The notes under the pieces: model-generated
The model's input: the letters and a program-made list of their open reading frames with translations, nothing else
What the model was told of the DNA's origin: nothing
Database searches by the model: none
In this document: piece after piece, positions 1 to 64,000 of the stretch
Layout: each line of letters begins with the position of its first letter
Position numbering within the stretch: position 1 is the first letter of the stretch
Assembly (NCBI RefSeq): GCF_000010525.1
Contig: NC_009937.1
Span: 3,973,501 to 4,037,500 of the forward strand
Reading direction: 5' to 3'
Source of the DNA: Azorhizobium caulinodans ORS 571
GTDB taxonomy: Bacteria; Pseudomonadota; Alphaproteobacteria; Rhizobiales; Xanthobacteraceae
Length of the DNA: 64,000 bases
Made by a program: the position numbers and the translations under genes

Positions 1-865
1 AGAGGCCCCAGATGTGGAGGTCATGCACCTCCGTGACGCCGGGCAGACCCGCCAGATAGGTCTCCACCGCCGCCCGGTCCACATGGCGCGGCACCGCGTC
101 CAGCACCAGATCGACGCTGTCCCGGAACAGGCTCCAGGTGCCGGCGATGATGGCGACGGCGATCACGAGGCTCACCGCCGGATCGAGCCAGAGCCAGCCG
201 GTCACAGCGATCACCCCTGCGGCGATCACCACGCCCAGCGAGATGGCCGCGTCCGCGATGAGGTGGACGAAGGCGCCGCGCACGTTCAGATCGCCCTTGC
301 GCCCGGCCATGAAGAGCAGCGCGGTGCCGAAGTTCACGCCGATGCCGATGAGCGCCACCACCATGACCACGCCGGTCTGGACCGGCTCGGGATCGGACAG
401 GCGGCTCACCGCCTCCACCACGATGCCGCCGGTGCCGAGCAGCAGGATGATGGCATTGGTCAGGGCGGCGAGGATGGACGTGCGGCCATAGCCGAAGGTG
501 CGGCGCTCCGTCGGCACGCGCTGCGCCGCCCAGGCGGCGGCCCAGGCGAGCAGCAGGCCGAGCACGTCGGAGAGATTGTGGCCGGCATCGGCCAGCAGCG
601 AGAGCGAGCCCGACCAGTAACCGAACAGCGCCTCCACCACCACGAAGGCGAAATTGGCCGACGCGCCGATGGCGAAGGCCCGCAGGGAACTGGGCACCGC
701 ATGGCTGTGGCCCGCATGACTGCCGTGGGAGTGGCCGCCATGCCCCTCGGCAGCGTGCGCGTGGCCCGCATGCCCCCCTTCACCATGGTCGTGCCCAGCG
801 TGATTATGGCCGGCGTGCCGCGTCGTCTCGGCCGCATCGTGCGAATGATCGTGCTCGCTGCCCAT
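1..865 (-). CDS. CDF-family heavy-metal (Zn/Co/Cd) efflux transporter, C-terminus cut by window edge
   Basis: Inner-membrane cation diffusion facilitator that exchanges protons for divalent metal and exports Zn, Co or Cd. The visible 288 codons begin with a tail of about 50 residues very rich in His and Gly (HDHSHD, HGGHSHGSHAGHSH), typical of a metal-buffering N-terminus. About six membrane helices follow. The transport-site motifs are seen as LADAGHNLSD in TM2 and HLIADA in TM5. The cytoplasmic C-terminal domain (VTEVHDLHIWGL) runs off the left edge, so the stop is outside the window. The ATG at 865 follows a GGAGAG Shine-Dalgarno. The family is certain; the substrate is inferred from CzcD/ZitB-type homologues. 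Confidence 0.93.
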   Translation of the reverse strand, partial: MGSEHDHSHDAAETTRHAGHNHAGHDHGEGGHAGHAHAAEGHGGHSHGSHAGHSHAVPSSLRAFAIGASANFAFVVVEALFGYWSGSLSLLADAGHNLSDVLGLLLAWAAAWAAQRVPTERRTFGYGRTSILAALTNAIILLLGTGGIVVEAVSRLSDPEPVQTGVVMVVALIGIGVNFGTALLFMAGRKGDLNVRGAFVHLIADAAISLGVVIAAGVIAVTGWLWLDPAVSLVIAVAIIAGTWSLFRDSVDLVLDAVPRHVDRAAVETYLAGLPGVTEVHDLHIWGL

Positions 866-1021
866 GGCTCTCTCCCGCCCTCACGCCTTTACCGCGCCGA
901 TGAGGCCCGGCGTCAAGGCCGAGCGATCGGGGAATGTTCCCCGCCGAGGCACCGGCCCCGTCGCGGCTGCGCGGTACGTGCTCTAGGGCGCCTCCCATGG
1001 CAGGGGCATGACACGGCAGGC

Positions 1022-1798
1022 TCAGCCGAGGAAATCCAGCACCGTCTTCGCAAACGCCTCGGGCTGCTCGAGGCAGGAGAGATGCCCGCCCGGCAGGCGC
1101 GCCAGTTGCGCGCCGGGAATGCCCTGCGCCACCGCCTCGCCCCACTCGGGCGGTGTGGAGCGGTCCTCGTCCGAGACGATAACCAGCGTCGGCGTCGTGA
1201 CCTTGTGCAAGGCGGCGCGGAAATCCATGTCGCGCATCGCGCAGCTCGTGGCCGCATAGCCCACCGCCGGCGTGGCGGCGATCATCTCGCGCACCCGCGC
1301 CACCGTGTCGGGCATGCGGGCCTTCACGCCGGACGAGAACCAGCTGTCGATCACCGCGTCGGCGATATGGTCCGTGCCTGTGCGGCGCACGGCCTTGATG
1401 CGCGCCTCCCAGATGCGCGGCGGGCCGGCATAGGCCGTGGTGTTGGAGAGGACGATGCGCTTCAGCCGCTTGGGCGCATGGATGGCGAGCCACTGCCCCA
1501 CCATTCCGCCCAGCGACAGGCCGCAGAAGTGCACGGGGCCGAGCTTCAGCCCCTCCACCAGATTGATGAAATCGCGCCCGAGATCGCCCATGCCGTGCAC
1601 GGCGTCCGGCGCGGTGCTCTCGCCATGGCCGCGCAGGTCGTAGCGCACGACGCGGAAGCGGGAGGCGAGCAGCGGCGTCACGGCATCGAACAGTTCGAGC
1701 GTCGTGCCGAGCGAATGGGCCAGCACCAGCGGCGGCGCGCCCTCCGGACCCTGGACGTCGAAGCGGAAATGTTCACCGGCGATTTCGAGGACAGACAC
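1022..1798 (-). CDS. Alpha/beta hydrolase, 3-oxoadipate enol-lactonase-like
   Basis: Predicted cytoplasmic alpha/beta hydrolase of 258 residues resembling PcaD, which opens 3-oxoadipate enol-lactone in the beta-ketoadipate pathway. The oxyanion region (LAHSLGTT), nucleophile elbow GLSLGGMVG (Ser95), acid SDEDRSTPP and terminal His in PGGHLSC are in the expected order. The GTG at 1798 is chosen because the conserved VSVLEIAGEHF strand begins there and an AAGG lies upstream; a longer frame reaches 1891 but adds unconserved residues. No other pca gene is adjacent, so the exact substrate is uncertain and another lactone or ester is possible. Confidence 0.8.
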   Translation of the reverse strand: MSVLEIAGEHFRFDVQGPEGAPPLVLAHSLGTTLELFDAVTPLLASRFRVVRYDLRGHGESTAPDAVHGMGDLGRDFINLVEGLKLGPVHFCGLSLGGMVGQWLAIHAPKRLKRIVLSNTTAYAGPPRIWEARIKAVRRTGTDHIADAVIDSWFSSGVKARMPDTVARVREMIAATPAVGYAATSCAMRDMDFRAALHKVTTPTLVIVSDEDRSTPPEWGEAVAQGIPGAQLARLPGGHLSCLEQPEAFAKTVLDFLG

Positions 1799-1904
1799 GG
1801 CACGGGCCTTGTGCGGATATTGTATGCCAGACCGATGTATCGCCTTGTCCGGGCGGAGGAAAGCGCTTTCCGCGGAGGCGCACGGGCGCATGCGTCCCGC
1901 TATG

Positions 1905-1931
1905 AAAAGGGCCCCGCCGCAGCGGAGCCCG
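1905..1931 (-). terminator. Rho-independent terminator after the DUF3126 gene
   Basis: On the minus strand a 9-bp GC-rich stem (GGGCTCCGC with GCGGGGCCC, one G-T pair) with a four-base loop is followed by TTTT. It lies just past the stop of the gene at 1939-2151. Confidence 0.7.
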
Positions 1932-1938
1932 GAACGCC

Positions 1939-2151
1939 TCAGTCTTCGAGATCGGTATCCAGAATGGCCATCTGGAAATTGTAGGAGAGATCACCGTCTT
2001 CCTCGTCCTTGAAGAGGACGCCGATGAACTCATCACCGAGATAGACCTCCGCCGAGTCCTTCTTCTTGGGACGGGCCGTGACCTTGATCTGCGGATTGCC
2101 GAACAGCGTGCGGAGATAGCGCTGGACGCGTTCGAGCTCGGTTTTATCCAA
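1939..2151 (-). CDS. DUF3126 family protein
   Basis: Small 70-residue protein matching DUF3126, a family found mainly in alphaproteobacteria and without known function. It reads as one compact domain: a helical start (ELERVQRYLRTLFGNP), beta strands (IKVTARPKKKDSAEVYLG) and the conserved EFIGVLFKDEEDGDLSYNFQ segment ending in DTDLED. There is no signal peptide or membrane helix. It follows cysE by about 95 bases on the same strand, an order I recall as common in Rhizobiales, and is closed by a terminator, so it is probably co-transcribed with cysE. Confidence 0.88.
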   Translation of the reverse strand: MDKTELERVQRYLRTLFGNPQIKVTARPKKKDSAEVYLGDEFIGVLFKDEEDGDLSYNFQMAILDTDLED

Positions 2152-2246
2152 TGGTCATCCTCCAAATGTCACGGCACGCGCTCCAGCGCCCGTGGGGTCT
2201 GCGGCCGCGCGGGGCGGCGGATCGGCGAACGGACGAACGCGAGGGT

Positions 2247-3101
2247 TCAGATGTCCGCGCCGGCGTAAATCTCGACATCGAACATCTGGTCCATGGCACG
2301 GCTCGGCTCGGCGCAGCCGGCGCTGCCCACCACCTTGGCCGGCACGCCCGCAACGGTGGTCGCCGGCGGCACCGGATGCAGAACGACGGAGCCGGCGGCG
2401 ATGCGGGCGCAATGGCCCACCTCGATATTGCCGAGCACCTTGGCGCCGGCGCCGATGAGCACGCCGCGCCGGATCTTGGGATGGCGATCGCCCCGCTCCT
2501 TGCCGGTGCCGCCCAGCGTCACGCCCTGAAGGATGGAGACGTCATCCTCGATGACGGCGGTGGCGCCCACCACCAGCCCGGTGGCGTGGTCGAGGAAGAT
2601 GCCCCGGCCCATGGGCACGGCGGGATGGATGTCCACCTGCAGCACGGCGGAGACACGGCTCTGGAGATAGAGCGCGGCGTCGCGCTGGCCGTTCTCCCAC
2701 AGCCAGTGGGCGAGGCGGTGGGTCTGGAGGGCGTGGAAGCCCTTGAAATAGAGCACCGGCTCCAGCACCCGCGTGGTGGCCGGGTCGCGGTCCACCACCG
2801 CCATGATGTCGGCGCGCAAGGCCTGCGAGAGGGACGGGTCCGCCGCCACCGCCTCGCGGTAGGCGCCGCGGATGGCATAGCCGGGCAGGTCCGGGTGATC
2901 GAGCCGGGCGGCGATGCGCTCGGCGATCACGCCTTCCAGCGTCTCATGGCTCACGATGGCACCCTTGAGGAAGCCCGCCAGCATGGGCTCGCGCGCGGCC
3001 GCTTCCTCTGCCTCACGACAGAGGCGTGCCCACACCGGGTCCACGAGTTCGGGACGCCGGTCGTTCGCGGGCTTGGTCGCCTGGAAACCATGCTGCAGCA
3101 T
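2247..3101 (-). CDS. cysE: Serine O-acetyltransferase
   Basis: Cytoplasmic enzyme that acetylates L-serine with acetyl-CoA to O-acetylserine, the first committed step of cysteine synthesis. The 284-residue protein has the helical N-terminal SATase domain (about 15-150) and then a left-handed beta-helix of hexapeptide repeats: DIHPAVPMGRGIFLDHATG, the catalytic His segment, GVTLGGTGKERGDRHPKI, and GAKVLGNIEVG. The tail ends in DI; a C-terminal Ile is what CysK docks onto in the cysteine synthase complex. The ATG at 3101 is preceded by a strong AGGGAGG at good spacing; an upstream in-frame start at 3140 is not supported. Confidence 0.96.
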   Translation of the reverse strand: MLQHGFQATKPANDRRPELVDPVWARLCREAEEAAAREPMLAGFLKGAIVSHETLEGVIAERIAARLDHPDLPGYAIRGAYREAVAADPSLSQALRADIMAVVDRDPATTRVLEPVLYFKGFHALQTHRLAHWLWENGQRDAALYLQSRVSAVLQVDIHPAVPMGRGIFLDHATGLVVGATAVIEDDVSILQGVTLGGTGKERGDRHPKIRRGVLIGAGAKVLGNIEVGHCARIAAGSVVLHPVPPATTVAGVPAKVVGSAGCAEPSRAMDQMFDVEIYAGADI

Positions 3102-3182
3102 CGCTGCCTCCCTGAAGGTCAGTGACCTTCCTTCTAGCACACAGATGGGCGTCGGGTCAGGCCACCCTGACCGGAGCGGCGA

Positions 3183-3935
3183 TCAGGCCGGCTCGGCGAA
3201 GAAATCGAGCACGCCCTGCTTGAACACCTTGTCGCCCACGGCCGGATTGTGGTCGCGGTTGGGAATGTCGAGCGCCCGGCCGTTCGGCAGCAGCGCCGCC
3301 AACGCATGGGCATCGCCCGCGATGAGGTCGCGGGTGCCCACCGCCACCAGAACGGGATGACGGATGGACGCCACCTCCGCCCGGTCGAGGCTCTGGCGCG
3401 ATCCACGGATACAGGCGGCGAGCGCCTTGCGGTCTGCCTTGTTGCTGTCGGCGAAGGCGCGGAACATGCGACCCATGGGGTCGGTCACGTCTTCCAGCGA
3501 TGGCGCCTCGAGCGCTTCCGCGATGGATTGCGGCAGCCCCACCCCGTCCACGAGATGGATGCCGAGCCCGCCGAGCACCGCCTTGCGCACCACGTCCGGG
3601 TGGCTGAGCGTGAGCTGCGCCGTGACGCGCGCGCCCATGGAGTAGCCGATCACATCCGCCTGAGGAATGCCGAGCGTCTTCAGGAGATTGGCGGCATCCT
3701 CCGCCATCAGGCGGGTGTGGTACTGGGCCGGGTCATAGAGCTTCTGCGAGGCGCCGTGGCCGCGATGATCGAAGGCGATCACGCGCCGGCCGGCGTCCGT
3801 CAGCGTCTTCACCCAGCCCGGAAAGACCCAGTTGATTTCCTTGGTGGAGGCAAAGCCGTGGATGAGCAGGACGGGCGCCCCCTCCCCCTCGTCCAGATAG
3901 GCGAGTTCCAGGCCGTCGGACAGAAAGCTGGGCAT
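3183..3935 (-). CDS. Alpha/beta fold hydrolase
   Basis: A 250-residue single-domain alpha/beta hydrolase, probably cytoplasmic. Visible elements are the oxyanion motif LLIHGFAST, a conserved FDHRGHGAS turn, nucleophile elbow GYSMGARVT, acid VGTRDLIAG and catalytic His in IPNRDHNPAV. The ATG at 3935 follows GAGGGAAC, so the longer open frame to 4142 is not used. It lies directly upstream of cysE on the same strand with an 81-base gap. The substrate cannot be told from sequence. Confidence 0.85.
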   Translation of the reverse strand: MPSFLSDGLELAYLDEGEGAPVLLIHGFASTKEINWVFPGWVKTLTDAGRRVIAFDHRGHGASQKLYDPAQYHTRLMAEDAANLLKTLGIPQADVIGYSMGARVTAQLTLSHPDVVRKAVLGGLGIHLVDGVGLPQSIAEALEAPSLEDVTDPMGRMFRAFADSNKADRKALAACIRGSRQSLDRAEVASIRHPVLVAVGTRDLIAGDAHALAALLPNGRALDIPNRDHNPAVGDKVFKQGVLDFFAEPA

Positions 3936-3973
3936 GGGTTCCCTCGGGCAGGCTGGCGAAGCGAGGGCGGAAC

Positions 3974-5083
3974 CTAGTGCGACAGGCCGCCGGAGGGAAG
4001 CGCCGCCGCAGACATGCGGCCATGCGCTGTGGACGGACCGCGCCTGCGCCTGCGCCACAGGGGCCGAAGCAGCGATACCACGAGGGCGTTGAAGGTGGAG
4101 ATCGCGCCCACGAGCCAGACCAGCGCCAAGAGGCCCCACCACACCAGCCCCAGCACCGCCCCCGTCACCGCGAAGGCGCCCCGGCCGAAGCTCTTGAGCA
4201 GCGCCAGCGTCTGCGGCCCCTTGGCTTCCGCCACACGAGCAACGCGGGAGAGGTCGGCGGTGCCATCGGCGACCTTCAGGCTCTCCATGGTGGCGCGGGT
4301 GCCGGCCTTGGCCTCGATGGTGCCGGCGTCGGACAGCACGCGGCCGAGGTCGCGAAGCCGCTCTGTACGCACCACGCTTTTCAGCGCCGTGGCGTCGAGC
4401 GCCGCCACGCGTTCGGGCACCCGTCGCAAGGCGGCGAAGTCCACGCTCTCGCGCACCGAACGGACGAGGCCCGCGCCAAGACCTGCCGAGAGCCGCCCGG
4501 CGCGCTTCGCCCCCTTTACCAGCGACACACCCGCCCGCACCGGCGCAGGCGCCCCGCCCAGCGCATAGGTTCCGGCCGTAACCGCAAGGCCGACGGTGGA
4601 GAGGCCAAGGATCAGCTCATCGGCCTCCTCGCCCCGCGCCAGCTTCCAGCCCTCGCGGGTGGCGTCGCGAATGTCGCCCCAGACCATGAAGTCGCCCACC
4701 GCCGCCCCGGCAAAGCCGGGCAGGTCCTCCGGCGTGCCGGTGAGAAGGCCGGCGCCGAAGCTGCGCATCTGCTGCCAGGTGGAATGGGCATCAGCCTCCG
4801 CCGCCGTGACGCGCGCGCGCAATTCGGCCGGCAGCGCCAGGCCTCGCGCGTCCCCGAGGGCGACATAGGATGCGGCGAGGTCGGCATCCGGGGTCGCCAG
4901 CGCCGCCTCGATTTCGCGCCGGATGTCCTCGGCCGAGAGGCGCTCGGCAGCAAGGTCGGCCATGCGCGCCGGATCATCCCGCGCCATCACGAGGCGCACG
5001 CCGCTCTTCGCCGCCGGCAGCATCACCGGCAGCGCGCCGGCAAAGGCACCCAGCAGGCCCAGAAGAGCAAGGACACGGATCAT
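3974..5083 (-). CDS. Conserved alphaproteobacterial membrane protein of unknown function
   Basis: I recognise this as a conserved hypothetical of alphaproteobacteria but know no function. The 369 residues start with a signal-anchor-like helix (MIRVLALLGLLGAF), followed by a helical soluble part that includes EEADELILGLSTVGLAV and a Gly/Ala-rich hydrophobic stretch. A second strong hydrophobic segment (AVTGAVLGLVWWGLLALVWLVG) sits near the C-terminus, and the tail is Arg-rich (LWRRRRRG). It is therefore probably inserted in the inner membrane at both ends. The ATG at 5083 is preferred over a TTG at 5119 because the hydrophobic start follows it and GGGGAAAG lies upstream. Confidence 0.7.
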   Translation of the reverse strand: MIRVLALLGLLGAFAGALPVMLPAAKSGVRLVMARDDPARMADLAAERLSAEDIRREIEAALATPDADLAASYVALGDARGLALPAELRARVTAAEADAHSTWQQMRSFGAGLLTGTPEDLPGFAGAAVGDFMVWGDIRDATREGWKLARGEEADELILGLSTVGLAVTAGTYALGGAPAPVRAGVSLVKGAKRAGRLSAGLGAGLVRSVRESVDFAALRRVPERVAALDATALKSVVRTERLRDLGRVLSDAGTIEAKAGTRATMESLKVADGTADLSRVARVAEAKGPQTLALLKSFGRGAFAVTGAVLGLVWWGLLALVWLVGAISTFNALVVSLLRPLWRRRRRGPSTAHGRMSAAALPSGGLSH

Positions 5084-5187
5084 GATGCGGCGGCTTTCCC
5101 CTTTCGCCTGAAACGGCAACGGCAGGCATCATCCTGCCGTTCCATTGCGGCAAAGGCGCGGAGGCCGCCGCAGGGGCCGGGCCGGCT

Positions 5188-5937
5188 TTAGTGTCCGGCC
5201 CCGCCCCGCCGGGCCTTGGCCCGCCGGGAGAGCATGTTGAGGCCCTCCACGGCGGTGGAGAAGGCCATGGCGGCATAGATGTAGCCCTTCGGCACATGCG
5301 CGCCGAAGCCTTCGGCGATCAGCGTCATGCCGATCATGATGAGGAAGGCCAGCGCCAGCATCACCACGGTGGGGTTGGCATCGATGAAGCGGCCCAGCGG
5401 GTCGGCTGCCAGTAGCATGGTCAGCACGGCCACGATGACCGCGATCACCATGATGGGGATGTGCTCCGTCATGCCGACGGCAGTGATGATGCTGTCGATG
5501 GAGAACACGAGATCCAGGATCAGGATCTGCACGATGGCGGCGGAGAAGGTGATGGCCGCCTTGCCGGTCTCGAACACGCCCTCCCCCGGATTGGGGTCGA
5601 CGTGGTGATGGATTTCCTTTGTGGCCTTCCAGACGAGGAACAGGCCGCCGGCGATGAGGATGAGATCGCGCCAGGAGAAGGACTGCCCGAACACGGAGAA
5701 GACCGGTGTCGTCAGCTTCACGATGATCGCCACCGTGCTCAGGAGGCCGAGGCGCAGCACGAGCGCCAGGCCGATGCCGATGCGCCGGCCGCGGGAGCGC
5801 TGATGTTCGGGCAGCTTGTTGGTGAGGATGGAGATGAAGACGAGATTGTCGATGCCCAGCACCACTTCCATGGCGACGAGGGTCACGAGGGCGATCCAGG
5901 CCGCAGGATCGGAGGCCAGTTGAACCAGATAGTCCAT
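5188..5937 (-). CDS. TerC family integral membrane protein
   Basis: Inner-membrane protein of 249 residues with seven or more helices. It carries the two TerC-type acidic signatures: [14 protein letters not shown] near residue 25 and [15 protein letters not shown] near 145. TerC/Alx/YoaE proteins are linked to metal, especially Mn2+, export and to tellurite resistance, and some act with exoenzyme metalation. The N-terminus ([14 protein letters not shown]) is typical of the YoaE/YgdQ-like subgroup. No yybP-ykoY Mn riboswitch, which often precedes such genes, could be recognised upstream. Confidence 0.92.
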
Positions 5938-6091
5938 CGGTCTCTCTTGGAAAGCGGGTCAGCCTCGGACGGACCGGGCGGAGCCGTGGGGTGGGATCAG
6001 GGCAGGCGCAAAGGGGCTGTCCGCGCCGGCACGGGGGAGCGGCCGGATCAGGCTAGCATCGGGCATGAAGGCTGGAAAAGGCGCGGCAGAC

Positions 6092-6126
6092 GAAAACGGC
6101 CGCCCGCGCGGGGCGGACGGCCGTTC
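6092..6126 (-). terminator. Probable terminator after the Tim44-domain gene
   Basis: Read on the minus strand, a GC-rich imperfect stem (CCGCCC with GGGCGG, extended by flanking ACGG and CCGT) ends in TTTTC, just 18 bases past the stop at 6144. Confidence 0.55.
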
Positions 6127-6143
6127 GGATGGGCGGATGCGCC

Positions 6144-7145
6144 TCACTGGATCGCGGAGAGCTTCCAGGGCTGGCCGCGCAAGCGGATGAAGGTCCACAC
6201 CTCGGTGCTCTGGCTGGGCGCATCGGTGGAACCGGCGGCCAGCGCACCGGTGGTGCGGTCGCGCATGGTGTCTCGCGCCTCATAGCGGAGCGCGACGGTG
6301 GCATATTCGAACTGGCCTTCGCGCCAGGCTTCCGACAAGTCGCCCTGGAGGAGCTTCACGTCGTTCACCTGGTTGCGGACGCCACGCTCGGCATTCGCGC
6401 GCAGCTCCTCCTCGAAATAGCCGAGGATTTCCGGCGTTACGAGCTCGGCGAGCTTGTTGCGATCCTCACGGCTGTAGGCCGCCTGGATGTCCGAGAGGAG
6501 CTTCTCGAAGGCATCGAAATCGGCGCCCTTGAGACCCAGTTCGTCCTTCGGGCCGGACGGCGCCGCCTGGGGCTGAGGCTGGGGCTGAGTCTGGCCGCCG
6601 CCCAGGCCGCCAAGACCCGCGCCGAGGCCGCCCAGACCGCCGAGCGGCCCGGTCGGGCCACGGCCCGAGGCGCTGGCGCCATTGTCCCGCGCCATGCCGT
6701 AGCCGGCGCCGGCCGGAGCCGGCTGACGACGGTTGGCGAAGAAGCGCAGGGCCAGCATGACCACGCCGGCGATGAGGGCCACCTGCAGCAAGAGGCCGAG
6801 GAAGCCCGACAGGCCGCCGAGGCCGCCGCCGAACAGCATGCCCACGAGGCCGCCGATCAGCAGGCCGCGCATGAGCGCGCCGCCAAATCCGTTGCCGAAC
6901 AGACCGCCGGTGCGGGCGGGCGTCGCCATCGGCGCGCTCTGGTTATAGGGGGTCGCCGAGCGCTGGATCGGCTGTGAAGCGGAGGGGGCGGTGTTGGTCG
7001 CGGCGGGCGCCTGATAGGTGCGCGAGCCGCGGCTGCCCATGCTCCCGCCCTGCCGCGCATCGGCGTGATCCACCATCGGCAGGGTCACGGCGAGGCCCAG
7101 CGCCAGAACCGCCGCGAACCGTGTCAGACCCTTGAAAACGCTCAT
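6144..7145 (-). CDS. Tim44-like domain protein (TimA type)
   Basis: Membrane-associated protein of 333 residues. It has an N-terminal signal or anchor helix (VFKGLTRFAAVLALGLAVTL), a Ser/Pro/Thr-rich linker, one or two hydrophobic segments (LLIGGLVGMLFGGGLGG; LLLQVALIAGVVMLALRFF) and a Gly-Leu repeat stretch (GGLGGLGAGLGGLGGG) before a C-terminal Tim44 domain (about 205-333; LSDIQAAYSREDRNKLAELV). Bacterial homologues are related to the mitochondrial import component Tim44 and are proposed to act in membrane-protein or stress functions; the exact role here is unknown. ATG 7145 is chosen over 7151 because AGAGG is six bases before it. Confidence 0.88.
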   Translation of the reverse strand: MSVFKGLTRFAAVLALGLAVTLPMVDHADARQGGSMGSRGSRTYQAPAATNTAPSASQPIQRSATPYNQSAPMATPARTGGLFGNGFGGALMRGLLIGGLVGMLFGGGLGGLSGFLGLLLQVALIAGVVMLALRFFANRRQPAPAGAGYGMARDNGASASGRGPTGPLGGLGGLGAGLGGLGGGQTQPQPQPQAAPSGPKDELGLKGADFDAFEKLLSDIQAAYSREDRNKLAELVTPEILGYFEEELRANAERGVRNQVNDVKLLQGDLSEAWREGQFEYATVALRYEARDTMRDRTTGALAAGSTDAPSQSTEVWTFIRLRGQPWKLSAIQ

Positions 7146-7298
7146 CGTCATCCTCTATGGCGCGCCCGACGCGCGCAAGCCTGCCGCTAGGGCAAGTGAG
7201 GCTCATATAAGAAGACCGAGCTGCGTTTGTCAGGGGGTTGAGACGCTTTTTCCGATCACGGCGGCGTCAGCGGGGCGACCGTCGCCGCCCCGCGCCGG

Positions 7299-8240
7299 TC
7301 AGTAGCCGCGGGAGGGATCGACGCGGTTCAGCACCGGCTGGCCCGCGCGGATGCGGCGGATGTTCTCCGCGATCTGCGCCGCCGCCGACCTCGGCAGGGC
7401 AATGGAGGCGAGGTGCGGCGTGATGAGCACGTTGTCCATGCCCCAGAGCGGGCTCGCCTCCGGCAGCGGCTCCTCCTCGAACACGTCGAGGGAGGCTTCC
7501 GAGATATGGCCGGACTGGAGCGCCGCCACCAGCGCCGGCTCGTCCACGATGGGGCCGCGGGCGACATTGATGAATTTCGCCCCCTTCGGCAGCATCGCGA
7601 GACGCTCGGCATTGACGATGTGCCGGGTCTCCGGAGTGAGGGGCAGCATCACCACGAGGATATCGGTCTGCGCGAGAAACTGCGGCAGAGCCTCGAGGCC
7701 GTGGTGGCATTCGATGCCGGGCAGTGCCTTGGGCGTGCGGGACCAGCCCTTCACCGGATAGCCGAAACGGGCGATTTCGTGCGCGGCGGTGGCACCCAGT
7801 TCGCCAAGGCCCATCACACCCACGCGGATGCGGTCCGGCGTGGTGGGATGGATGTAGCGCCAGCGGCCTTCCTTCTGGATGCGCTCGAAGGCCACGATGT
7901 CACGGGCATGGCGCAGCACGCACATGAGCACGAAGCCGGCCATCATCTTCGACATTTCGGGGTCGGACAGGCGGGTGATCGGCACGTCCGGCAGGTCGGT
8001 ACGCGAGACGAGTGCATCGACGCCGGCCCCGAGGTTCACCACCAGCTTCAGGTTCGTGAAGGGCTTGAAAAAGTCCTGCGGCGGCTTCCACACCACCGCG
8101 TAGTGCACATCCTCCGCCGGACACGGCGCGCCCTCGCGGGTGGCGATGTGCATGTCGAGGCCCGGGAGATGCTCGCCGATGGCCGCCAGCCAATCGGCGG
8201 CCACGTCGGCGGGACTGTAGAAAACAAGAGACTCACGCAA
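7299..8240 (-). CDS. ghrA: Glyoxylate/hydroxypyruvate reductase A-type D-2-hydroxyacid dehydrogenase
   Basis: Cytoplasmic NAD(P)H-dependent reductase of 313 residues, predicted to convert glyoxylate to glycolate or hydroxypyruvate to glycerate. The Rossmann motif reads VGVMGLGELG. The catalytic Arg lies in NVARGPIVDE, the Glu in DVFEEEPLP and the His in ITPHLAS, all in the usual order. The start is a TTG at 8240: an in-frame TGA lies three codons upstream, AGAGGG sits nine bases before the TTG, and the conserved N-terminus (LVFYSPADVA) begins right after it. It is physically separate from the gcl-hyi-glxR genes at 30828-34600 but chemically linked to them. Confidence 0.88.
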   Translation of the reverse strand: MRESLVFYSPADVAADWLAAIGEHLPGLDMHIATREGAPCPAEDVHYAVVWKPPQDFFKPFTNLKLVVNLGAGVDALVSRTDLPDVPITRLSDPEMSKMMAGFVLMCVLRHARDIVAFERIQKEGRWRYIHPTTPDRIRVGVMGLGELGATAAHEIARFGYPVKGWSRTPKALPGIECHHGLEALPQFLAQTDILVVMLPLTPETRHIVNAERLAMLPKGAKFINVARGPIVDEPALVAALQSGHISEASLDVFEEEPLPEASPLWGMDNVLITPHLASIALPRSAAAQIAENIRRIRAGQPVLNRVDPSRGY

Positions 8241-8460
8241 CGCCGTTCACCCTCTGATCCGTTCTTCCGCCGCTTCCTGCGCCGGTGATGGTCCGTTCAT
8301 AGCCGAGCGCCCCCCGCGCCGCCACGATTCGGCGCCCACATTGCCGCAGGCCGCCCTCCGCCCGCGCCAGACAAGCCTCAAGCAAGTGACAGGGCCGACA
8401 AGTGCCCACTGGAACCATCCGGGCGGAACGGCCCGGCGCGCCGTGAGCATGGAGGGGAAC

Positions 8461-10680
8461 ATGGGCAAGGGTCAGCGGGCGGCATTCGGCCAGCCCGACG
8501 GCGGACGTCTGAAGTCCGCCAAGGATGCGCTGCGCGCCGGCACCCTGCATCAGGCCGGCGACCACAAGGGCGCCGCCCAGCTCTATGCCGCCTCTCTGAA
8601 GCGCGACCCGAAGAACCCCATCGTCCAGCACATGTATGCGCTGTGCCTGCGCCAGATCGGCCGCATCCCGGAAGCGGTCGCGGCGCTGCGCATCTCCACC
8701 GCGCTCGATCCCCGGAACGTGGAGGCGCTCGCGGACTACGGCAGCCTGCTGCTCCAGATGGGCGACCGTGCCGCCGCCCGCGAGGCGTTCGAGAAGGCGC
8801 TGGCGCTGCGCCCGAACCACCCGGTAGCGAAAGCCGGCATCGCCCGCCTCTCGGCCGTGGACGGCTCCCTCGACGACCTGCTGCGCACGGTGGCGGAACA
8901 GCCCGGCAACGGGCAGGCCGCGCTCGCGCTCGGCTGCGCCATCATTTCGAGCGGCGGAGAGCCGGACGACGCGGCCAAGGTCTGGGTCGAGGCCGTGCAG
9001 CGCGGCGCGCTCACGCCCGAGGACATCGGCATCGAGGGCGTGAACGCCTATCGCGGCGGACGCGACCGCGAAGCCCTCGCCCTGCTCAAGATCGCCGCCA
9101 CGCTGAAGCCGACGGTGGCCGCGCTCCACGCCAATCTCGGCATGATCCTGCTGGAGAAGCGGCGGCACGCCGAGGCCATGGAGGCGCTGGGCGAAGCGCT
9201 GAAGGTGGACCCGAACCACGTGGGCGCGCTGCTGAACCTCGGCAGCGTCTGCCTCGACCGGAAGGCCTATCCCGAGGCCCTCGCCTATCTGAACCGCGTC
9301 CTGAAGATCGAGCCCGACAATGTGGTGGCGCGCCTCGGCGCGGCCAACGCCTCGCGGCAGATCTGCCAGTGGCGCAATGTGGAGCAGGAAGAAGCGGCCA
9401 TCGCAAAGCTGCTGGCCCAGAGCGCGACCCGCACCGGCCCCTTCCTTCTCCTGTCCTCGCACATGACGCCGAAGGACCACCTGCGCGCCGCCCGCGTATG
9501 GGCGCAGGGCGTGCGCGTGGAGCGCGACGACAAGCTGCCGCCGGCGCCGCCCGCCGATCCGTCCCGGCGCATCCGCATCGGCTATCTGTCCAACGACTAT
9601 TACAATCACGCCACCACCTTCCTGGCGGTGGAGATGTTCGAGCGGCACGACCGCGAGAAGTTCGAGATCTTCGCTTATTCGCATAGCCCCGACGACAAGT
9701 CGGACATGCGCCGGCGCGTGGTTTCCGCCTTCGACCATTTCGTGGAAATCGAGCGCATGAGCAATCCGGAGGCGGCGCGCCGCATCCGGGCGGACGGCAT
9801 CGACATCCTCGTCGATCTCAAGGGCTACACCCAGGGCGCCAGGTCCGAGATCATGGCCCTGCGGCCCGCGCCGGTCCAGGTGAACTTCCTCGGCTATCCC
9901 GGCAGCATGGGCGCCGACTTCATAGACTATGTGGTGGGCGACCGCTTCGTGACCCCGCTGTCCGCCGCGGCCGACTATGACGAGAAGATCGTCCAGCTGC
10001 CCCACTGCTACCAGCCCAACGACCGGCATCGTCGCATCTCGGAAACCCTGCCGAGCCGCGCGGCCTGCGGGCTGCCGGAGAGCGGCTTCGTCTTCTGCTG
10101 CTTCAACAACACCTACAAGATCACGCCCGCGGTCTTCTCGGTCTGGATGCGGCTGCTGGACGAGGTGCCCGACTCGGTGCTGTGGCTCTATGAGGCCAAT
10201 GCGGCGGCGCGCGACAACCTCGCCTATGAGGCCGCGAAGTTCGGCATCGAGCCCGACCGCATCATCTTCGCGCCCAATGCCCTGCTGGCGGATCATCTGG
10301 CGCGGCATGCGCACGCCGACCTGTTCCTCGACACCCTGCCCTACAATGCCCACACCACGGCCAGCGATGCGCTCTGGGCCGGTGTGCCGATCGTCACCTG
10401 CGCGGGCGAGACCTTCGCGGCGCGCGTCGCCGCAAGCCTGCTCGACGCCGTGGGCATGCCGGAACTGATCACCACGTCGCTAGCTGACTATGAGGCCCTG
10501 GCGCTGGCGCTCGCCCGCGATCCGGAGCGGCTTGCCGGCCTCAAGGCCCGCCTCGTCGAAGCCCGCGCGACGGCACCCTTGTTCGATTCCGAGAAATTCA
10601 CCCGCGATATCGAGGCCGCCTACCAGCGCATGCACGCGCTGCGCAGCGCCGGCAAGGTGCCGGAACCGATCGTGGTGTGA
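8461..10680 (+). CDS. TPR-repeat protein O-GlcNAc transferase-like glycosyltransferase (GT41, SPINDLY/OGT type)
   Basis: A 739-residue cytoplasmic glycosyltransferase. Residues about 20-290 form TPR repeats (for example VEALADYGSLLLQMGDR and ALLNLGSVCLDRKAYPEA). The rest is a complete GT41 catalytic region: RIGYLSNDYYNHATTF with His383 in the position of the human OGT active-site His498, GYPGSMGADFIDYVVGD, CFNNTYKITP with Lys553 matching the UDP-contacting Lys842, and LDTLPYNAHTTASDALWAG. Family members transfer a sugar from a nucleotide donor to Ser/Thr or Asn of proteins. ATG 8461 is chosen because GGAGGGGAAC directly precedes it. The neighbouring glycan genes suggest a surface protein or flagellin as acceptor; that is inference. 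Confidence 0.9.
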   Translation: MGKGQRAAFGQPDGGRLKSAKDALRAGTLHQAGDHKGAAQLYAASLKRDPKNPIVQHMYALCLRQIGRIPEAVAALRISTALDPRNVEALADYGSLLLQMGDRAAAREAFEKALALRPNHPVAKAGIARLSAVDGSLDDLLRTVAEQPGNGQAALALGCAIISSGGEPDDAAKVWVEAVQRGALTPEDIGIEGVNAYRGGRDREALALLKIAATLKPTVAALHANLGMILLEKRRHAEAMEALGEALKVDPNHVGALLNLGSVCLDRKAYPEALAYLNRVLKIEPDNVVARLGAANASRQICQWRNVEQEEAAIAKLLAQSATRTGPFLLLSSHMTPKDHLRAARVWAQGVRVERDDKLPPAPPADPSRRIRIGYLSNDYYNHATTFLAVEMFERHDREKFEIFAYSHSPDDKSDMRRRVVSAFDHFVEIERMSNPEAARRIRADGIDILVDLKGYTQGARSEIMALRPAPVQVNFLGYPGSMGADFIDYVVGDRFVTPLSAAADYDEKIVQLPHCYQPNDRHRRISETLPSRAACGLPESGFVFCCFNNTYKITPAVFSVWMRLLDEVPDSVLWLYEANAAARDNLAYEAAKFGIEPDRIIFAPNALLADHLARHAHADLFLDTLPYNAHTTASDALWAGVPIVTCAGETFAARVAASLLDAVGMPELITTSLADYEALALALARDPERLAGLKARLVEARATAPLFDSEKFTRDIEAAYQRMHALRSAGKVPEPIVV

Positions 10681-10720
10681 GCGGGGACCACTCGTTTCGC
10701 GTCGAAAGCCCAAACGAAGA

Positions 10721-10755
10721 GGGCGTGGTGATCGGAAGATCACCGCGCCCTTTGT
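10721..10755. terminator. Terminator between the OGT-like gene and the convergent FkbM gene
   Basis: A 13-bp stem (GGGCGTGGTGATC with GATCACCGCGCCC, one wobble pair) and a GGAA tetraloop are followed by TTTGTGT. It lies between converging genes and probably serves both. Confidence 0.85.
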
Positions 10756-10777
10756 GTCTCCGGACCGCGATACGCCG

Positions 10778-11503
10778 TTAGAGCTTGGCGGCGTGGATGT
10801 CGAACCACAAATTCTTCGGCGCGATGCGATTGCCCGCGCGGTCGCGCACCGTCGTGGAATAGAGCTTCTCGAACGCCTTGCGATCCAGCCATGTGCCCGG
10901 CAGCGCGTCGCCGAAGGGACCGGAGGAGCCTTCCGTGAAGCGGAAGTTCACCTTCGGGTCGCGCACCTGTGTCACCCGGGACTGGTCCACCAGCTTGAAA
11001 CCGTCATAGCCGGCCTCATCCAGGGCGGCGATGAAATCATAGCCGGAGCGGCAGTCCTCCACGCTCACATAGAGCGGCTTGATGATCTGGCCGCGCAGCT
11101 GCTTGAGCACGATCTCGTCGGCACCGCGCACGTCGATCTTCAGGTAACGGGGCGTGCCGAAGCGGTCGAACAGGTCGCCGAGGGTCAGCGACGCCACTTC
11201 GACCACATGCGTCGCGGCATCGTGGTGCTTGGCCCAGACCTCCTCGACGCTGCTGCTGCGGCTGTCCTCTTCATTCACGTGAAATGCCACGGTGCCGGAC
11301 GTCGCCCATACGGCCGCTTCGACGAGGGTCAGGCGCTTGGCCACGATCTCCTTCGCAAAGCGCGTGCGCGCGGCTTCCACGAGCGCCGGGTTGGCCTCGA
11401 TCGCCACCACATCGAAGCCCTTGGCAAGGTAATAGGCGGTATCGTCGCCATTGTTCATGCCGAGGTCCATGATGAATCGGCTGGAATCGGCAAACACCGT
11501 CAT
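10778..11503 (-). CDS. FkbM family methyltransferase
   Basis: A 241-residue SAM-dependent O-methyltransferase of the FkbM family, which typically methylates sugar hydroxyls. It shows the SAM-binding start FIMDLGMNNGDDTAYY, the acidic strand VVAIEANP and the family's LKIDVRGADEIVLKQLR segment. ATG 11503 overlaps the stop of the upstream gene as ATGA and has AAGGAG upstream, so translation is coupled. It is the shorter member of a two-gene FkbM operon; its glycan substrate is unknown. Confidence 0.85.
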   Translation of the reverse strand: MTVFADSSRFIMDLGMNNGDDTAYYLAKGFDVVAIEANPALVEAARTRFAKEIVAKRLTLVEAAVWATSGTVAFHVNEEDSRSSSVEEVWAKHHDAATHVVEVASLTLGDLFDRFGTPRYLKIDVRGADEIVLKQLRGQIIKPLYVSVEDCRSGYDFIAALDEAGYDGFKLVDQSRVTQVRDPKVNFRFTEGSSGPFGDALPGTWLDRKAFEKLYSTTVRDRAGNRIAPKNLWFDIHAAKL

Positions 11504-12729
11504 GTGGCAACACGCTCCTTGGGAAGGGCATAAACAATCGCACCCATGCCGCACCAATCGTGGGTGCGCATGAGGATGGTATAGTCCGGCAGATGCCGCA
11601 TGAACCATTGCGGCGTACCGAGAAGACCTGCGGCATCGTGATAGACGGCGGCCGCGACGATGGGACGGCGCCGCCGCAGCGTTTCCCGCGCGCCATTGAG
11701 CGCGGCGAGTTCGGCGCCTTCCAGATGCAGCTTTACGAAGGTCGGATCGAGGCTCAGTGCGTCGAGCGGCGCACAGGCCCTCAGGATCTTGCCCGTCGGC
11801 GCGATCTGCGAGGCATGGCCGAGCCCCTCTTGGAAACGCACCGCCTCGGTGCGCGCACCGAGCACCGCATCCAGCACCTGGATGCGGGCTTGAAGCGTCA
11901 CGTCGAGACTGGAGACATAGGCCTGAAGGACCGACCGGTTTGCGACATCCGGCTCGATGGCCCAGACCGTGGAGACGCTGGCGTTCGTCGCCTGCAGAAG
12001 CCGGGCCGTGACCTCACCGTGATAGGCACCGGCGTCGAGAAAACGTTCGTCGCCCTTCAGCACCGAAGTGATCTCGGGAATGAAGAAGCGCGCGTCCGGC
12101 TCCACCGACGCGCCCTCGAAATCCCACTCCTGCCGCGCAAGCCGCCAGGCCGCGAACCGCAGGTAATGGGCGCGCGAGGCATCATCGGCAAAGCCCGCGA
12201 GGATTTCATCGGCCGCGGCCAGTTCCACCTCGCTGAGCGGGCTGGCGAACCAGCCGTTGCTCAAGGGGTGCTGGTCCCGGAAGGCTTCGGTGACGTCGTA
12301 CAGGGGAACGCACTGGCTCCAGCCCTGCCGGTTGAGCTCGGCTTCCAGCGGCACATAAGGCCGGTCGATCACCGCGATGGCGAGCAGCGCCTTCGCCCGC
12401 TGAAGCTCCGGCACCGCTTCGGGCCCGCGCACCGGAAGGTCCGCCCAGTCGGGATCGTCGGCACAAGCGTCCGCGTCGCTGTCGATCACGCCCGCGACGG
12501 GCTGACCCACGGATTCGAAATAGCGGCGCGCCTCCTTGCCGAGGGGGCCGGCGCCAAAGAGCCAGAGAGGACGCGCGCGGGGAAGGATCGGAACGCCGGC
12601 CGGCGCGCGGCTGTTGGCGACGCGGAGCAGATCACGCGCCACCGCCGCATCCGGCAGGGCCTCGAAGTGCCGGCCCACAAGGGCGTTGGATACCAGCTTC
12701 AGACGGCGGGCGGCGGCACGGCGCGGCAT
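11500..12729 (-). CDS. FkbM family methyltransferase with N-terminal nucleotide-binding-like domain
   Basis: A 409-residue protein. The N-terminal 150 or so residues contain a Rossmann-like turn (LWLFGAGPLGKEARRYF) followed by VIDSDADA. A linker and then the FkbM methyltransferase domain follow (ERFLDAGAYHGEVTARLL, VWAIEPDVANRSVL, VKLHLEGAELAALNGARETL). It overlaps the next FkbM gene by ATGA. ATG 12729 follows AAGGAG. The likely role is O-methylation of a glycan residue; the N-terminal domain may bind a nucleotide or donor, which is inference. It is divergent from the glycosyltransferase at 12994 across a 264-base gap. Confidence 0.83.
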   Translation of the reverse strand: MPRRAAARRLKLVSNALVGRHFEALPDAAVARDLLRVANSRAPAGVPILPRARPLWLFGAGPLGKEARRYFESVGQPVAGVIDSDADACADDPDWADLPVRGPEAVPELQRAKALLAIAVIDRPYVPLEAELNRQGWSQCVPLYDVTEAFRDQHPLSNGWFASPLSEVELAAADEILAGFADDASRAHYLRFAAWRLARQEWDFEGASVEPDARFFIPEITSVLKGDERFLDAGAYHGEVTARLLQATNASVSTVWAIEPDVANRSVLQAYVSSLDVTLQARIQVLDAVLGARTEAVRFQEGLGHASQIAPTGKILRACAPLDALSLDPTFVKLHLEGAELAALNGARETLRRRRPIVAAAVYHDAAGLLGTPQWFMRHLPDYTILMRTHDWCGMGAIVYALPKERVAT

Positions 12730-12993
12730 CAGGCTCGCTCCTTCTCATAGGGCTTGCGATCGGACCGAGCCGGGACTGGCGCACGCATCATGATGGGACT
12801 TCGACGTTCTTCTTGATGGTGCGCCGCGCAAGCGACGCCCCCCTCCAGGATGGCACCATGGATGGGGAGGCTGTCGCAAGCCTTGTGGCTTCATTTCCGA
12901 AAATGCCCCTGCGCATATCCTTTTACCGCCTCAACAGCCTCAGGCAATCCTTCCGCGCTTTGCTTCCGACGCGATGCGGCGGAGGTGGGACGC

Positions 12994-14235
12994 ATGATTG
13001 CGGGTGTAGAGACAGGAATGCGAGGCACGATGCCCGGACATCCGGCGGGCAGCGCCCGGATTCTGCATATCGCGCCGCATCTGGAAGGCACCCTCGGCAA
13101 GGCCCACGCGACCCTTCTTGAAGCCGCGCGCACCTCGCGCGGTGCCATCCGGCGCACGCTCCACACCTATGTGCTTCTGGAAACACCGGCCGACACCAGC
13201 CAGATCGACCGCATCACATCGGCGGGCGGGCGGGTCGTCGTGCAACCGGACGCCCGGAAGATGGCCGACCTCGTGGAAGCTGCCGATATCGTCCAGTTGG
13301 AATGGACCGGTGCCTCCTCGCTTCCGTCCCTGCTGACGCACACGCCGCTGCCGGCGATGCGGCTCGTCCTCTGGGTACACGGCACCGGCGCCGGCCTCGT
13401 CCCGCCCGGCCTTCTCGCGCTCGCCGACCGGACCTTTCTCGCCCATGCCTCGACGGGCAGGGCCGCGCCACTCGCGCCCGCGCTGGAGCCGCCGCCGGAG
13501 GCCCTGGGCTTTGCCAACGCCTGCTTTGGCCTTGCACCCGTCGATCGTCCCGCCTGCCCCACCCGGCCGCTCACCTATGGCTGCTGCGCTCCCCTTGATG
13601 CCGCAACGCTCGATCCGCGCTTCTTCGATGTGATCGACGCTGCCAGCACCGGCATCCGCGTCTCCCTCTGGGGGACTCCCGACAAGACCGGCCCGATCGC
13701 CGCGCGTGCCGCCGCAATGCGGCACCCCGAACGCATCGTCTTCGAGCGTGAGGCGTTCGATCCGCAAACGGTGCTGAGCAAGCTGGATGTGCTGATCCAC
13801 CTGCTCGACCCGACGCGCGCCGATCCCTGCGAGGCGACCCTCGTGGAGGCCATGTCGGTGGGGGCTACCCCTCTGGTCTGGCGCCACGGACCGGAGGCCA
13901 GCGTCGTACGCGAGGGGCGCAATGCCCTGCTCGCGGAAACCGTCGAAGACGCGGCGGCCCTGCTCGACTGGACGCGCAGCAATCCGCGGCGCGTGGCCAA
14001 GCTCGGCGCCAAGGCAATGTATGACATGGCGCAGAGCCATATTCCCGCCAACACGCTGCGAACCTTTGCCCGCGCCTATACCGCGATCGGGCTGATGCCG
14101 CCGCGCCGGCACGACTTCCAAGCCGCCCTGACCGCGCGCGACTGGGCCGGCCTCACGCCTGCGATCCCGGCGGTCCATGGCGCGCATATGCCGTTCAGCG
14201 CCGCGCAGACGGTGCCACTTCTGGCAGAGGCCTGA
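12994..14235 (+). CDS. Glycosyltransferase (GT4-like, GT-B fold)
   Basis: A 413-residue putative glycosyltransferase. The C-terminal half carries a GT4-like donor-binding pattern: VLSKLDVLIHLLDPT, then DPCEATLVEAMSVGATPLVWRHGPEASVVREGRNALL, which matches the EX7E region of GT-B enzymes in layout. The N-terminal half (ILHIAPHLEGTLGKAH; VQLEWTGASSLPSLL) is divergent. ATG 12994 is chosen because GGAGGTG lies just upstream; frames starting at 12850 read through unconserved sequence. The gene precedes the DegT operon by 100 bases and may belong to it. Donor and acceptor are unknown. Confidence 0.75.
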   Translation: MIAGVETGMRGTMPGHPAGSARILHIAPHLEGTLGKAHATLLEAARTSRGAIRRTLHTYVLLETPADTSQIDRITSAGGRVVVQPDARKMADLVEAADIVQLEWTGASSLPSLLTHTPLPAMRLVLWVHGTGAGLVPPGLLALADRTFLAHASTGRAAPLAPALEPPPEALGFANACFGLAPVDRPACPTRPLTYGCCAPLDAATLDPRFFDVIDAASTGIRVSLWGTPDKTGPIAARAAAMRHPERIVFEREAFDPQTVLSKLDVLIHLLDPTRADPCEATLVEAMSVGATPLVWRHGPEASVVREGRNALLAETVEDAAALLDWTRSNPRRVAKLGAKAMYDMAQSHIPANTLRTFARAYTAIGLMPPRRHDFQAALTARDWAGLTPAIPAVHGAHMPFSAAQTVPLLAEA

Positions 14236-14335
14236 GATTGCCGAAGTATTCGCGGGCAAAGGCCAGGAAGGCAGGCTTGGGGCAAGCCTCCGATCCTAGT
14301 CTCCACCCTGCGGATAAGCTCGAGAGCAGACGAAC

Positions 14336-15499
14336 ATGATCACTTCGGCGGAGCGCATTCCTGTGGCCGGTCCTTCCATCACGGACCGGGAGGCGGAGCT
14401 CGCCGCCGAAGCGGCACGCACCGCCTGGTACGCCAATCATTACGCCTATAATGCGCGCTTCGAGAAGATGATGGCGGACTATGTGGGCGTCGGCCATGCC
14501 GTCAGTGTCCCCCATGCCACGTCCGCCCTGCACCTGATCTTCGCGGCTCTCGGCATCGGCCCCGGCGACGAGGTCATCGTGCCGGACGTGACCTGGATCG
14601 CCTCCGTCGCTCCCATCGTGCATCTCGGCGCGACGCCTATCCTCGTCGATATCCTCCCCGATACATGGTGCATCGATCCTGCGGCCGTGGAAGCCGCCAT
14701 CGGCCCGTGCACCAAGGCGATCCTCGGCGTCGATCTCTACGGCTCCATGTGCGACTGGCCGACCCTTCAGGCCATCGCCGACCGCCACGGCCTGTATCTC
14801 GTGGAGGACGCTGCCGAGGCGCTCGGTTCCTCCCTCAACGGGCGCCGCGCCGGCGCCTTCGGACGTGCGGCCGCCTTCAGCTTCCACGGCTCGAAGACGG
14901 TGGCCACCGGCGAGGGGGGCATGTTCGTGACCGATGATCCCGAACTCAACGCCCGCGTGCTCTTCCTGCGCGACCATGGCCGCAAGCCGGGGGACCGCTT
15001 CTTCCAGAACCACGAGATCGCGTTCAAGTACCGCATGAATGCGGTCACCGCCGCCCTCGGCATCGCCCAGATGGAGCGCATCGATGCGCTCATCGCGCAC
15101 AAGCGCGCCATCTATGGCTGGTATCACGACCGCCTCGCCGACATGGACGGCCTGACGCTGAACTGCGAGCCCGAGGGCGTGTCCAATTCCTACTGGATGG
15201 TGACGGCCGTCCCCTGCGAGGCCTATGGCTTCGACAAATTCGCCCTGATGGCCGAGATGGAGCGCCGGAACATCGACACCCGGCCCTTCTTCTCGCCGCT
15301 CTCCAGCCTTCCCGCCTTCGACGCGCATCCCGAAGCCAAGCGCTTCGTGACGCCGAACGACTGCGGGCAGTTCATCGCCCGGGTCGGCATCAACCTGCCG
15401 TCGGGCTACAACATGACCGAAGAAAAGGTCGACATCGTCTGTGCCGCCTTCCGCGAAGTGCTCGCCGGTGGCCGGACGCATCGCGTGGCAGCGGAATGA
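14336..15499 (+). CDS. DegT/DnrJ/EryC1/StrS family sugar aminotransferase
   Basis: PLP-dependent aminotransferase of 387 residues that converts a nucleotide-linked keto-deoxysugar to an amino sugar. The internal aldimine lysine is Lys187 in FSFHGSKTVATGEGG. The PLP phosphate and ring contacts (ATSALHLIF, VEDAAEALGS) and the family start (IPVAGPSITDREAELAAEAAR) are clear. It resembles perosamine-synthase-type enzymes acting on GDP- or dTDP-4-keto-6-deoxy sugars; the actual sugar is not determined. It is the first of six overlapping genes, and its stop overlaps the next start (ATGA). Confidence 0.9.
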   Translation: MITSAERIPVAGPSITDREAELAAEAARTAWYANHYAYNARFEKMMADYVGVGHAVSVPHATSALHLIFAALGIGPGDEVIVPDVTWIASVAPIVHLGATPILVDILPDTWCIDPAAVEAAIGPCTKAILGVDLYGSMCDWPTLQAIADRHGLYLVEDAAEALGSSLNGRRAGAFGRAAAFSFHGSKTVATGEGGMFVTDDPELNARVLFLRDHGRKPGDRFFQNHEIAFKYRMNAVTAALGIAQMERIDALIAHKRAIYGWYHDRLADMDGLTLNCEPEGVSNSYWMVTAVPCEAYGFDKFALMAEMERRNIDTRPFFSPLSSLPAFDAHPEAKRFVTPNDCGQFIARVGINLPSGYNMTEEKVDIVCAAFREVLAGGRTHRVAAE

Positions 15500-16254
15500 C
15501 CCAGATGATCAAGGACGACCGTCTCGAATTCGAAGCGCACAAGCGCGACATGTGCCTGGCGCTGGGGCGCGACGAGGCCACCTTCAACAAGATCACCACC
15601 GCCCTCCATTCGCTCGACACCTATGATTACTCCTATCTCTGGAGCTTCATGGGCGTGCCGATCATCCAGATGCCGGCGGACGTCATGGCGACGCAGGAAG
15701 TGATCTGGGCGACGAAGCCGGACGTCATCATCGAGACCGGCGTGGCGCGGGGCGGCTCGGTCATATTCATGGCCGCCATGCTGCAGCTCGTCGGCAAGGG
15801 CAAGGTCGTCGGCGTGGACATCGACATCCGCGCGCACAATCGCGATTCCATCGAGAAGCACCCGATGTCGTCACGCATCGAGCTGATCGAAGGACCTTCC
15901 ACTTCAGCGGAGACCATGGCCAAGGTGCGCGCCGCCATCCCGGCCGGCGCCTCCGTGATGGTGGTGCTGGACAGCGACCACAGCCGCGACCACGTGCTCG
16001 ACGAACTGCGTAACTATGGTCCGCTCGTCACCCAGGGGCAGTATCTGGTGGTCGCCGACACGCTGCTCGGCCGCGTGGACGCCTCCCAGACCCCCACCAA
16101 GCGCTCGAAGATCTGGCATCCCGGTGACGAGCCGCTGACCGCGCTGAAGGCCTATCTCGCCGAGACGGACCGCTTCGAGGTCGATCCGGTGATCAACGGC
16201 AAGCTGGTGCTCTCCAGCTCTCCGGGCGGATACACGCGATGCGTCAAGGCCTGA
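15496..16254 (+). CDS. CmcI / cephalosporin-hydroxylase family SAM-dependent methyltransferase
   Basis: A 252-residue protein of the family named after cephalosporin hydroxylase CmcI, whose members are mostly class I methyltransferases, including sugar O-methyltransferases. Visible features are WSFMGVPIIQMPADVM, the SAM-binding IIETGVARGGSVIFMAAM, GVDIDIRAHNR, the metal-site VVLDSDHSRDHVLDEL and VVADTLLGR. It overlaps the DegT gene by four bases and the GNAT gene by 16. It probably methylates the sugar made or attached by this operon. Confidence 0.85.
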   Translation: MTQMIKDDRLEFEAHKRDMCLALGRDEATFNKITTALHSLDTYDYSYLWSFMGVPIIQMPADVMATQEVIWATKPDVIIETGVARGGSVIFMAAMLQLVGKGKVVGVDIDIRAHNRDSIEKHPMSSRIELIEGPSTSAETMAKVRAAIPAGASVMVVLDSDHSRDHVLDELRNYGPLVTQGQYLVVADTLLGRVDASQTPTKRSKIWHPGDEPLTALKAYLAETDRFEVDPVINGKLVLSSSPGGYTRCVKA

Positions 16255-16796
16255 CAGCGGAGGCATGGCCAAGCGCCACGACCCGCCGCGCGCATCTGCG
16301 CGACGTGCGGGAGGCGGATGTTCCGGCACTCGCCGCCATGCGGCGCGATGACGAGCTACAGGCGCAGCTTCTCACCGTGGCGGACGCCCTCGACGACAAC
16401 GCCATGGCCGCGTGGATCGAGCGGCGCACCGGCGAGCCCGGCGGCGCCTTCCAGGTGGTGGCCGACGCCCGCTCGGAGGCCTTTCTCGGCTTCGTCCAGG
16501 TCAGCCACGTCCACCGGCGCAACCGGGTGGGACAAGGCGGGCTTGCGCTCGCTTCCCACGCCCGCGGCCAGGGTTTTGGCCACGAGGCCATGGCGCTGCT
16601 CCTCGACTATGCGGCGCGGCGGCTCGGCCTCACGAAGCTGATGGCGGAGATCCGGGCCGACAATGCCGCCTCGCTCCGGGTCCATCACGCGGCGGGCTAT
16701 CGGACCGTGGGCCTGATGACGGGGCACTTCCACGGCCGCGACGGCGTCCATGACGTGGCACTGCTGGAGCGCCATCTCGGGGACATGGCGTCATGA
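16239..16796 (+). CDS. GNAT family N-acetyltransferase
   Basis: A 185-residue acetyltransferase with the acetyl-CoA pyrophosphate-binding loop SHARGQGFGHEAMALLLDYA and the C-terminal IRADNAASLRVHHAAGYRTVG typical of RimJ/PseH-like enzymes. Because it sits directly after a sugar aminotransferase with overlapping reading frames, N-acylation of the new amino sugar is the most economical role; this is inference. It overlaps both neighbours, so it is translated as part of one polycistron. Confidence 0.85.
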   Translation: MRQGLTAEAWPSATTRRAHLRDVREADVPALAAMRRDDELQAQLLTVADALDDNAMAAWIERRTGEPGGAFQVVADARSEAFLGFVQVSHVHRRNRVGQGGLALASHARGQGFGHEAMALLLDYAARRLGLTKLMAEIRADNAASLRVHHAAGYRTVGLMTGHFHGRDGVHDVALLERHLGDMAS

Positions 16797-17518
16797 CGGC
16801 GGTCGTCATCACCCAGCCCATGCTGTTCCCCTGGCCGGGGTTCTTTGAACAGCTGATGCTGGCCGACGCCTATCTGTATCTCGACGACGCCCAGTTCTCG
16901 AAGGGCAGCTTCACCAATCGCATCCAGGTCAAATACGGCGACGACCGGCGGTGGATGACGATCCCCCTCGCCGGAAAGGGCAGCTTCCAGCCCATCGCGG
17001 AACTGAAGGCCACCGACGGCGACTGGAAATCCGCCCATCGGGCCCTGCTCGCGCAGTCCCTCGCCGACGCGCCCCATCGCGACGACGCCCTTGGCCTGCT
17101 CGATGCCGCTTATGCCCATGACGACCTGTGCGACCTGCTGATCGCCAGCATCGAGGAGCCGGCACGCTATCTCGGCATCGGTTCGGGGCGCGACATCGGC
17201 CGCACCACAGCCTGCAAGGTGGAGGGCACCTCCTGGCAGCGCGTCCTTGACCTTGTGCTCGACCAGGGCGGCACGCGCTATCTGACCGGGCACGGCGCGG
17301 CGCGCTATCTCGACCATGACGCCTTCGAGGCTGCGGGGGTGGGCGTGGAGTATATGGCGTACAGCCTCACGCCCTGGCCGCAGGGCAAGGGGGCCTTCAC
17401 CCCCTATGTCACCATTCTTGATCTCATCGCCCACACAGGGCGGGACGCCATCACCTATCTGCGGCCGGCCACCGTTGCCTGGCGGCCGTTTCTGGAACAG
17501 CGGAGGGAAAACCCATGA
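16793..17518 (+). CDS. WbqC family protein
   Basis: A 241-residue WbqC-family protein. It has the family's starting motif ITQPMLFPWPGFFEQLMLAD, then YLYLDDAQFSKGSFTNR, a central helical part and YLTGHGAARYLD. WbqC proteins occur in O-antigen and glycan gene clusters and are proposed to add or transfer an acyl or amino-acid group, but the reaction is not well established. The start overlaps the GNAT stop as ATGA and the end overlaps the next start. Confidence 0.87.
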   Translation: MTAVVITQPMLFPWPGFFEQLMLADAYLYLDDAQFSKGSFTNRIQVKYGDDRRWMTIPLAGKGSFQPIAELKATDGDWKSAHRALLAQSLADAPHRDDALGLLDAAYAHDDLCDLLIASIEEPARYLGIGSGRDIGRTTACKVEGTSWQRVLDLVLDQGGTRYLTGHGAARYLDHDAFEAAGVGVEYMAYSLTPWPQGKGAFTPYVTILDLIAHTGRDAITYLRPATVAWRPFLEQRRENP

Positions 17519-18372
17519 CCGACACATCCATCGTCGGCGCAGAACAGCGCGAACAGTTTGCCAAGCAGGGCTACACCGTCCTGCGCCAGTTCTACGACCC
17601 CAAGGCCGACGTTGCCCCCATCCACGAGGGCATCCGGGTCATCCTGGAGCATGTGTGCCGCAAGTATGGCGTCGACGCCCCCACCGGCACGCCGCACGAG
17701 GCCATGACCGTCGCCTATCCCGCGCTCATCGCCAAGAACCGCTCTTGGGGCGGCGAGGTCTATGACGCCGTGAAGCAGATCCCGGCCTTCATGCGGCTCG
17801 TCACCAACCTGCGCAATGACGACGTGTTCCGCGCCCTGCGCGAGGGCAGCGTGCCGGGCCTTGCGGCCGGCGGCTACGGCATCCGCATCGACAATCCCGG
17901 CGAGGAAAAGTTCCGCGCCCACTGGCACCAGGAATTCCCCTCCCAGCTCCGCAGCGTCGACGGCATCGTCTTCTGGACCCCGCTCCTGCCGCTGACGGCG
18001 GACATGGGCCCGGTGGAGATCGCCGAGGGCTCGCACGCCGAAGGCATCGTGCCGGTGTATGAGGACGACAAGGGCGTCGGCGCCTCCGGCACCTATGCGC
18101 TGCACCTCGACCGCGAGCAGGAGCGCCTTGCCAAGTACAATATCGTCGCCCCGCTCACCACGCCCGGCGACCTCGTGCTCATGGACTTCCTGACCCTGCA
18201 TCAGGGCGGTCACAACAAGTCGAAGACGCCGCGCTGGACCATCCAGTTCCGCTATTTCAACTTCGCGGATGAGCTGGGCACCCGCATCGGCTGGCGCGGC
18301 TCCTTCGCCGCCGGCATCAAGTTTGCCGATGTGCTCCCTGAGCTTCTGGTCAGCCGTGGAGAAGCCGCATGA
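17515..18372 (+). CDS. Phytanoyl-CoA dioxygenase (PhyH) family oxygenase
   Basis: Predicted Fe(II)/2-oxoglutarate-dependent oxygenase of 285 residues. The metal-site region reads FRAHWHQEFPS (His-X-Glu in place of the usual His-X-Asp), with the distal His in LHQGGHNKSKTPRW followed by the 2-oxoglutarate Arg. FWTPLLPLTADMGPVEIAEGSH is the characteristic core strand region. PhyH enzymes in glycan clusters hydroxylate sugar or acyl substituents; here the target is unknown. It is coupled by ATGA to both neighbours. Confidence 0.85.
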   Translation: MTDTSIVGAEQREQFAKQGYTVLRQFYDPKADVAPIHEGIRVILEHVCRKYGVDAPTGTPHEAMTVAYPALIAKNRSWGGEVYDAVKQIPAFMRLVTNLRNDDVFRALREGSVPGLAAGGYGIRIDNPGEEKFRAHWHQEFPSQLRSVDGIVFWTPLLPLTADMGPVEIAEGSHAEGIVPVYEDDKGVGASGTYALHLDREQERLAKYNIVAPLTTPGDLVLMDFLTLHQGGHNKSKTPRWTIQFRYFNFADELGTRIGWRGSFAAGIKFADVLPELLVSRGEAA

Positions 18373-19514
18373 CCTGCTGCCGCGTGTGTGGTGCGCCGCT
18401 GGGCGCGCCGGCCTATGAGGCGCAGGCGCCATCCATGACCTCGATCATGACGCTGGTGTCGGTTCCGACGCAGGTGTTCGTGTGCGAGACGTGCAACCAC
18501 GTGCAGAGCCCGGACCTGCCGGACATCAAGGCCTTCTACGATACCGGCTACCGGATTTCGCTGGCCTCGGAGAACCACGACCAGCTCTTCGCGGTGGCGC
18601 CGGACGGAACGCCCATCTATCGGACGGAGCATCAGGCCAACATCGCTCTGCGCCTGCTGAACCTGCCCGAGGGCGCGAGCCTGCTCGACTACGGCGCGGC
18701 CAAGGCAACGACCCTCCGGCACATGATGCGCAGCCGACCGGACCTGAAGCCGGCCGTCTTCGACGTCAGCACCGACTACACGGCTGCCTGGGAGGGCTGG
18801 GTGCCGGAAGACGCCCAGGCCACCTATGACGTTCCCGCCGAATGGGCCGGCCGCTTCGATGCGGTGATGAGCCACTTCGTGCTGGAGCATGTGGCCGATC
18901 CGGTGCCGTTCCTGAAGGTGATCCACGGTCTGCTCAAGCCCGATGGACAGGTGCTGATCTCGGTGCCCGATTCCATCGCCAATCCCGGCGACATGATCGT
19001 CGCCGACCACCTCAACCACTTCAACGTCCCCTCACTCTCCCGTGCCTTCGCCGAGGCGGGCTTCGCCATGGACGTGTGCGACGCCTCCTCCTTCCCCGGC
19101 GCCTTCTTCGCCACCGCCCGCAAGGCGGATGGCGCGGCCAAGGCCAAGGCGGACGCCGGCGTTGCGACCCTCGCCTCCGAGGCCTGCGGCTTCTGGACGG
19201 ACGCGGCGAAACGGCTCGATGCGGCTGCGGGAGACCTTGCAGGGCGGCGGGCGGCCATCTATGGCGCCGGCTTCTATGGCGCGTGGATCGCAAGCCGCGT
19301 GGGCGAGAAGGTCTCGGTCGCGACCTTCCTCGACCAGAATCCGAACCTGAAGGGCTCCTCCATGTTCGACCGGCCGGTCGTGCCGCCGGCGGATCTGCCG
19401 GACGAGGTGGATGTGGTCTTCGTCGGCCTCAATCCGAAGAAGGCCCGCGCCATCGTCGCGCAGGTGCCGGTGCTCCAGCGCGACGGCCTCGAGCTGGTTT
19501 GGCTCGACGCCTGA
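18369..19514 (+). CDS. Zinc-ribbon class I SAM methyltransferase (sugar C-methyltransferase-like)
   Basis: A 381-residue three-part protein: an N-terminal zinc-binding domain (CCRVCG ... CETCNHVQ), a central methyltransferase domain (SLLDYGAAKATTLRHMM, MSHFVLEHVADPVPFLKVIHGLLKPDG) and a C-terminal Rossmann-like domain (AIYGAGFYGAWIASRV). This is the architecture of NovU/TylCIII-type sugar C-methyltransferases and is shared with the protein at 21472-22704 on the opposite strand. It is the last gene of the operon and is followed by a strong terminator. Whether it methylates C or O is not decided by sequence. Confidence 0.82.
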   Translation: MTCCRVCGAPLGAPAYEAQAPSMTSIMTLVSVPTQVFVCETCNHVQSPDLPDIKAFYDTGYRISLASENHDQLFAVAPDGTPIYRTEHQANIALRLLNLPEGASLLDYGAAKATTLRHMMRSRPDLKPAVFDVSTDYTAAWEGWVPEDAQATYDVPAEWAGRFDAVMSHFVLEHVADPVPFLKVIHGLLKPDGQVLISVPDSIANPGDMIVADHLNHFNVPSLSRAFAEAGFAMDVCDASSFPGAFFATARKADGAAKAKADAGVATLASEACGFWTDAAKRLDAAAGDLAGRRAAIYGAGFYGAWIASRVGEKVSVATFLDQNPNLKGSSMFDRPVVPPADLPDEVDVVFVGLNPKKARAIVAQVPVLQRDGLELVWLDA

Positions 19515-19538
19515 GCGGCGCCGAAGCAAGACGAAGAA

Positions 19539-19573
19539 GGGGCCGGCGCTGATGGCGCCGGCCCCTTTTGTTT
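19539..19573. terminator. Terminator between the two convergent glycan operons
   Basis: A perfect 11-bp stem (GGGGCCGGCGC with GCGCCGGCCCC) is followed by TTTTGTTT on the plus strand. It ends the DegT operon and lies before the end of the convergent GT2 gene. Confidence 0.9.
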
Positions 19574-19637
19574 GGACGTTGGCCGCAGCCATTTCAGCGG
19601 CCGGCACGCGGGCCCGGAGGACCGGGCCCCACACGGC

Positions 19638-20948
19638 TCAGAGCAGCACGCTGCCCCGCACCTCGCGCTCGGTGACGATGAGACCGGGCGAATAGCCCTG
19701 ATCGAGGAAGGTCTGGCGCAGGCTGTCGTCCGCGAGGAAGACCAGCGAGTTGCGCAGGTGCCTCTCGGTGGGCTTCTCCGGCGGTGGCACGACGAAGATG
19801 CGCCGCTCGAGACCGGCATCGCGGAACAGCGCGCCAAGCGCCTGACCGTCCTCGACACCCGCGACCACCACACGGTCGATCTCGGCAATGCCGTTGGCGA
19901 GGCGCGCGAGCGTCTGCGCATTGGCGAGCAGCGCCAGGTTTTCCGGGATCTCCAGATGCTCCATGCCCGCCGGATCGAGATACTGCAGGCGCACCACGAT
20001 CTCATAGGCGCGGCAGTAATCCTGCCGGGCGAGCCACAGACGCAGCGCCACCTTGAGGCGGATCGAGACGAAATGGTCGGCGAGGTCACGCACCGTCGAC
20101 TTGAAGTCGGCGCCGGCCACAAGGTTGCTGCGACGCAGGAAGCTGAAGATGAGATATTCGAGACCGCCGCGATAGCTGTCCCAGTCGGTCATGGCGCCGT
20201 CGATGCCCGCCTGTCCGCGGTTGGTCACCACGGGCGTCAGCGTCACGGAGCGATAGAAGGGCACGTTGCGGAACGCCACAGGCCCCTCGGCCACGACGCC
20301 GGCCAGATAGGAGAAGGCCCAGTAGCAGAAGCGCGGCGCGGAGACGATGCTGCGGGCCGCATCGGCCCGGTAGATCACCGTCTCGGGGAAAATGTGATCC
20401 CGCACCAGCGCGCCGAACAGCTCCAGTTCCTGGCCGGGGGAGAAGATCATCAGATCCTCGGCCTGGTCGTAGAAATAGCCACCCGAAACCTTGTGCAGGT
20501 CGTCATAGACCTCCCAAGGCGTGTAGCAGGCACGCAGCTCCGGATTGGCCATCATGAAGCGCACATTGTCCGCGAGCGCCTCGGGAATGATGAGGTCGTC
20601 GTCCGCCACATAGACGAGATACTTGCCGCGGGCCCGGTGATAGACGCTGAGGATGTTGGCGGACGGCTTGTTCTCGTCCTGCCGGAAATAGCGGATCGGC
20701 ATGCCCTCGGCCCGGAAGCGCTCGACAACCTCGGGCGTGTTGTCCGGGGAGCAGTTGTCCGACACCACGATCTCATAGGTGAAATCGAAGGTGGCGCACG
20801 CCTCGCGCAGATGCGGGAAGAGATATTCGAGGAAGTGGGCGCGGTTGTAGGTGGGCACGCAGATGCTGAGCGTGACCTCTGCCGGCACTTCCGCGAGAGC
20901 GGCCGGCGCGCTGGCATCCAGCGCCGCAGGATCAATGGGAGCGTTCAT
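19638..20948 (-). CDS. Family 2 glycosyltransferase
   Basis: A 436-residue GT-A glycosyltransferase. It starts with the GT2 signature LSICVPTYNRAHFLEYLFP, then IVVSDNCSPDNTPEVVERF, and has the metal-binding DXD region in YLVYVADDDLIIPEAL. The C-terminal 200 residues are specific to this protein and probably recognise the acceptor. It is the last gene of the rfbF operon and overlaps the epimerase gene by ATGA. Its likely role is transfer of the CDP-linked deoxysugar made by the preceding enzymes, inferred from context. Confidence 0.88.
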   Translation of the reverse strand: MNAPIDPAALDASAPAALAEVPAEVTLSICVPTYNRAHFLEYLFPHLREACATFDFTYEIVVSDNCSPDNTPEVVERFRAEGMPIRYFRQDENKPSANILSVYHRARGKYLVYVADDDLIIPEALADNVRFMMANPELRACYTPWEVYDDLHKVSGGYFYDQAEDLMIFSPGQELELFGALVRDHIFPETVIYRADAARSIVSAPRFCYWAFSYLAGVVAEGPVAFRNVPFYRSVTLTPVVTNRGQAGIDGAMTDWDSYRGGLEYLIFSFLRRSNLVAGADFKSTVRDLADHFVSIRLKVALRLWLARQDYCRAYEIVVRLQYLDPAGMEHLEIPENLALLANAQTLARLANGIAEIDRVVVAGVEDGQALGALFRDAGLERRIFVVPPPEKPTERHLRNSLVFLADDSLRQTFLDQGYSPGLIVTEREVRGSVLL

Positions 20949-21475
20949 GGCGTGTAGTCCTCTGCATCGGCATCGCGTGCCGAAATGACACTGGGCTCAA
21001 AAGGCCAGTCCACGCCAAAGGCCGGATCATTCCAGCGATAGGTGCGGGCCAGGGCGGGAACATAGGTTTCCGACATGAGGTAGAAGACCTCACTGTCGTC
21101 ATCGAGCGTCAGGAAACCGTGGGCGCAGCCGGCTGGGATGTAGAGGGCATTGCGCCGGTCCGCATCGAGCTCCACTGCCGTCCAGGCGCGGTAAGCGGGC
21201 GAAGATGGGCGCAGGTCCACGGCCACGTCGAACACGCGCCCCCGTGTCGCCCGCACGAGCTTGGCCTCGGGGCTAGGCTCGGCCTGGAGATGCAGGCCCC
21301 GCAGCGTGCCCCGGCGTGGATTGTAGGATGTGTTCTGATGCGGGTAGCGATCCGCCAGCCCATGGCCCGCGAAGGTCTCGGCGCAGAAGGTGCGGGCGAA
21401 CAGGCCACGCTCGTCGGTGAGCGGGGTGATCTCCACCTCCATGACGCCGGGGATCTTCGTCGGGCTGATCTTCAT
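20945..21475 (-). CDS. rfbC: dTDP-4-dehydrorhamnose 3,5-epimerase family protein
   Basis: A 176-residue cupin-fold epimerase of the RmlC family. It contains the catalytic-His segment GTLRGLHLQ, KLVRATRGRVFDVAVDLR and IPAGCAHGFLTLDDDSEVFY. In this operon it follows CDP-glucose dehydratase and a C-methyltransferase, so its substrate is more likely a CDP-4-keto-6-deoxyhexose than the dTDP sugar of the family name. ATG 21475 overlaps the upstream stop (ATGA); the longer frame back to 21571 overlaps that gene and is rejected. Confidence 0.87.
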   Translation of the reverse strand: MKISPTKIPGVMEVEITPLTDERGLFARTFCAETFAGHGLADRYPHQNTSYNPRRGTLRGLHLQAEPSPEAKLVRATRGRVFDVAVDLRPSSPAYRAWTAVELDADRRNALYIPAGCAHGFLTLDDDSEVFYLMSETYVPALARTYRWNDPAFGVDWPFEPSVISARDADAEDYTP

Positions 21476-22704
21476 GGCAGCACCGTCAGCCTCGGCACGG
21501 CAATCACGAAGCGCCCACCCCAGTCGCGGACGTGGGCATGGCTCGCCACCACCTCGTCCTTGATGTTCCAAGGCAGGATAAGCACGTAATCCGGCTTCGT
21601 CTCAGCAAGCTTCTCCGGAGCATGCACCGGAAGGTGGCTGCCCGGCAGCAGATGCCCCTGCTTGTGGGGATTGCGGTCCACCACATAATCGATGAGGTCG
21701 GTGCCGACGCCGGAGAAATTGAGCAGCGTGTTGCCCTTCGCCGCCGCGCCATAGGCCGCGACCCGCTTGCCCTCGGCCTTGGCCTGCCGCAGGAAGGCCA
21801 CCAGCCCCTCGCGGATGGGCGTCACCCGGCGCTGGAAATCCGCATAGATCTCGTCCCGGTCAAGACCGGCTGCCGCCTCGTCGGCGCGCACCTTGGCGAC
21901 ACCGGGCTGCTCCTCGTGCCTTGCCCCCTTGAGGCAGGCGAACACCCTGAGGCTGCCGCCGTGGGTCGGCCATTCCTCCACGTCGAACACCCGAAGGCCA
22001 TGGGCGGCCATGACCTTCTCCACCGCGAGCAGCGAAAGATAATAGAAGTGCTCGTGATAGACGGTGTCGAACTGCACGTCTTCGATGAGGCGCAGCAGGT
22101 GTGGGAACTCGATGCTGATTACGCCCTCGGGCTTCAGCACGCGGGCAAAGCCCTCGACGAAATCGTTGATGTCCGGCACATGGGCAAGGACGTTGTTGGC
22201 GACCACAAGATCGGCGCCGCCTTCCCGCGCCTTGATGTCATCGCCCGTCGCGGCACCGAAGAACACCGCTTCCGTGCGCACGCCGACGACGCGGGCCGCC
22301 TCCGCGACATTGGCGGCGGGCTCGATGCCCAGCACCGGTACGCCGGCTTCCACGAAATGGCGCAGCAGATAGCCATCGTTGCTTGCCACCTCGACAACGA
22401 GGGATTGGGCGCCGATCCCGAAGCGGTCCATGGCCATGTGGGCGAAACGCCGGGCATGGGCCACCCAGCTGTCGCTGAAGGAGGAGAAGTAAGCGTAATG
22501 GCTGAAGATGTCCTCGGCCGGCACGAAGGCATCGGCCTGCACCAGCCGGCATTCGCCGCACACACTGGCGCGCAGGGGATAGCTCGGCTCCGGCGCATCG
22601 GCGCGATCAAGCGGCACATAGGAATTGGCCAGCGGCGTCGAGCCCAGATCCACGAAGGACAGGCTGAGGGGCGTGTTGCAGAAGCGGCAGTGTCCGGCCT
22701 TCAC
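21472..22704 (-). CDS. Sugar C-methyltransferase (zinc-binding, NovU/TylCIII-type)
   Basis: A 410-residue methyltransferase with an N-terminal zinc-binding region (CRFCNTPL ... CGECRLVQ), a SAM domain (LVVEVASNDGYLLRHF; NNVLAHVPDINDFVEGF), the conserved YHEHFYYLSLLAVEKV, and a C-terminal domain (AAYGAAAKGNTLLNFSG; DRNPHKQGHLLPG). The family C-methylates keto-deoxysugars, usually at C3. It starts at a GTG (22704) that overlaps the rfbG stop as GTGA, with GAGGAAC upstream; longer open frames run back inside rfbG. Predicted substrate: CDP-4-keto-6-deoxyglucose or a derivative. Confidence 0.9.
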   Translation of the reverse strand: MKAGHCRFCNTPLSLSFVDLGSTPLANSYVPLDRADAPEPSYPLRASVCGECRLVQADAFVPAEDIFSHYAYFSSFSDSWVAHARRFAHMAMDRFGIGAQSLVVEVASNDGYLLRHFVEAGVPVLGIEPAANVAEAARVVGVRTEAVFFGAATGDDIKAREGGADLVVANNVLAHVPDINDFVEGFARVLKPEGVISIEFPHLLRLIEDVQFDTVYHEHFYYLSLLAVEKVMAAHGLRVFDVEEWPTHGGSLRVFACLKGARHEEQPGVAKVRADEAAAGLDRDEIYADFQRRVTPIREGLVAFLRQAKAEGKRVAAYGAAAKGNTLLNFSGVGTDLIDYVVDRNPHKQGHLLPGSHLPVHAPEKLAETKPDYVLILPWNIKDEVVASHAHVRDWGGRFVIAVPRLTVLP

Positions 22705-23756
22705 GACTGAAGTTCCTCGTAAGCTGCGATCTGGGCCAAGGTGAAGGCGCGCATGTCGGCCCCTTCGCGATGGGCGCGATACCAGTCCGCGGTCCAGGCG
22801 ATGGTGTCGGCCATGGGCAGGCGGGGACGCCAGCCGAGCGTCGCGGCCGCAAGGTCGGAGGCGAGCAGCAGGGCGCTGGCCTCCGGCGGATGGGTGCCAC
22901 CAGCGGGCAGCCAGGGCGTCTCCACGCCGAAGGCGGTGCCAAGGCCGTCGGCCACCTGCGCCACCGAGGCGAAGCTTGCCGGATCCGGACCGAAATTCAG
23001 CGCCAAAGGCGCATCGGCCGGCCGCGTCACCAGCGCCTCGGCGAGAGCCAGATAACCGGACAAGGGCTCCAGCACATGCTGCCATGGGCGCACGCTGTCA
23101 GGATAGCGCAGGCGCACGGGCTCGCCCTTGCCGAGCGCCCGCACGAAATCCGGCACCAGACGGTCGGCCGACCAGTCGCCGCCGCCGATCACATTGCCGG
23201 CGCGCGCGGTCGCGATGCGGGGGCCGTGGGTGGTGAAGAAGCTGTCGCGATAGCTCTGCGTCACGAGTTCGGCGCAGGCCTTGGAGTTGCTGTAGGGGTC
23301 CTTGCCGCCCAGCGTATCGCCCTCGCTGAAGGGGCGGCCGGCATTGTCATTGGCATAGACCTTGTCGGTGGTGACCACCACCACCGCCTCGACGCCCGGC
23401 ACGCCGCGCACCGCATCGAGCAGATTCACCGTGCCCATGATGTTGGTGGCGAACGTCTCCACCGCCTCGGCATAGGAGCGGCGCACCAGTGCCTGTGCCG
23501 CCAGATGCAGCACGATCTGGGGTTCGGCTTCGGCCACTGCGGAGGCCAGCGCGGCGCGGTCGCGGATGTCGATGGTTGCGTGCGTCTGGCCCGGCCACGG
23601 GCTCAGAACGTCATAGAGGGCAGGCGCGGTGTCCGGCGGCAGCGCGAGCGCGCTCACCTGCGCGCCAAGACGTTCCAGCCACAGGCAGAGCCACGCCCCC
23701 TTGAAGCCGGTATGTCCGGTCACGAGGACACGGCGACCGGCCCAGAACCCACTCAC
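22701..23756 (-). CDS. rfbG: CDP-glucose 4,6-dehydratase
   Basis: NAD-dependent short-chain dehydrogenase-type enzyme of 351 residues that converts CDP-glucose to CDP-4-keto-6-deoxyglucose. It has the N-terminal cofactor motif VTGHTGFKGAWL, the catalytic region VVVTTDKVYAND, the active-site pair DPYSNSKACAE (Tyr and Lys) and RAGNVIGGGDW, a hallmark of this dehydratase. The GTG start at 23756 overlaps the rfbF stop (GTGA), a second coupled junction in the operon. Confidence 0.95.
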   Translation of the reverse strand: MSGFWAGRRVLVTGHTGFKGAWLCLWLERLGAQVSALALPPDTAPALYDVLSPWPGQTHATIDIRDRAALASAVAEAEPQIVLHLAAQALVRRSYAEAVETFATNIMGTVNLLDAVRGVPGVEAVVVVTTDKVYANDNAGRPFSEGDTLGGKDPYSNSKACAELVTQSYRDSFFTTHGPRIATARAGNVIGGGDWSADRLVPDFVRALGKGEPVRLRYPDSVRPWQHVLEPLSGYLALAEALVTRPADAPLALNFGPDPASFASVAQVADGLGTAFGVETPWLPAGGTHPPEASALLLASDLAAATLGWRPRLPMADTIAWTADWYRAHREGADMRAFTLAQIAAYEELQS

Positions 23757-24526
23757 GCCCACACCTTCCAGGGCGCGCGGCCGGAGTTCCAGAGCTCGTC
23801 GAGCTGGGTGCGCTCGCGCAGCGTGTCCATGGGACGCCAGAAGCCGTCGTGCGGGAAGGCCGCGAGCTGCCCCTCCGCCACCAGCGACTCCAGCGGCTCC
23901 GCCTCCCAAACCGTGTCGTCATTGTCGATCAGGTCGAGAACGTCGTGCTCCAGCACGAAGAAGCCGCCATTGATGCGCTGGTTGCCCGCGGTCGGCTTCT
24001 CCACGAAGGAGGAGACCTTGTTGCCCTCGATATTGGCGCTTCCGAAGCGGCCGGGAGGTGCCACGGCGCACATGGTGGCCTTAAGCCCATGGGCCTTGTG
24101 GAAGGCCACTTCCTGCGCAACGTCCACGTCGGCGACGCCGTCGCCATAGGTCATCAGGAAGGGTTCGCCGGGGGTGAGATAGGGGCGCACGCGCTTCAGG
24201 CGGCCGCCGGTCATGGTGTCGAGCCCGGTGTCGACGATGCTCACCCGCCAGTTCGGCTTGTCCGACTGGTGGTAGTGGACGAGATTGCGACCCAGATCCA
24301 CCGTCACGTCGGAATGGTGGAGCACGAGGTTCGCGAAATATTCCTTGATCTGGTAGCCCTTGTAGCCGGCGCAGACGATGAACTCGTTGAAGCCGTGATG
24401 AGCATAGATGCTCATGATGTGCCAGATGATCGGCTTGTCACCGATCTCCACCAGCGGCTTCGGCCGGACACTGGTCTCCTCGGAGAGACGCGAGCCCCGC
24501 CCGCCGGCCAGAATAACGACTTTCAT
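23753..24526 (-). CDS. rfbF: Glucose-1-phosphate cytidylyltransferase
   Basis: Makes CDP-glucose from glucose-1-phosphate and CTP, the first step to CDP-deoxysugars of the O-antigen. The 257-residue protein starts at the nucleotide-binding signature VVILAGGRGSRLSEETSV, then RPKPLVEIGDKPIIWHIM, the metal-binding YGDGVADVD and GFWRPMDTLRE near the end. ATG 24526 follows GGGGGA and begins directly at the conserved domain. It leads an operon of five overlapping genes. Confidence 0.96.
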   Translation of the reverse strand: MKVVILAGGRGSRLSEETSVRPKPLVEIGDKPIIWHIMSIYAHHGFNEFIVCAGYKGYQIKEYFANLVLHHSDVTVDLGRNLVHYHQSDKPNWRVSIVDTGLDTMTGGRLKRVRPYLTPGEPFLMTYGDGVADVDVAQEVAFHKAHGLKATMCAVAPPGRFGSANIEGNKVSSFVEKPTAGNQRINGGFFVLEHDVLDLIDNDDTVWEAEPLESLVAEGQLAAFPHDGFWRPMDTLRERTQLDELWNSGRAPWKVWA

Positions 24527-24732
24527 CACATCCCCCCGTGACGTCCCGCATCCCCGATGATGGCCGCGAAGGCCACGCGCATGGTTCAGTCGGCAGTCGA
24601 CCATGGATCGTTGGCGCCACTTAAAGCCCCATGGCTTGTGCGAGGCTGGAGGTAGTTTCGGCGTCTCCAGATGCCCTTCAAACGCCGGAAAACGCCGGCG
24701 GGCCCTGCCCCGTGACAGGGCGCCCAGAAATG

Positions 24733-24761
24733 CGAAAGGCCGCCGGGGGACCGGCGGCCTT
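24733..24761 (-). terminator. Terminator after the chemoreceptor gene
   Basis: On the minus strand an 11-bp perfect stem (AAGGCCGCCGG with CCGGCGGCCTT) around a four-base loop is followed by T-rich TTTCGCATTT. It lies 30 bases past the stop at 24792. Confidence 0.75.
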
Positions 24762-24791
24762 GTGCTGATGAAAAGGGCAACGGCCGAGGGG

Positions 24792-26480
24792 TCAGGCCGC
24801 CGCGAGGTCCTGGACGAAGGTCTCCACCACCTCCCGCAGTTCGGAGGCCTGACTGGACAGGTCCTGAGAGAGCGCGAGAAGCTGGTCGGAGGCCGCCCCC
24901 GTCATCTGCGCCGCCTGCCCCACGCCGCCGATATTGTCGGTGACCTGCTGGGTGCCCGTGGCGGCCTGCTGGCAGTTCTGCGCGATCTCACCGGTGGCCG
25001 CGCCCTGCTCTTCCACCGCACCGGCGATGGAGGAGGAGATCTGCTTGATGTCGGTCACCACTCGCTGGATCTGCGACATGGAGGAGACCGTGCCCTCGGT
25101 GGCGGTCTGGATCTCCGTCACCTTGCCGGAAATGTCGGCGGTCGCCCGTGCCGTCTGGGCGGCGAGCTGCTTCACCTCGGAAGCCACGACCGCGAAGCCC
25201 CGTCCCGCGTCTCCGGCACGTGCCGCCTCGATGGTGGCGTTGAGCGCGAGCAGATTGGTCTGGTCGGCAATGCCGCGGATGAGACCGATGACGTCACCGA
25301 TATCGGCCGCGGCGGTGGACAGAGCACCGATGCGCGTGCTGGAGGCTTCGACCTCGCGGAAGGCCTGCTCGGCCACGTCCGCAGAGTGGCTCACCTGACC
25401 GGTGATCTCACGCACCGAGGTGGCAAGTTCCTCGGAGGAGGCCGCAACCGTCTGCACGTTGGCGGAGGCCTGCTCAGCCGCAGCAGCGACCGCATTCGCC
25501 TGCTGGGCGGTCTGCTCCGCCGTTGCCGAGAGGCTGCGCGCCGCATCGGCCACCTCGCCCGCCGAGCTGGCAAAGCCGGACGCAAGCTGTGTCATGCGAT
25601 CGATGAAGGAGGTGGCGAGCCGCTCGCGCTTGGCAAGCTGATCCCGCTCGTCGGCCTCGCGGCGTGCCTGCGCCACGCGCATGTCCTCCGCATCTGCGAG
25701 ATGCCCGCGCAGCACGTCGAGGGTCCGCGCCATGGCCCCCACCTCGTCCTTGCGCTCGGTGCCCGTGACTTCCTCATGCAGGCGTCCCTCGCCGAGCGCG
25801 TCCATGGAGAACATCAGGCGGCGGAGCGGCTTGACGATGGCGTCGCGCACCAGCCAGTAGGCAACGAACATCACCAGCAGCGTCGCTCCGGCGATGACCG
25901 CGAAGGTGACGGTGATGGAGGAGACGGTGGTGTCGCTGATGCCCTGGCGCTGGTCCTGCACGGCGACGCGCAGGCCCTCGTTGAACTTCAGCGCCTCGGC
26001 GATGGAGGCGTCGATGGCGGGGGCGCAGGAAGAAGCCATCAGCCGGCGCGCATCCGCCCCGCTGTCGGCACCGCCCGCGGCCTTGACCACGCCGCCGCAG
26101 GCATCGACGAAGGCCGCGTGGGTCAGATCGCGCAGCCGCTGGATGCCGGCGGCCTGCGAGGGCATCGCCTGCGCCGCTTCCGACATCAACTGGCGATATT
26201 GCGCGATGGCATCTTCCCGCCGTCCGGCAGCGGCCCGCATCTCGGCCTCGGAGGTGGCGAGCAGCGCGCTCTGAAGCTCGGCGCGAACAACCACCGAGAA
26301 GCGGGCGGCGCGGGCAATCTTCAGCACCGCCACCTGCGCGCCATCCACGAGACCCGTATAGGCATCGTCGATCCGCGACATCTGCCAGGCCGCATAGCCG
26401 GCACCCGCGAGGCTCGTAATACCGAGCGCCAGAAGAAGGACAAGGACCTTCAAAATGATCGGAAAATTGGCGTAACGCAT
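24792..26480 (-). CDS. Methyl-accepting chemotaxis protein
   Basis: Inner-membrane chemoreceptor of 562 residues. TM1 ([21 protein letters not shown]) and TM2 ([21 protein letters not shown]) bracket a helical periplasmic domain of about 160 residues that has two cysteines (VDACGG and ASSCAPA). A HAMP domain and a long coiled-coil signalling domain follow, with the hairpin-tip region [23 protein letters not shown] 26480 is preferred over the adjacent ATG at 26483 for Shine-Dalgarno spacing (GGAG). No che genes are adjacent, so it is an orphan receptor; the ligand is unknown. Confidence 0.94.
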
Positions 26481-26767
26481 CATGGACTCCAGCACTGCGC
26501 GTCCGGGCGGGCCAAGCAAAAGCGGCCGGCGGTCCGGTCAGGGAACTGTCAAGGCGGGCGCGTCATGTCGCGCACGTTCCCGGCCCGGCGGGTCATGATG
26601 ACTACCGGCGCGAAGCCCTCGGGAAGCGACCGCGTGGCGACATTGTGCCGATCGTGTGGCGAAAGCCTTGATTCAGATCATGCACGCAGGGCCTGTGCCC
26701 ATCAGGCATACGTATCGTCGGGTGGCGACGTCGTCCGGGCCGGCATCGACGCAGGCCGTCGCTCCGC

Positions 26768-27403
26768 CTACCAGCGCAGGGTGCGGCGGCCGAGCCCGTA
26801 GCCAACGACCGTGACGAGCAGCATGGCGAGCACGTACCAGGTCGCGACGAACAGCGGGCTGTCGTCCGGGCAATGCCAGGCATAGACGGCGGCCCCGATC
26901 GCCCCGGCCGCAAGACCCGCCGATGCGCCGGCGAGCCCCGGATTCTCCGGCGCGCCATCCCGCAACGCCCAGAAGAAGGCGGCGAACGGCACCAGCGCGA
27001 GAACGGGAATGAAGAAGACGCAAAAGGCCGCGTGCTGCCCCTCAAGGCTCGCGGCCCAGCGACCCCGCGGAACGACCGTGAGTTCCAGAACCACACCGAG
27101 CACCAGCAGGGCCAGAGGCAGGCCGAGCACCACCAGACGCCGGCCGGCGCTTCGGCCCGGCAGCCCCGCGACCAGAAGCACGGCGCAGCCCGCGGCCGCC
27201 ATCAGGAGCGTGAACCCAAGCTTGAACTGGACGCGGACGGTTTCCACCGCGGCCCCGAGATCCGGTCGGATGCCGATGGTCACCAGCAGGATAAGCCCGG
27301 CGCAGACGACCCCCGCGGCGATCGCCAGGGCAAGAACGGTGGAAAGCCGCACCCGGACCGGCGCGTCCTCCGCCATCAGGCGGATCAGGTCATCGGTCTT
27401 CAT
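26768..27403 (-). CDS. nrsF: NrsF-type (DUF1109) six-helix anti-sigma factor
   Basis: Inner-membrane protein of 211 residues with six predicted helices, matching DUF1109/NrsF, the anti-sigma partner of SigF-type ECF sigma factors. The short cytoplasmic N-terminus (MKTDDLIRLMAEDAP) is the expected sigma-binding part. Cys128 (HAAFCVFF) and Cys178 (AWHCPDDSP) are 50 residues apart; as I recall, Caulobacter NrsF has two conserved cysteines with the same spacing that are needed for the response to heavy metal. The gene overlaps the sigma gene by 14 bases, so the pair is made together. Confidence 0.9.
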   Translation of the reverse strand: MKTDDLIRLMAEDAPVRVRLSTVLALAIAAGVVCAGLILLVTIGIRPDLGAAVETVRVQFKLGFTLLMAAAGCAVLLVAGLPGRSAGRRLVVLGLPLALLVLGVVLELTVVPRGRWAASLEGQHAAFCVFFIPVLALVPFAAFFWALRDGAPENPGLAGASAGLAAGAIGAAVYAWHCPDDSPLFVATWYVLAMLLVTVVGYGLGRRTLRW

Positions 27404-27956
27404 GGGGCTCGCTCCGGTAAATCTTGGCCAGCGTCTTCAGCGCGCGATGCAGCGCCACGCGCACGGCCCCCTCGGTCATCTTCAGGCGCGCCGCAGTCTC
27501 GCGCACGCCCGCCCCCTCCAGAGAGATGGAGCGGACGATATCGCGCTGCGGATCGCGCAGATGTCCCAGCATCTGTAAGGCATCGAGCCGCTCCGTTCCG
27601 TCCGCCACGGGTGCCGCCTCCAGCGTCTCCATCACATCCTCGATGGGCGTCGTCGGTTCACGCCCGCGCCGGCGCAGGCTGTCGATCAGCTTGTTGCGCA
27701 CGATGGCCGAAAGCCACGGTCCGATGGGCCGCGCCGGGTCCCACGTACCGCGCTTGAGATGCACCGCCAGCAGGACTTCCTGCACGATATCCTCCGCCTC
27801 TCCCGCCGGTGCGCCGAAGGCCCGGCAGCGGCGCTGCGCGAGCATCCGCAGATGCGGCGTCACCTCGCTGAGGAACCGCCGATAGGCGGCGCCGTCGCCC
27901 GCAAGCGCAAGGCGCATCCATTCGCTCCACTGCTGGTCGCGGGCCGAACCGTCCAC
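27390..27956 (-). CDS. sigF: ECF RNA polymerase sigma factor, SigF type
   Basis: Alternative sigma factor of 188 residues with region 2 (GEAEDIVQEVLLAVHLKRG; GPWLSAIVRNKLIDSLRRR) and region 4 (GVRETAARLKMTEGAVRVAL), the latter being the helix-turn-helix that reads the -35 box. There is no region 3, as expected for the ECF class. The GTG at 27956 is used because family members have about a dozen residues before the first helix; ATG 27917 with GGAG upstream is an alternative. A promoter-like element at 27970-27995 would give a very short leader before the GTG. It probably controls itself, nrsF and the bufferin operon. Confidence 0.92.
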   Translation of the reverse strand: MDGSARDQQWSEWMRLALAGDGAAYRRFLSEVTPHLRMLAQRRCRAFGAPAGEAEDIVQEVLLAVHLKRGTWDPARPIGPWLSAIVRNKLIDSLRRRGREPTTPIEDVMETLEAAPVADGTERLDALQMLGHLRDPQRDIVRSISLEGAGVRETAARLKMTEGAVRVALHRALKTLAKIYRSEPHEDR

Positions 27957-27969
27957 CCCTGTCCACCCT

Positions 27970-27995
27970 TACGTTGCGGCGATCTGGAATGTTAC
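27970..27995 (-). promoter_or_regulatory. Predicted SigF-type promoter of sigF-nrsF
   Basis: Minus-strand GTAACA (27995-27990), exactly 16 bases, then CGTA (27973-27970). It is identical in sequence and spacing to the element upstream of the divergent bufA and close to the GTAACC-N16-CGAA consensus that I recall for Caulobacter SigF. Positive autoregulation is inferred. Confidence 0.75.
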
Positions 27996-28114
27996 GTCAT
28001 GACGAAGAAAGAATGCGCGGCGTTCCGCGCGATGGCATTGGCCGCTTTGTCCCGCGCCGCACCGCTTTCGACAAGGGGCGGCGGACGGCGCCCGGAAAAA
28101 TTCTGCGCGGCCCT

Positions 28115-28140
28115 GTAACAGCGGCCGCCCCCTCTCCGTA
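28115..28140 (+). promoter_or_regulatory. Predicted SigF-type promoter of the bufferin operon
   Basis: Plus-strand GTAACA (28115-28120), exactly 16 bases, then CGTA (28137-28140), followed by AT. The bufA start lies about 46 bases downstream, which leaves room for a normal leader with a GGAG ribosome site. It matches the element in front of sigF. Confidence 0.78.
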
Positions 28141-28186
28141 ATCCCCCATGTCAGCCCGATGCGGCTGCCGATCACGGAGATTTCCC

Positions 28187-28468
28187 ATGAAGACCCGCGT
28201 CCTTTCGCTCGCTCTGGCGGGCTCGATCGCCTCTGCCCTCGCCGTTGCCGCGACCACTTCCGCCTCGGCCGCCGAGATGGAGAAGTGCTACGGCGTGGCC
28301 ATGAAGGGGCAGAACGACTGCGCCGCCGGCCCCGGAACCACCTGCGCCGGCACCTCCAAGGTGGACTACCAGAAGAACGCCTGGAAGCTCGTGCCCAAGG
28401 GCACCTGCGAGACCATCAAGGTGCCGGGCGGCATGGGTTCGCTGAAGCAGGGTCCCGCTCCCGTCTGA
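28187..28468 (+). CDS. bufA: Bufferin-type RiPP precursor (DUF2282, BufA family)
   Basis: Exported peptide of 93 residues. A signal peptide ([20 protein letters not shown], cut near ASA-AEM) leads to a mature part of about 64 residues with four cysteines: Cys34, Cys45, Cys53 and Cys74 ([32 protein letters not shown]). This is the DUF2282 pattern of bufferins, metal-binding peptides in which an MNIO enzyme converts some Cys residues to thiooxazole-type heterocycles before export; others may form a disulfide. The gene starts at ATG 28187 with GGAG upstream, not at 28148. It leads an operon with the maturase, its partner and a DoxX protein. Confidence 0.9.
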
Positions 28469-28532
28469 GACACACCGACACGCCCCGCGCGGCGCCCGAG
28501 GGCGCCGCGCATCCGCCTTCGAGGAGATGAGC

Positions 28533-29384
28533 ATGCAGTCATCACAACTGCCTTCGCGCGCGGGCATCGGCTTCAAGCCGCAGCACTTCGCGGACATCGT
28601 GGCCTCCCGCCAGCCCCTCGGCTTCTTCGAGGTGCATGCGGAGAACTACATGGGCGCCGGCGGCCCGCCCCATGCCCAGCTCCGCCGGCTGCGGGAGGAT
28701 TATGCCCTCTCGATCCATGGCGTCGGCCTGTCCATCGGCGCCATGCAGCCGCTCGATGCGGACCATCTTGAGCGCCTGCGCCTCCTGTGTGATCGCTACG
28801 AGCCGGAGAGCTTTTCGGAGCACCTCGCCTGGTCGAGCCACGACAGCGTCTATCTCAATGACCTGCTGCCCCTGCCCTATACGGACGGGACGCTCAGCCG
28901 CGTGGTGGAGCATGTGGACCGCGTGCAAACGCGCCTCCGGCGGCAGATGCTGCTGGAGAATCCGGCCACCTATCTCACCTTCGCCGAGAGCACCCTCGCG
29001 GAGACCGATTTCCTCGCCGAAGTGGCCCGGCGGGCCGGCTGCGGCCTGCTGCTGGACGTGAACAACGTCTTCGTGGCGGCCACGAACCACAATACGGACC
29101 CCGCCGCCTATCTCGCCCGCTTTCCTCTCGAGGCGGTCCGCGAAATCCACCTGAGCGGGCATTCGCGGACCACGGACGAGACCGGCGCGCCCCTGCTCAT
29201 CGATTCCCACGACACGCCGGTCACCGACCCTGTGTGGGCGCTCTATGCGGACGTCATTGCGCGAACCGGCCCCGTACCGACGCTGATCGAATGGGACAAT
29301 GACGTGCCCGCCTGGCCGATCTTGCGCGCCGAGGCCCTGCGCGCTGAGACGGTGCTCGCAGGCGCTCGGCAGAATGCGGCGTGA
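28533..29384 (+). CDS. bufB: MNIO-class maturase (DUF692, BufB family)
   Basis: Cytoplasmic multinuclear non-haem iron oxidative enzyme of 283 residues with a TIM-barrel fold, expected to modify cysteines of the BufA precursor. Family signatures are visible in order: [74 protein letters not shown] and IEWDNDVP, supplying the His, Glu and Asp iron ligands. ATG 28533 is chosen because GAGGAG lies six bases before it; the ATG at 28527 would directly abut that site. Substrate recognition is expected to need the partner protein encoded next. Confidence 0.95.
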
Positions 29385-29391
29385 GGGCACC

Positions 29392-30174
29392 ATGATGAGC
29401 GCCCTCCCCGCCGCCCAAAGCGCATTTGCCGCCGCTCTCACCACGGCTGATGCGCCGATGCCGGTCGGCCTCGTGTGCTGGACCGGCGCGCCGCCGGAAC
29501 GCCGCTTCGAGGTCTATCGCAACAATGTGCGGGCGAGCCTCACCAGCGCGCTCGCCACCGCATTCCCGGCCGTGGAGCGCGTCGTCGGCGCGGAATTCTT
29601 CGCAGCCATGGCCCAGGCCTATGTGCAGGCCCATCCGCCGCGCTCGCCTGTGCTGCTCGGTTATGGCGCGGACTTTGCCGATTTCGTCGCGGGCTTCGAG
29701 CCAGCGGAGGCCCTGCCCTATCTCGCGGACGTCGCCCGGCTCGAAACGCTGCGTCGCCGGGCCTATCACGCGGCGGATACGCTGCCGCTCGCTCTGGATG
29801 CTCTCTCGGCGGTGCCGCCGGAGGCCATGGCCGACCTCACCTTCACGGCGCACCCCGCTCTCGGCGTGCTCCGCTCGCCTTTCCCGGTGCACACCATCTG
29901 GGCCATGAACGCTGGCGAGGTGCCCCTTCGACCCATCGAGGACTGGGCGCCGGAAGACGTGCTGGTGAGCCGTCCGCAGATGCGCGTGAGCGTCAGCCGG
30001 CTGCCTGTGGGGGCCGCCGTTTTCATCGAACATCTGACAGCGGGCCGCAACCTCGCGGACGCGCTGGAAGCCGCCGAGGCCATGGCCTCCGGTTTCGACG
30101 TCGTGACCGCCCTCGGCCTTGCCCTCACCGCCGGCGCCTTTTCCGCCATCCATTGGGAGGCACCCCATGACTGA
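29392..30174 (+). CDS. bufC: DUF2063 partner protein of the MNIO maturase (BufC/HvfC family)
   Basis: A 260-residue cytoplasmic protein with the DUF2063 N-terminal domain (FAAALTTADAPMP; RRFEVYRNNVRASLTSALATAFPAVERVVG) and a C-terminal domain ending in ALGLALTAGAFSAIHWEA. Members of this family partner DUF692 enzymes in bufferin and oxazolin pathways and are thought to present the precursor peptide. It begins seven bases after bufB and overlaps the DoxX gene by eight bases. The ATG at 29392 is followed by a second ATG at 29395; either could start. Confidence 0.92.
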   Translation: MMSALPAAQSAFAAALTTADAPMPVGLVCWTGAPPERRFEVYRNNVRASLTSALATAFPAVERVVGAEFFAAMAQAYVQAHPPRSPVLLGYGADFADFVAGFEPAEALPYLADVARLETLRRRAYHAADTLPLALDALSAVPPEAMADLTFTAHPALGVLRSPFPVHTIWAMNAGEVPLRPIEDWAPEDVLVSRPQMRVSVSRLPVGAAVFIEHLTAGRNLADALEAAEAMASGFDVVTALGLALTAGAFSAIHWEAPHD

Positions 30175-30658
30175 CGCCCACAGCTCCGGACGCACCAACG
30201 GCGCACATCTGCTGGACCGCGGACGCGCGGTGCTGGAGCGCATCCCCTCCGGCTTCATCAGCCTTCTGGCGCGGCTCTCCATCGCGGGGGTCTTCTGGCA
30301 ATCGGGCCAGACCAAGCTTGAGGGCTGGCATGTCTCCGACAGCGCCGTCTTCCTGTTTCAGGAAGCATACCGCCTGCCGCTCATCAACCCCTGGCTTGCC
30401 GCCCATCTCGCGGCCATCGCGGAGCATCTGTTTCCGGTGCTGCTGGTCATCGGCCTCGCGAGCCGCCTCTCAGCTCTGGCGCTGCTCGGGATGACGCTGG
30501 TGATCGAGATCTTCGTCTATCCGGACGCCTGGGCGACCCATGGGACGTGGGCCGTCTGCCTTCTCGCTGTCATCGCACGCGGACCGGGCTGGCTCGCCCT
30601 CGACAACCTGATCGACCGCCCTCGCATGCGCCCCCTTCCCGCGGCCAGCCAGGGCTGA
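30167..30658 (+). CDS. DoxX family membrane protein of the bufferin operon
   Basis: Inner-membrane protein of 163 residues with four predicted helices and the DoxX-type start [22 protein letters not shown]. DoxX proteins are regular members of DUF2282/DUF692/DUF2063 operons (HvfE in the Haemophilus oxazolin pathway), but their function there is unknown; a quinone-linked or redox role is often suggested. ATG 30167 lies inside the end of bufC and follows GGGAGG. It is the last gene of the operon. Confidence 0.9.
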
Positions 30659-30767
30659 GGGGCAGCGACATAGCAGCGGGTCTTTTGCCGCCTCCCTTCG
30701 CAGTGCAGCAAGATTATTGCCGGGAAGGCATCAATGTGATGCCGTTTCTTGCCATAGCGAGGGCCAA

Positions 30768-30800
30768 GTTCGACCGATATACAATATACGAAAGTCGAAC
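30768..30800. promoter_or_regulatory. Inverted repeat upstream of gcl, candidate operator
   Basis: Perfect 7-bp arms GTTCGAC and GTCGAAC are separated by 19 bases that contain two ATATAC repeats. The element ends 28 bases before the gcl start, a position where a regulator would overlap the promoter. The regulator is unknown; IclR- or GntR-type control of glyoxylate genes is common in relatives. Confidence 0.5.
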
Positions 30801-30827
30801 AAACCGGTCCCAAGGGGAGGAAACGCC

Positions 30828-32603
30828 ATGGCCCACATGCGTGCCGTCGATGCTGCCGTTCGCGTCCTGGAGAAGGAGGGCATCAGCTGCGCCTTCGGTG
30901 TTCCGGGCGCCGCGATCAACCCGTTCTATTCCGCGCTGAAGGCGCGTGGTTCCATCCGCCACGTGCTCGCCCGGCACGTGGAAGGCGCCTCCCACATGGC
31001 CGAGGGCTACACCCGGGCCGTCGCCGGCAACATCGGCGTGTGCATCGGCACCTCCGGTCCCGCCGGCACGGACATGATCACCGGCCTCTATTCGGCCTCG
31101 GCGGATTCCATCCCGATCCTGTGCATCACCGGCCAGGCCCCCCGCGCCCGCCTCTATAAGGAAGACTTCCAGGCGGTCGATATCGAGAGCATCGCCAAGC
31201 CCGTCACCAAGTGGGCGGTCACGGTGCGCGAGCCGGCGCTCGTTCCCATGGTGTTCCAGCAGGCGTTCCACGTCATGCGCTCGGGCCGCCCCGGCCCGGT
31301 GCTCATCGACCTGCCGATCGACGTGCAGATGGCCGAGATCGAGTTCGACGAGGACACCTACGCCCCGCTCCCCGTTTACAAGCCCGCCGCCACCCGCGCG
31401 CAGGCGGAAAAGGCCATCGCCATGCTGGCGAAGGCTGATCGCCCGCTCATCGTTTCCGGCGGCGGCATCATCAATGCGGATGCCTCCGACCTGCTGGTGG
31501 AGTTCGCGGAGCTCACCGGCGTGCCGGTCATCCCCACCCTCATGGGCTGGGGCACCATTCCCGACGACCACCCGCTGATGGCCGGCATGTGCGGCCTCCA
31601 GACCTCGCACCGTTACGGCAATGCGACGATGCTGGCCTCCGATTTCGTGTTCGGCATCGGCAACCGCTGGGCCAACCGCCACACCGGCTCGGTGGAGGTC
31701 TACACCAAGGGCCGCACCTTCATCCACGTGGACATCGAGCCGACCCAGATCGGCCGCGTCTTCGGCCCGGATTTCGGCATCGTCTCCGATGCCGGGGCGG
31801 CGCTGAAGCTGTTCATCGAGGTGGCGAAGGAATGGAAGGCCGCCGGCAAGCTGCCGGACTGGTCCGCCTGGGCCAAGGAATGCTTCGGCCGCAAGGAGAC
31901 GATGCTGCGCAAGTCGCACTATGACAACGTGCCGCTGAAGCCGCAGCGCGTCTATGAGGAGATGAACGAGGCGTTCGGCCGTGACGTGACCTATGTCACC
32001 ACCATCGGCCTCTCGCAGATCGCCGGCGCGCAGTTCCTGCATGTCCACCATCCGCGCCACTGGATCAACTGCGGGCAGGCCGGCCCGCTGGGCTGGACGC
32101 TGCCGGCGGCTCTCGGCGTGCGCGCCGCGGACCCGGACCGGAAGATCGTGGCGCTCTCGGGCGACTATGACTTCCAGTTCCTCATCGAGGAGCTGGCGGT
32201 GGGCGCCCAGCACAAGCTGCCCTACCTGCACGTGGTGGTGAACAACTCCTATCTCGGCCTCATCCGGCAGGCCCAGCGCGGCTTCGAGATGGACTTCGAG
32301 GTGAGCCTCGCCTTCGAGAACATCAATTCGGAGGAAGCCGGCGCCTATGGCGTGGACCATGTGGCGGTGGCCGAGGGCCTCGGCTGCAAGGCCATCCGGG
32401 TGCGTACGCCGAATGAGTTCAAGGATGCCTTCTCGCAGGCCGAGGCCCTGATGGAAGAGCATCAGGTGCCGGTGGTGATCGAGTTCATCCTGGAGCGGGT
32501 GACGAACATCGCCATGGGCGTCGAGATCGACAAGGTCAACGAGTTCGAGGAGATCCTCGACCTGCCCCGCGCCACCGCGCGCGTGGTGGAGCCGGCCGAG
32601 TAA
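30828..32603 (+). CDS. gcl: Glyoxylate carboligase (tartronate-semialdehyde synthase)
   Basis: Thiamine-diphosphate and FAD-dependent enzyme that condenses two glyoxylates to tartronate semialdehyde plus CO2. The 591-residue protein has the three-domain fold of acetolactate-synthase relatives: [26 protein letters not shown], and the ThDP-Mg segment LSGDYDFQF ... [10 protein letters not shown]. Residue 51 is Val ([14 protein letters not shown]) where other ThDP enzymes have the catalytic Glu; this Val is diagnostic for Gcl. The ATG at 30828 follows GGGGAGG. It heads the glycerate-pathway genes hyi, glxR and pyk on the same strand. Confidence 0.97.
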
Positions 32604-32626
32604 GCCCCGGTCTCCCATGTCTTACC

Positions 32627-32655
32627 TGCCGTGCCCTCCCGCGAGGCGCACGGCA
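32627..32655. repeat. Stable hairpin after gcl
   Basis: TGCCGTGC-CCTC pairs with GAGG-C-GCACGGCA around a CCGC loop, giving 12 base pairs with one bulge, 24 bases past the gcl stop. No T-run follows, so it may act as an mRNA-protecting or attenuating structure rather than a classical terminator. Confidence 0.5.
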
Positions 32656-32857
32656 GGCGTGCCGCGCGGGTGTCCGGTGCGGCATGTCCCGAGGCGCGGC
32701 GGCGGGACGTCCGGCCGTCCGGAACGGGGCAAGCCGGGGCACTTGAGCCGATCTGTCCCGCCCGTCCGCCCTATCCCTTTCACACGGAACGTTTTACGGC
32801 TTGGATTGCCAAACAATCGAAGCCTGACTTGCCCAGGCTCAGCCAGCGGAGAGGTGA

Positions 32858-33637
32858 ATGCCCAAGTTTGCTGCCAATCTGACCATGCTCTGGAACGAGA
32901 TCGACTTCCTGGACCGCTTCGCCAAGGCGGCGGAGGCCGGTTTCAAGGGCGTGGAGTATCTCTTCCCCTACGCCTATCCCAAGGAGGAGCTGGCCGAGCG
33001 CCTTGAGAAGCACGGGCTCACCCAGGCGCTGCACAATCTGCCGGCCGGCGAGTGGGCGAAGGGCGAACGCGGCATCGCCGTCCTGCCCGACCGCGTCGGC
33101 GAGTTCCAGGACAGCGTCGGCACCGCACTCGAATATGCCAAGGTGCTGAAGACGCAGACGCTGAACGTGCTGGCGGGCATCGCCCCCAAGGACGTGCCGG
33201 CGGAGAAGATCTACGAGACGCTGGTCTCGAACCTGAAATTCGCCGCCGCCGAGGCCAAGAAGGCGGGCATCCCGCTGGTGGTCGAGGCCATCAACACCCG
33301 CGACATTCCCGGCTTCTATCTCAACACCACCAAGCAGACGCTCAGCTTGCTGGATGACGTGGGGCCGCAGGACGTCTTCTTCCAGTACGACATCTACCAC
33401 ATGCAGATCATGGAGGGCGATCTCGTCCCCACACTGCGCGCCAACATGGCCCGCATCAAGCACATCCAGCTCGCGGACAATCCGGGCCGCGGCGAGCCGG
33501 GCACGGGCGAGATCAACTACCCGTTCATCTTCAAGGCCATCGACGATGCCGGTTACACCGGCTGGATCGGTGCCGAATACAAGCCCGCGACGACCACCGA
33601 CGCCGGCATCGGCTGGTTCGCCCCCTACAAGGGCTGA
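32858..33637 (+). CDS. hyi: Hydroxypyruvate isomerase
   Basis: Cytoplasmic TIM-barrel enzyme of 259 residues that interconverts hydroxypyruvate and tartronate semialdehyde. It starts with KFAANLTMLWNEIDFLDRF and has FKGVEYLFPYAYP, the conserved VVEAINTRDIPGFYLNTT, the metal-site FQYDIYHMQIMEGD and the closing EYKPATTTDAGIGWF. GGAGAGG precedes the ATG. It lies between gcl and the tartronate-semialdehyde reductase, the usual order for glyoxylate use. Confidence 0.95.
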   Translation: MPKFAANLTMLWNEIDFLDRFAKAAEAGFKGVEYLFPYAYPKEELAERLEKHGLTQALHNLPAGEWAKGERGIAVLPDRVGEFQDSVGTALEYAKVLKTQTLNVLAGIAPKDVPAEKIYETLVSNLKFAAAEAKKAGIPLVVEAINTRDIPGFYLNTTKQTLSLLDDVGPQDVFFQYDIYHMQIMEGDLVPTLRANMARIKHIQLADNPGRGEPGTGEINYPFIFKAIDDAGYTGWIGAEYKPATTTDAGIGWFAPYKG

Positions 33638-33721
33638 GCTGCCAGAACCATTCCGCCAAGGACACCGCCCGCCGCCCGGCCTGCCGGGCGTGCGCGGCGC
33701 ACATGCACGGGAGCACGCACA

Positions 33722-34600
33722 ATGAACGTGGGTTTCATCGGTCTCGGCATCATGGGCACCCCCATGGCCGGCCACCTCATCGACGCCGGGCACACCCTCT
33801 TCCTCTATGACGTGGTGAAGGTGCCCGCCGAATTGACCGACAAGGGCGCCACGGCGGTCGCCTCCTCCGCCGAGGTGGCGAAGAATGCGGACGTCATCAT
33901 CCTCATGGTGCCGGACACCCCGCACGTGGACGAGGCGCTGTTCGGCGCCGGCGGCGTTGCGGAAGGCCTCAGCGCCGGCAAGATCGTGGTGGACATGAGC
34001 TCCATCTCGCCGGTGGAGACGAAGAAGTTCGCCGAGAAGATCAACGCGCTCGGTTGCGATTATCTCGACGCCCCGGTCTCCGGCGGCGACGTGGGCGCCA
34101 AGGCCGCCTCCCTCACCATCATGGTCGGCGGCCCGGAAAAGGCCTTCGAGACGGTGAAGCCGCTGTTCGAGAAGATGGGCAAGAACATCACCCTCGTCGG
34201 CGGCAATGGCGACGGCCAGACCACCAAGGTCGCCAACCAGATCATCGTCGCCCTCACCATCGAGGCGGTGGGCGAGGCGCTGCTCTTCGCATCCAAGGCG
34301 GGCGCCGACCCGGCCAAGGTGCGCCAGGCGCTGATGGGCGGCTTTGCCTCCTCGCGCATCCTGGAGGTGCACGGCGAGCGCATGGTGAAGCGCAACTTCA
34401 ACCCCGGCTTCCGCATCGAGCTGCACCAGAAGGACCTGAACCTCGCGCTGTCCTCCGCGCGGGCGCTCAAGGTGGCGCTGCCAAACACCGCGACGGCGCA
34501 GGAGCTGTTCAACGCCGTGGCCGCCCGCGGCGGCTCCAAGCTCGATCACTCCGCCATGGTGAATGCGCTGGAACTGCTGGCGAACCACGACATCGCCTGA
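33722..34600 (+). CDS. glxR: 2-hydroxy-3-oxopropionate (tartronate semialdehyde) reductase
   Basis: NAD(P)H-dependent reductase of 292 residues that converts tartronate semialdehyde to D-glycerate. It belongs to the beta-hydroxyacid dehydrogenase family: cofactor motif VGFIGLGIMGTPMAGHLIDAG, substrate loop YLDAPVSGGDVGAK, catalytic Lys in TTKVANQIIV and the C-terminal HQKDLNLALSSA. It is placed 84 bases after hyi with GGGAG before its ATG. Two hairpins follow, the second being terminator-like. Confidence 0.94.
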   Translation: MNVGFIGLGIMGTPMAGHLIDAGHTLFLYDVVKVPAELTDKGATAVASSAEVAKNADVIILMVPDTPHVDEALFGAGGVAEGLSAGKIVVDMSSISPVETKKFAEKINALGCDYLDAPVSGGDVGAKAASLTIMVGGPEKAFETVKPLFEKMGKNITLVGGNGDGQTTKVANQIIVALTIEAVGEALLFASKAGADPAKVRQALMGGFASSRILEVHGERMVKRNFNPGFRIELHQKDLNLALSSARALKVALPNTATAQELFNAVAARGGSKLDHSAMVNALELLANHDIA

Positions 34601-34611
34601 CCGTTTGCCCG

Positions 34612-34665
34612 CCATGGCCCGGCGACGGGCCATGGCGGTGACGCACCTGCGTCACCGCGCCTTTG
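34612..34665 (+). terminator. Double hairpin with terminator between glxR and pyk
   Basis: First a 9-bp stem (CCATGGCCC with GGGCCATGG), then a perfect 11-bp palindrome (GCGGTGACGCA with TGCGTCACCGC) followed by GCCTTTG. The weak T-run suggests partial termination, which would set pyk expression below that of the upstream genes. Confidence 0.6.
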
Positions 34666-34726
34666 TATCAAGTGCGATCAGGACAAAGGCGGCACGGCAG
34701 ATGTCGCCCAATCGGGGGAGACATCC

Positions 34727-36202
34727 ATGCCGCTGAAGCGCAACCGCGCCACGAAAATCATCGCCACCGTGGGCCCGGCCTCCAACACGCCGGAGAAGCT
34801 CAAGGCCCTCTTCCTGGCCGGTGTCGATGTGTTCCGGCTCAATTTCAGCCATGGGACGCAGGCCGACCATGGCATCGTTCTCGGCCATATCCGCCGCCTT
34901 GAAGCCGAGATCGGCCGCCCCATCGGCGTCATCGCCGATCTTCAGGGCCCGAAGCTGCGCGTCGGCCGCTTCACCGAGGGTGCCATCACCTTCACCCCCG
35001 GCAAGCGCCTGCGCTTCGACGCAGATGTCGCGACCATGGGCGATGCCGACCGCGTGCCCATTCCCCACCCCGACATCATCGAAGCCCTGACCATCGGCAG
35101 CACCGTCCTGTGCGACGACGGCAAGGTGCGCCTGAAGGTGGTGGGCAAGGGCGACGGCTGGCTCGACGCGGAAGTGGTCAGCGGCACGCGCCTGTCCAAC
35201 AACAAGGGCTTCAACATCCCCGACGTGGTGCTGCCGCTCTCCCCTCTGACGGAGAAGGACCGCGCCGACCTCGCCTTCGCCGTGGAGCAGGGCGTGGAGT
35301 GGATCGCTCTGTCCTTCGTGCAGCGCCCGGAAGACATCCACGAGGCACGCGACCTCATCAAGGGCCGCGCTGCCGTGATGCTGAAGATGGAGAAGCCGGC
35401 GGCCGTCGAGCATCTGGAAGAGCTTGTGGAGCTTTCCGATGCCATCATGGTGGCGCGCGGCGATCTCGGCGTGGAACTCTCGCTGCCCGAACTGCCCGCC
35501 CTCCAGAAGCGTATGATTACGGAATCCCGCAGACAGGGTCGCCCGGTGATCGTGGCGACCCAGATGCTGGAGAGCATGATCTCCGCCCCCGTGCCCACCC
35601 GCGCGGAGGTCTCCGACGTCGCCACCGCCGTCTATGAGGGCGCGGACTGCGTGATGCTCTCCGCCGAGAGCGCGGCGGGCCAGTATCCCGTGGAAGCGGT
35701 CTCCTTCATGGACGAAATCATCCGCCACGTGGAGCGCGACCCCGGCTACCGGCAGGTGCTGGATGCGACGCAGGCGGAATGGGGCAAGACCATCGGCGAT
35801 GCCATGACCAAGGCCGCCTACCAGACGGCGCTCGCCGTCGATGCCGCCGCCATCGTCGCCTATACGCTCTCCGGCACCACGGGCCTGCGCGCCGCACGCG
35901 AGCGCCCGCCCATGCCCATCCTCGGCATCACAACCCGCGCCGACACCGCCCGCCGGCTCGCCCTCTCTTATGGCGTGCATGCGGTGAATGTGGGCGAGGA
36001 CATCCATTCCTTCGGCGAGATGGTGGACCGCGCGGTGCAGGTGGCCGTGGAGCAGCAGCTGGCCGCGCCCGGCGATCGGCTCGCGATCACGGCCGGCGTG
36101 CCCTTCGCCAAGCCCGGCACCACGAACATCCTGCGGGTCACCACCATCGGGGATACCGACCCGCCGTCGAAGTTCGACACGGACGGTGCGACCGCAACCT
36201 GA
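34727..36202 (+). CDS. pyk: Pyruvate kinase
   Basis: Transfers phosphate from phosphoenolpyruvate to ADP, giving pyruvate. The 491-residue protein starts with RATKIIATVGPAS and has the signature VMLKMEKPAA with the catalytic Lys and the following Glu, plus VARGDLGVEL, VIVATQMLESM and EGADCVMLSAESAAGQYP. In alphaproteobacteria a pyk copy is often next to glxR, where it completes the glyoxylate to glycerate to pyruvate route. The ATG follows GGGGGAGA. No glycerate kinase gene is visible in the window. Confidence 0.96.
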   Translation: MPLKRNRATKIIATVGPASNTPEKLKALFLAGVDVFRLNFSHGTQADHGIVLGHIRRLEAEIGRPIGVIADLQGPKLRVGRFTEGAITFTPGKRLRFDADVATMGDADRVPIPHPDIIEALTIGSTVLCDDGKVRLKVVGKGDGWLDAEVVSGTRLSNNKGFNIPDVVLPLSPLTEKDRADLAFAVEQGVEWIALSFVQRPEDIHEARDLIKGRAAVMLKMEKPAAVEHLEELVELSDAIMVARGDLGVELSLPELPALQKRMITESRRQGRPVIVATQMLESMISAPVPTRAEVSDVATAVYEGADCVMLSAESAAGQYPVEAVSFMDEIIRHVERDPGYRQVLDATQAEWGKTIGDAMTKAAYQTALAVDAAAIVAYTLSGTTGLRAARERPPMPILGITTRADTARRLALSYGVHAVNVGEDIHSFGEMVDRAVQVAVEQQLAAPGDRLAITAGVPFAKPGTTNILRVTTIGDTDPPSKFDTDGATAT

Positions 36203-36382
36203 AGCACGCAGGCGCCAGCGCACGCCCGCCCTGGTCGATAAAGCCGGCCCCTCGCGCCGCCTGACGTAAGGGCGATGCGACCATTTGCTGACCTCTTCAG
36301 GGCCTGGGCGCCACCTTTTGGCTGGCTCCCGGGCCCTGTTTCGTGGAAAATCCGCGCGCTCCGATCAAGGACGGATCGCGCC

Positions 36383-36856
36383 ATGGCGACGGAAGTCGAG
36401 CGCAAGTTTCTGGTGGCCACGGACGCCTGGCGCGCCGGGGCGCAGGGCGCCCGTTACTGTCAGGGCTATATCGACACCTCGGACGACACCACGGTGCGCA
36501 TCCGCATCGCGGGCGAGGAGGCCTTCATTACGGTGAAGGGCCCCACCAGCGGCATCACCCGCGCCGAGTTCGAGTATCCCATTCCGCTGGAGGATGCTCA
36601 GGCCATGCTGCGGGACCTCTGCCGGCAGCCGCTGATCCTCAAGACCCGCTACGACGTGCCTTATGGCGGCAAGACCTGGTCGGTCGATGTCTTCGGTGCG
36701 GAGAACAGTGGCCTCGTTCTGGCGGAAATCGAGCTCGACCATCCGGCGGAACAGGTCGATCTTCCGCCATGGGTGGGGCAGGAAGTCACGCACGATCCCC
36801 GCTACCGGAACTCTGCACTGTCCAGCGAGCCGATCCCCCGCCCCGAACACGCCTGA
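36383..36856 (+). CDS. CYTH domain protein (inorganic triphosphatase / adenylate-cyclase-like)
   Basis: A 157-residue single CYTH domain. The N-terminus has the diagnostic EXEXK-type motif EVERKFLV, and charged strands follow (TVRIRIAGEEAFITVKG; RAEFEYPI; VLAEIELD). CYTH proteins bind triphosphate in a beta-tunnel with metal ions; most small bacterial members are inorganic triphosphatases rather than cyclases. The ATG at 36383 is chosen because the domain begins there. It is 180 bases downstream of pyk, with no clear functional link. Confidence 0.9.
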   Translation: MATEVERKFLVATDAWRAGAQGARYCQGYIDTSDDTTVRIRIAGEEAFITVKGPTSGITRAEFEYPIPLEDAQAMLRDLCRQPLILKTRYDVPYGGKTWSVDVFGAENSGLVLAEIELDHPAEQVDLPPWVGQEVTHDPRYRNSALSSEPIPRPEHA

Positions 36857-37012
36857 AGCCCCGGTCTCGCCACGGACGCCGGCACGGAGCAGGGCGCAAC
36901 GCTCACTTCCCAAGAGCACGTCCATTTATTGTTCATACGATTACCATTAACGAACATGCAGCACCCGCGGTGAGGACGCTGCCATTTCAAGCTCAAGCTT
37001 CACAGCACAGAC

Positions 37013-37057
37013 GAAAATTCTGCTGAACCTGAAAATTCATAAATGATATTAAAATTC
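37013..37057 (+). repeat. Three direct AAAATTC repeats upstream of a sigma70 promoter
   Basis: Copies GAAAATTC (37013-37020), GAAAATTC (37031-37038) and TAAAATTC (37050-37057) recur every 18-19 bases just upstream of the -35 box. They may be an UP element or binding sites for an activator or nucleoid protein. Confidence 0.55.
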
Positions 37058-37062
37058 GTATT

Positions 37063-37092
37063 TTGAACTGCACTAGGTGATATTAATATAAT
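37063..37092 (+). promoter_or_regulatory. Near-consensus sigma70 promoter for the exported protein gene
   Basis: TTGAAC (37063-37068), 18 bases, then a perfect TATAAT (37087-37092). Transcription would start near 37099 and give a leader of about 219 bases before the ATG at 37318. Confidence 0.65.
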
Positions 37093-37317
37093 ACTCGTGC
37101 AATTATTTGAGTTTAACACCTTTTTACGACACCTCACGAACGCGCGATCCACACACACGGACCCGTGAAATCATCATAACAACTTTGTTACGCTGCGGCG
37201 CACACATTCGTTACTTGCGATCCGGCGCCCGGTACATAAATTCCCGCCTCGAGGAAGCGAAGCAATCAAGCTTCATCCCCGGCCAATCCCCCCAACTGGC
37301 TGGACAGGAGAGAAACA

Positions 37318-37605
37318 ATGAAGACCCTCAGCACCAAGATCATCGCCGCTGCCCTTGTGGCTTCCAGCCTCGTGGGCGCCGCCTCTTCGGCCTTTGCCGA
37401 CGAATATCTGACGGCGTCGAACAAGGAATTCCAGGCCGTCGCGGCCGGCGCCTACGACAATGGCGATAAGCTGCCGCTCAACGCCGCGCCGACCAGCGGT
37501 ACCGTGCAGATGCACGAGGCCCGCCAGTTCCCGGCCCCGCAGGTTCCGGCCTATGGCCCGTTCTCGGATACGGATCCCCACTCCGGCCCCGCCCAGGCCG
37601 GCTGA
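37318..37605 (+). CDS. Small secreted protein of unknown function
   Basis: I do not recognise a characterised family. The 95-residue product has a clear Sec signal peptide (MKTLSTKIIAAALVASSLVG, cleavage near AFA-DEY), leaving a periplasmic or secreted chain of about 68 residues without cysteines and rich in Ala, Pro and Gly (QFPAPQVPAYGPFSDTDPHS). GGAGAG precedes the ATG. It has its own near-consensus promoter, an unusually long leader and a strong terminator, so it is probably a highly expressed single-gene unit. Confidence 0.75.
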   Translation: MKTLSTKIIAAALVASSLVGAASSAFADEYLTASNKEFQAVAAGAYDNGDKLPLNAAPTSGTVQMHEARQFPAPQVPAYGPFSDTDPHSGPAQAG

Positions 37606-37636
37606 CCCCTCGACGCCTTAGAACAAGGCGTGAGCC

Positions 37637-37690
37637 TGGCCCGGTTCGGTCGCGAAGCCCCCACGCGACCGGGCCGGGCCTGTCCTTTTT
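37637..37690 (+). terminator. Rho-independent terminator after the small secreted protein
   Basis: A long stem pairs TGGCCCGGTTCGGTCGCG with CGCGACCGGGCCGGGCC (with minor mismatches) and is followed by TGTCCTTTTT. It lies 30 bases past the stop at 37605. Confidence 0.85.
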
Positions 37691-37714
37691 GGGGCCTGTA
37701 AGGAAAATGCGCCG

Positions 37715-38608
37715 TCAGCCGGCAGTTTCGCCGTTCAGTGCCGCTTCCACCGCCAGCATGTCCCGCCAGGCGAGGCGCTTTCCCAGCGGCGTGCGCAGGA
37801 GATAGGCGGGATGGAAGGTGGCGATCGCCTTGATGGTGCGGCTGCCGGTGTCATAGGACATGAAGCGGCCCCGCAGCTTGGTGATGCCTTCGGTGGTTGA
37901 GAGCAGTGCCTGTGCGGACGGCCCGCCAAGGCACACCAGCACGTCCGGATTCGCCAGTTCCACCTGCCGGCGGATGAAGGGCAGGCAGATGGCGGTTTCC
38001 TGCGGCGTCGGCGTGCGGTTGCCCGGCGGACGCCAGGGAATGACGTTGGCGATATAGGCCTTCGTGCGGTCGAGGCCGATGGCCCCCAGCATCAGATCCA
38101 GCAGCCGCCCCGAGCGGCCGACGAAGGGCAGGCCCTGCACATCCTCGTCGCGGCCGGGCGCCTCGCCCACGAACATCACCTTCGCTGCCGGATTGCCGTC
38201 CGCGAACACCAGACGCGTGGCCGTGCGCTTGAGTGGGCAGCCCTCGAAGGCCTCCAGCATGGCACGCAATTCATCAAGGCTCGCCGCCGTGTGCGCCGCC
38301 TCGCGCGCCGCCATCACCGCCTGATCAGGCGCCTGTGCTGCGGCCATGGGTCCCGGTCCGGCAGCGGCGGGAGCCGGCGCACGCGGCGCAGCAGGCGCGC
38401 GAACCGGCGCGGGCGAAGCAGCCGGCGAATCATTTACGGGCTGCGCGGAAGCCGTCTGCGGTGCAGAACGCCCGACGCCGCGGCGGGCCTTTTCCGCCGC
38501 GCTTTCCGCGAAACGGTCCACAGGCTCATCGCCAATGGCCACGTCCACCCCCGCCTCCGCATAGAAGGCGAGTGCATCGCGGAAATGTTCGTACGCAAAT
38601 GAAGTCAT
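37715..38608 (-). CDS. Uracil-DNA glycosylase family 4-like protein lacking two Fe-S cysteines
   Basis: A 297-residue protein. An N-terminal segment and a long Ala/Pro linker (about 50-100) precede a UDG fold with the family 4 motifs GEAPGRDEDVQGLPFVGRSG and RPPGNRTPTPQE and the closing TFHPAYLLRTP. Family 4 enzymes remove uracil from DNA and hold a 4Fe-4S cluster on four cysteines. Here the second ligand is Lys (GCPLKRT) and the third position reads PWRPPGNR instead of CRPPGNR, so only two of the four remain. The cluster is therefore probably absent. Related Rhizobiales proteins seem to share this, so it is likely a lineage trait. Confidence 0.85.
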   Translation of the reverse strand: MTSFAYEHFRDALAFYAEAGVDVAIGDEPVDRFAESAAEKARRGVGRSAPQTASAQPVNDSPAASPAPVRAPAAPRAPAPAAAGPGPMAAAQAPDQAVMAAREAAHTAASLDELRAMLEAFEGCPLKRTATRLVFADGNPAAKVMFVGEAPGRDEDVQGLPFVGRSGRLLDLMLGAIGLDRTKAYIANVIPWRPPGNRTPTPQETAICLPFIRRQVELANPDVLVCLGGPSAQALLSTTEGITKLRGRFMSYDTGSRTIKAIATFHPAYLLRTPLGKRLAWRDMLAVEAALNGETAG

Positions 38609-38795
38609 CGGTGTTCCGGCGTGCCTCGGGCCAGCTTATAGCAGAGCCGCCCCGCGCGGAAACCGGAGCCATGGCGGCAAACGGGCTCCTTGCCCGAACG
38701 CAAAGCGAATTGCCATTCGGGAAAGAGCGTGGAACAACTCCAACCTCCGCCGGCGCCACGCCCGCGCCGGCACATCATAACAGGGAAACAGAGAG

Positions 38796-40466
38796 ATGAC
38801 CGAGGCGGAGCTGCCGGAACGCGAAGGCATGGACTATGACGTCGTGGTTGTCGGCGCCGGTCCCGCCGGCCTCGCCACGGCCATCCGCCTGAAGCAGCTC
38901 GCCGAGGAAAAAGGCGCCGACATCTCCGTCGTGGTTGTGGAGAAGGGCTCGGAAGCCGGTGCGCACATCCTCTCGGGCGCGGTCATCGATCCCATCGGCC
39001 TCGATCGCCTGCTGCCCGGCTGGCGCGAGGAAAGCGATGCCCCGCTGGTGACGCAGGTCACCGACGACCGCTTCTACCTCCTCGGCCCCGCCGGTGGCAT
39101 CCGCCTGCCCAATTTCGCCATGCCGCCGCTGATGAACAATCACGGCAATTACATCGGCTCGCTGGGCAATGTGGTGCGCTGGCTCGCCCAGAAGGCGGAA
39201 GCCGTGGGGGTCGAGATCTATCCCGGCTTCGCCGCCTCCGAAGTGCTCTATGATGACAATGGCGCCGTACGCGGCGTCGCCACGGGCGACATGGGCGTCG
39301 ATCGCGAAGGCCAGCCCAAGGGTGAATTCACGCGCGGCATGGAATTGCGCGGCCGCTACACGGTCTTCGCCGAGGGCGCGCGCGGCCACCTCACCAAGCG
39401 CCTGATCGCCCGCTTCGGGCTCGACGCCGGCCGCGAGCCGCCGAAGTTCGGCATCGGCCTCAAGGAGCTCTGGAAGGTGGCCCCGGAGAAGCACCAGCCG
39501 GGCCTCGTGCAGCACGCCTTCGGCTGGCCGCTGGACGGCAAGACCGGCGGCGGCGCCTTCCTCTACCACATGGAAGACTGTCAGGTGATGGTGGGCTTCG
39601 TGGTCCACCTCAACTACCAGAACCCCTATCTCTCGCCCTTCGACGAGTTCCAGCGCTTCAAGACGCACCCCACCTTCCGCGACACGTTCGAGGGCGGCAA
39701 GCGCATCTCCTATGGCGCGCGCGCCATCACCGAGGGCGGCTACCAGAGCGTGCCCCGCCTCTCCTTCCCCGGCGGCGTGCTGGTGGGCTGCGCCGCAGGC
39801 TTCGTGAACGTGCCGCGCATCAAGGGCAGCCACAACGCCGTCCTCTCCGGCATGCTGGCGGCCGAGCATCTCTTCGGCCCGCTGGTGGAAGGGCGCGGCT
39901 ATGACGAGGTGTCGAGCTACGAGGCTGCCTGGCGGGCCTCGGACGTGGGCCGCGACCTTCACCGGGTGCGCAATGTGAAGCCGCTCTGGTCGCGCTTCGG
40001 CACCTATCTCGGCATTCCGCTTGGCGCGCTGGACATGTGGACCAACACGCTCGGCTTCTCCTTCTTCGGCACCCAGAAGCACGGCAAGACCGACGCCGCG
40101 AGCCTCAAGCCCGCCTCCGAATTCAAGCCCATCGCCTATCCCAAGCCCGATGGCGTGCTGACCTTCGACAAGCTGTCCTCGGTGTTCATCTCGAACACCA
40201 ATCACGAGGAAGACCAGCCCGTTCACCTGAAGGTGCGCGACCTCGACCTGCAGAAGCGCTCGGAACACGACGTCTTCGCCGGCCCGTCCAACCGCTATTG
40301 TCCGGCGGGCGTCTATGAATGGGTGGAAGAGGCGTCCGGTCCGCGCTTCCAGATCAACGCGCAGAACTGCGTCCACTGCAAGACGTGCGACATCAAGGAC
40401 CCGAACCAGAATATCGACTGGACGGCGCCGGAGGGCGGCGGCGGGCCGAACTATCCCAACATGTGA
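38796..40466 (+). CDS. etfD: Electron transfer flavoprotein-ubiquinone oxidoreductase
   Basis: Membrane-associated flavoprotein of 556 residues that passes electrons from ETF (fatty acid and amino acid dehydrogenation) to ubiquinone. It has an N-terminal FAD-binding motif (VVVGAGPAGLATAIRL), the conserved GAHILSGAVIDP, a quinone-binding middle region and the C-terminal 4Fe-4S motif CPAGVYEW ... NCVHCKTCDIKDP. Its length and motif order match the family. It stands alone, with a terminator directly after. Confidence 0.96.
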   Translation: MTEAELPEREGMDYDVVVVGAGPAGLATAIRLKQLAEEKGADISVVVVEKGSEAGAHILSGAVIDPIGLDRLLPGWREESDAPLVTQVTDDRFYLLGPAGGIRLPNFAMPPLMNNHGNYIGSLGNVVRWLAQKAEAVGVEIYPGFAASEVLYDDNGAVRGVATGDMGVDREGQPKGEFTRGMELRGRYTVFAEGARGHLTKRLIARFGLDAGREPPKFGIGLKELWKVAPEKHQPGLVQHAFGWPLDGKTGGGAFLYHMEDCQVMVGFVVHLNYQNPYLSPFDEFQRFKTHPTFRDTFEGGKRISYGARAITEGGYQSVPRLSFPGGVLVGCAAGFVNVPRIKGSHNAVLSGMLAAEHLFGPLVEGRGYDEVSSYEAAWRASDVGRDLHRVRNVKPLWSRFGTYLGIPLGALDMWTNTLGFSFFGTQKHGKTDAASLKPASEFKPIAYPKPDGVLTFDKLSSVFISNTNHEEDQPVHLKVRDLDLQKRSEHDVFAGPSNRYCPAGVYEWVEEASGPRFQINAQNCVHCKTCDIKDPNQNIDWTAPEGGGGPNYPNM

Positions 40467-40490
40467 GGCGGTGTTCCGCCTGAAATGATA

Positions 40491-40521
40491 CGGGCGGCCC
40501 TGCGGCCGCCCGTTTGCGTTT
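40491..40521 (+). terminator. Terminator after the ETF-QO gene
   Basis: A 9-bp stem CGGGCGGCC / GGCCGCCCG with a CTGC loop is followed by TTTGCGTTT. Confidence 0.85.
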
Positions 40522-40532
40522 GGGTTCCGGGC

Positions 40533-41072
40533 TCAGTGGCCCGAAAAGCTCATGATGGTGCGCACCGGCACGCCCATGGCCCTCAGCTTCTCGGCACCGC
40601 CGAGATCCGGCAGGTCCACGATGAAGCAGGCGGCCTCCACCTGCGCGCCGATCTGGCGCAGCAGTTTCACCGCCCCTTCCGCTGTGCCGCCGGTGGCGAT
40701 GAGATCGTCCACGAGGATCACCCGTTCGCCCGGATGCACGGCATCCACGTGCATCTCCATCTCGTCCTGCCCGTATTCCAGCGCATAGGCCATGCGCACG
40801 GTCTGGTGGGGCAGCTTGCCCTTCTTGCGGATCGGCACGAAGCCGGCGGAGAGCTGGTGCGCCACCGCACCGCCGACGATGAAGCCGCGCGCCTCGATGC
40901 CCGCCACCTTGTCGATCTTCGCGCCGGCCCAGGGCTGAACCAGTTCGTCCACCGTGCGGCGGAAAGCCTGCGGATTGCCGAGCAGGGTCGTGATGTCCCG
41001 GAACATGACGCCGGGCTTGGGATAATCGGGGATGGTCCGGACGACCGAGGCCAGATCGGGAAGAGGCGACAT
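40533..41072 (-). CDS. apt: Adenine phosphoribosyltransferase
   Basis: Purine-salvage enzyme that makes AMP from adenine and PRPP. The 179-residue protein starts at [18 protein letters not shown], contains [17 protein letters not shown] and RKKGKLP, and has the PRPP-binding loop [18 protein letters not shown] 41072 gives the usual family length; the open frame continues upstream to 41312 without conserved residues. Only a weak ribosome-binding site is seen. Confidence 0.96.
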
Positions 41073-41278
41073 CAGAGGAACTCGCGGAATAGCCGTTCGG
41101 CAAGGGGAAGCTGGCGTCCGCGCTGCGGCGCCCGATGCCTCGCACCTAGCATCGTTTGAGGACCCGACAAAGCCTTCAAGCCCCCGTGAGGGGATGATCC
41201 GCCATGCGCGGCGGGCCGTAGCCTGCCTATGACTGGGATGCGGCCCGCAGCCGCGCACCGATGGATCAGGAGAACCGC

Positions 41279-41674
41279 ATGCCCCTCTCCCGCCGCACGT
41301 TCGCGCTCGCAAGCCTCTCTCTGCCGCTCGCCGTTGCGGCCGCCCCCGCCTTTGCCGCCGCCTTCCAGCCTTACACGCCCGCGGCCTTCGCGGCGGCGAC
41401 GAAGGCGGGCGGACCGGTCTTCGTGCATGTCTATGCCCCCTGGTGCCTGCAATGCCGGGCGCAGGAGGGCATCCTTTCCCGGCTGGTGAACGATCCGAAA
41501 TACGCCAAGGCGACCTTCCTGCGCGTGGCCTATGACGAGCAGAAGGATGTGGTCGCGAAACTCGGTGTCCCCCGATCCACCCTCATCGCCTATGACGGCA
41601 GCAAGGAAACCGGCCGCATGTCGTGGGGCGTGACCGAGGCGGATGTGGTGAAGGTTCTGGATTCGGCTTACTGA
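41279..41674 (+). CDS. Exported thioredoxin-fold protein with CLQC active site
   Basis: A 131-residue protein with a signal peptide carrying a twin-Arg ([17 protein letters not shown] ... AFA), followed by a thioredoxin domain with the redox pair in [12 protein letters not shown] and the cis-Pro region [13 protein letters not shown]. It is expected in the periplasm. ATG 41279 is chosen over 41261 because CAGGAGAA lies directly before it and the signal peptide starts there. The downstream CcdA-type gene probably supplies electrons to it. Confidence 0.88.
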
Positions 41675-41757
41675 GGCCGCCCGGTGACCTGCCTCCCGCC
41701 CCCAAGCCGATGGTCACGGCCCGCCTCCGGCGGCGCCCGCTCTGGGGCGCGTGAGCC

Positions 41758-42465
41758 ATGATCCTCGCCCTGAGCTTCGTCGCCGGCCTCCTCACGATCC
41801 TCAATCCCTGCGTGCTGCCTCTGCTGCCCGTGGTCCTCGCCGGCGCGGCCACCTCGAGCCGCTTCGGACCGCTCGCTCTCGCCCTTGGGCTTGCCGCGAG
41901 CTTCGCGGTGAGCGGCGTGCTGCTGGCCTCGGCCGGGATCGAGTTCGGCGAATCCCGCGCCCTGCGCTTCGGCGCGGCGGGCCTTCTGCTGGTCGCCGGG
42001 CTGGCACTCGCGCTGCCCGCCGTAGGCGAGAAGCTCGGTGCCCTGCTCGCGCCGCTGGCGGGTGGTGCGGCGCGGCTCGCCGGCGGGCTTTCGCCCGGTC
42101 TAGCCGGCCAGTTCGGTGCCGGCGCGTTGCTGGGCCTTGCCTGGGCCCCCTGCGTCGGGCCGACACTCGGTGCCGCCTTTGCCCTGGCCGCTTCGGGGGG
42201 CTCCAAGGTTCAGGCCGCTGCCGCCATGGGCGTCTTCGCGCTGGGTGCCGCCACCTCCCTGCTGCTGGCGGGCAGCGGCGCGCGCCTGCTCGCGGCGCGC
42301 GGGCGGGGCCGCCTGGCACGGGCTGCCCATCTGTCGCGCCGCCTCTTCGGCGTCGCGCTCGTACTGGTGGCGGTGCTCATCCTCACCGGGCTCGACAAGA
42401 CGCTGGAAGGCATCGTGGTCGCCGCCTTGCCGGACTGGTTCGTCAGCCTCGCCACCCGGTTCTGA
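41758..42465 (+). CDS. CcdA/DsbD-beta family transmembrane thiol reductant carrier
   Basis: Inner-membrane protein of 235 residues with about six helices. The two redox cysteines are in the family-typical positions NPCVLPLLP in TM1 and WAPCVGPTLG in TM4. CcdA proteins pass electrons from cytoplasmic thioredoxin to periplasmic thiol proteins, for cytochrome c maturation or oxidative repair. It lies 83 bases after the exported thioredoxin-fold gene and upstream of, but convergent with, the bc1 operon. Confidence 0.9.
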   Translation: MILALSFVAGLLTILNPCVLPLLPVVLAGAATSSRFGPLALALGLAASFAVSGVLLASAGIEFGESRALRFGAAGLLLVAGLALALPAVGEKLGALLAPLAGGAARLAGGLSPGLAGQFGAGALLGLAWAPCVGPTLGAAFALAASGGSKVQAAAAMGVFALGAATSLLLAGSGARLLAARGRGRLARAAHLSRRLFGVALVLVAVLILTGLDKTLEGIVVAALPDWFVSLATRF

Positions 42466-42470
42466 TCTCT

Positions 42471-42502
42471 CAAACGAAAACAGGCCCCGCGAAGGGGCCT
42501 GT
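42471..42502 (-). terminator. Terminator after the petABC operon
   Basis: A perfect 9-bp stem (ACAGGCCCC with GGGGCCTGT) is followed on the minus strand by TTTTCGTTTG. It lies between converging genes, with the T-run oriented to end the pet transcript. Confidence 0.85.
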
Positions 42503-42525
42503 CTGAAGCGGGAACGGAGATCGCC

Positions 42526-43359
42526 TCAGTGGGCGATGTTCTTCCAGATCTTCTTCTTCGTAAAATAGAGCAGACCGCCCAGCACGATGAGGAAGATGAA
42601 CACCTGGAAGCCGATGCGCTTGCGGGCATCGAGGTGCGGCTCTGCCATCCACATGAGGTAGGCCGACACGTCGCGGGAATATTGATCCACGGTCGTGGGC
42701 GTGCCGTCCGTATATTCCACCTGCCCGTCGCTGAGCGGCTTGGGCATGGCGATCTGGTGGCCGGGGAAATACTTGTTGTAGTGCAGGCCCGGCTGCACGG
42801 TCACGCCTTCCGGCGGCTCCACATAGCCGTTGAGCAGCGCGTGGATATAGTCGACGCCGCCTTCCTGATACTGGGTGAAGGCGTCGAGGATGAAGCCGGG
42901 GAAGCCCACGTGCGAGGCTCTGGCCTTGGCGATCACCGAGAGATCCGGCGGCAGGGCGCCGCCATTGGCGACGCGCGCGGCCTGGTCATTGGGGAACGGC
43001 GCCGGCCAGTGATCCGAGAGGCGGCCGGGGCGCTGGAACATCTCGCCCTGATCGTTCGGACCATCGGTAATCTGGTACTCGGACGCCACCGCTTTGGCCT
43101 GGGCTTCGGAGAAGTGCGGCCCGCCTTCCTGCGCCAGATTGCGGAAGTAGAGGTAATTGGCCGAGTGGCACGAGGCGCAGACCTCGCGGAACACCTTGAA
43201 ACCGCGCTGGAGCTGGGCCGGATCGTACATGCCGAACGGCCCGGCGAAGGACCAGCTTTCGCGGTGCGGCAGGTCGTCATGCCCCCCTTCCGCCGCGCGG
43301 GCCGGCGCGGCGAAGGCGAGGGCCAGCGCGACGGCGCCGAGGAGAAACGTCTTCTTCAT
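42526..43359 (-). CDS. petC: Cytochrome c1, bc1 complex
   Basis: Periplasm-facing haem c subunit of ubiquinol-cytochrome c reductase. The 277-residue preprotein has a signal peptide (MKKTFLLGAVALALAFAAPARA), the haem-binding CASCH at 61-65, a distal methionine region (YNKYFPGHQIAMPKPL) and a C-terminal membrane anchor (IGFQVFIFLIVLGGLLYF) with a Lys-rich tail. It is the third gene of petABC. Cytochrome b is encoded separately here rather than fused to c1 as in fbcH of some relatives. Confidence 0.96.
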   Translation of the reverse strand: MKKTFLLGAVALALAFAAPARAAEGGHDDLPHRESWSFAGPFGMYDPAQLQRGFKVFREVCASCHSANYLYFRNLAQEGGPHFSEAQAKAVASEYQITDGPNDQGEMFQRPGRLSDHWPAPFPNDQAARVANGGALPPDLSVIAKARASHVGFPGFILDAFTQYQEGGVDYIHALLNGYVEPPEGVTVQPGLHYNKYFPGHQIAMPKPLSDGQVEYTDGTPTTVDQYSRDVSAYLMWMAEPHLDARKRIGFQVFIFLIVLGGLLYFTKKKIWKNIAH

Positions 43360-43380
43360 GGCTCTGTCTCCGCCGCTCGC

Positions 43381-44652
43381 TCAGCCCTTGGTCTGCGGAG
43401 CCGAGGCTCCGGCGACGACCGTTGCGCCACCCTTGGCCAGAACCGCATCGGCGATGGAGGCCGGCAGGGGCTTCGGGCGCTCGACGAGGCCGAGCACGGG
43501 CAGGATGACGAGGAAATGGATGAAGTAATAAGCGGTGAAGATGCGCGACACGATCACGTAGCCGCCCTCCGCCGGCTGCGAGCCGAGGTAGCCGAGGCCC
43601 ACCGCCACCACCGCGAAGATCCAGAAGAACTGGCGGAAGAGGGGGCGGTACTTGGCCGAGCGCACCTTCGAGGTGTCGAGCCAGGGCAGGAAGGCCAGCA
43701 CCGCGATGGCGCCGAACATGCACAGCACACCGCCGAGCTTGTCCGGAATGGAGCGCAGGATGGCGTAGAAGGGCAGGAAGTACCACTCGGGCACGATGTG
43801 CGCCGGGGTGGAGAGGGGGTTGGCCGGAATGTAGTTGTCCGGGTGGCCCATGTAGTTGGGCGCGTAGAAGATGAACCAGGAGAAGAACAGCAGGAACACC
43901 ACCATGGCGAACACATCCTTGATGGTCGCATAGGGGGTGAACGGCACGGTGTCCTTCGCCACGCTCTTCACGTCGAGGCCGTCGGGATTGTTCTGGCCCA
44001 CATGGTGCAGCGCCCAGATGTGCAGGCCGACGACGCCGGCGATCATGAAGGGCAGCAGATAGTGGAGCGCAAAGAAGCGGTTGAGGGTCGGATCACCCAC
44101 CGAATACCCACCCCACAGCCACTGCACGATGGTCTCGCCCACCAGCGGAATGGCCGAGAACAGGTTGGTGATGACGGTGGCGCCCCAGTAGGACATCTGG
44201 CCCCACGGCAGCACGTAGCCCATGAAGGCCGTGGCCATCATCAGCAGGTAGATGATGACGCCGAGGATCCACAGCACCTCGCGCGGCGCCTTGTAGGAGC
44301 CGTAATACATGCCGCGGAACATGTGGATGTAGACCGCGATGAAGAACATCGAAGCGCCGTTGGCGTGGATGTAGCGGATCATCCAGCCGAAGCTCACGTC
44401 GCGCATGATGTGCTCGACGCGGGCGAAGGAGACCGGCGCATAGGCGGTGTAGTGCATGGCGAGCACCACGCCCGAGACGATCTGCACCACCAGCATGAGG
44501 GTGAGGATCGCGCCGAAGGTCCAGAAATAGTTCAGGTTCTTGGGGACCGGATAGGCAATCGCGCTCGAATGCACGAGACCGACGAGCGGCAGCCGGCTCT
44601 CGAACCAGCGCGCAACCCTGCTCTTCGGCTGGTAGGTGGAATGTCCTTCCAT
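43381..44652 (-). CDS. petB: Cytochrome b, bc1 complex
   Basis: Eight-helix membrane subunit of 423 residues carrying two b haems and both quinone sites. Haem-ligand histidines are in [34 protein letters not shown] and [13 protein letters not shown]. The Qo-site PEWY motif is in [17 protein letters not shown]. The last helices lie around [16 protein letters not shown] and [16 protein letters not shown]. The ATG follows AAGGG and lies 36 bases past the petA stop. Confidence 0.97.
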
Positions 44653-44688
44653 GGGGCCAACCCTTGTTATGGACGGGCGACGCGCACG

Positions 44689-45213
44689 TCAGCCGATCAC
44701 GATCTTGCTGTCGGAAACGAAGTTGTAAGGCGGCACCGCGAGGTTCAGCGGGGCCGGTCCGACGCGCACGCGGCCGGACGAATCGTATTGCGAGCCATGG
44801 CAGGGGCAGAACCAGCCGTCATAATTGCCCTGGTGGCCGAGCGGCACGCAGCCCAGATGCGTGCAGATGCCGATCACCACGAGCCAGTTGTCATGCCCGG
44901 TCTTCACTCGGTCCTGGTCGCGCTGCGGGTCGAGAAGCTGCGTCAGCGGCACGGCGCGCGCGGCTTCCACGTCCTTCGGGGCGCGGTTGAAGATGAAGAT
45001 GGGCTTGCCGCGCCACTGGGTGGTGACGATCTGGCCTTCGGCGATGGGGGTCAGGTCCACTTCCGTGGTGGACAGCGCCAGCACCGAAGCGTCCGGCTGA
45101 AGCTGCGACACGAAGGGCCAGACCATCCCGGCCACGCCGACCGCGCCGACCGCGCCCGTTGCAATGTAAAGGAAATCCCGGCGGGTCGTCTGGGTCGTCT
45201 CCGTATGTGCCAC
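44689..45213 (-). CDS. petA: Rieske iron-sulfur subunit, bc1 complex
   Basis: 2Fe-2S subunit of 174 residues. A Tat-type N-terminus ([19 protein letters not shown]) serves as the membrane anchor. The cluster ligands lie in [10 protein letters not shown] and CPCHGSQYD, giving two Cys and two His plus the disulfide pair. The GTG at 45213 is used because GAGGGAAAG precedes it; an in-frame TTG at 45228 is less likely. The upstream region has AT-rich promoter-like sequence (CAATATATTTG) that presumably drives petABC. Confidence 0.95.
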
Positions 45214-45465
45214 GGCGCTTTCCCTCAATATTCGTTCGCGTCATCTTCGCGGCTGCAACAAATATATTGCGGAGAACAATGCTGTTTTCCGCATGTGCGA
45301 ACGCCGCGAGATTAAGGCACACCCCTCCCGACGAAAGGGAAGCAGCACCTTCAAGTGTCTCTAATTACACCCTATCCGAACCGTGTCCAGATCGCCCCCA
45401 TGCGGCACCGGGTCTCGGGTTCGCCATCTTTCCGCCAGAACTCTGCCAGCTACGTAACTTTACGG

Positions 45466-45936
45466 ATGATCCTCGCTCTTTACTGCCCAGATATCGCTCA
45501 GAATACCGGCACGTGCCTGCGCACCGGCGCCTGCCTCGGTGTTCCCGTGCACATCATCGAGCCCGCCGGCTTTCCGGTGAGCGCGCCCGCGTTCCGCCGC
45601 GCCGGCATGGACTATCTCGATGCGGTGGAGTGGCAACGCCATGCTTCCTTCGCCGCCTTCGAGCGCTGGCGCCGCGAGGAAGGCCGGCGCCTCGTGCTCT
45701 TCACCACGAAGGGGGCGACGCCCCTGCCCGCCTTCACCTTCCAGCCCGGCGACGTGCTGCTGTTCGGCCGTGAGAGCGCGGGAGCGCCGGAGGAGGTCCA
45801 TGCGGCCGCGGATGCGCGGGTGAAGATCCCGCTGCGGCCGGGCATGCGCTCGCTGAACGTGGCGGTCTCCGCCGCCATGGCGCTGGGCGAGGCCCTGCGG
45901 CAGACGAACGGTTTCCCCGCCCCGGAGCCCACATGA
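45466..45936 (+). CDS. trmL: tRNA (cytidine(34)-2'-O)-methyltransferase
   Basis: SPOUT-fold RNA methyltransferase of 156 residues that modifies the wobble base of certain leucine tRNAs. It shows the SpoU-type sequence: LALYCPDIAQNTGTCLRTGACLG, VLLFGRESAGAPEEVH and the SAM-knot end LRPGMRSLNVAVSAAMALGEAL. ATG 45466 gives the normal length; the frame extends to 45355 but without conserved residues. The Shine-Dalgarno is weak. Confidence 0.93.
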   Translation: MILALYCPDIAQNTGTCLRTGACLGVPVHIIEPAGFPVSAPAFRRAGMDYLDAVEWQRHASFAAFERWRREEGRRLVLFTTKGATPLPAFTFQPGDVLLFGRESAGAPEEVHAAADARVKIPLRPGMRSLNVAVSAAMALGEALRQTNGFPAPEPT

Positions 45937-46025
45937 TTCTCCGGCGCGGGTCCCTGCCCGCCGCTTCCGTCGGCGGACCGAACATGCTCTAGAACGCGCG
46001 GGGGCCCGCAGGAGGTTAAGCGCCG

Positions 46026-46925
46026 ATGACCGACACCGCCATCGAGACCGCCGAGCTGGAGCGCCGCAAGGCCGAGGCCCGCGCGTGGTTCGAGGCCTTG
46101 CAGGGGCGCATCATCGCCGCCTTCGAGCAACTGGAGGACGAGGCGTCCCCAGCGCTCTACGGCGAAAAGGCCGGCCGTTTCGTGCGCACGCCATGGGACC
46201 GCACGGACCATACGGGCGCGCCCGGCGGCGGCGGCACCATGGCCATGATGCACGGGCGGCTGTTCGAGAAGGTGGGCGTGCATACCTCCACCGTCTTCGG
46301 TGAATTCGCGCCCGAGTTCCGGGGCCAGATTCCCGGCGCGGCGGAAGACCCGCGCTTCTGGGCCTCCGGCATCTCGCTCATCGCCCACATGGCCAATCCC
46401 CACGTGCCGGCGGTGCATATGAACACCCGCTTCGTCGTCACCACCAAAAGCTGGTTCGGCGGCGGCGCCGACCTCACGCCGGTCCTCGACACCCGCCGCA
46501 CGCAGGACGATCCGGACACACGCGCCTTTCACGCCGCGTTCGAGAAGGCCTGCGGTGCCCATGCGGTGGCCGATTACGGCCGCTACAAGGCTTGGTGCGA
46601 CGAATATTTCTTCCTCAAGCACCGCAACGAGATGCGGGGCATCGGCGGCATCTTCTACGACTGGCTGAACTCGGGCGACTTCGGCGCCGATCTCGCCTTC
46701 ACGCGGGAGGTGGGCACCACCTTCCTCGACATCTATCCCCGCCTCGTGCGCGCCAACATGGCGCGGCCCTGGGACGAGACGGAGCGCGAGGAGCAACTCG
46801 TGCGCCGCGGCCGCTACGTGGAGTTCAACCTGCTCTACGACCGCGGCACCATTTTCGGCCTGAAGACCGGCGGCAACATCGCCTCCATCCTCTCCTCCAT
46901 GCCGCCCGTGGTGAAGTGGCCGTAG
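46026..46925 (+). CDS. hemF: Oxygen-dependent coproporphyrinogen III oxidase
   Basis: Cytoplasmic haem-biosynthesis enzyme of 299 residues that oxidatively decarboxylates coproporphyrinogen III to protoporphyrinogen IX using O2. The family signature [20 protein letters not shown] is intact, with [16 protein letters not shown] and [14 protein letters not shown] also conserved. The ATG follows AGGAGG. It lies 89 bases after trmL and is consistent with an aerobic lifestyle alongside the bc1 complex. Confidence 0.97.
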
Positions 46926-47008
46926 GACGGCACCACCGCCGTTGTCGGGGCGTCACACAGGCTCGCTACACCGTTGAGGCGCTTCAGGCGCCGTAACGGA
47001 GAACACCC

Positions 47009-47221
47009 ATGGCCTTCGCCCCCGGTGACATCGTTCAGCTCAAGTCCGGCAGCCCTGCCCTCACCGTCATCTCCGAATCCGGCGAGATGGTCGAGGTGGT
47101 GTGGTATTCGGACGAGAATGGCGAGTTCCGCACCCAGTCCCTGCCGGTGATCGGCCTCGAAGTCCTCGACATCACCGAGTTCGAGGTGGAAGAAGACGGG
47201 GACGAGGAAGACGAGGACTGA
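47009..47221 (+). CDS. YodC/DUF2158 family protein
   Basis: A 70-residue protein of the DUF2158 family. The beta-rich domain reads FAPGDIVQLKSGSPALTVIS, then VEVVWYSDENGEFRTQSLP, and ends in a very acidic tail (EEDGDEEDED). The family has no established function. It follows hemF by 83 bases in the same direction and could share its transcript. Confidence 0.85.
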   Translation: MAFAPGDIVQLKSGSPALTVISESGEMVEVVWYSDENGEFRTQSLPVIGLEVLDITEFEVEEDGDEEDED

Positions 47222-47251
47222 GCCTGCGGTCGCGCCGCATCGGCCCTGCGT

Positions 47252-48493
47252 TCAGCGGGAGGACGGCCCGCCGCCTCCCGCTTCGGCCGCCGCGCGCGCC
47301 ATGCCCGCAAGGGTTTCGGCGTCATGCGGAAAATCCGCCGCCACCCATGCCTCACGCGCCGACGCCAGCGCGGCGCCGAGCTTCGGTCCCGGCTTGAGCC
47401 CGAGGGCCATGAGATCCCGAGCGGTCAGCGGGAATTCCGGAACCGGCCATGCGGCGGCGAGCGCCAGCAGCGCCGATGGATCGCCGCCCCGCCGTGCCGC
47501 CGCGATCAGCAGGGCATCCCGGAACACGTCCGCTCCCAGCGCGAAGATCAACGCCCGAGCCTCCGGAGCGGAGAGGCCCGGCCCCACCGCCCGCGCGCCG
47601 GCGAGCGCCAGCAGGCGGGCGTGCTCTGCATTGGCAAGGCGCAGGCGGACCCGCAGACGCTCGGCGTCCTCGGGAATCCGGACAGCCAGCGCCGCGAGCC
47701 GGCGCATGGGTGCCGGCTGGATGCCAAGCTCAGGCTCAAGCCGTGCGAGGTGCGCAAAGCCGGAGAGGTCCGGCACCCCCGCGAGGATGCGGGTCAGCAG
47801 CCCGGCATCGGTCATTTCCACCAGCGTGTCCGCCGCCCGCCGGGCCACGAGCAGCTTCACCAGCTCCGCCCGCACCCGCTCCCGCGAGAGCTGGTCGAGG
47901 CCGGCCCGCAGCCGCTCGGCGGCCCTGAGCGCCTCGGCATCCACGGGACCCTTGGCATAGGTGGCGTGGAACCGGAACAGGCGGAGGATGCGCAGATGGT
48001 CCTCGCGGATGCGGGTCTCGGCATCACCGATGAAGCGCACGCGGCGCGCCATGAGGTCCGGCAGACCACCCACAGGGTCGAAGACCAAGCCGTCTGCATC
48101 CGCATAGAGGGCGTTGAGGGTGAAGTCGCGGCGCGCGGCGTCGCGCGCCCAGTCGCGGCCGAAGCGCACCACCGCATGGCGCCCGTCCGTCTCCACATCC
48201 TCGCGGAGCGTCGTCACCTCAAAGGGCACGCCCGCGCTCACCACGGTCACGGTACCGTGGGCAATGCCGGTGGGCACGCTCTTCAAGCCCGCGCCCTCGG
48301 CGCGACGCACCACCTCCTCCGGCAGGCAGGTGGAGGCGAGATCCACCTCGCCCACGGCCTCGCCCAGCAGGCCGTTGCGCACCGCGCCGCCGACGATGCG
48401 CGTTTCCTCGCCGTCGCCATTGAGCGCGGCCAGCACCGCCCGCAACGGGGGTGCGGCAAGGAAGGCGGCCCCCGCCAGCGACGGGCCGCTCAT
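47252..48493 (-). CDS. cca: CCA-adding enzyme / poly(A) polymerase family tRNA nucleotidyltransferase
   Basis: Class II nucleotidyltransferase of 413 residues that builds or repairs the tRNA 3' CCA end. The head domain has IVGGAVRNGLLG and the catalytic acidic pair in GEVDLAST (Glu-X-Asp, where Asp-X-Asp is usual), followed by VRFGRDWARDAARRDFTLNAL and the neck motif IREDHLRILRLFRFHA. The C-terminal half is all-helical. ATG 48493 overlaps the DUF6111 stop as ATGA. Poly(A) polymerase activity cannot be excluded on sequence alone. Confidence 0.93.
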   Translation of the reverse strand: MSGPSLAGAAFLAAPPLRAVLAALNGDGEETRIVGGAVRNGLLGEAVGEVDLASTCLPEEVVRRAEGAGLKSVPTGIAHGTVTVVSAGVPFEVTTLREDVETDGRHAVVRFGRDWARDAARRDFTLNALYADADGLVFDPVGGLPDLMARRVRFIGDAETRIREDHLRILRLFRFHATYAKGPVDAEALRAAERLRAGLDQLSRERVRAELVKLLVARRAADTLVEMTDAGLLTRILAGVPDLSGFAHLARLEPELGIQPAPMRRLAALAVRIPEDAERLRVRLRLANAEHARLLALAGARAVGPGLSAPEARALIFALGADVFRDALLIAAARRGGDPSALLALAAAWPVPEFPLTARDLMALGLKPGPKLGAALASAREAWVAADFPHDAETLAGMARAAAEAGGGGPSSR

Positions 48494-48750
48494 TCGTAGC
48501 GGCCCGGCACGAAGACGCCATTCTCCATATGGGCCGGCACATAGCGGCTGCCCGGCCGCGCGCCCTGATCCCACTCGAACAGCCACAGACCCGCCGCCAC
48601 CAGCAGCACCGCAAGGACGGCACAGGCGGCGAGCGCGCGTGGAGACCAGTGCGCCGGCACCACGGAGCCGCGCAGCGCCAGCAGGATCAGGCCATAGGCA
48701 ATGAAGGGCGAGAGGAAGAGCGCGGTCTCCACGAGAACGGTGCGGATCAT
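48490..48750 (-). CDS. DUF6111 family membrane protein
   Basis: An 86-residue protein with two predicted membrane helices (VETALFLSPFIAYGLILLAL and ALAACAVLAVLLVAAGLWLF) and a conserved soluble C-terminus (SRYVPAHMENGVFVPGRYE). Function is unknown. It overlaps both the NUDIX gene before it and cca after it by four bases, so it is translated as part of that operon. Confidence 0.85.
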   Translation of the reverse strand: MIRTVLVETALFLSPFIAYGLILLALRGSVVPAHWSPRALAACAVLAVLLVAAGLWLFEWDQGARPGSRYVPAHMENGVFVPGRYE

Positions 48751-49421
48751 GCGTAGAGCTTCTCGTAGAGGTTGCGGATCAGCCCGGCCGTTACGCCCCA
48801 GATGAACCGCTCGCCATAGGGCATGGCGAAGAAATAGCGCCGGATGCCCTCGCGCACCCGCGACTGGCGCTGGTGGTTGGCGGGGTCCATCAGGAAGGCC
48901 AGCGGCACCTCGAACGCCTCCTGCACCTCGGCTTCATTGAGGGCGAGGGCGTAATTGGGCGGGATGAGCCCGACCACGGGTACGATCCAGAAATTGGTGC
49001 TGGAGAGGTACCCGTCGAGGAAGCCGAGAGGGCGCACCAGATCGCCCGCAAGGCCCACCTCCTCCCGCGCCTCGCGCAAGGCGGTGTCAACCTCGTCCTT
49101 GTCCTCCGGGTCCATCCGCCCACCGGGAAAGGCGATCTGTCCGGCATGATGGGAGAGGTTGGTGGCCCGCAGCGTCAGGAGCACCGTGGGCTCTGGCCGT
49201 GCCACCACGGGCACCAGAACGGCGGCCGGGCGCGGCGGCTTCTCCGGCACCGGCACATGGCTGGAGATGGCGTGGTCGCCGTTCAGCGTCGCATGGTCGT
49301 CCCGCACATAGGGCGGAGGCGGCACCTGCGAGAGGCCGAAGGCGGCGCGGTCGAGGAAATCATCGAGCTCGGGCGACGACGTGCCGACCGGCGCCCCGGC
49401 GGAGGGAAAGGGGGCGGTCAT
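48747..49421 (-). CDS. NUDIX hydrolase, CoA pyrophosphatase-like (NudL type)
   Basis: A 224-residue hydrolase with the Nudix box GGRMDPEDKDEVDTALREAREEVGL and the adjacent UPF0035-type motif TNLSHHAGQIAFPGG, which marks the CoA pyrophosphatase subgroup. The expected reaction splits CoA into phosphopantetheine and 3',5'-ADP. ATG 49421 overlaps the upstream stop (TGATG); a GTG at 49424 is an equally placed alternative. It is the second gene of the DUF1285-NUDIX-DUF6111-cca operon. Confidence 0.9.
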   Translation of the reverse strand: MTAPFPSAGAPVGTSSPELDDFLDRAAFGLSQVPPPPYVRDDHATLNGDHAISSHVPVPEKPPRPAAVLVPVVARPEPTVLLTLRATNLSHHAGQIAFPGGRMDPEDKDEVDTALREAREEVGLAGDLVRPLGFLDGYLSSTNFWIVPVVGLIPPNYALALNEAEVQEAFEVPLAFLMDPANHQRQSRVREGIRRYFFAMPYGERFIWGVTAGLIRNLYEKLYA

Positions 49422-50050
49422 CACAGGCTGCCTTCCAGTTGGGCGGCGGGCATCATGGCATAGAAGGCCCGGCCCGAGGCGACGCCGAACATCGCCGTGC
49501 CCTCAACCTCCCGCACCTCGCCGCGCTCCACGAGATCCAGGAAGACCGCGCGGGTGAGGCGGGCCTCCAGCCCATGGCGCACATGGACATAGGGCGTCAG
49601 TTCGCCGGGCTCGCCGCCGGGGGCAAAGCGCAGGTCGTGGCCGGGGCCGCAGCGCACGAGGTCGTCCATATTGGTGCGGAACACCAGCACCGGCTGTCCG
49701 TCCGCATCATCCACCGCCATCTCGACCGCCTGGAAGGGAGCGTCGTCCACGGTGATGCCGATCTTCTCCACCGGTGTCTTCAGCACATAGCGCGTCCCCT
49801 CCCGCGTCAGCACGGAAGCGAACAGGCGCACCAGCGCGGGGCGGCCGATGGGCGTGCCCATATAGAACCAGGTGCCGTCGGCGGCGATGCGCATGTCCAT
49901 GTCGCCGCAATCGGGCGGGTTCCACTTCTCCACCGGTGCCGGACCGCGTCCGCCCGTGGCCTTCACCGCCGCCATCACGGCCTCGAGGCGGCCGGAAGCG
50001 GCGCCCGCCTCGCCCGTTGCCTGTCCGGTTGGACCGGTTTCCTCAGCCAT
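49421..50050 (-). CDS. DUF1285 domain-containing protein
   Basis: A 209-residue protein of the DUF1285 family. The domain begins at WNPPDCGDMDMRIAADGTWFY and continues through GTPIGRPALVRLFASVL, YVLKTPVEKIGITVDDAPF and the C-terminal YVHVRHGLEARLTRAVFLDL. The N-terminal 35 residues are low-complexity. No function is known. It leads the operon that ends in cca and is divergent from the MoxR gene across a 239-base gap. ATG 50050 is where the protein-like composition begins. Confidence 0.87.
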   Translation of the reverse strand: MAEETGPTGQATGEAGAASGRLEAVMAAVKATGGRGPAPVEKWNPPDCGDMDMRIAADGTWFYMGTPIGRPALVRLFASVLTREGTRYVLKTPVEKIGITVDDAPFQAVEMAVDDADGQPVLVFRTNMDDLVRCGPGHDLRFAPGGEPGELTPYVHVRHGLEARLTRAVFLDLVERGEVREVEGTAMFGVASGRAFYAMMPAAQLEGSL

Positions 50051-50289
50051 GCTTACGCCGCTCCTCGCAATGACGTGACACCGATTTCCGTGCACCGCAA
50101 AACGGATGGCTCGACGCGGCGCCAACTTATCGTAAGCTTGATCCTCCGGCAGGGTGGTGGTGCGCCGGAGAAATCCGACGCTCCGCCTGCCGGTTCCGGG
50201 CGCGGCCTCCTCGCGACCTGACAAGGACGAGAGCGGGCTTGGTCTTGCCGTGTTTGGCGGCGAAGCTCCCGGCGAAGCGGAGATAGGGC

Positions 50290-51294
50290 ATGTCGGCACC
50301 GAGCGAAACCTTCGACCTGGATCAGATGATCGTGCGCAATGCCGAGGCCGCCGCCGCCAGCGTGCGCGCGGCCCGCACGGCCATCTCCTCGGTGATCTTC
50401 GGCCAGGAGACGGTGATCGATCAGGCCCTCGTCACCATCCTCTCCGGCGGCCATGCGCTGCTGGTGGGCGTGCCGGGCCTCGCCAAGACCAAGCTTGTGG
50501 AAACTATGGGCACCGTGCTCGGCCTCGATGCCCGGCGCGTGCAGTTCACGCCCGACCTCATGCCCTCCGACATTCTGGGCGCCGAGGTGCTGGAGGAAAG
50601 CGCTGGCGGCAAGCGCGCGTTCCGCTTCATCAAGGGGCCGGTGTTCGCCCAGCTCCTGATGGCCGACGAGATCAACCGCGCCTCGCCCCGCACGCAGTCG
50701 GCGCTGCTTCAGGCCATGCAGGAATACCATGTGACGGTGGCCGGTGAGCGACACGATCTGCCCAAGCCCTTCCATGTGCTCGCGACCCAGAACCCGCTGG
50801 AGCAGGAAGGCACCTATCCCCTGCCCGAAGCCCAGCTCGACCGCTTCGTCATGGAAATCGACGTGGACTATCCCGATCGCGATGCCGAACGGCGCATCCT
50901 GTTCGACACCACGGGCGCGGAAGAGACAAAGCCCCGCGCCGCCATGAGCGTTGATGACCTGCTCGCCGCCCAGCGCCTCGTGCGCCGCCTTCCGGTGGGC
51001 GAATCGGTGGTGGAAGCCATCCTCACCCTCGTGCGCTCGGCCCGCCCCGGCACCGGCGAGAGCGACGAGCAGAAACACATCGCCTGGGGTCCCGGCCCGC
51101 GCGCCTCGCAGGCGCTGATGCTGGCGGTGCGCGCCCGCGCCCTTCTGGACGGGCGTTATGCGCCCTCGCTGGATGACGTGGTGGCACTGGCGGAGCCGGT
51201 GCTCAAGCACCGTATGGCCCTCACCTTCGCCGCCCGTGCCGAGGGCGAGAGCGTGACGCGCGTGATCAAGCGCCTCGCGGCCCGGCTGGGCTGA
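50290..51294 (+). CDS. MoxR family AAA+ ATPase
   Basis: Cytoplasmic AAA+ ATPase of 334 residues. It has Walker A GVPGLAKTKLV, Walker B LLMADEINRASPRTQ and the sensor region ATQNPLEQEGTYPLPEAQLDRF. MoxR ATPases act with vWA-domain proteins as chaperones for maturation of enzymes or envelope complexes. It is followed directly by DUF58 and two large membrane proteins, the standard MoxR operon layout. Confidence 0.95.
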   Translation: MSAPSETFDLDQMIVRNAEAAAASVRAARTAISSVIFGQETVIDQALVTILSGGHALLVGVPGLAKTKLVETMGTVLGLDARRVQFTPDLMPSDILGAEVLEESAGGKRAFRFIKGPVFAQLLMADEINRASPRTQSALLQAMQEYHVTVAGERHDLPKPFHVLATQNPLEQEGTYPLPEAQLDRFVMEIDVDYPDRDAERRILFDTTGAEETKPRAAMSVDDLLAAQRLVRRLPVGESVVEAILTLVRSARPGTGESDEQKHIAWGPGPRASQALMLAVRARALLDGRYAPSLDDVVALAEPVLKHRMALTFAARAEGESVTRVIKRLAARLG

Positions 51295-51305
51295 GGCGCA
51301 ATCGC

Positions 51306-52253
51306 GTGGCGTTGCGTCCGAAGGACATCCCGGAGACGGCAGAGGCCGCCGCCATCGGCATGGCGCACCTGTCCCATGAGGCTTCCGTGCTCGCGGCGGC
51401 CATGCCCCGGCTCGTGCTGGAGGCACGGCGCATCGCCGCCTCCGTGCAGCATGGCGTCCACGGCCGGCGCCGCTCGGGGTCGGGCGAGAACTTCTGGCAG
51501 TACCGCCGCTTCACCGATGGCGAACCGGCTGCCCGCGTGGACTGGCGCCGCTCTGCCCGCGACGACCATCTGTATGTGCGTGAGCGCGAATGGGAGGCCG
51601 CCCACACCGTGTGGATCTGGCCGGACCTGTCCGCCTCCATGGACTATGCCTCGCCCAAGCTCGAACCCAAGCGCCACCGGGCGCTCGTGGTGGCGCTGGC
51701 GCTCGCCGAGCTTCTGGTGAAGGGCGGCGAGCGCGTGGGCGTGCCGGATATCCTGCGCCCCACCGCGAGCCGCCGCATCATGGAGCGGATGGCCGAGCAA
51801 CTGCTGCTGGCGCAGAGCCTGCCCGGCAGCCTGCCGCCCCTGTTCCATCCCTCGCCTCTCTCCGAGGTGGTGCTGCTGGGCGACTTCTGGAGCCCAACGC
51901 CTGAGGTGGTCGCGCGCATCGAGGCGCTGGCGGGCACCGGCGCCCACGGCCATGTGGTGCAGATCGTCGATCCGGCGGAAGAGACCTTCCCCTTCTCCGG
52001 CCGCATCGCCTTCCGCGAGCCGGAAGGCGGCGCGAGCATCACGGTCGGCCGTGCCGAGACGTGGCGGGCGGATTATGAGACGCGCGTCGCCGCGCATCGC
52101 GAGGCCATCCGCGCCGCCGCCAACCGGCTCGGCTGGAGCTTCCGCGTCCACCGCACCGACCGGCCGGCGAGCGAACTGCTGCTGGCGCTGCACATGCGCA
52201 TGGGCGCGGGCGATGCCGCCACATCAAGCGTTTCGACGGAGACCCGCGCATGA
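51306..52253 (+). CDS. DUF58 domain protein of the MoxR operon
   Basis: A 315-residue protein with the DUF58 core ENFWQYRRFTDGEPAARVDWRRSARDDHLYVRE and a degenerate vWA-like strand IWPDLSASMDYASP. It starts at a GTG 11 bases past the MoxR gene and overlaps the next gene as ATGA. DUF58 proteins are regular MoxR partners; the target of the complex is unknown. Confidence 0.92.
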   Translation: MALRPKDIPETAEAAAIGMAHLSHEASVLAAAMPRLVLEARRIAASVQHGVHGRRRSGSGENFWQYRRFTDGEPAARVDWRRSARDDHLYVREREWEAAHTVWIWPDLSASMDYASPKLEPKRHRALVVALALAELLVKGGERVGVPDILRPTASRRIMERMAEQLLLAQSLPGSLPPLFHPSPLSEVVLLGDFWSPTPEVVARIEALAGTGAHGHVVQIVDPAEETFPFSGRIAFREPEGGASITVGRAETWRADYETRVAAHREAIRAAANRLGWSFRVHRTDRPASELLLALHMRMGAGDAATSSVSTETRA

Positions 52254-55075
52254 TGGGCCTTCCGCTTAGCTTTGCCTCGCCTTTGCTGCTCACCGCGCTG
52301 CTGGCCCTGCCGGCGCTGTGGTTCCTGCTGCGCGTTGTGCCGCCGCGCCCGAAGGAACTGAACTTCCCGCCGACGCGCCTCCTCTTCGACATCCGGCCGA
52401 AGGAGGAGACGCCCGCCCGCACGCCGTGGTGGCTGACACTGCTGCGCCTGCTGCTGGCGGCGCTCGTCATCCTCGCCGCCGCCGGCCCCATATGGAACCC
52501 GCCCGCCTCTGCGCCCTCTTCCTCCGGCCCGCTGGTGCTGGTGATCGACCAGGGCTGGCCCGCCGCCGCCACATGGGCGCAGCGTATCTCCACGGCCAAT
52601 GGCCTCGTGGATGAGGCCGCCGCCAACGGCCGGGGCGTCGCCCTCATTCCCACCGGCGACGTGCCGAAGGACGCAACGCTTCTCCTGCCGGCGCAGGCGC
52701 GGGACAAGCTGCGCTCGCTCACCCCCGTCGCCTGGGCACCGGCCCGCAAGGAGGCTTTCGCGCTGGCGGCGAAGATCCTCGGCAGCCAGCCGGACGCCGG
52801 CCTCGTCTATGTGAGCGACGGCGTGGACCTTGCCACCGATCCCGACCTCGCCCAGCAGCTTGCCGCGCTGAAGGGTGCCCGCCCCCCGCTGGTGGTGAGT
52901 GGCGGCGTCGCGACCCCGCTCGCCCTCGCCGCGCCCGACAATGCCGCCGGCGCGCTCACCGTGAAGGTGCTGCGCCCCGACGACGGCCCCGCCCGCGTCG
53001 GGCGGGTGGAAGCCCGTGACATGAAGGGCCTCGCGCTCGGGGAAGCCGCCTTCTCCTTCGGCCCCGGCGTGCGGGAGGCGCTTGCCACCTTCAATCTGCC
53101 GGTGGACATCCGCAACGAGGTGTCGCGCCTCGAAATCGTCGGCGAGCGCTCGGCCGGCGCGGTGCAGCTTCTGGACAAGCGCTGGCGCCGCCGCACGGTC
53201 GGCGTCGTGTCTGGCGCGTCCACCGACACCGGCCAGCCTCTGCTGGCCCCCACTTACTATCTCTCCCGCGCGCTCGGCCCCTTCGCGGACCTGCGTCTGG
53301 GCGAGACCGGCGCGCCGGTGGAGAACATCAACCGCTTCCTGGAGCAGCGCGTGCCGGTGATCGTGCTCACCGATGTGGGCACCATTCCGCCCGCCACCCG
53401 CACGCGCCTTGCGCGCTTTGTGGAGAATGGCGGCGTGCTGGTGCGTTTCGCGGGCCCGCGCTTGGCCAATGCGCAGGACGACCTCTTGCCCGTGCGTCTG
53501 CGCAGGGGCGGACGCACGCTCGGCGGATCGCTGTCCTGGGAGACGCCGCAGGCGCTGGGCAGCCTCACCGCCGAAGGCCCCTTCCACGACCTCAAGCTGC
53601 CCAACGATGTGAGCGTGAACCGGCAGGTGCTGGCCGAGCCGGACGGCAATCTCGGCGAGCACACCTGGGCGGCGCTCACCGACGGCACGCCGCTGGTCAC
53701 CGGCGCGCCGCGTGGGCGGGGCATGGTGGTGCTGTTCCATGTGACGGCCGACACAAGCTGGTCGAACCTGCCGCTCTCTGGCACATTCGTGGATATGCTG
53801 CGCCGGGTGATCGCGCTTTCCGATGCCGCGGCCGCGACCGATGAGGGCCGCGCCGACACGGCGGCCGCGCGTGTGGCGCAGGGGGCAGTGGCCAGCATTC
53901 CGCCCACCCGCCTGCTGGATGGCTACGGCGCCTTCGGCCCGCCCGGCCCCACCGCCAAGCCCGTGCCGGCGAATTTCAACGAGCGCGCCAGCGCCGAGCA
54001 TCCGCCCGGCTTCTATGGCCCGCCGGATGCCTTGCTGGCGGTGAATGCCCTGAAGCCCGACGACACGCTCGCCCCCCTCGACCTCTCCCCCCTGGGCGCC
54101 ACCGCCGCTCCGGTGCGCGAAGCCGCGCCGCGCGACCTGCGCGGACTGGCGCTGCTCGCCGCGATGGCGCTGCTGCTGCTCGACGCACTGGCGGTCCTCG
54201 TGCTCTCCGGCGCGCTGCGCCGCTTCGGGCGGCGGGCGACCACCGCCGCGCTGCTGCTGGGTGCGCTGGCCCTTGGGGCGGGCGGCATCCTTGCCCCCTC
54301 CCCCGCGCGGGCGGATGCGGCCTCGGACTTCGCGGTGAAGGCCACCTCCCAGACGCGCCTTGCCTATGTCACCACCGGCGATGCGCAGGTGGATGAGATC
54401 AGCCGCGCCGGCCTTGAGGGCCTCACCACCTTCCTCGCCCAGCGCACCGCCTTGCAGGCGGGCGAACCCATGGGCGTGGACATCGGCAAGGATGACCTCT
54501 CCTTCTTCCCCATCCTCTACTGGCCGGTGCTGCCCAATTCTCCCGTGCCGCCTCCGGCGACACTGGCGCGCATCGACGCCTTCATGAAGCAGGGCGGCAC
54601 CGTCGTGTTCGACACCCGCGACGCCCTTGAGACGCCGCAGGGCGGCAGCGGCCCCCTCTCGCCCGCCGCCGCGCGCCTGCGCGAGATCCTGTCAGGCCTC
54701 GACGTGCCCGAACTCTCGCCCATTCCGCGCGATCACGTGCTGACCAAGACCTTCTATCTGCTGCGCGATTTCCCGGGCCGCTTCACCGGCGGCACCACCT
54801 GGGTTGAGGCCCTGCCCGCCGTGCAGGATGGCGACGAGCGTCCGGCGCGGGCGGGTGACGGCGTCTCGCCCGTCATCATCACGTCCAACGATCTGGCCGG
54901 CGCCTGGGCGGTGGGGCCGAATGGCGAGCCCCTGCTGCCCCTCACCCCCGGCGAGCCGCGTCAGCGGGAGATGGCCTTCCGGGCGGGCGCGAACATGGTG
55001 ATGTACGTGCTCACCGGCAACTACAAGGCCGATCAGGTGCACGTGCCGGCCCTGCTGGAGCGCCTCGGCCAATGA
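52250..55075 (+). CDS. BatA-type N-terminal / DUF4159 membrane protein
   Basis: A 941-residue membrane protein. The N-terminus has the BatA-type pair of helices (PLLLTALLALPALWFLLRVVPP; LLRLLLAALVILAAAGPIW), followed by a long periplasmic or vWA-like region (LVLVIDQGWPAAATW). Two further helices lie near 625-690 (GLALLAAMALLLLDALAVL; AALLLGALALGAGGIL). The C-terminal 240 residues form a DUF4159 domain (TRLAYVTTGDAQVDEISRAG; GGTVVFDTRDALET). It acts in the MoxR operon; no enzymatic role is established. Confidence 0.88.
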   Translation: MMGLPLSFASPLLLTALLALPALWFLLRVVPPRPKELNFPPTRLLFDIRPKEETPARTPWWLTLLRLLLAALVILAAAGPIWNPPASAPSSSGPLVLVIDQGWPAAATWAQRISTANGLVDEAAANGRGVALIPTGDVPKDATLLLPAQARDKLRSLTPVAWAPARKEAFALAAKILGSQPDAGLVYVSDGVDLATDPDLAQQLAALKGARPPLVVSGGVATPLALAAPDNAAGALTVKVLRPDDGPARVGRVEARDMKGLALGEAAFSFGPGVREALATFNLPVDIRNEVSRLEIVGERSAGAVQLLDKRWRRRTVGVVSGASTDTGQPLLAPTYYLSRALGPFADLRLGETGAPVENINRFLEQRVPVIVLTDVGTIPPATRTRLARFVENGGVLVRFAGPRLANAQDDLLPVRLRRGGRTLGGSLSWETPQALGSLTAEGPFHDLKLPNDVSVNRQVLAEPDGNLGEHTWAALTDGTPLVTGAPRGRGMVVLFHVTADTSWSNLPLSGTFVDMLRRVIALSDAAAATDEGRADTAAARVAQGAVASIPPTRLLDGYGAFGPPGPTAKPVPANFNERASAEHPPGFYGPPDALLAVNALKPDDTLAPLDLSPLGATAAPVREAAPRDLRGLALLAAMALLLLDALAVLVLSGALRRFGRRATTAALLLGALALGAGGILAPSPARADAASDFAVKATSQTRLAYVTTGDAQVDEISRAGLEGLTTFLAQRTALQAGEPMGVDIGKDDLSFFPILYWPVLPNSPVPPPATLARIDAFMKQGGTVVFDTRDALETPQGGSGPLSPAAARLREILSGLDVPELSPIPRDHVLTKTFYLLRDFPGRFTGGTTWVEALPAVQDGDERPARAGDGVSPVIITSNDLAGAWAVGPNGEPLLPLTPGEPRQREMAFRAGANMVMYVLTGNYKADQVHVPALLERLGQ

Positions 55076-55118
55076 CGAAGCCCGTGTCCCGCCGCCCGGC
55101 GGCCCCTGAAAGGCGTCC

Positions 55119-57185
55119 ATGAGCTACGGCCTCGCATTCGAGCCCTTCCTGCCCTGGCCGATGCTCGGCGCCTTGGCCGTCGTGGCGCTGGTGCTGGCGG
55201 TGCTGCTGGTGGGCGCGCGCACGCGCGGCGGTGCCATCCGCGCGCTGGCCCTGCTTGTGGGCCTGATCGCGCTCGCCAATCCCTCGCTGACGCGGGAGGA
55301 GCGCGAACCGCTTTCCTCCGTGGTGGCCGTGGTGGTGGACAAGAGCGCCAGCCAGAATTTCGGTGACCGAACCGCCCAGACGCAGGCCGCCCGCGCCGCG
55401 CTGGACGAGCGGCTGAAGCGCATTCCCGGCCTTGAGATCCGCACCATCGAGGCGGACGCCCGCGACGGCGAGACGGATGGCACACGCCTCTTCTCCGCCC
55501 TCTCCGCCGGCCTCGCCGATGTGCCGCCGGAGCGGGTGGCGGGCGCCATCATGATCACCGACGGGCGCGTGCACGACGTGCCCGAGCAGGCCTCTGCGCT
55601 CGGCTTCAACGCGCCCATCCACGGCCTCATCACGGGACAAGCGGGCGAGCGCGACCGCCGCGTGGCGCTGGAGAAGGCGCCGCGCTTCGGCATCGTCGGC
55701 CAGCGCCAGATGCTCACCTTCCGCGTGACCGACGAAGGCGTGCCGGCGGGCGCGCGCGTCGGCGTGATCGTGCGGCGTGACGGCGAGGTGATTGCCAATC
55801 CTGTCGTCACCGCCGGCCGACCCGCGCAGGTGGAGGTCGAGATCGCCCATGCGGGCGCCAACATCATCGAGGTGGAGGCCCCGCCGCTCGAAGGCGAGCT
55901 GACGCTGGTGAACAACCGCGCCGCCGTCTCCATCGACGGCGTGCGCGACAAGCTGCGGGTGCTGCTGGTCTCCGGCGAGCCGAACGTGGGCGAGCGCACC
56001 TGGCGCAACCTGCTGAAGAGCGATGCGAACGTGGACCTCGTCCACTTCACCATCCTGCGCCCGCCGGAGAAGCAGGACGGCACGCCCATCAACGAGCTCT
56101 CGCTGATCGCCTTCCCGACGCGCGAGCTGTTCCAGACCAAGATCCGCGACTTCGATCTGATCATCTTCGACCGCTACGCCCAGCAGGGCGTGCTGCCGCA
56201 GGTCTATTTCGACAACATCGTGCGCTATGTGCGCAATGGCGGCGCGCTGCTGGTGGCGGCGGGCACGGACTTCGTGGACACCGGCTCGCTCTACAACACG
56301 CCGCTGGAGGACATCCTCCCCGCCGCGCCCACGGGCCAGACCACGGAAGCGCCCTATGTGGCCAAGCTCACGGATCTCGGCAAGCGCCATCCGGTGACGC
56401 GCGGCCTGCCCGGCTCGGAGAGCGATCCGCCGCACTGGAGCCGCTTCTTCCGCGTGGTGGATGCGGAGGCGCGCTCGGGCGTCACGGTCCTCAGCGCCCC
56501 CGGCGACAAGCCGGTGCTCCAGCTCGACCGCGTGGGACAGGGCCGCGTCGCCCTTCTGCTCTCGGATCATTTCTGGCTCTGGGCGCGCGGCTATGATGGC
56601 GGCGGCCCCTATATCGACCTGTTGCGTCGCCTCTCCCACTGGCTCATGAAGGAGCCGGACCTTGAGGAAGAGCGCCTGAAGCTTTCCACCTCCGGCCGCG
56701 ACCTCGTGGTGGAGCGCCAGACCATGGGCGAGAGCGTGCCCGTGGCGCAGGTAACGACGCCCTCCGGCGCCGTGCGGAACCTTACGCTCACACAGGCCGA
56801 GCCCGGCCTGTGGCGGGCGACAACGCCGGCGGATGAACTGGGCCTGTGGCGGGCGGTGAACGGGCAGCTCACGGCCCTCACCAACATCGGCCCGCTGAAC
56901 CCGAAGGAATTCGCCGAAGTCACCAGCACCAAGGACTGGCTCGCCCCCATCGCCACCGCCACCGGCGGCGGCCTGTGGCGGCTGTCGGAACTGAAGGGCA
57001 GCGTGCCCCGCGTGGTGGCCGTCTCCTCCGGCGAGCGGCTGGCGGGCGACGACTGGATGGGCCTGCGCACCCGCGATGTCTCGGTGGTGCGCGGCATCGG
57101 CCTCTTCCCGGTCTTCGCCGGCCTCTCCGGCCTGCTGCTCCTGCTCGGCGTGATCACCGCCGCCTGGGTGCGCGAGGGGCGGTGA
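55119..57185 (+). CDS. Large membrane protein of the MoxR operon (vWA / GATase-like)
   Basis: A 688-residue protein with two N-terminal helices (PWPMLGALAVVALVLAVLLVG; ALALLVGLIALANPSLT), a vWA-like region with a MIDAS-type DKSAS (VVAVVVDKSASQNFGDR), a middle part with a class I glutamine amidotransferase-like fold (IIFDRYAQQGVLPQVYFDNI; NGGALLVAAGTDF) and a C-terminal helix (FAGLSGLLLLLGVITAAWV). It follows the DUF4159 gene by 43 bases. The family is conserved in Rhizobiales MoxR operons; its function is unknown. Confidence 0.86.
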   Translation: MSYGLAFEPFLPWPMLGALAVVALVLAVLLVGARTRGGAIRALALLVGLIALANPSLTREEREPLSSVVAVVVDKSASQNFGDRTAQTQAARAALDERLKRIPGLEIRTIEADARDGETDGTRLFSALSAGLADVPPERVAGAIMITDGRVHDVPEQASALGFNAPIHGLITGQAGERDRRVALEKAPRFGIVGQRQMLTFRVTDEGVPAGARVGVIVRRDGEVIANPVVTAGRPAQVEVEIAHAGANIIEVEAPPLEGELTLVNNRAAVSIDGVRDKLRVLLVSGEPNVGERTWRNLLKSDANVDLVHFTILRPPEKQDGTPINELSLIAFPTRELFQTKIRDFDLIIFDRYAQQGVLPQVYFDNIVRYVRNGGALLVAAGTDFVDTGSLYNTPLEDILPAAPTGQTTEAPYVAKLTDLGKRHPVTRGLPGSESDPPHWSRFFRVVDAEARSGVTVLSAPGDKPVLQLDRVGQGRVALLLSDHFWLWARGYDGGGPYIDLLRRLSHWLMKEPDLEEERLKLSTSGRDLVVERQTMGESVPVAQVTTPSGAVRNLTLTQAEPGLWRATTPADELGLWRAVNGQLTALTNIGPLNPKEFAEVTSTKDWLAPIATATGGGLWRLSELKGSVPRVVAVSSGERLAGDDWMGLRTRDVSVVRGIGLFPVFAGLSGLLLLLGVITAAWVREGR

Positions 57186-57202
57186 GGGAGTGGACGGGCG
57201 AG

Positions 57203-57532
57203 CTATAGAAATTCGGCGTCGTGCCCAATGAGTGCGGGGCGCAGATGGGGTGGAACCGGGAAGCCATACCCGGTCAGTCCCTCGGAGAAAATGAAGGCAC
57301 CAGCCTTGTGATAGGAGCTTGTGTACAGCTCTTCTCCGATCATCAGGAAGACCGAGGTCAGCGTCTGGATCGAATCCAGCCCGGTCGCCTGTGACCTCTT
57401 CACTCCCTCCGGCCAGTCGATTTCGTAAGCACAAGTCCAGATGCCACCGACGGCTTCCGGACGGAATATCCGCACGTGCAGCTCCCGCTCTTCCCGACCC
57501 ACCCGTATCTTGAGATCCCGAGAGGCAATCAT
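57203..57532 (-). CDS. DUF6968-like protein, copy 1
   Basis: A 109-residue cytoplasmic protein similar along its whole length to the next gene. Shared positions include MIASR-LK at the start, C-Y/R-IEIDWP in the middle, DS-Q-L, the SYH/GYHEDG region and GYGFPV near the end, finishing in D-FL. I believe both belong to DUF6968, a family of unknown function. ATG 57532 follows GGAGAGGG; the frame before it is unlikely to be used. It lies on the minus strand, convergent with the MoxR operon. Confidence 0.72.
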   Translation of the reverse strand: MIASRDLKIRVGREERELHVRIFRPEAVGGIWTCAYEIDWPEGVKRSQATGLDSIQTLTSVFLMIGEELYTSSYHKAGAFIFSEGLTGYGFPVPPHLRPALIGHDAEFL

Positions 57533-57573
57533 GTCCCTCTCCTGCTCAATAAATCGATTGTCGGACAAAAATT

Positions 57574-57903
57574 TTAAAGAAACGCATCGTCAGGATGGGC
57601 GATATCTCGCACATTTTTTGTGACAGGAAAGCCGTAACCTTTGAAACCCGGCTCTAGAAAGCTAATCAGCCCGTCTTCGTGATACCCGCTGACATAAAGG
57701 TGGATGCCGACCATCTGGAGCCCGTGGTGCAACGCCTGCGCGGAATCGTGACCATAGGCATCGCGCGCCATAGGCTCGTCCGGCCAGTCGATTTCGATCC
57801 GGCACGCCCAGCACCCGTTGTCCTGTCGCGGCGCATAGATGCGGATGGGGAGATCCACCTCCTCATCCGCCTCACGCACCTTCAAGGTTCGGCTTGCGAT
57901 CAT
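57574..57903 (-). CDS. DUF6968-like protein, copy 2
   Basis: A 109-residue paralogue of the preceding gene in tandem, 41 bases upstream. It has MIASRTLKVRE, WACRIEIDWPDEP, DSAQALHHGLQMVG, SGYHEDGLISFLEPG and GYGFPVTKN. Both copies have exactly 109 codons with the same start context (MIASR), so they arose by duplication. No function is known; such tandem small proteins can be immunity factors, but no toxin gene is visible here. Confidence 0.72.
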   Translation of the reverse strand: MIASRTLKVREADEEVDLPIRIYAPRQDNGCWACRIEIDWPDEPMARDAYGHDSAQALHHGLQMVGIHLYVSGYHEDGLISFLEPGFKGYGFPVTKNVRDIAHPDDAFL

Positions 57904-57938
57904 GATGGCATCCAATCTCGAGCCCTCGCTTCTCGCAG

Positions 57939-58712
57939 CTAAGTGCTCATTAGCTCTCTCGTAACCATTTCAAAAAGGTCCTGCGGATCATTTGTCGACC
58001 CTTGCGCCCCACGATCGAGCGCCTCCCTTCTATGTTCCGATAAATTAGAACCGGCATATATAAAAAATGGCGTCCGATATCCTCTCGACCTCAATGCTTC
58101 TAAAAGCACATAGCCTTCGCGAGGCCCTTCACGGCGCCCCATATCAGAAATAATAGCGCCAAATTTTTTGTTAGCTACCCGATCCAAGGCATCTTTTGTC
58201 GATGTCGATATGCTTATTTTAATACCGATCGCCTCGAAAGCCTTTCTTTCATATATATTATTATCCGGGAAATCGTCCACCCATAACAGATGTCTTTTCC
58301 AATCAGCAGGCCTCCTACGGGACAGATCAAACGATTCCAAGACCAAATCCGCAATGTTTCCTATATCAATTTTCCCATTTACGCCCTGATCTTTCGTGGA
58401 CGCAACAGCCAGATAAGCAGCAGCAGCAGTTTGATCTCTAGTTAAATACACATAATTATTCTCATTTGAGAAATCGGATGGAGAAAACAATTTAGCATTA
58501 TGCCTCACCACAAGCCAAACAAAAACGAACAAAACAACAACTGGGAATAAAATCAAGAAATACAACATTACCCTGAAATCAGACTCCGGCATATTAGACA
58601 GTACCAGAGAGAGCGACGCCATACCATAGACAAGAACGATGAATAAAGCAATAATACCGAGCGGATTCTTAGACAAAGAAACAGCTGTTCTATTAAAATC
58701 GCTCTCACCCAT
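57939..58712 (-). CDS. Membrane-anchored receiver (REC)-domain protein in AT-rich DNA
   Basis: A 257-residue protein with two N-terminal helices (about 19-39 and 48-69), a 65-residue linker and a C-terminal response-regulator-like domain (about 140-257). The receiver acidic cluster is LLWVDDFPDNN (Asp146, Asp147), the phospho-acceptor position is Asp190 in AIISDMGR and the strand before the usual Lys reads PFFIYAGS, so the conserved Lys appears to be missing. Codon use is AT-rich (TTA, ATA, AAA) unlike all neighbours, suggesting recent transfer. No histidine kinase is nearby. Similar VDD-P-N receiver domains occur in conflict-type systems; that role is inference. Confidence 0.78.
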   Translation of the reverse strand: MGESDFNRTAVSLSKNPLGIIALFIVLVYGMASLSLVLSNMPESDFRVMLYFLILFPVVVLFVFVWLVVRHNAKLFSPSDFSNENNYVYLTRDQTAAAAYLAVASTKDQGVNGKIDIGNIADLVLESFDLSRRRPADWKRHLLWVDDFPDNNIYERKAFEAIGIKISISTSTKDALDRVANKKFGAIISDMGRREGPREGYVLLEALRSRGYRTPFFIYAGSNLSEHRREALDRGAQGSTNDPQDLFEMVTRELMST

Positions 58713-58792
58713 CTTAAAACGCCTCCATTTACATAATATAGCTTGTATATTTTAGCCTCTTCTAAGATATGCAGCAATGCCTGCCACCGCAG

Positions 58793-60727
58793 TCACCCAC
58801 CCGCGCCGGCCAGCGCCTTCTCGACCGCCGACTTCACGCCGGGAACCAGGGAGAGTGAGCCCGGAGCGTTGAGGTGGCCGTTGTCCACGTAGCCGAGGCG
58901 GCCATCGGGTACGGTGGGGCGGCAGGAAGTGGCGTCGCAGAAGCCCTCGCGGGGCAGATAGAGGCCGACGCCGGGGACGGACGCGGCGATGGCGGCCAGA
59001 CCCTGCTCCACCCCGGCCGACCGCTCCCGGGCGGTCTCGGCGGAGATGTTGCACACGCTCTCGTCCAGCCCGAGGAAGCGCCGCCGGAGCACGCAACGCG
59101 CCCCGAAGCCGAGCCCGAAATCCGGCGGCGGGCCGACCAGCAGCACCGCCTTTCCAGCGCGGCGCAGCTGTTCCACGGCCTTGCGAAGGTCGGCCATGGC
59201 AGCGGGCAGGTCCGGCTGAGCGGACCAGAGGCCTCCGATGGCGACGAGCCGCACCTCAGGGTTCGCCGCCAGCGCCTCCAGCGACCGGCCGCGGAAGATC
59301 TCGCAATTCTGCGCTTCCTGCGAGCCGCCGAGGGCACGTGGCGCCATCGGTTGGCAACCGGCCTTTGTCACCTGAAGCAGCCCATAGCCGAGTTGGCGGG
59401 CCACCGCATCGAAGGCGGGGGCGTGGTGGTTGGCAAAGGAATCCCCGAACAGCGCAATCAGCGGCGCCTTCGGATCGGGATCGCCGAAGCGGCAGGGCGC
59501 GTCGCCGCGCGGAAGGCCCGGCCCCTGGAGGCAGGCCTTCGAGCCCGCCCAGACATCGGTGAGGGAGGCCTGTGCCGCCCGCGTCGCGGCCGAGGCGCGG
59601 AACGGCAATCCGTTGGTCTCGTGGATGACGAGGCCCGTCCCGGCAAGCACCGCCAGCACGATCAGGCCATTCCGGATGCTGCGGATTTCCGAGCGACGCT
59701 CGGGCGGCCCATGGCGGCGGAAGGGCGCCTCCACATAGCGCCAGGAGAGGATGGAGGCGCCGACCGCCAGCACCACCAGCACCACACCCGCCACAAGGTC
59801 CGGGTCGTGCCCGACGTGGAACTTGTAGAAGGCGAGGATCGGCCAGTGCCAGAGATAGAGCGAATAGGAAATGAGGCCGATGCCGGCGATGGGGGCAAGG
59901 CCGAGCACGCGGCCGACCAGCGTCTGCCGCCCCTCCTCGCCCGCCCAGAGGATGAGGAGCGCGCCGCCCACGGGGAACAGGGCGTTGAGGCCCGGAAAGA
60001 CGGTGGTGCGGCTGAAGGTGAAGAGCGCCCAGCCGATGAGGCCGACACCGATGAGCGCCGCCAGCTCCGGCAGCAGGCGGCCGCGCAGGCGCGGCAGGAG
60101 GCCGAGGGCGAGCACGCCGCCGGCCAGAAGCTCCCAGGCACGAGAGGTGAAATTGTAAAAGCCGCTGTTCGGCCGCAGCACGGCATTCTGGCTCGCCACA
60201 TAAAGCGAAGCGAGGAGCACCGCCCACACCACCACGCCCCGGATGGGGCGCAGGCGTGGATGGGACAGAGCGAATAAAGCGAGCGGCCAGAACAGATAGA
60301 ACTGCTCCTCCACCGCCAGCGACCAGGTGTGCAGAAGCGGCAGTTCCTCCACGCCCGGCTGGAAATAGCCGGCGGTGGCGAGGAAATGCTTATTGGCGAG
60401 GAAGACGGAGGCGAACTCCAGCGACTTGCCGAAGAAGGCCAGCATGAGGGGCGGCAGACTCACCAGCGCCGCTAGCAGTGTCACCCCCATCACCAGCGCA
60501 TAGGCGGGCACGATGCGGCGGATGCGGCGATCATAGAAGGTCAGGAGGCTGAAGCGCCCCTGCGCCAGATCCCCGGCGATGATGGCGGTGATGAGATAGC
60601 CGGAGATGACGAAGAAGACGTCCACCCCCACGAAGCCACCGGGCATGAGCGCGGCATGGGCGTGGTAGAGAACGACCGGAACCACGGCCAGCGCACGCAG
60701 GCCGCTGATGTCCGCGCGGTATTTCAT
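58793..60727 (-). CDS. OafA/YrhL-type acyltransferase with C-terminal SGNH domain
   Basis: Membrane O-acyltransferase of 644 residues. The acyltransferase-3 part (about 1-350, ten or so helices) starts with YRADISGLRALAVVPVVLYH (catalytic His) and GGFVGVDVFFVISGYLIT. The periplasmic SGNH domain has the nucleophile block LIALFGDSFANHHAPAF and the final block YVDNGHLNAPGS with the catalytic Asp and His. Family members acetylate O-antigen, peptidoglycan or exopolysaccharide. It is a paralogue of the gene at 62114-64000. Confidence 0.92.
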   Translation of the reverse strand: MKYRADISGLRALAVVPVVLYHAHAALMPGGFVGVDVFFVISGYLITAIIAGDLAQGRFSLLTFYDRRIRRIVPAYALVMGVTLLAALVSLPPLMLAFFGKSLEFASVFLANKHFLATAGYFQPGVEELPLLHTWSLAVEEQFYLFWPLALFALSHPRLRPIRGVVVWAVLLASLYVASQNAVLRPNSGFYNFTSRAWELLAGGVLALGLLPRLRGRLLPELAALIGVGLIGWALFTFSRTTVFPGLNALFPVGGALLILWAGEEGRQTLVGRVLGLAPIAGIGLISYSLYLWHWPILAFYKFHVGHDPDLVAGVVLVVLAVGASILSWRYVEAPFRRHGPPERRSEIRSIRNGLIVLAVLAGTGLVIHETNGLPFRASAATRAAQASLTDVWAGSKACLQGPGLPRGDAPCRFGDPDPKAPLIALFGDSFANHHAPAFDAVARQLGYGLLQVTKAGCQPMAPRALGGSQEAQNCEIFRGRSLEALAANPEVRLVAIGGLWSAQPDLPAAMADLRKAVEQLRRAGKAVLLVGPPPDFGLGFGARCVLRRRFLGLDESVCNISAETARERSAGVEQGLAAIAASVPGVGLYLPREGFCDATSCRPTVPDGRLGYVDNGHLNAPGSLSLVPGVKSAVEKALAGAGG

Positions 60728-60907
60728 GCGGGAGTGAAATCCTGGCGGGCGGCGGCCCGGCAGGACCGGACCACACGGAAGACAAGGGGCGGCGGCCCGC
60801 GTCGCACTCTCCGGAGCCGTCCCCGCAAGGCGCCGCTTTCCGCCTCCGCGCTCTTTAGAGGAGGAAGCGGCCCCTTGTCACGTGTGGTTGCGCGCGGCGC
60901 CCGCCGG

Positions 60908-61927
60908 TCAGCGGGTCGCCGCGAAGGTGTCCAGCACCGCCGCCGCTTCCGGCGTCACGGTCGTGCGCCAGCGCACGATGGATTTGGACGCCGCCGTGCG
61001 CAGCAGGTCCATGACCGCCGCGGGCGGGGCTTCGTCGATGACGACGCCATTTTCCCGCATGCGCTGGTAGTTGGCGGCGACCCGCCCTTCCATGGCCTTC
61101 CACTGCGCCTGCGTCGTCTCCTCGCCGGCGCGCAGCACCGCCGCCTGCGTCTGCGGATCAAGCGCGTTCCAGGCGGTGAGCGAGACGGTGCCGAAGCTCA
61201 GCGGCACCGCATAGGTGATCTGGGAGAAGTGGCGCACATGCACCCAGAGCTCACGCCCCGCGCCGCCGTCGCCCGAGGAGAGCACGGCATTGAACTCGCC
61301 GGTCTTGAGCTTGGGCATCAGGTCGGAAAAGGAGACCACCGCCGCGCGGGTGGAGGTGGCGGCAAAAAGCTCCGCGCCGGTCTGGTCATACGTGCGGATC
61401 TTGAGCGCCTTGAGCGCCGCCGGGCTGGAGACCGCCTCGGCCGACCAGATGCCCGAAGGCGGCCAGGGTGTCACGAACAGCAGTTTCTGCCCGCGCCGGG
61501 CGAATTCCGCCTCATAGAGCGGGCGGGCGGCCACATAGAGCTGGCGCGCCTCGTCGGCGGAGGCGGTGAGGAAGGGCAGCGAGGACAGGAGGAACAGCGG
61601 GCTGTCCTCGGCCAGCGCCCCGCCGAAGCTGTCGGCCATGGCGAAGCGTCCCTCGCTCACCGCCTTCAGCTGCTCGCGTGAGCGCAGGCCGGACTTGGCA
61701 TCGGGGATGGGCTGGATCACCAGCTTGCCGCCCGTCGCCTTCTCGACCGCCGCCGCAAAGGTGGCGTCCGCCTGCCCCGGAATGGCAGAGGCGGGATATT
61801 CGTCAATCAGCTCCCACACGACCGGCTCGGACTTGGCCGGCGGAGCGGACTGGGCAAAGGCAGCGGCGTTCAACCCGCCGGCTACAAGAAAGGCAAGACC
61901 CGCCGCGCGGAGGATCGACAAGGTCAT
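60908..61927 (-). CDS. TRAP-type (DctP) periplasmic solute-binding protein
   Basis: A 339-residue binding protein with a signal peptide (MTLSILRAAGLAFLVAGGLNAAAFA) and the DctP fold, including GQADATFAAAVEKATGGKL, FAMADSFGGALAEDSPLFLL, LKALKIRTYDQTGAELF and FNAVLSSGDGG. TRAP binding proteins usually deliver organic acids to a DctQM membrane pair, but no dctQ or dctM gene is adjacent. It may serve a distant transporter. ATG 61927 follows CAGGAG. Confidence 0.88.
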   Translation of the reverse strand: MTLSILRAAGLAFLVAGGLNAAAFAQSAPPAKSEPVVWELIDEYPASAIPGQADATFAAAVEKATGGKLVIQPIPDAKSGLRSREQLKAVSEGRFAMADSFGGALAEDSPLFLLSSLPFLTASADEARQLYVAARPLYEAEFARRGQKLLFVTPWPPSGIWSAEAVSSPAALKALKIRTYDQTGAELFAATSTRAAVVSFSDLMPKLKTGEFNAVLSSGDGGAGRELWVHVRHFSQITYAVPLSFGTVSLTAWNALDPQTQAAVLRAGEETTQAQWKAMEGRVAANYQRMRENGVVIDEAPPAAVMDLLRTAASKSIVRWRTTVTPEAAAVLDTFAATR

Positions 61928-62113
61928 CAAAGAACTCCTGATCAGCAAGCAATCAGCCGGAACGGCGCCCCGGCGCTCTCCCCCACTGCAAGAGGACGGC
62001 AAATGGTGCGGCGGATCAACTCACGAGATGCATCTGCGGCGCCGGCTCATGCATTTTTCGACAACCGATGAGGGAAGACGAAAAACGCCAACATCTGTGA
62101 TTGCCGCCGAGCC

Positions 62114-64000
62114 TCACGACCCCGGACGGGATACCGCCGCCGCGGCCTTCTCCAACGCGCTCCTCCAGGCCGGCGCCAGGAACAGCGATCCCTCCACATT
62201 CAGATGATCACCGTCGAAATAGAGCGGCACGTCATCCTTGCGGGGATGGCACGCCGTCTCGTCGCAGAACAGCGGACGAGGCACAAAGAGCGTCACGCCG
62301 GGCGTGTTTGCCGCAATGGCGCGCAAGGCATCCTCGGTCGGCTGCGCCTGCGCGTCGGAGGTGATGCGGGAGAGGCCGCACATGGCGTCGTCGAGACCCA
62401 TGAAGCCGCGCCGCACGATGCAGCGGCCGCCGCCATTGGCAAAGGCGCCGATGGGGGCGGCGAGCAGCACCGGCTTGCCGGCGGCGGTGATCTGGTCCAC
62501 GGCCGCTTTCAGGCGCGCCATGGCCGGGCCGAGGGCGGGCTCATTGGTCCAGCGGCCGGCGATGACGGCGAAGCGGACCTTGGGATCCTCGATGATCCGC
62601 TTCAGCGCCTCGGCACGAAAGGCATTGCAGTCGATCGTCTCGCGGCTCTGTAGGGCGCCCCCGCCGGTCTCCGGGGCCAGCGGCGCGCAGCCTGTACGGG
62701 TGAGTTGGAGGAAGCTCATGCCCACCTCGCGCGCCACCCGATCGAGGCCCGGCCCGTGCTGGTCTGCCTGAGAATCCCCCCACAGGACGAAGAGCGGTGC
62801 GTCGGGCGCCGAGGCGCCGAAACGGCAGTCCCGCTCGCGGTCGCTCGTGCGTCCCAGAAGGCAGGCTTCGCGGCCCCGCCAGAAGGTGTTCACGATGGCT
62901 TCGGACTTCAGGAAGCCGGCCGTCGCCCGCGCCGGCAGCCCGCCGGTGGCCGTGAAGAGCGTGCCGATGCCGACCAGCAGCGCCAGCATCGCGACACCGG
63001 TCGCGACGCCGCGCCATTCCATCCGGCGGGTCGGCACGCGCACCGTGTGGCGGAACGGGTTTTCGATGAAGCGCCAGGAGAAGGCCGAGACGGCGATCAT
63101 CACCGCGAACAGCAGCACGCATTCGAGCGGCGTCGGGGTCCGGAAGGTGAGATAGCGATGGATGGCGATGATGGGCCAGTGCCACAGATAGAGCGAGTAG
63201 GAGATGAGCCCGATGCCGGCGATGGGCGCGAAGGAGAGGATACGCCCCACCAGCGTCCGCCGCCCCTCCTCGCCCGACCACAGCAGCAGGGCTGCACCCA
63301 GCGTCGGCACGAGCGCGCTGAGGCCGGGAAAGATGATGCGGCTGGGATCAAACAACACCAGCGTTGCGACGATGAGCGCAAGGCCCACGGCCGCCGCCAC
63401 TTCCGCCCAGATCCGGTTCAGGCGCGGCACGTAGCCGAGCGCGAGCCAGGCGCCCAGCATCAGTTCCCAGAAGCGGCCGTTGGAATTGTAGAAGGCCGTC
63501 ACCGGCCGCTGCACCGCATTGCGGGTGGCGACGAAGAGGGAGACGAGGATCAGCGTCCCGACGATATGGGGCAGCCAGCGCTTGAGCCGCGGGTGGAACA
63601 GGGCGGCCAGCAGCAGCGGCCAGCCGAGATAGAACTGCTCCTCCACCGACAGCGACCAGGTGTGCAGCAGGAACACCTCGTCCGGCGCCGCGCCGAAATA
63701 GTGCGTCACCGAGAGGAAATAGCGGTTGGCGAAGAAGATGGAGGCGGCCCGCAGCGAGGCGCCGAAACCGCTCAGCAGCACCGGCGGCAGGATGAAGAGG
63801 CTGACGAGCGCGGTCACCAGCGCGACGGCGGCGAAGGCCGGCACGATGCGGCGCAGGCGGCGATCATAGAAGCGCAGCAGGCTGAAGCGGCCCTGCGCCA
63901 GATCACCGGCGAGGATCGCCGTGATGAGGTAACCGGAGATGACGAAGAAGATGTCGACGCCGACAAAGCCGCCGGGAAGCCACGCCTCGTTGAAATGGAA
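62114..64000 (-). CDS. OafA/YrhL-type acyltransferase with SGNH domain, N-terminus cut by window edge
   Basis: The 628 visible residues are a paralogue of the acyltransferase at 58793-60727. The frame stays open to the right edge, where it reads NEAWLPGGFVGVDIFFVISGYLIT, so only about 30 N-terminal residues and the start are missing. The membrane part is followed by an SGNH domain with LFVLWGDSQADQHGPGLD and YFDGDHLNVEGS. Its role is probably O-acylation of a surface polysaccharide. It is separated from its paralogue only by the DctP-type gene. Confidence 0.92.
   Translation of the reverse strand, partial: FHFNEAWLPGGFVGVDIFFVISGYLITAILAGDLAQGRFSLLRFYDRRLRRIVPAFAAVALVTALVSLFILPPVLLSGFGASLRAASIFFANRYFLSVTHYFGAAPDEVFLLHTWSLSVEEQFYLGWPLLLAALFHPRLKRWLPHIVGTLILVSLFVATRNAVQRPVTAFYNSNGRFWELMLGAWLALGYVPRLNRIWAEVAAAVGLALIVATLVLFDPSRIIFPGLSALVPTLGAALLLWSGEEGRRTLVGRILSFAPIAGIGLISYSLYLWHWPIIAIHRYLTFRTPTPLECVLLFAVMIAVSAFSWRFIENPFRHTVRVPTRRMEWRGVATGVAMLALLVGIGTLFTATGGLPARATAGFLKSEAIVNTFWRGREACLLGRTSDRERDCRFGASAPDAPLFVLWGDSQADQHGPGLDRVAREVGMSFLQLTRTGCAPLAPETGGGALQSRETIDCNAFRAEALKRIIEDPKVRFAVIAGRWTNEPALGPAMARLKAAVDQITAAGKPVLLAAPIGAFANGGGRCIVRRGFMGLDDAMCGLSRITSDAQAQPTEDALRAIAANTPGVTLFVPRPLFCDETACHPRKDDVPLYFDGDHLNVEGSLFLAPAWRSALEKAAAAVSRPGS

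Follow-up and report, generated by a model that had tools for sequence, protein, structure and literature searches.

A SigF/NrsF-linked Buf1 bufferin locus in Azorhizobium caulinodans ORS 571

In A. caulinodans, genes for a sigma factor and its putative anti-sigma factor lie back to back with an operon for a bufferin-type peptide. Does this sigma factor control the operon beside it, and which signal would set it free? We addressed both questions in a window of 64 000 nucleotides, i.e. the whole stretch of DNA analysed, together with the rest of the genome and NrsF loci from related bacteria.

Table 1. Features of the sigF–bufA locus, with positions counted from the first base of the window.
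Feature	Position	Strand	Evidence
nrsF, anti-sigma factor, 211 aa, six predicted TM helices, conserved C128 and C178	26768..27403	-	PF06532 183.7 bits; Cys alignment; AlphaFold2 model
sigF, ECF sigma factor, ECF16-like	27390..27956	-	Sigma70_r2 45.8, Sigma70_r4_2 36.7 bits; NF009165
SigF-type promoter element of sigF-nrsF, GTAACA-N16-CGTA	27970..27995	-	exact pattern match; 13 bases between element end and GTG
SigF-type promoter element of bufA, GTAACA-N16-CGTA	28115..28140	+	exact pattern match; 46 bases between element end and ATG
bufA, Buf1 (DUF2282) precursor, 93 aa, Sec-type signal peptide, Cys C34/C45/C53/C74	28187..28468	+	PF10048 95.2 bits; Cys alignment; hydrophobic segment
bufB, MNIO (DUF692) maturase	28527..29384	+	MbnB_TglH_ChrH (PF05114) 360.2 bits; NCBIfam MNIO_BufB
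bufC, DUF2063 partner protein	29392..30174	+	PF09836 100.3 bits
doxX, DoxX-family membrane protein	30167..30658	+	PF07681 66.5 bits

The locus consists of six genes, nrsF and sigF being divergent from bufA-bufB-bufC-doxX (table 1), and all six proteins passed Pfam cut-offs. Accordingly, every gene that the first-pass annotation had described (an ECF sigma factor and overlapping anti-sigma factor, divergent from a DUF2282/DUF692/DUF2063/DoxX operon) was recovered; the interval it gave, 27390–30658, omits nrsF, at 26768–27403 on the minus strand. The overlaps measure 14 bases between sigF and nrsF and 8 bases between bufC and doxX, and sigF could start either at the GTG at 27956 or at an in-frame ATG at 27917. 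NCBIfam cut-offs were passed by BufB on MNIO_BufB (390.2 versus 310) and by SigF on NF009165 (279.6 versus 198); BufC and DoxX fell below the HvfC and HvfX equivalog cut-offs (53.3 versus 142 and 49.4 versus 80, respectively).

A genome-wide profile search returned a single copy each of PF10048, PF06532 and PF05114, all at this locus, which, with a gene order that recurs in relatives, indicates more than a chance assembly. Indeed, the bufferin operon was present at 30 of 100 NrsF loci sampled from the order, although these were entered by hand, mostly in descending score order of the NrsF match list, so that weak matches are under-sampled; bufA was present at 63 of the 80 nearest NrsF loci. 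A foreign island was considered and rejected on the identities of the flanking genes alone, the tested neighbours being ordinary (a methyl-accepting chemotaxis protein, glyoxylate carboligase, hydroxypyruvate isomerase, 2-hydroxy-3-oxopropionate reductase and pyruvate kinase).

The gap between sigF and bufA holds two outward-facing exact SigF elements, one for each divergent promoter. In the 5.37-Mb genome, GTAAC-N17-CGWA has seven exact matches when written GTAACN and five when written GTAACM, and at the genome's own rate approximately 1e-4 chance matches per strand would be expected in this 230-base gap. Over the whole genome, reversing the pattern gives no fewer matches (8 versus 5 for GTAACM; 15 versus 7 for GTAACN), and isolated sites elsewhere thus carry little meaning. 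Upstream of sigF, the element was detected in 76 of 109 loci, the two controls (reversed pattern, and first 300 bases of the gene) both giving 0; CGTA, which here replaces the CGAA of the tGTAACc-N16-CGAA type, does so likewise in 30 of these 76 sites.

The same element, with a spacing of 16–17 bases, precedes bufA in many sampled NrsF genomes, even where the two genes are far apart. Counting the window, it was found 5' of 25 of the 36 bufA copies that lie close to nrsF (in L080, one site is common to two tandem copies), of 12 of the 21 distant copies in NrsF-positive genomes, and of 0 of the 20 copies in NrsF-negative genomes; 11/36 near and 9/21 distant copies are without it. The distant set comprised 20 hand-picked copies among the matches listed plus L199 (NrsF-positive, no site), and the NrsF-negative set 19 of the best-scoring bufA loci from genomes without an NrsF match plus L210 (no site), NrsF-negative status coming from a search that scored at most 10 candidates per genome, with some genomes incomplete. 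A Fisher test of 12/20 against 0/19 gave 4.5e-5, and a family-level test, with hand-sorted labels and without the later additions L199 and L210 (the family sets being disjoint at that stage), gave 6/9 versus 0/9 families (p = 0.009). Since the two sets belong to almost wholly different families, with only one in common, ancestry may account for part of this contrast. The site lies 198–199 bases upstream of bufA in one family (L224–L226) and 74–122 bases upstream in the others.

Both elements were present in 20 of 27 divergent bufferin loci, window included. Could the neighbourhood nevertheless be coincidental, with SigF controlling only itself and an unrelated promoter driving bufABC-doxX? Of the 31 loci in the order, counting the window, where a bufferin operon adjoins, 9 have no bufA element (5/27 divergent, 4/4 collinear), and such a reading may draw on these. 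However, the element before bufA here is perfect and faces outward, none precedes the NrsF-negative copies, and control by SigF or RpoE7 has been published in two relatives, Caulobacter and Sinorhizobium meliloti; we regard coincidence as highly improbable. Predicted SigF control of bufA, and with it the first-pass proposal of a SigF/NrsF-linked Buf1 bufferin locus, is supported by paired promoter elements that track NrsF among the sampled genomes.

The locus had also been called self-contained, which is doubtful: a third SigF site lies in front of an MsrQ-like gene that is not linked to the locus, and the regulon predicted from these sites probably extends further. In a scan of 30 loci (of 32 matches in 27 genomes), the MsrQ-like gene carried the element in 7 of 17 NrsF-positive versus 0 of 10 NrsF-negative genomes (p = 0.026), a site more than 1 kb upstream in L167 being excluded from the count; with sites 55–68 bases upstream only, the figures are 6/17 versus 0/10 (p = 0.057), and in one NrsF-negative genome, L151, the corresponding position holds a site with one mismatch. 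No element was found before msrP of the A. caulinodans genome, where it was also sought. Two other exact matches in this genome fall inside predicted reading frames (by eye, porin-like and acetyltransferase-like), one at 37189–37214 on the minus strand has no convincing gene downstream, and a further one precedes an open reading frame that, by eye and in the A. caulinodans genome only, is dienelactone-hydrolase-like.

The operon bears the marks of a Buf1 cluster, namely a four-cysteine DUF2282 precursor with a signal peptide, encoded in one operon with an MNIO, a DUF2063 partner and a DoxX protein. All four BufA cysteines are present in 75 of 75 aligned sequences, and the signal peptide was judged from the hydrophobic segment at residues 5–23 alone. 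Two other precursor types were rejected: BufA2, with a score of 21.8 bits against a cut-off of 60, and the oxazolin/EGKCG captophorin type, as BufA has no EGKCG repeats. The earlier comparison with oxazolin needs changing in any case, since oxazolin has been reassigned as a 5-thiooxazole peptide. BufB is a relative of the 3BWW and MbnB structures, and its H64, H99, E144, D177, N180, H208, D226, H228 and E255, candidate metal ligands of which some presumably bind iron, are present in 69 of 69 aligned sequences; BufC gave no match against the PDB at E up to 0.001.

NrsF is assigned as a homologue by its Pfam match and stands outside the narrow NF042994 equivalog (95.9 bits versus a curated cut-off of 300). 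The six-helix anti-sigma factor first proposed holds in the AlphaFold2 model, which has six long helices (mean pLDDT 87.5), though a plain hydropathy scan reaches its threshold at five places only. The two cysteines, 50 residues apart, are conserved in 109 (C128) and 106 (C178) of 110 aligned NrsF proteins, equally so without an adjacent bufferin, and both cysteines important for NrsF in Caulobacter and Bradyrhizobium occur here. Neither a fold search with the model (best E 1.4) nor phmmer (E up to 1) returned a solved relative, and homology thus points to no metal site. Of the idea that NrsF cysteines sense metal, the presence and conservation of the cysteines stand; metal sensing itself is conjectural, as cadmium and chromate were inactive in S. 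meliloti and the stimulus in some other NrsF systems is H2O2 or HOCl.

Taken together, we consider it very likely that an ECF16 SigF/NrsF pair governs a Buf1 bufferin operon here in the manner known from Caulobacter, with copper as the most likely signal; this confidence overlaps with that in the two remaining alternatives, which contest no more of the scheme than its signal or its metal. At rest, inner-membrane NrsF would hold SigF, by analogy with OsrA/EcfF and AbcS/BcrS, for which binding and inhibition of the sigma factor by the anti-sigma factor are published. Envelope stress, most likely excess copper, could act on the periplasmic face of NrsF near C128 and C178 and release SigF, which would then transcribe sigF-nrsF, the divergent bufABC-doxX and the unlinked msrQ-like gene. 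In bufferins, the central cysteines are modified and the outer pair is disulfide-bonded; here, BufB and BufC would convert C45 and C53 to thiooxazoles before Sec export, C34 and C74 would form the disulfide, and the periplasmic product would bind copper. SigF release, copper induction, cysteine chemistry and copper binding are thus all carried over from published relatives, whereas copper as the natural signal in A. caulinodans, and an MsrQ-type protein aiding repair of oxidized methionines, are what we infer.

The signal is the weak point of this scheme, copper being the best-supported trigger. In Caulobacter, copper induces sigF, nrsF, both DUF692 operons and MsrPQ, and Buf1 carries thiooxazoles, chelates copper and improves growth in copper excess. 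A related cluster in Cupriavidus had no effect on copper resistance, an effect that other copper determinants may mask. This cluster is induced by gold and silver as well as copper, MerC–bufferin fusions are known, and the Caulobacter SigF targets are also induced by cadmium and chromate, so that the bufferin might serve gold, silver, mercury, cadmium or chromium in the A. caulinodans lineage. Yet Caulobacter lacking sigF, CC2906 or CC3255 was no less viable under dichromate or cadmium, the sigF mutant is sensitive to copper, and, in the available part of PMC6180224, the S. meliloti promoter did not respond to H2O2, cadmium or chromate, copper not being among the agents named. A non-copper metal is in our view distinctly unlikely.

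Somewhat more weight, while still rather unlikely, goes to a response mainly to oxidants (HOCl, H2O2 or similar), with NrsF cysteines sensing oxidation, BufA being a thiol peptide that is sacrificed or buffers redox changes, and methionine repair supported by the msrQ-like gene. The NrsF relative of Bradyrhizobium answers H2O2 and requires C179, that of Brucella answers HOCl, methionine-rich peptides occupy the bufA position in two loci (L047 and L051, by eye), and both the SigF element of the msrQ-like gene and the conservation of C128 and C178 without a bufferin neighbour fit this reading. Against it stand the copper chelation by Buf1, the H2O2-unresponsive S. meliloti promoter and the Caulobacter genes CC3255 and CC3252, which were not more than twofold up with H2O2, t-butyl hydroperoxide, paraquat or diamide.

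We tentatively raise a wider possibility, which we do not favour as the likelier outcome: SigF/NrsF could be a switch for thiol stress of the envelope in general, with periplasmic outputs that can be exchanged, the common signal being one chemical event at the NrsF cysteine pair (e.g. Cu(I) binding or copper-driven oxidation) rather than one metal per species. In other lineages, the position divergent from sigF, with the same promoter type, is taken by a methionine-rich peptide (L047, L051), a CusF-type copper protein (L060), a DUF1223 protein (L049) or a cytochrome b561 (L121). MsrQ/MsrP would be a distant companion in such a reading. In any case, scattered reports from Caulobacter, S. meliloti and Brucella now converge on one testable question, namely what NrsF senses.

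How does this locus compare with known systems? The systems of Brucella (BcrS/AbcS-bcrXQP, with a related sigma factor, an NrsF-family anti-sigma factor and GTAAC...CGAA promoters) and Azospira (a related SigF with MrpX-YedYZ) share MsrPQ-type genes with it, but, as far as the available part of PMC8315932 goes, their periplasmic peptide is methionine-rich, with no Cys-modified bufferin, and their signal is HOCl or reactive chlorine. Buf1 bufferins/captophorins have the same four-cysteine DUF2282 precursor, MNIO, DUF2063 partner and DoxX, and beyond sequence divergence no difference was found from the accessible portions of PMC12452194 and PMC12668002; sigma/NrsF genes are listed in Buf1 clusters in the 2025 survey (PMC12452194, same portion). 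The claim that such systems are rarely characterized outside Caulobacter overlooked S. meliloti RpoE7/EcfR7, and the layout is common, as the loci counted above indicate. That pair, absent from some strains, has likewise an ECF16 sigma factor and the same promoter type, and the available text describes as its strongest targets a divergent four-gene operon, SMb20530-SMb20527, that includes DUF692 and DUF2063 genes and is regarded as the orthologue of CC3254-CC3257 (PMC6180224). In Caulobacter crescentus, sigF-nrsF (CC3253-CC3252) and CC3254-CC3257 comprise the six gene families found here, all adjacent, divergence being deduced from gene numbering and the operon description; the promoters are of the same type (GTAACC-N16-CGAA versus GTAACA-N16-CGTA), NrsF C131 and C181 correspond to C128 and C178, and MsrPQ genes belong to the regulon, as the element of the msrQ-like gene suggests here. 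Caulobacter differs by a further DUF2282-DUF692-DUF2063 operon and by SigF control of its msrP, whereas A. caulinodans has one bufferin operon and an msrP without the element. Arrangement and promoters are thus already published for Caulobacter (PMC3511200, PMC8224329) and S. meliloti (PMC6180224), and the locus is a well-formed but ordinary example, which adds one more alphaproteobacterium, with base-level promoter predictions, to a known copper-peptide circuit; what is new is the SigF element at both divergent promoters of this locus and the association of the bufA element with NrsF across the sampled genomes.

The two divergent transcription units of the locus, sigF-nrsF and bufA-bufB-bufC-doxX, are separated by a 230-base gap that holds two exact matches to the SigF promoter element, one facing each way (see table below). 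These matches vary the element published for Caulobacter, GTAACC-N16-CGAA (PMC3511200), and approximately 1e-4 matches per strand would be expected in such a gap. Genome-wide, GTAACM-N16-CGWA was found 5 times versus 8 for the reversed control (the same pattern written backwards), and GTAAC-N17-CGWA 7 times versus 15. Thus, the frequency of the element in the genome is no more than chance, and the remarkable point is the pairing of two elements in the gap, not their number. Two further sites were recorded elsewhere, one in the window and one before a dienelactone-hydrolase-like ORF, a possible further SigF target.

All six genes lie where the first-pass annotation had placed them, although the interval it quoted leaves out nrsF. 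BufB also exceeds its NCBIfam cut-off, which confirms a bufferin maturase, and BufC, DoxX and NrsF score under the cut-offs of narrower NCBIfam equivalog models. The families PF10048, PF06532 and PF05114 were detected once each in the genome (a single contig of 5,369,772 bases), every one at this locus. The downstream neighbours form an ordinary glyoxylate-use cluster.

Features of the locus, SigF-type sites and proteins behind such sites (window positions, unless prefixed L for fetched loci of this or other genomes, or C1 for this genome's contig)
Feature	Position	Strand or orientation	Evidence or remark
nrsF	26768-27403	minus	Pfam cut-off passed
sigF	27390-27956	minus	Pfam cut-off passed; 14-base overlap with nrsF
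GTAACA-N16-CGTA	27970-27995	minus, facing sigF	exact match in sigF-bufA gap
GTAACA-N16-CGTA	28115-28140	plus, facing bufA	exact match in sigF-bufA gap
bufA	28187-28468	plus, divergent from sigF-nrsF	Pfam cut-off passed
bufB	28527-29384	plus	Pfam cut-off passed
bufC	29392-30174	plus	Pfam cut-off passed
doxX	30167-30658	plus	Pfam cut-off passed
Glyoxylate carboligase, hydroxypyruvate isomerase, 2-hydroxy-3-oxopropionate reductase, pyruvate kinase	30828-36202	plus	downstream
GTAAC-N17-CGTA	37189-37214	minus	exact; no convincing same-strand gene behind
GTAAC-N17-CGAA	L319:1501-1526; C1:1028243-1028268	plus	perfect; before dienelactone-hydrolase-like ORF (by eye)
MsrQ-like gene, unlinked	L035:620-1465	minus	PF01794; 126.7 bits, under MsrQ cut-off 130
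Third intergenic SigF-type site	L035:1501-1526; C1:2903229-2903254	minus	perfect; before MsrQ-like gene
CusF-like protein	L060	divergent from sigF	Pfam scan
DUF1223 protein	L049	divergent from sigF	Pfam scan
Cytochrome b561	L121	divergent from sigF	Pfam scan
Three proteins without Pfam match	L045, L046, L047	divergent from sigF	Pfam scan; L047 Met-rich by eye
Met-rich peptide	L051	divergent from sigF	by eye, outside scanned ten
DUF1223 protein	L140	elsewhere in locus	Pfam scan
Cytochrome b561	L125	elsewhere in locus	Pfam scan
YHS-domain protein	L118	elsewhere in locus	Pfam scan
Protein without Pfam match	L048	elsewhere in locus	Pfam scan

The element recurs across relatives. It precedes sigF in 76 of 109 loci with adjoining sigF-nrsF (window included), versus 0 for both the reversed pattern and the first 300 bases of sigF; with N16 or N17 spacing allowed, the counts become 91/109 and 3 for the reversed control. 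On the opposite strand of the same stretch, where divergent promoters would sit, the count is 32. Among 30 order-sample relatives whose bufferin operon adjoins sigF-nrsF, 26 are divergent, 19 of them with both elements, as in the window, and the four collinear loci have neither.

Within the order, NrsF was detected in 120/297 genomes (116 above cut-off) and DUF2282 in 154/297, the operon adjoining sigF-nrsF in 30/100 fetched loci. Among the matches listed, the 80 nearest named NrsF loci (mostly Rhizobiaceae by the titles of their records) include 63 with bufA, 48 of these with the element and none with the reversed control. Among the same listed matches, two side-by-side bufA matches occur in 30/80 loci, 28 of which have the whole operon, and the operon is collinear, upstream of sigF-nrsF, in 21/80. 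The congener L231 carries the locus in full; in L232, of the same genus, the stretch fetched holds sigF-nrsF and no operon.

In the genomes sampled, the presence of the element before bufA goes with that of NrsF. It was found with 25/36 copies sharing a fetched locus with nrsF (window included, tandem copies counted, two L080 copies using one site) and with 12/21 copies distant from nrsF in NrsF-positive genomes, versus 0/20 in genomes without detected NrsF (12/20 versus 0/19 copies, p = 4.5e-5; by family, 6/9 versus 0/9, p = 0.009). Ancestry may explain part of this contrast, as the two bufA sets have hardly any family in common.

Outside the locus, the MsrQ-like gene has its ATG 35 bases from the end of the third element, which also lies upstream of MsrQ-like genes in relatives of the same genus and further off. 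It was detected in 7/17 NrsF-positive versus 0/10 NrsF-negative genomes (p = 0.026), or in 6/17 NrsF-positive genomes (p = 0.057) if the usual distance is required, a contrast weakened by the NrsF-negative genome L151, which carries a site with one mismatch at the corresponding position. The msrP gene of this genome, located apart, is without the element. The Caulobacter MsrPQ genes are copper-induced SigF targets (PMC8224329), in agreement with the element found here.

Other outputs may also exist. In the NrsF loci, 149 SigF-type sites were counted. Behind 31 of them no gene is labelled sigF, nrsF or buf, and ten proteins following these were scanned against Pfam. Chance surely accounts for part of the 31. 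The result supports, without establishing, a general SigF/NrsF switch for envelope thiol stress whose periplasmic products differ by lineage.

The predicted NrsF structure (mean pLDDT 87.5, 48 input sequences) has six long helices (20-42, 56-79, 88-110, 125-147, 155-175 and 183-208), a topology that would place C128 and C178 at the periplasmic face if the N-terminus is inside. These cysteines are kept in 109/110 and 106/110 aligned NrsF proteins; among the 33 encoded beside a bufferin, the figures are 33 and 32. Being equally kept with or without such a neighbour, they mark the NrsF family rather than the bufferin link. BufB has 3BWW and the methanobactin MbnB structures as sequence relatives, and its candidate metal ligands, among them the presumed iron-binding residues, are kept in 69/69 aligned relatives. 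BufA carries a hydrophobic signal segment and four cysteines (C34, C45, C53, C74) kept in 75/75 aligned DUF2282 proteins; in bufferins, the central pair is modified and the outer pair forms a disulfide (survey PMC12452194).

Taken together, stress would act on the periplasmic face of NrsF, which would then release SigF; SigF would start transcription at both divergent promoters and at that of the msrQ-like gene, BufBC would mature BufA before export, and the exported product would bind copper. We consider this whole chain quite probable, with copper favoured as the main natural signal: in Caulobacter, the regulon is induced by copper, to which a sigF mutant is sensitive (PMC8224329). Oxidants are the chief rival as main signal, a rather unlikely one. 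In Bradyrhizobium OsrA, C179, at the position equivalent to C178, seems required for the H2O2 response, and C129, equivalent to C128, for sigma factor binding (PMC3420878); promoter fusions in S. meliloti were not induced by H2O2, Cd or chromate (PMC6180224).

In the partly covered open-access literature on Azorhizobium sigma factors and copper and on ECF16 and bufferins, we found nothing on this organism's locus. The same arrangement is described in Caulobacter (PMC3511200), overexpressed RpoE7 raises a divergent DUF692/DUF2063 operon in S. meliloti (PMC6180224), and Buf1 clusters contain sigma and NrsF genes (2025 survey, PMC12452194). The kind of system is already known; the novelty lies in the promoter evidence and in the regulon predicted from it.
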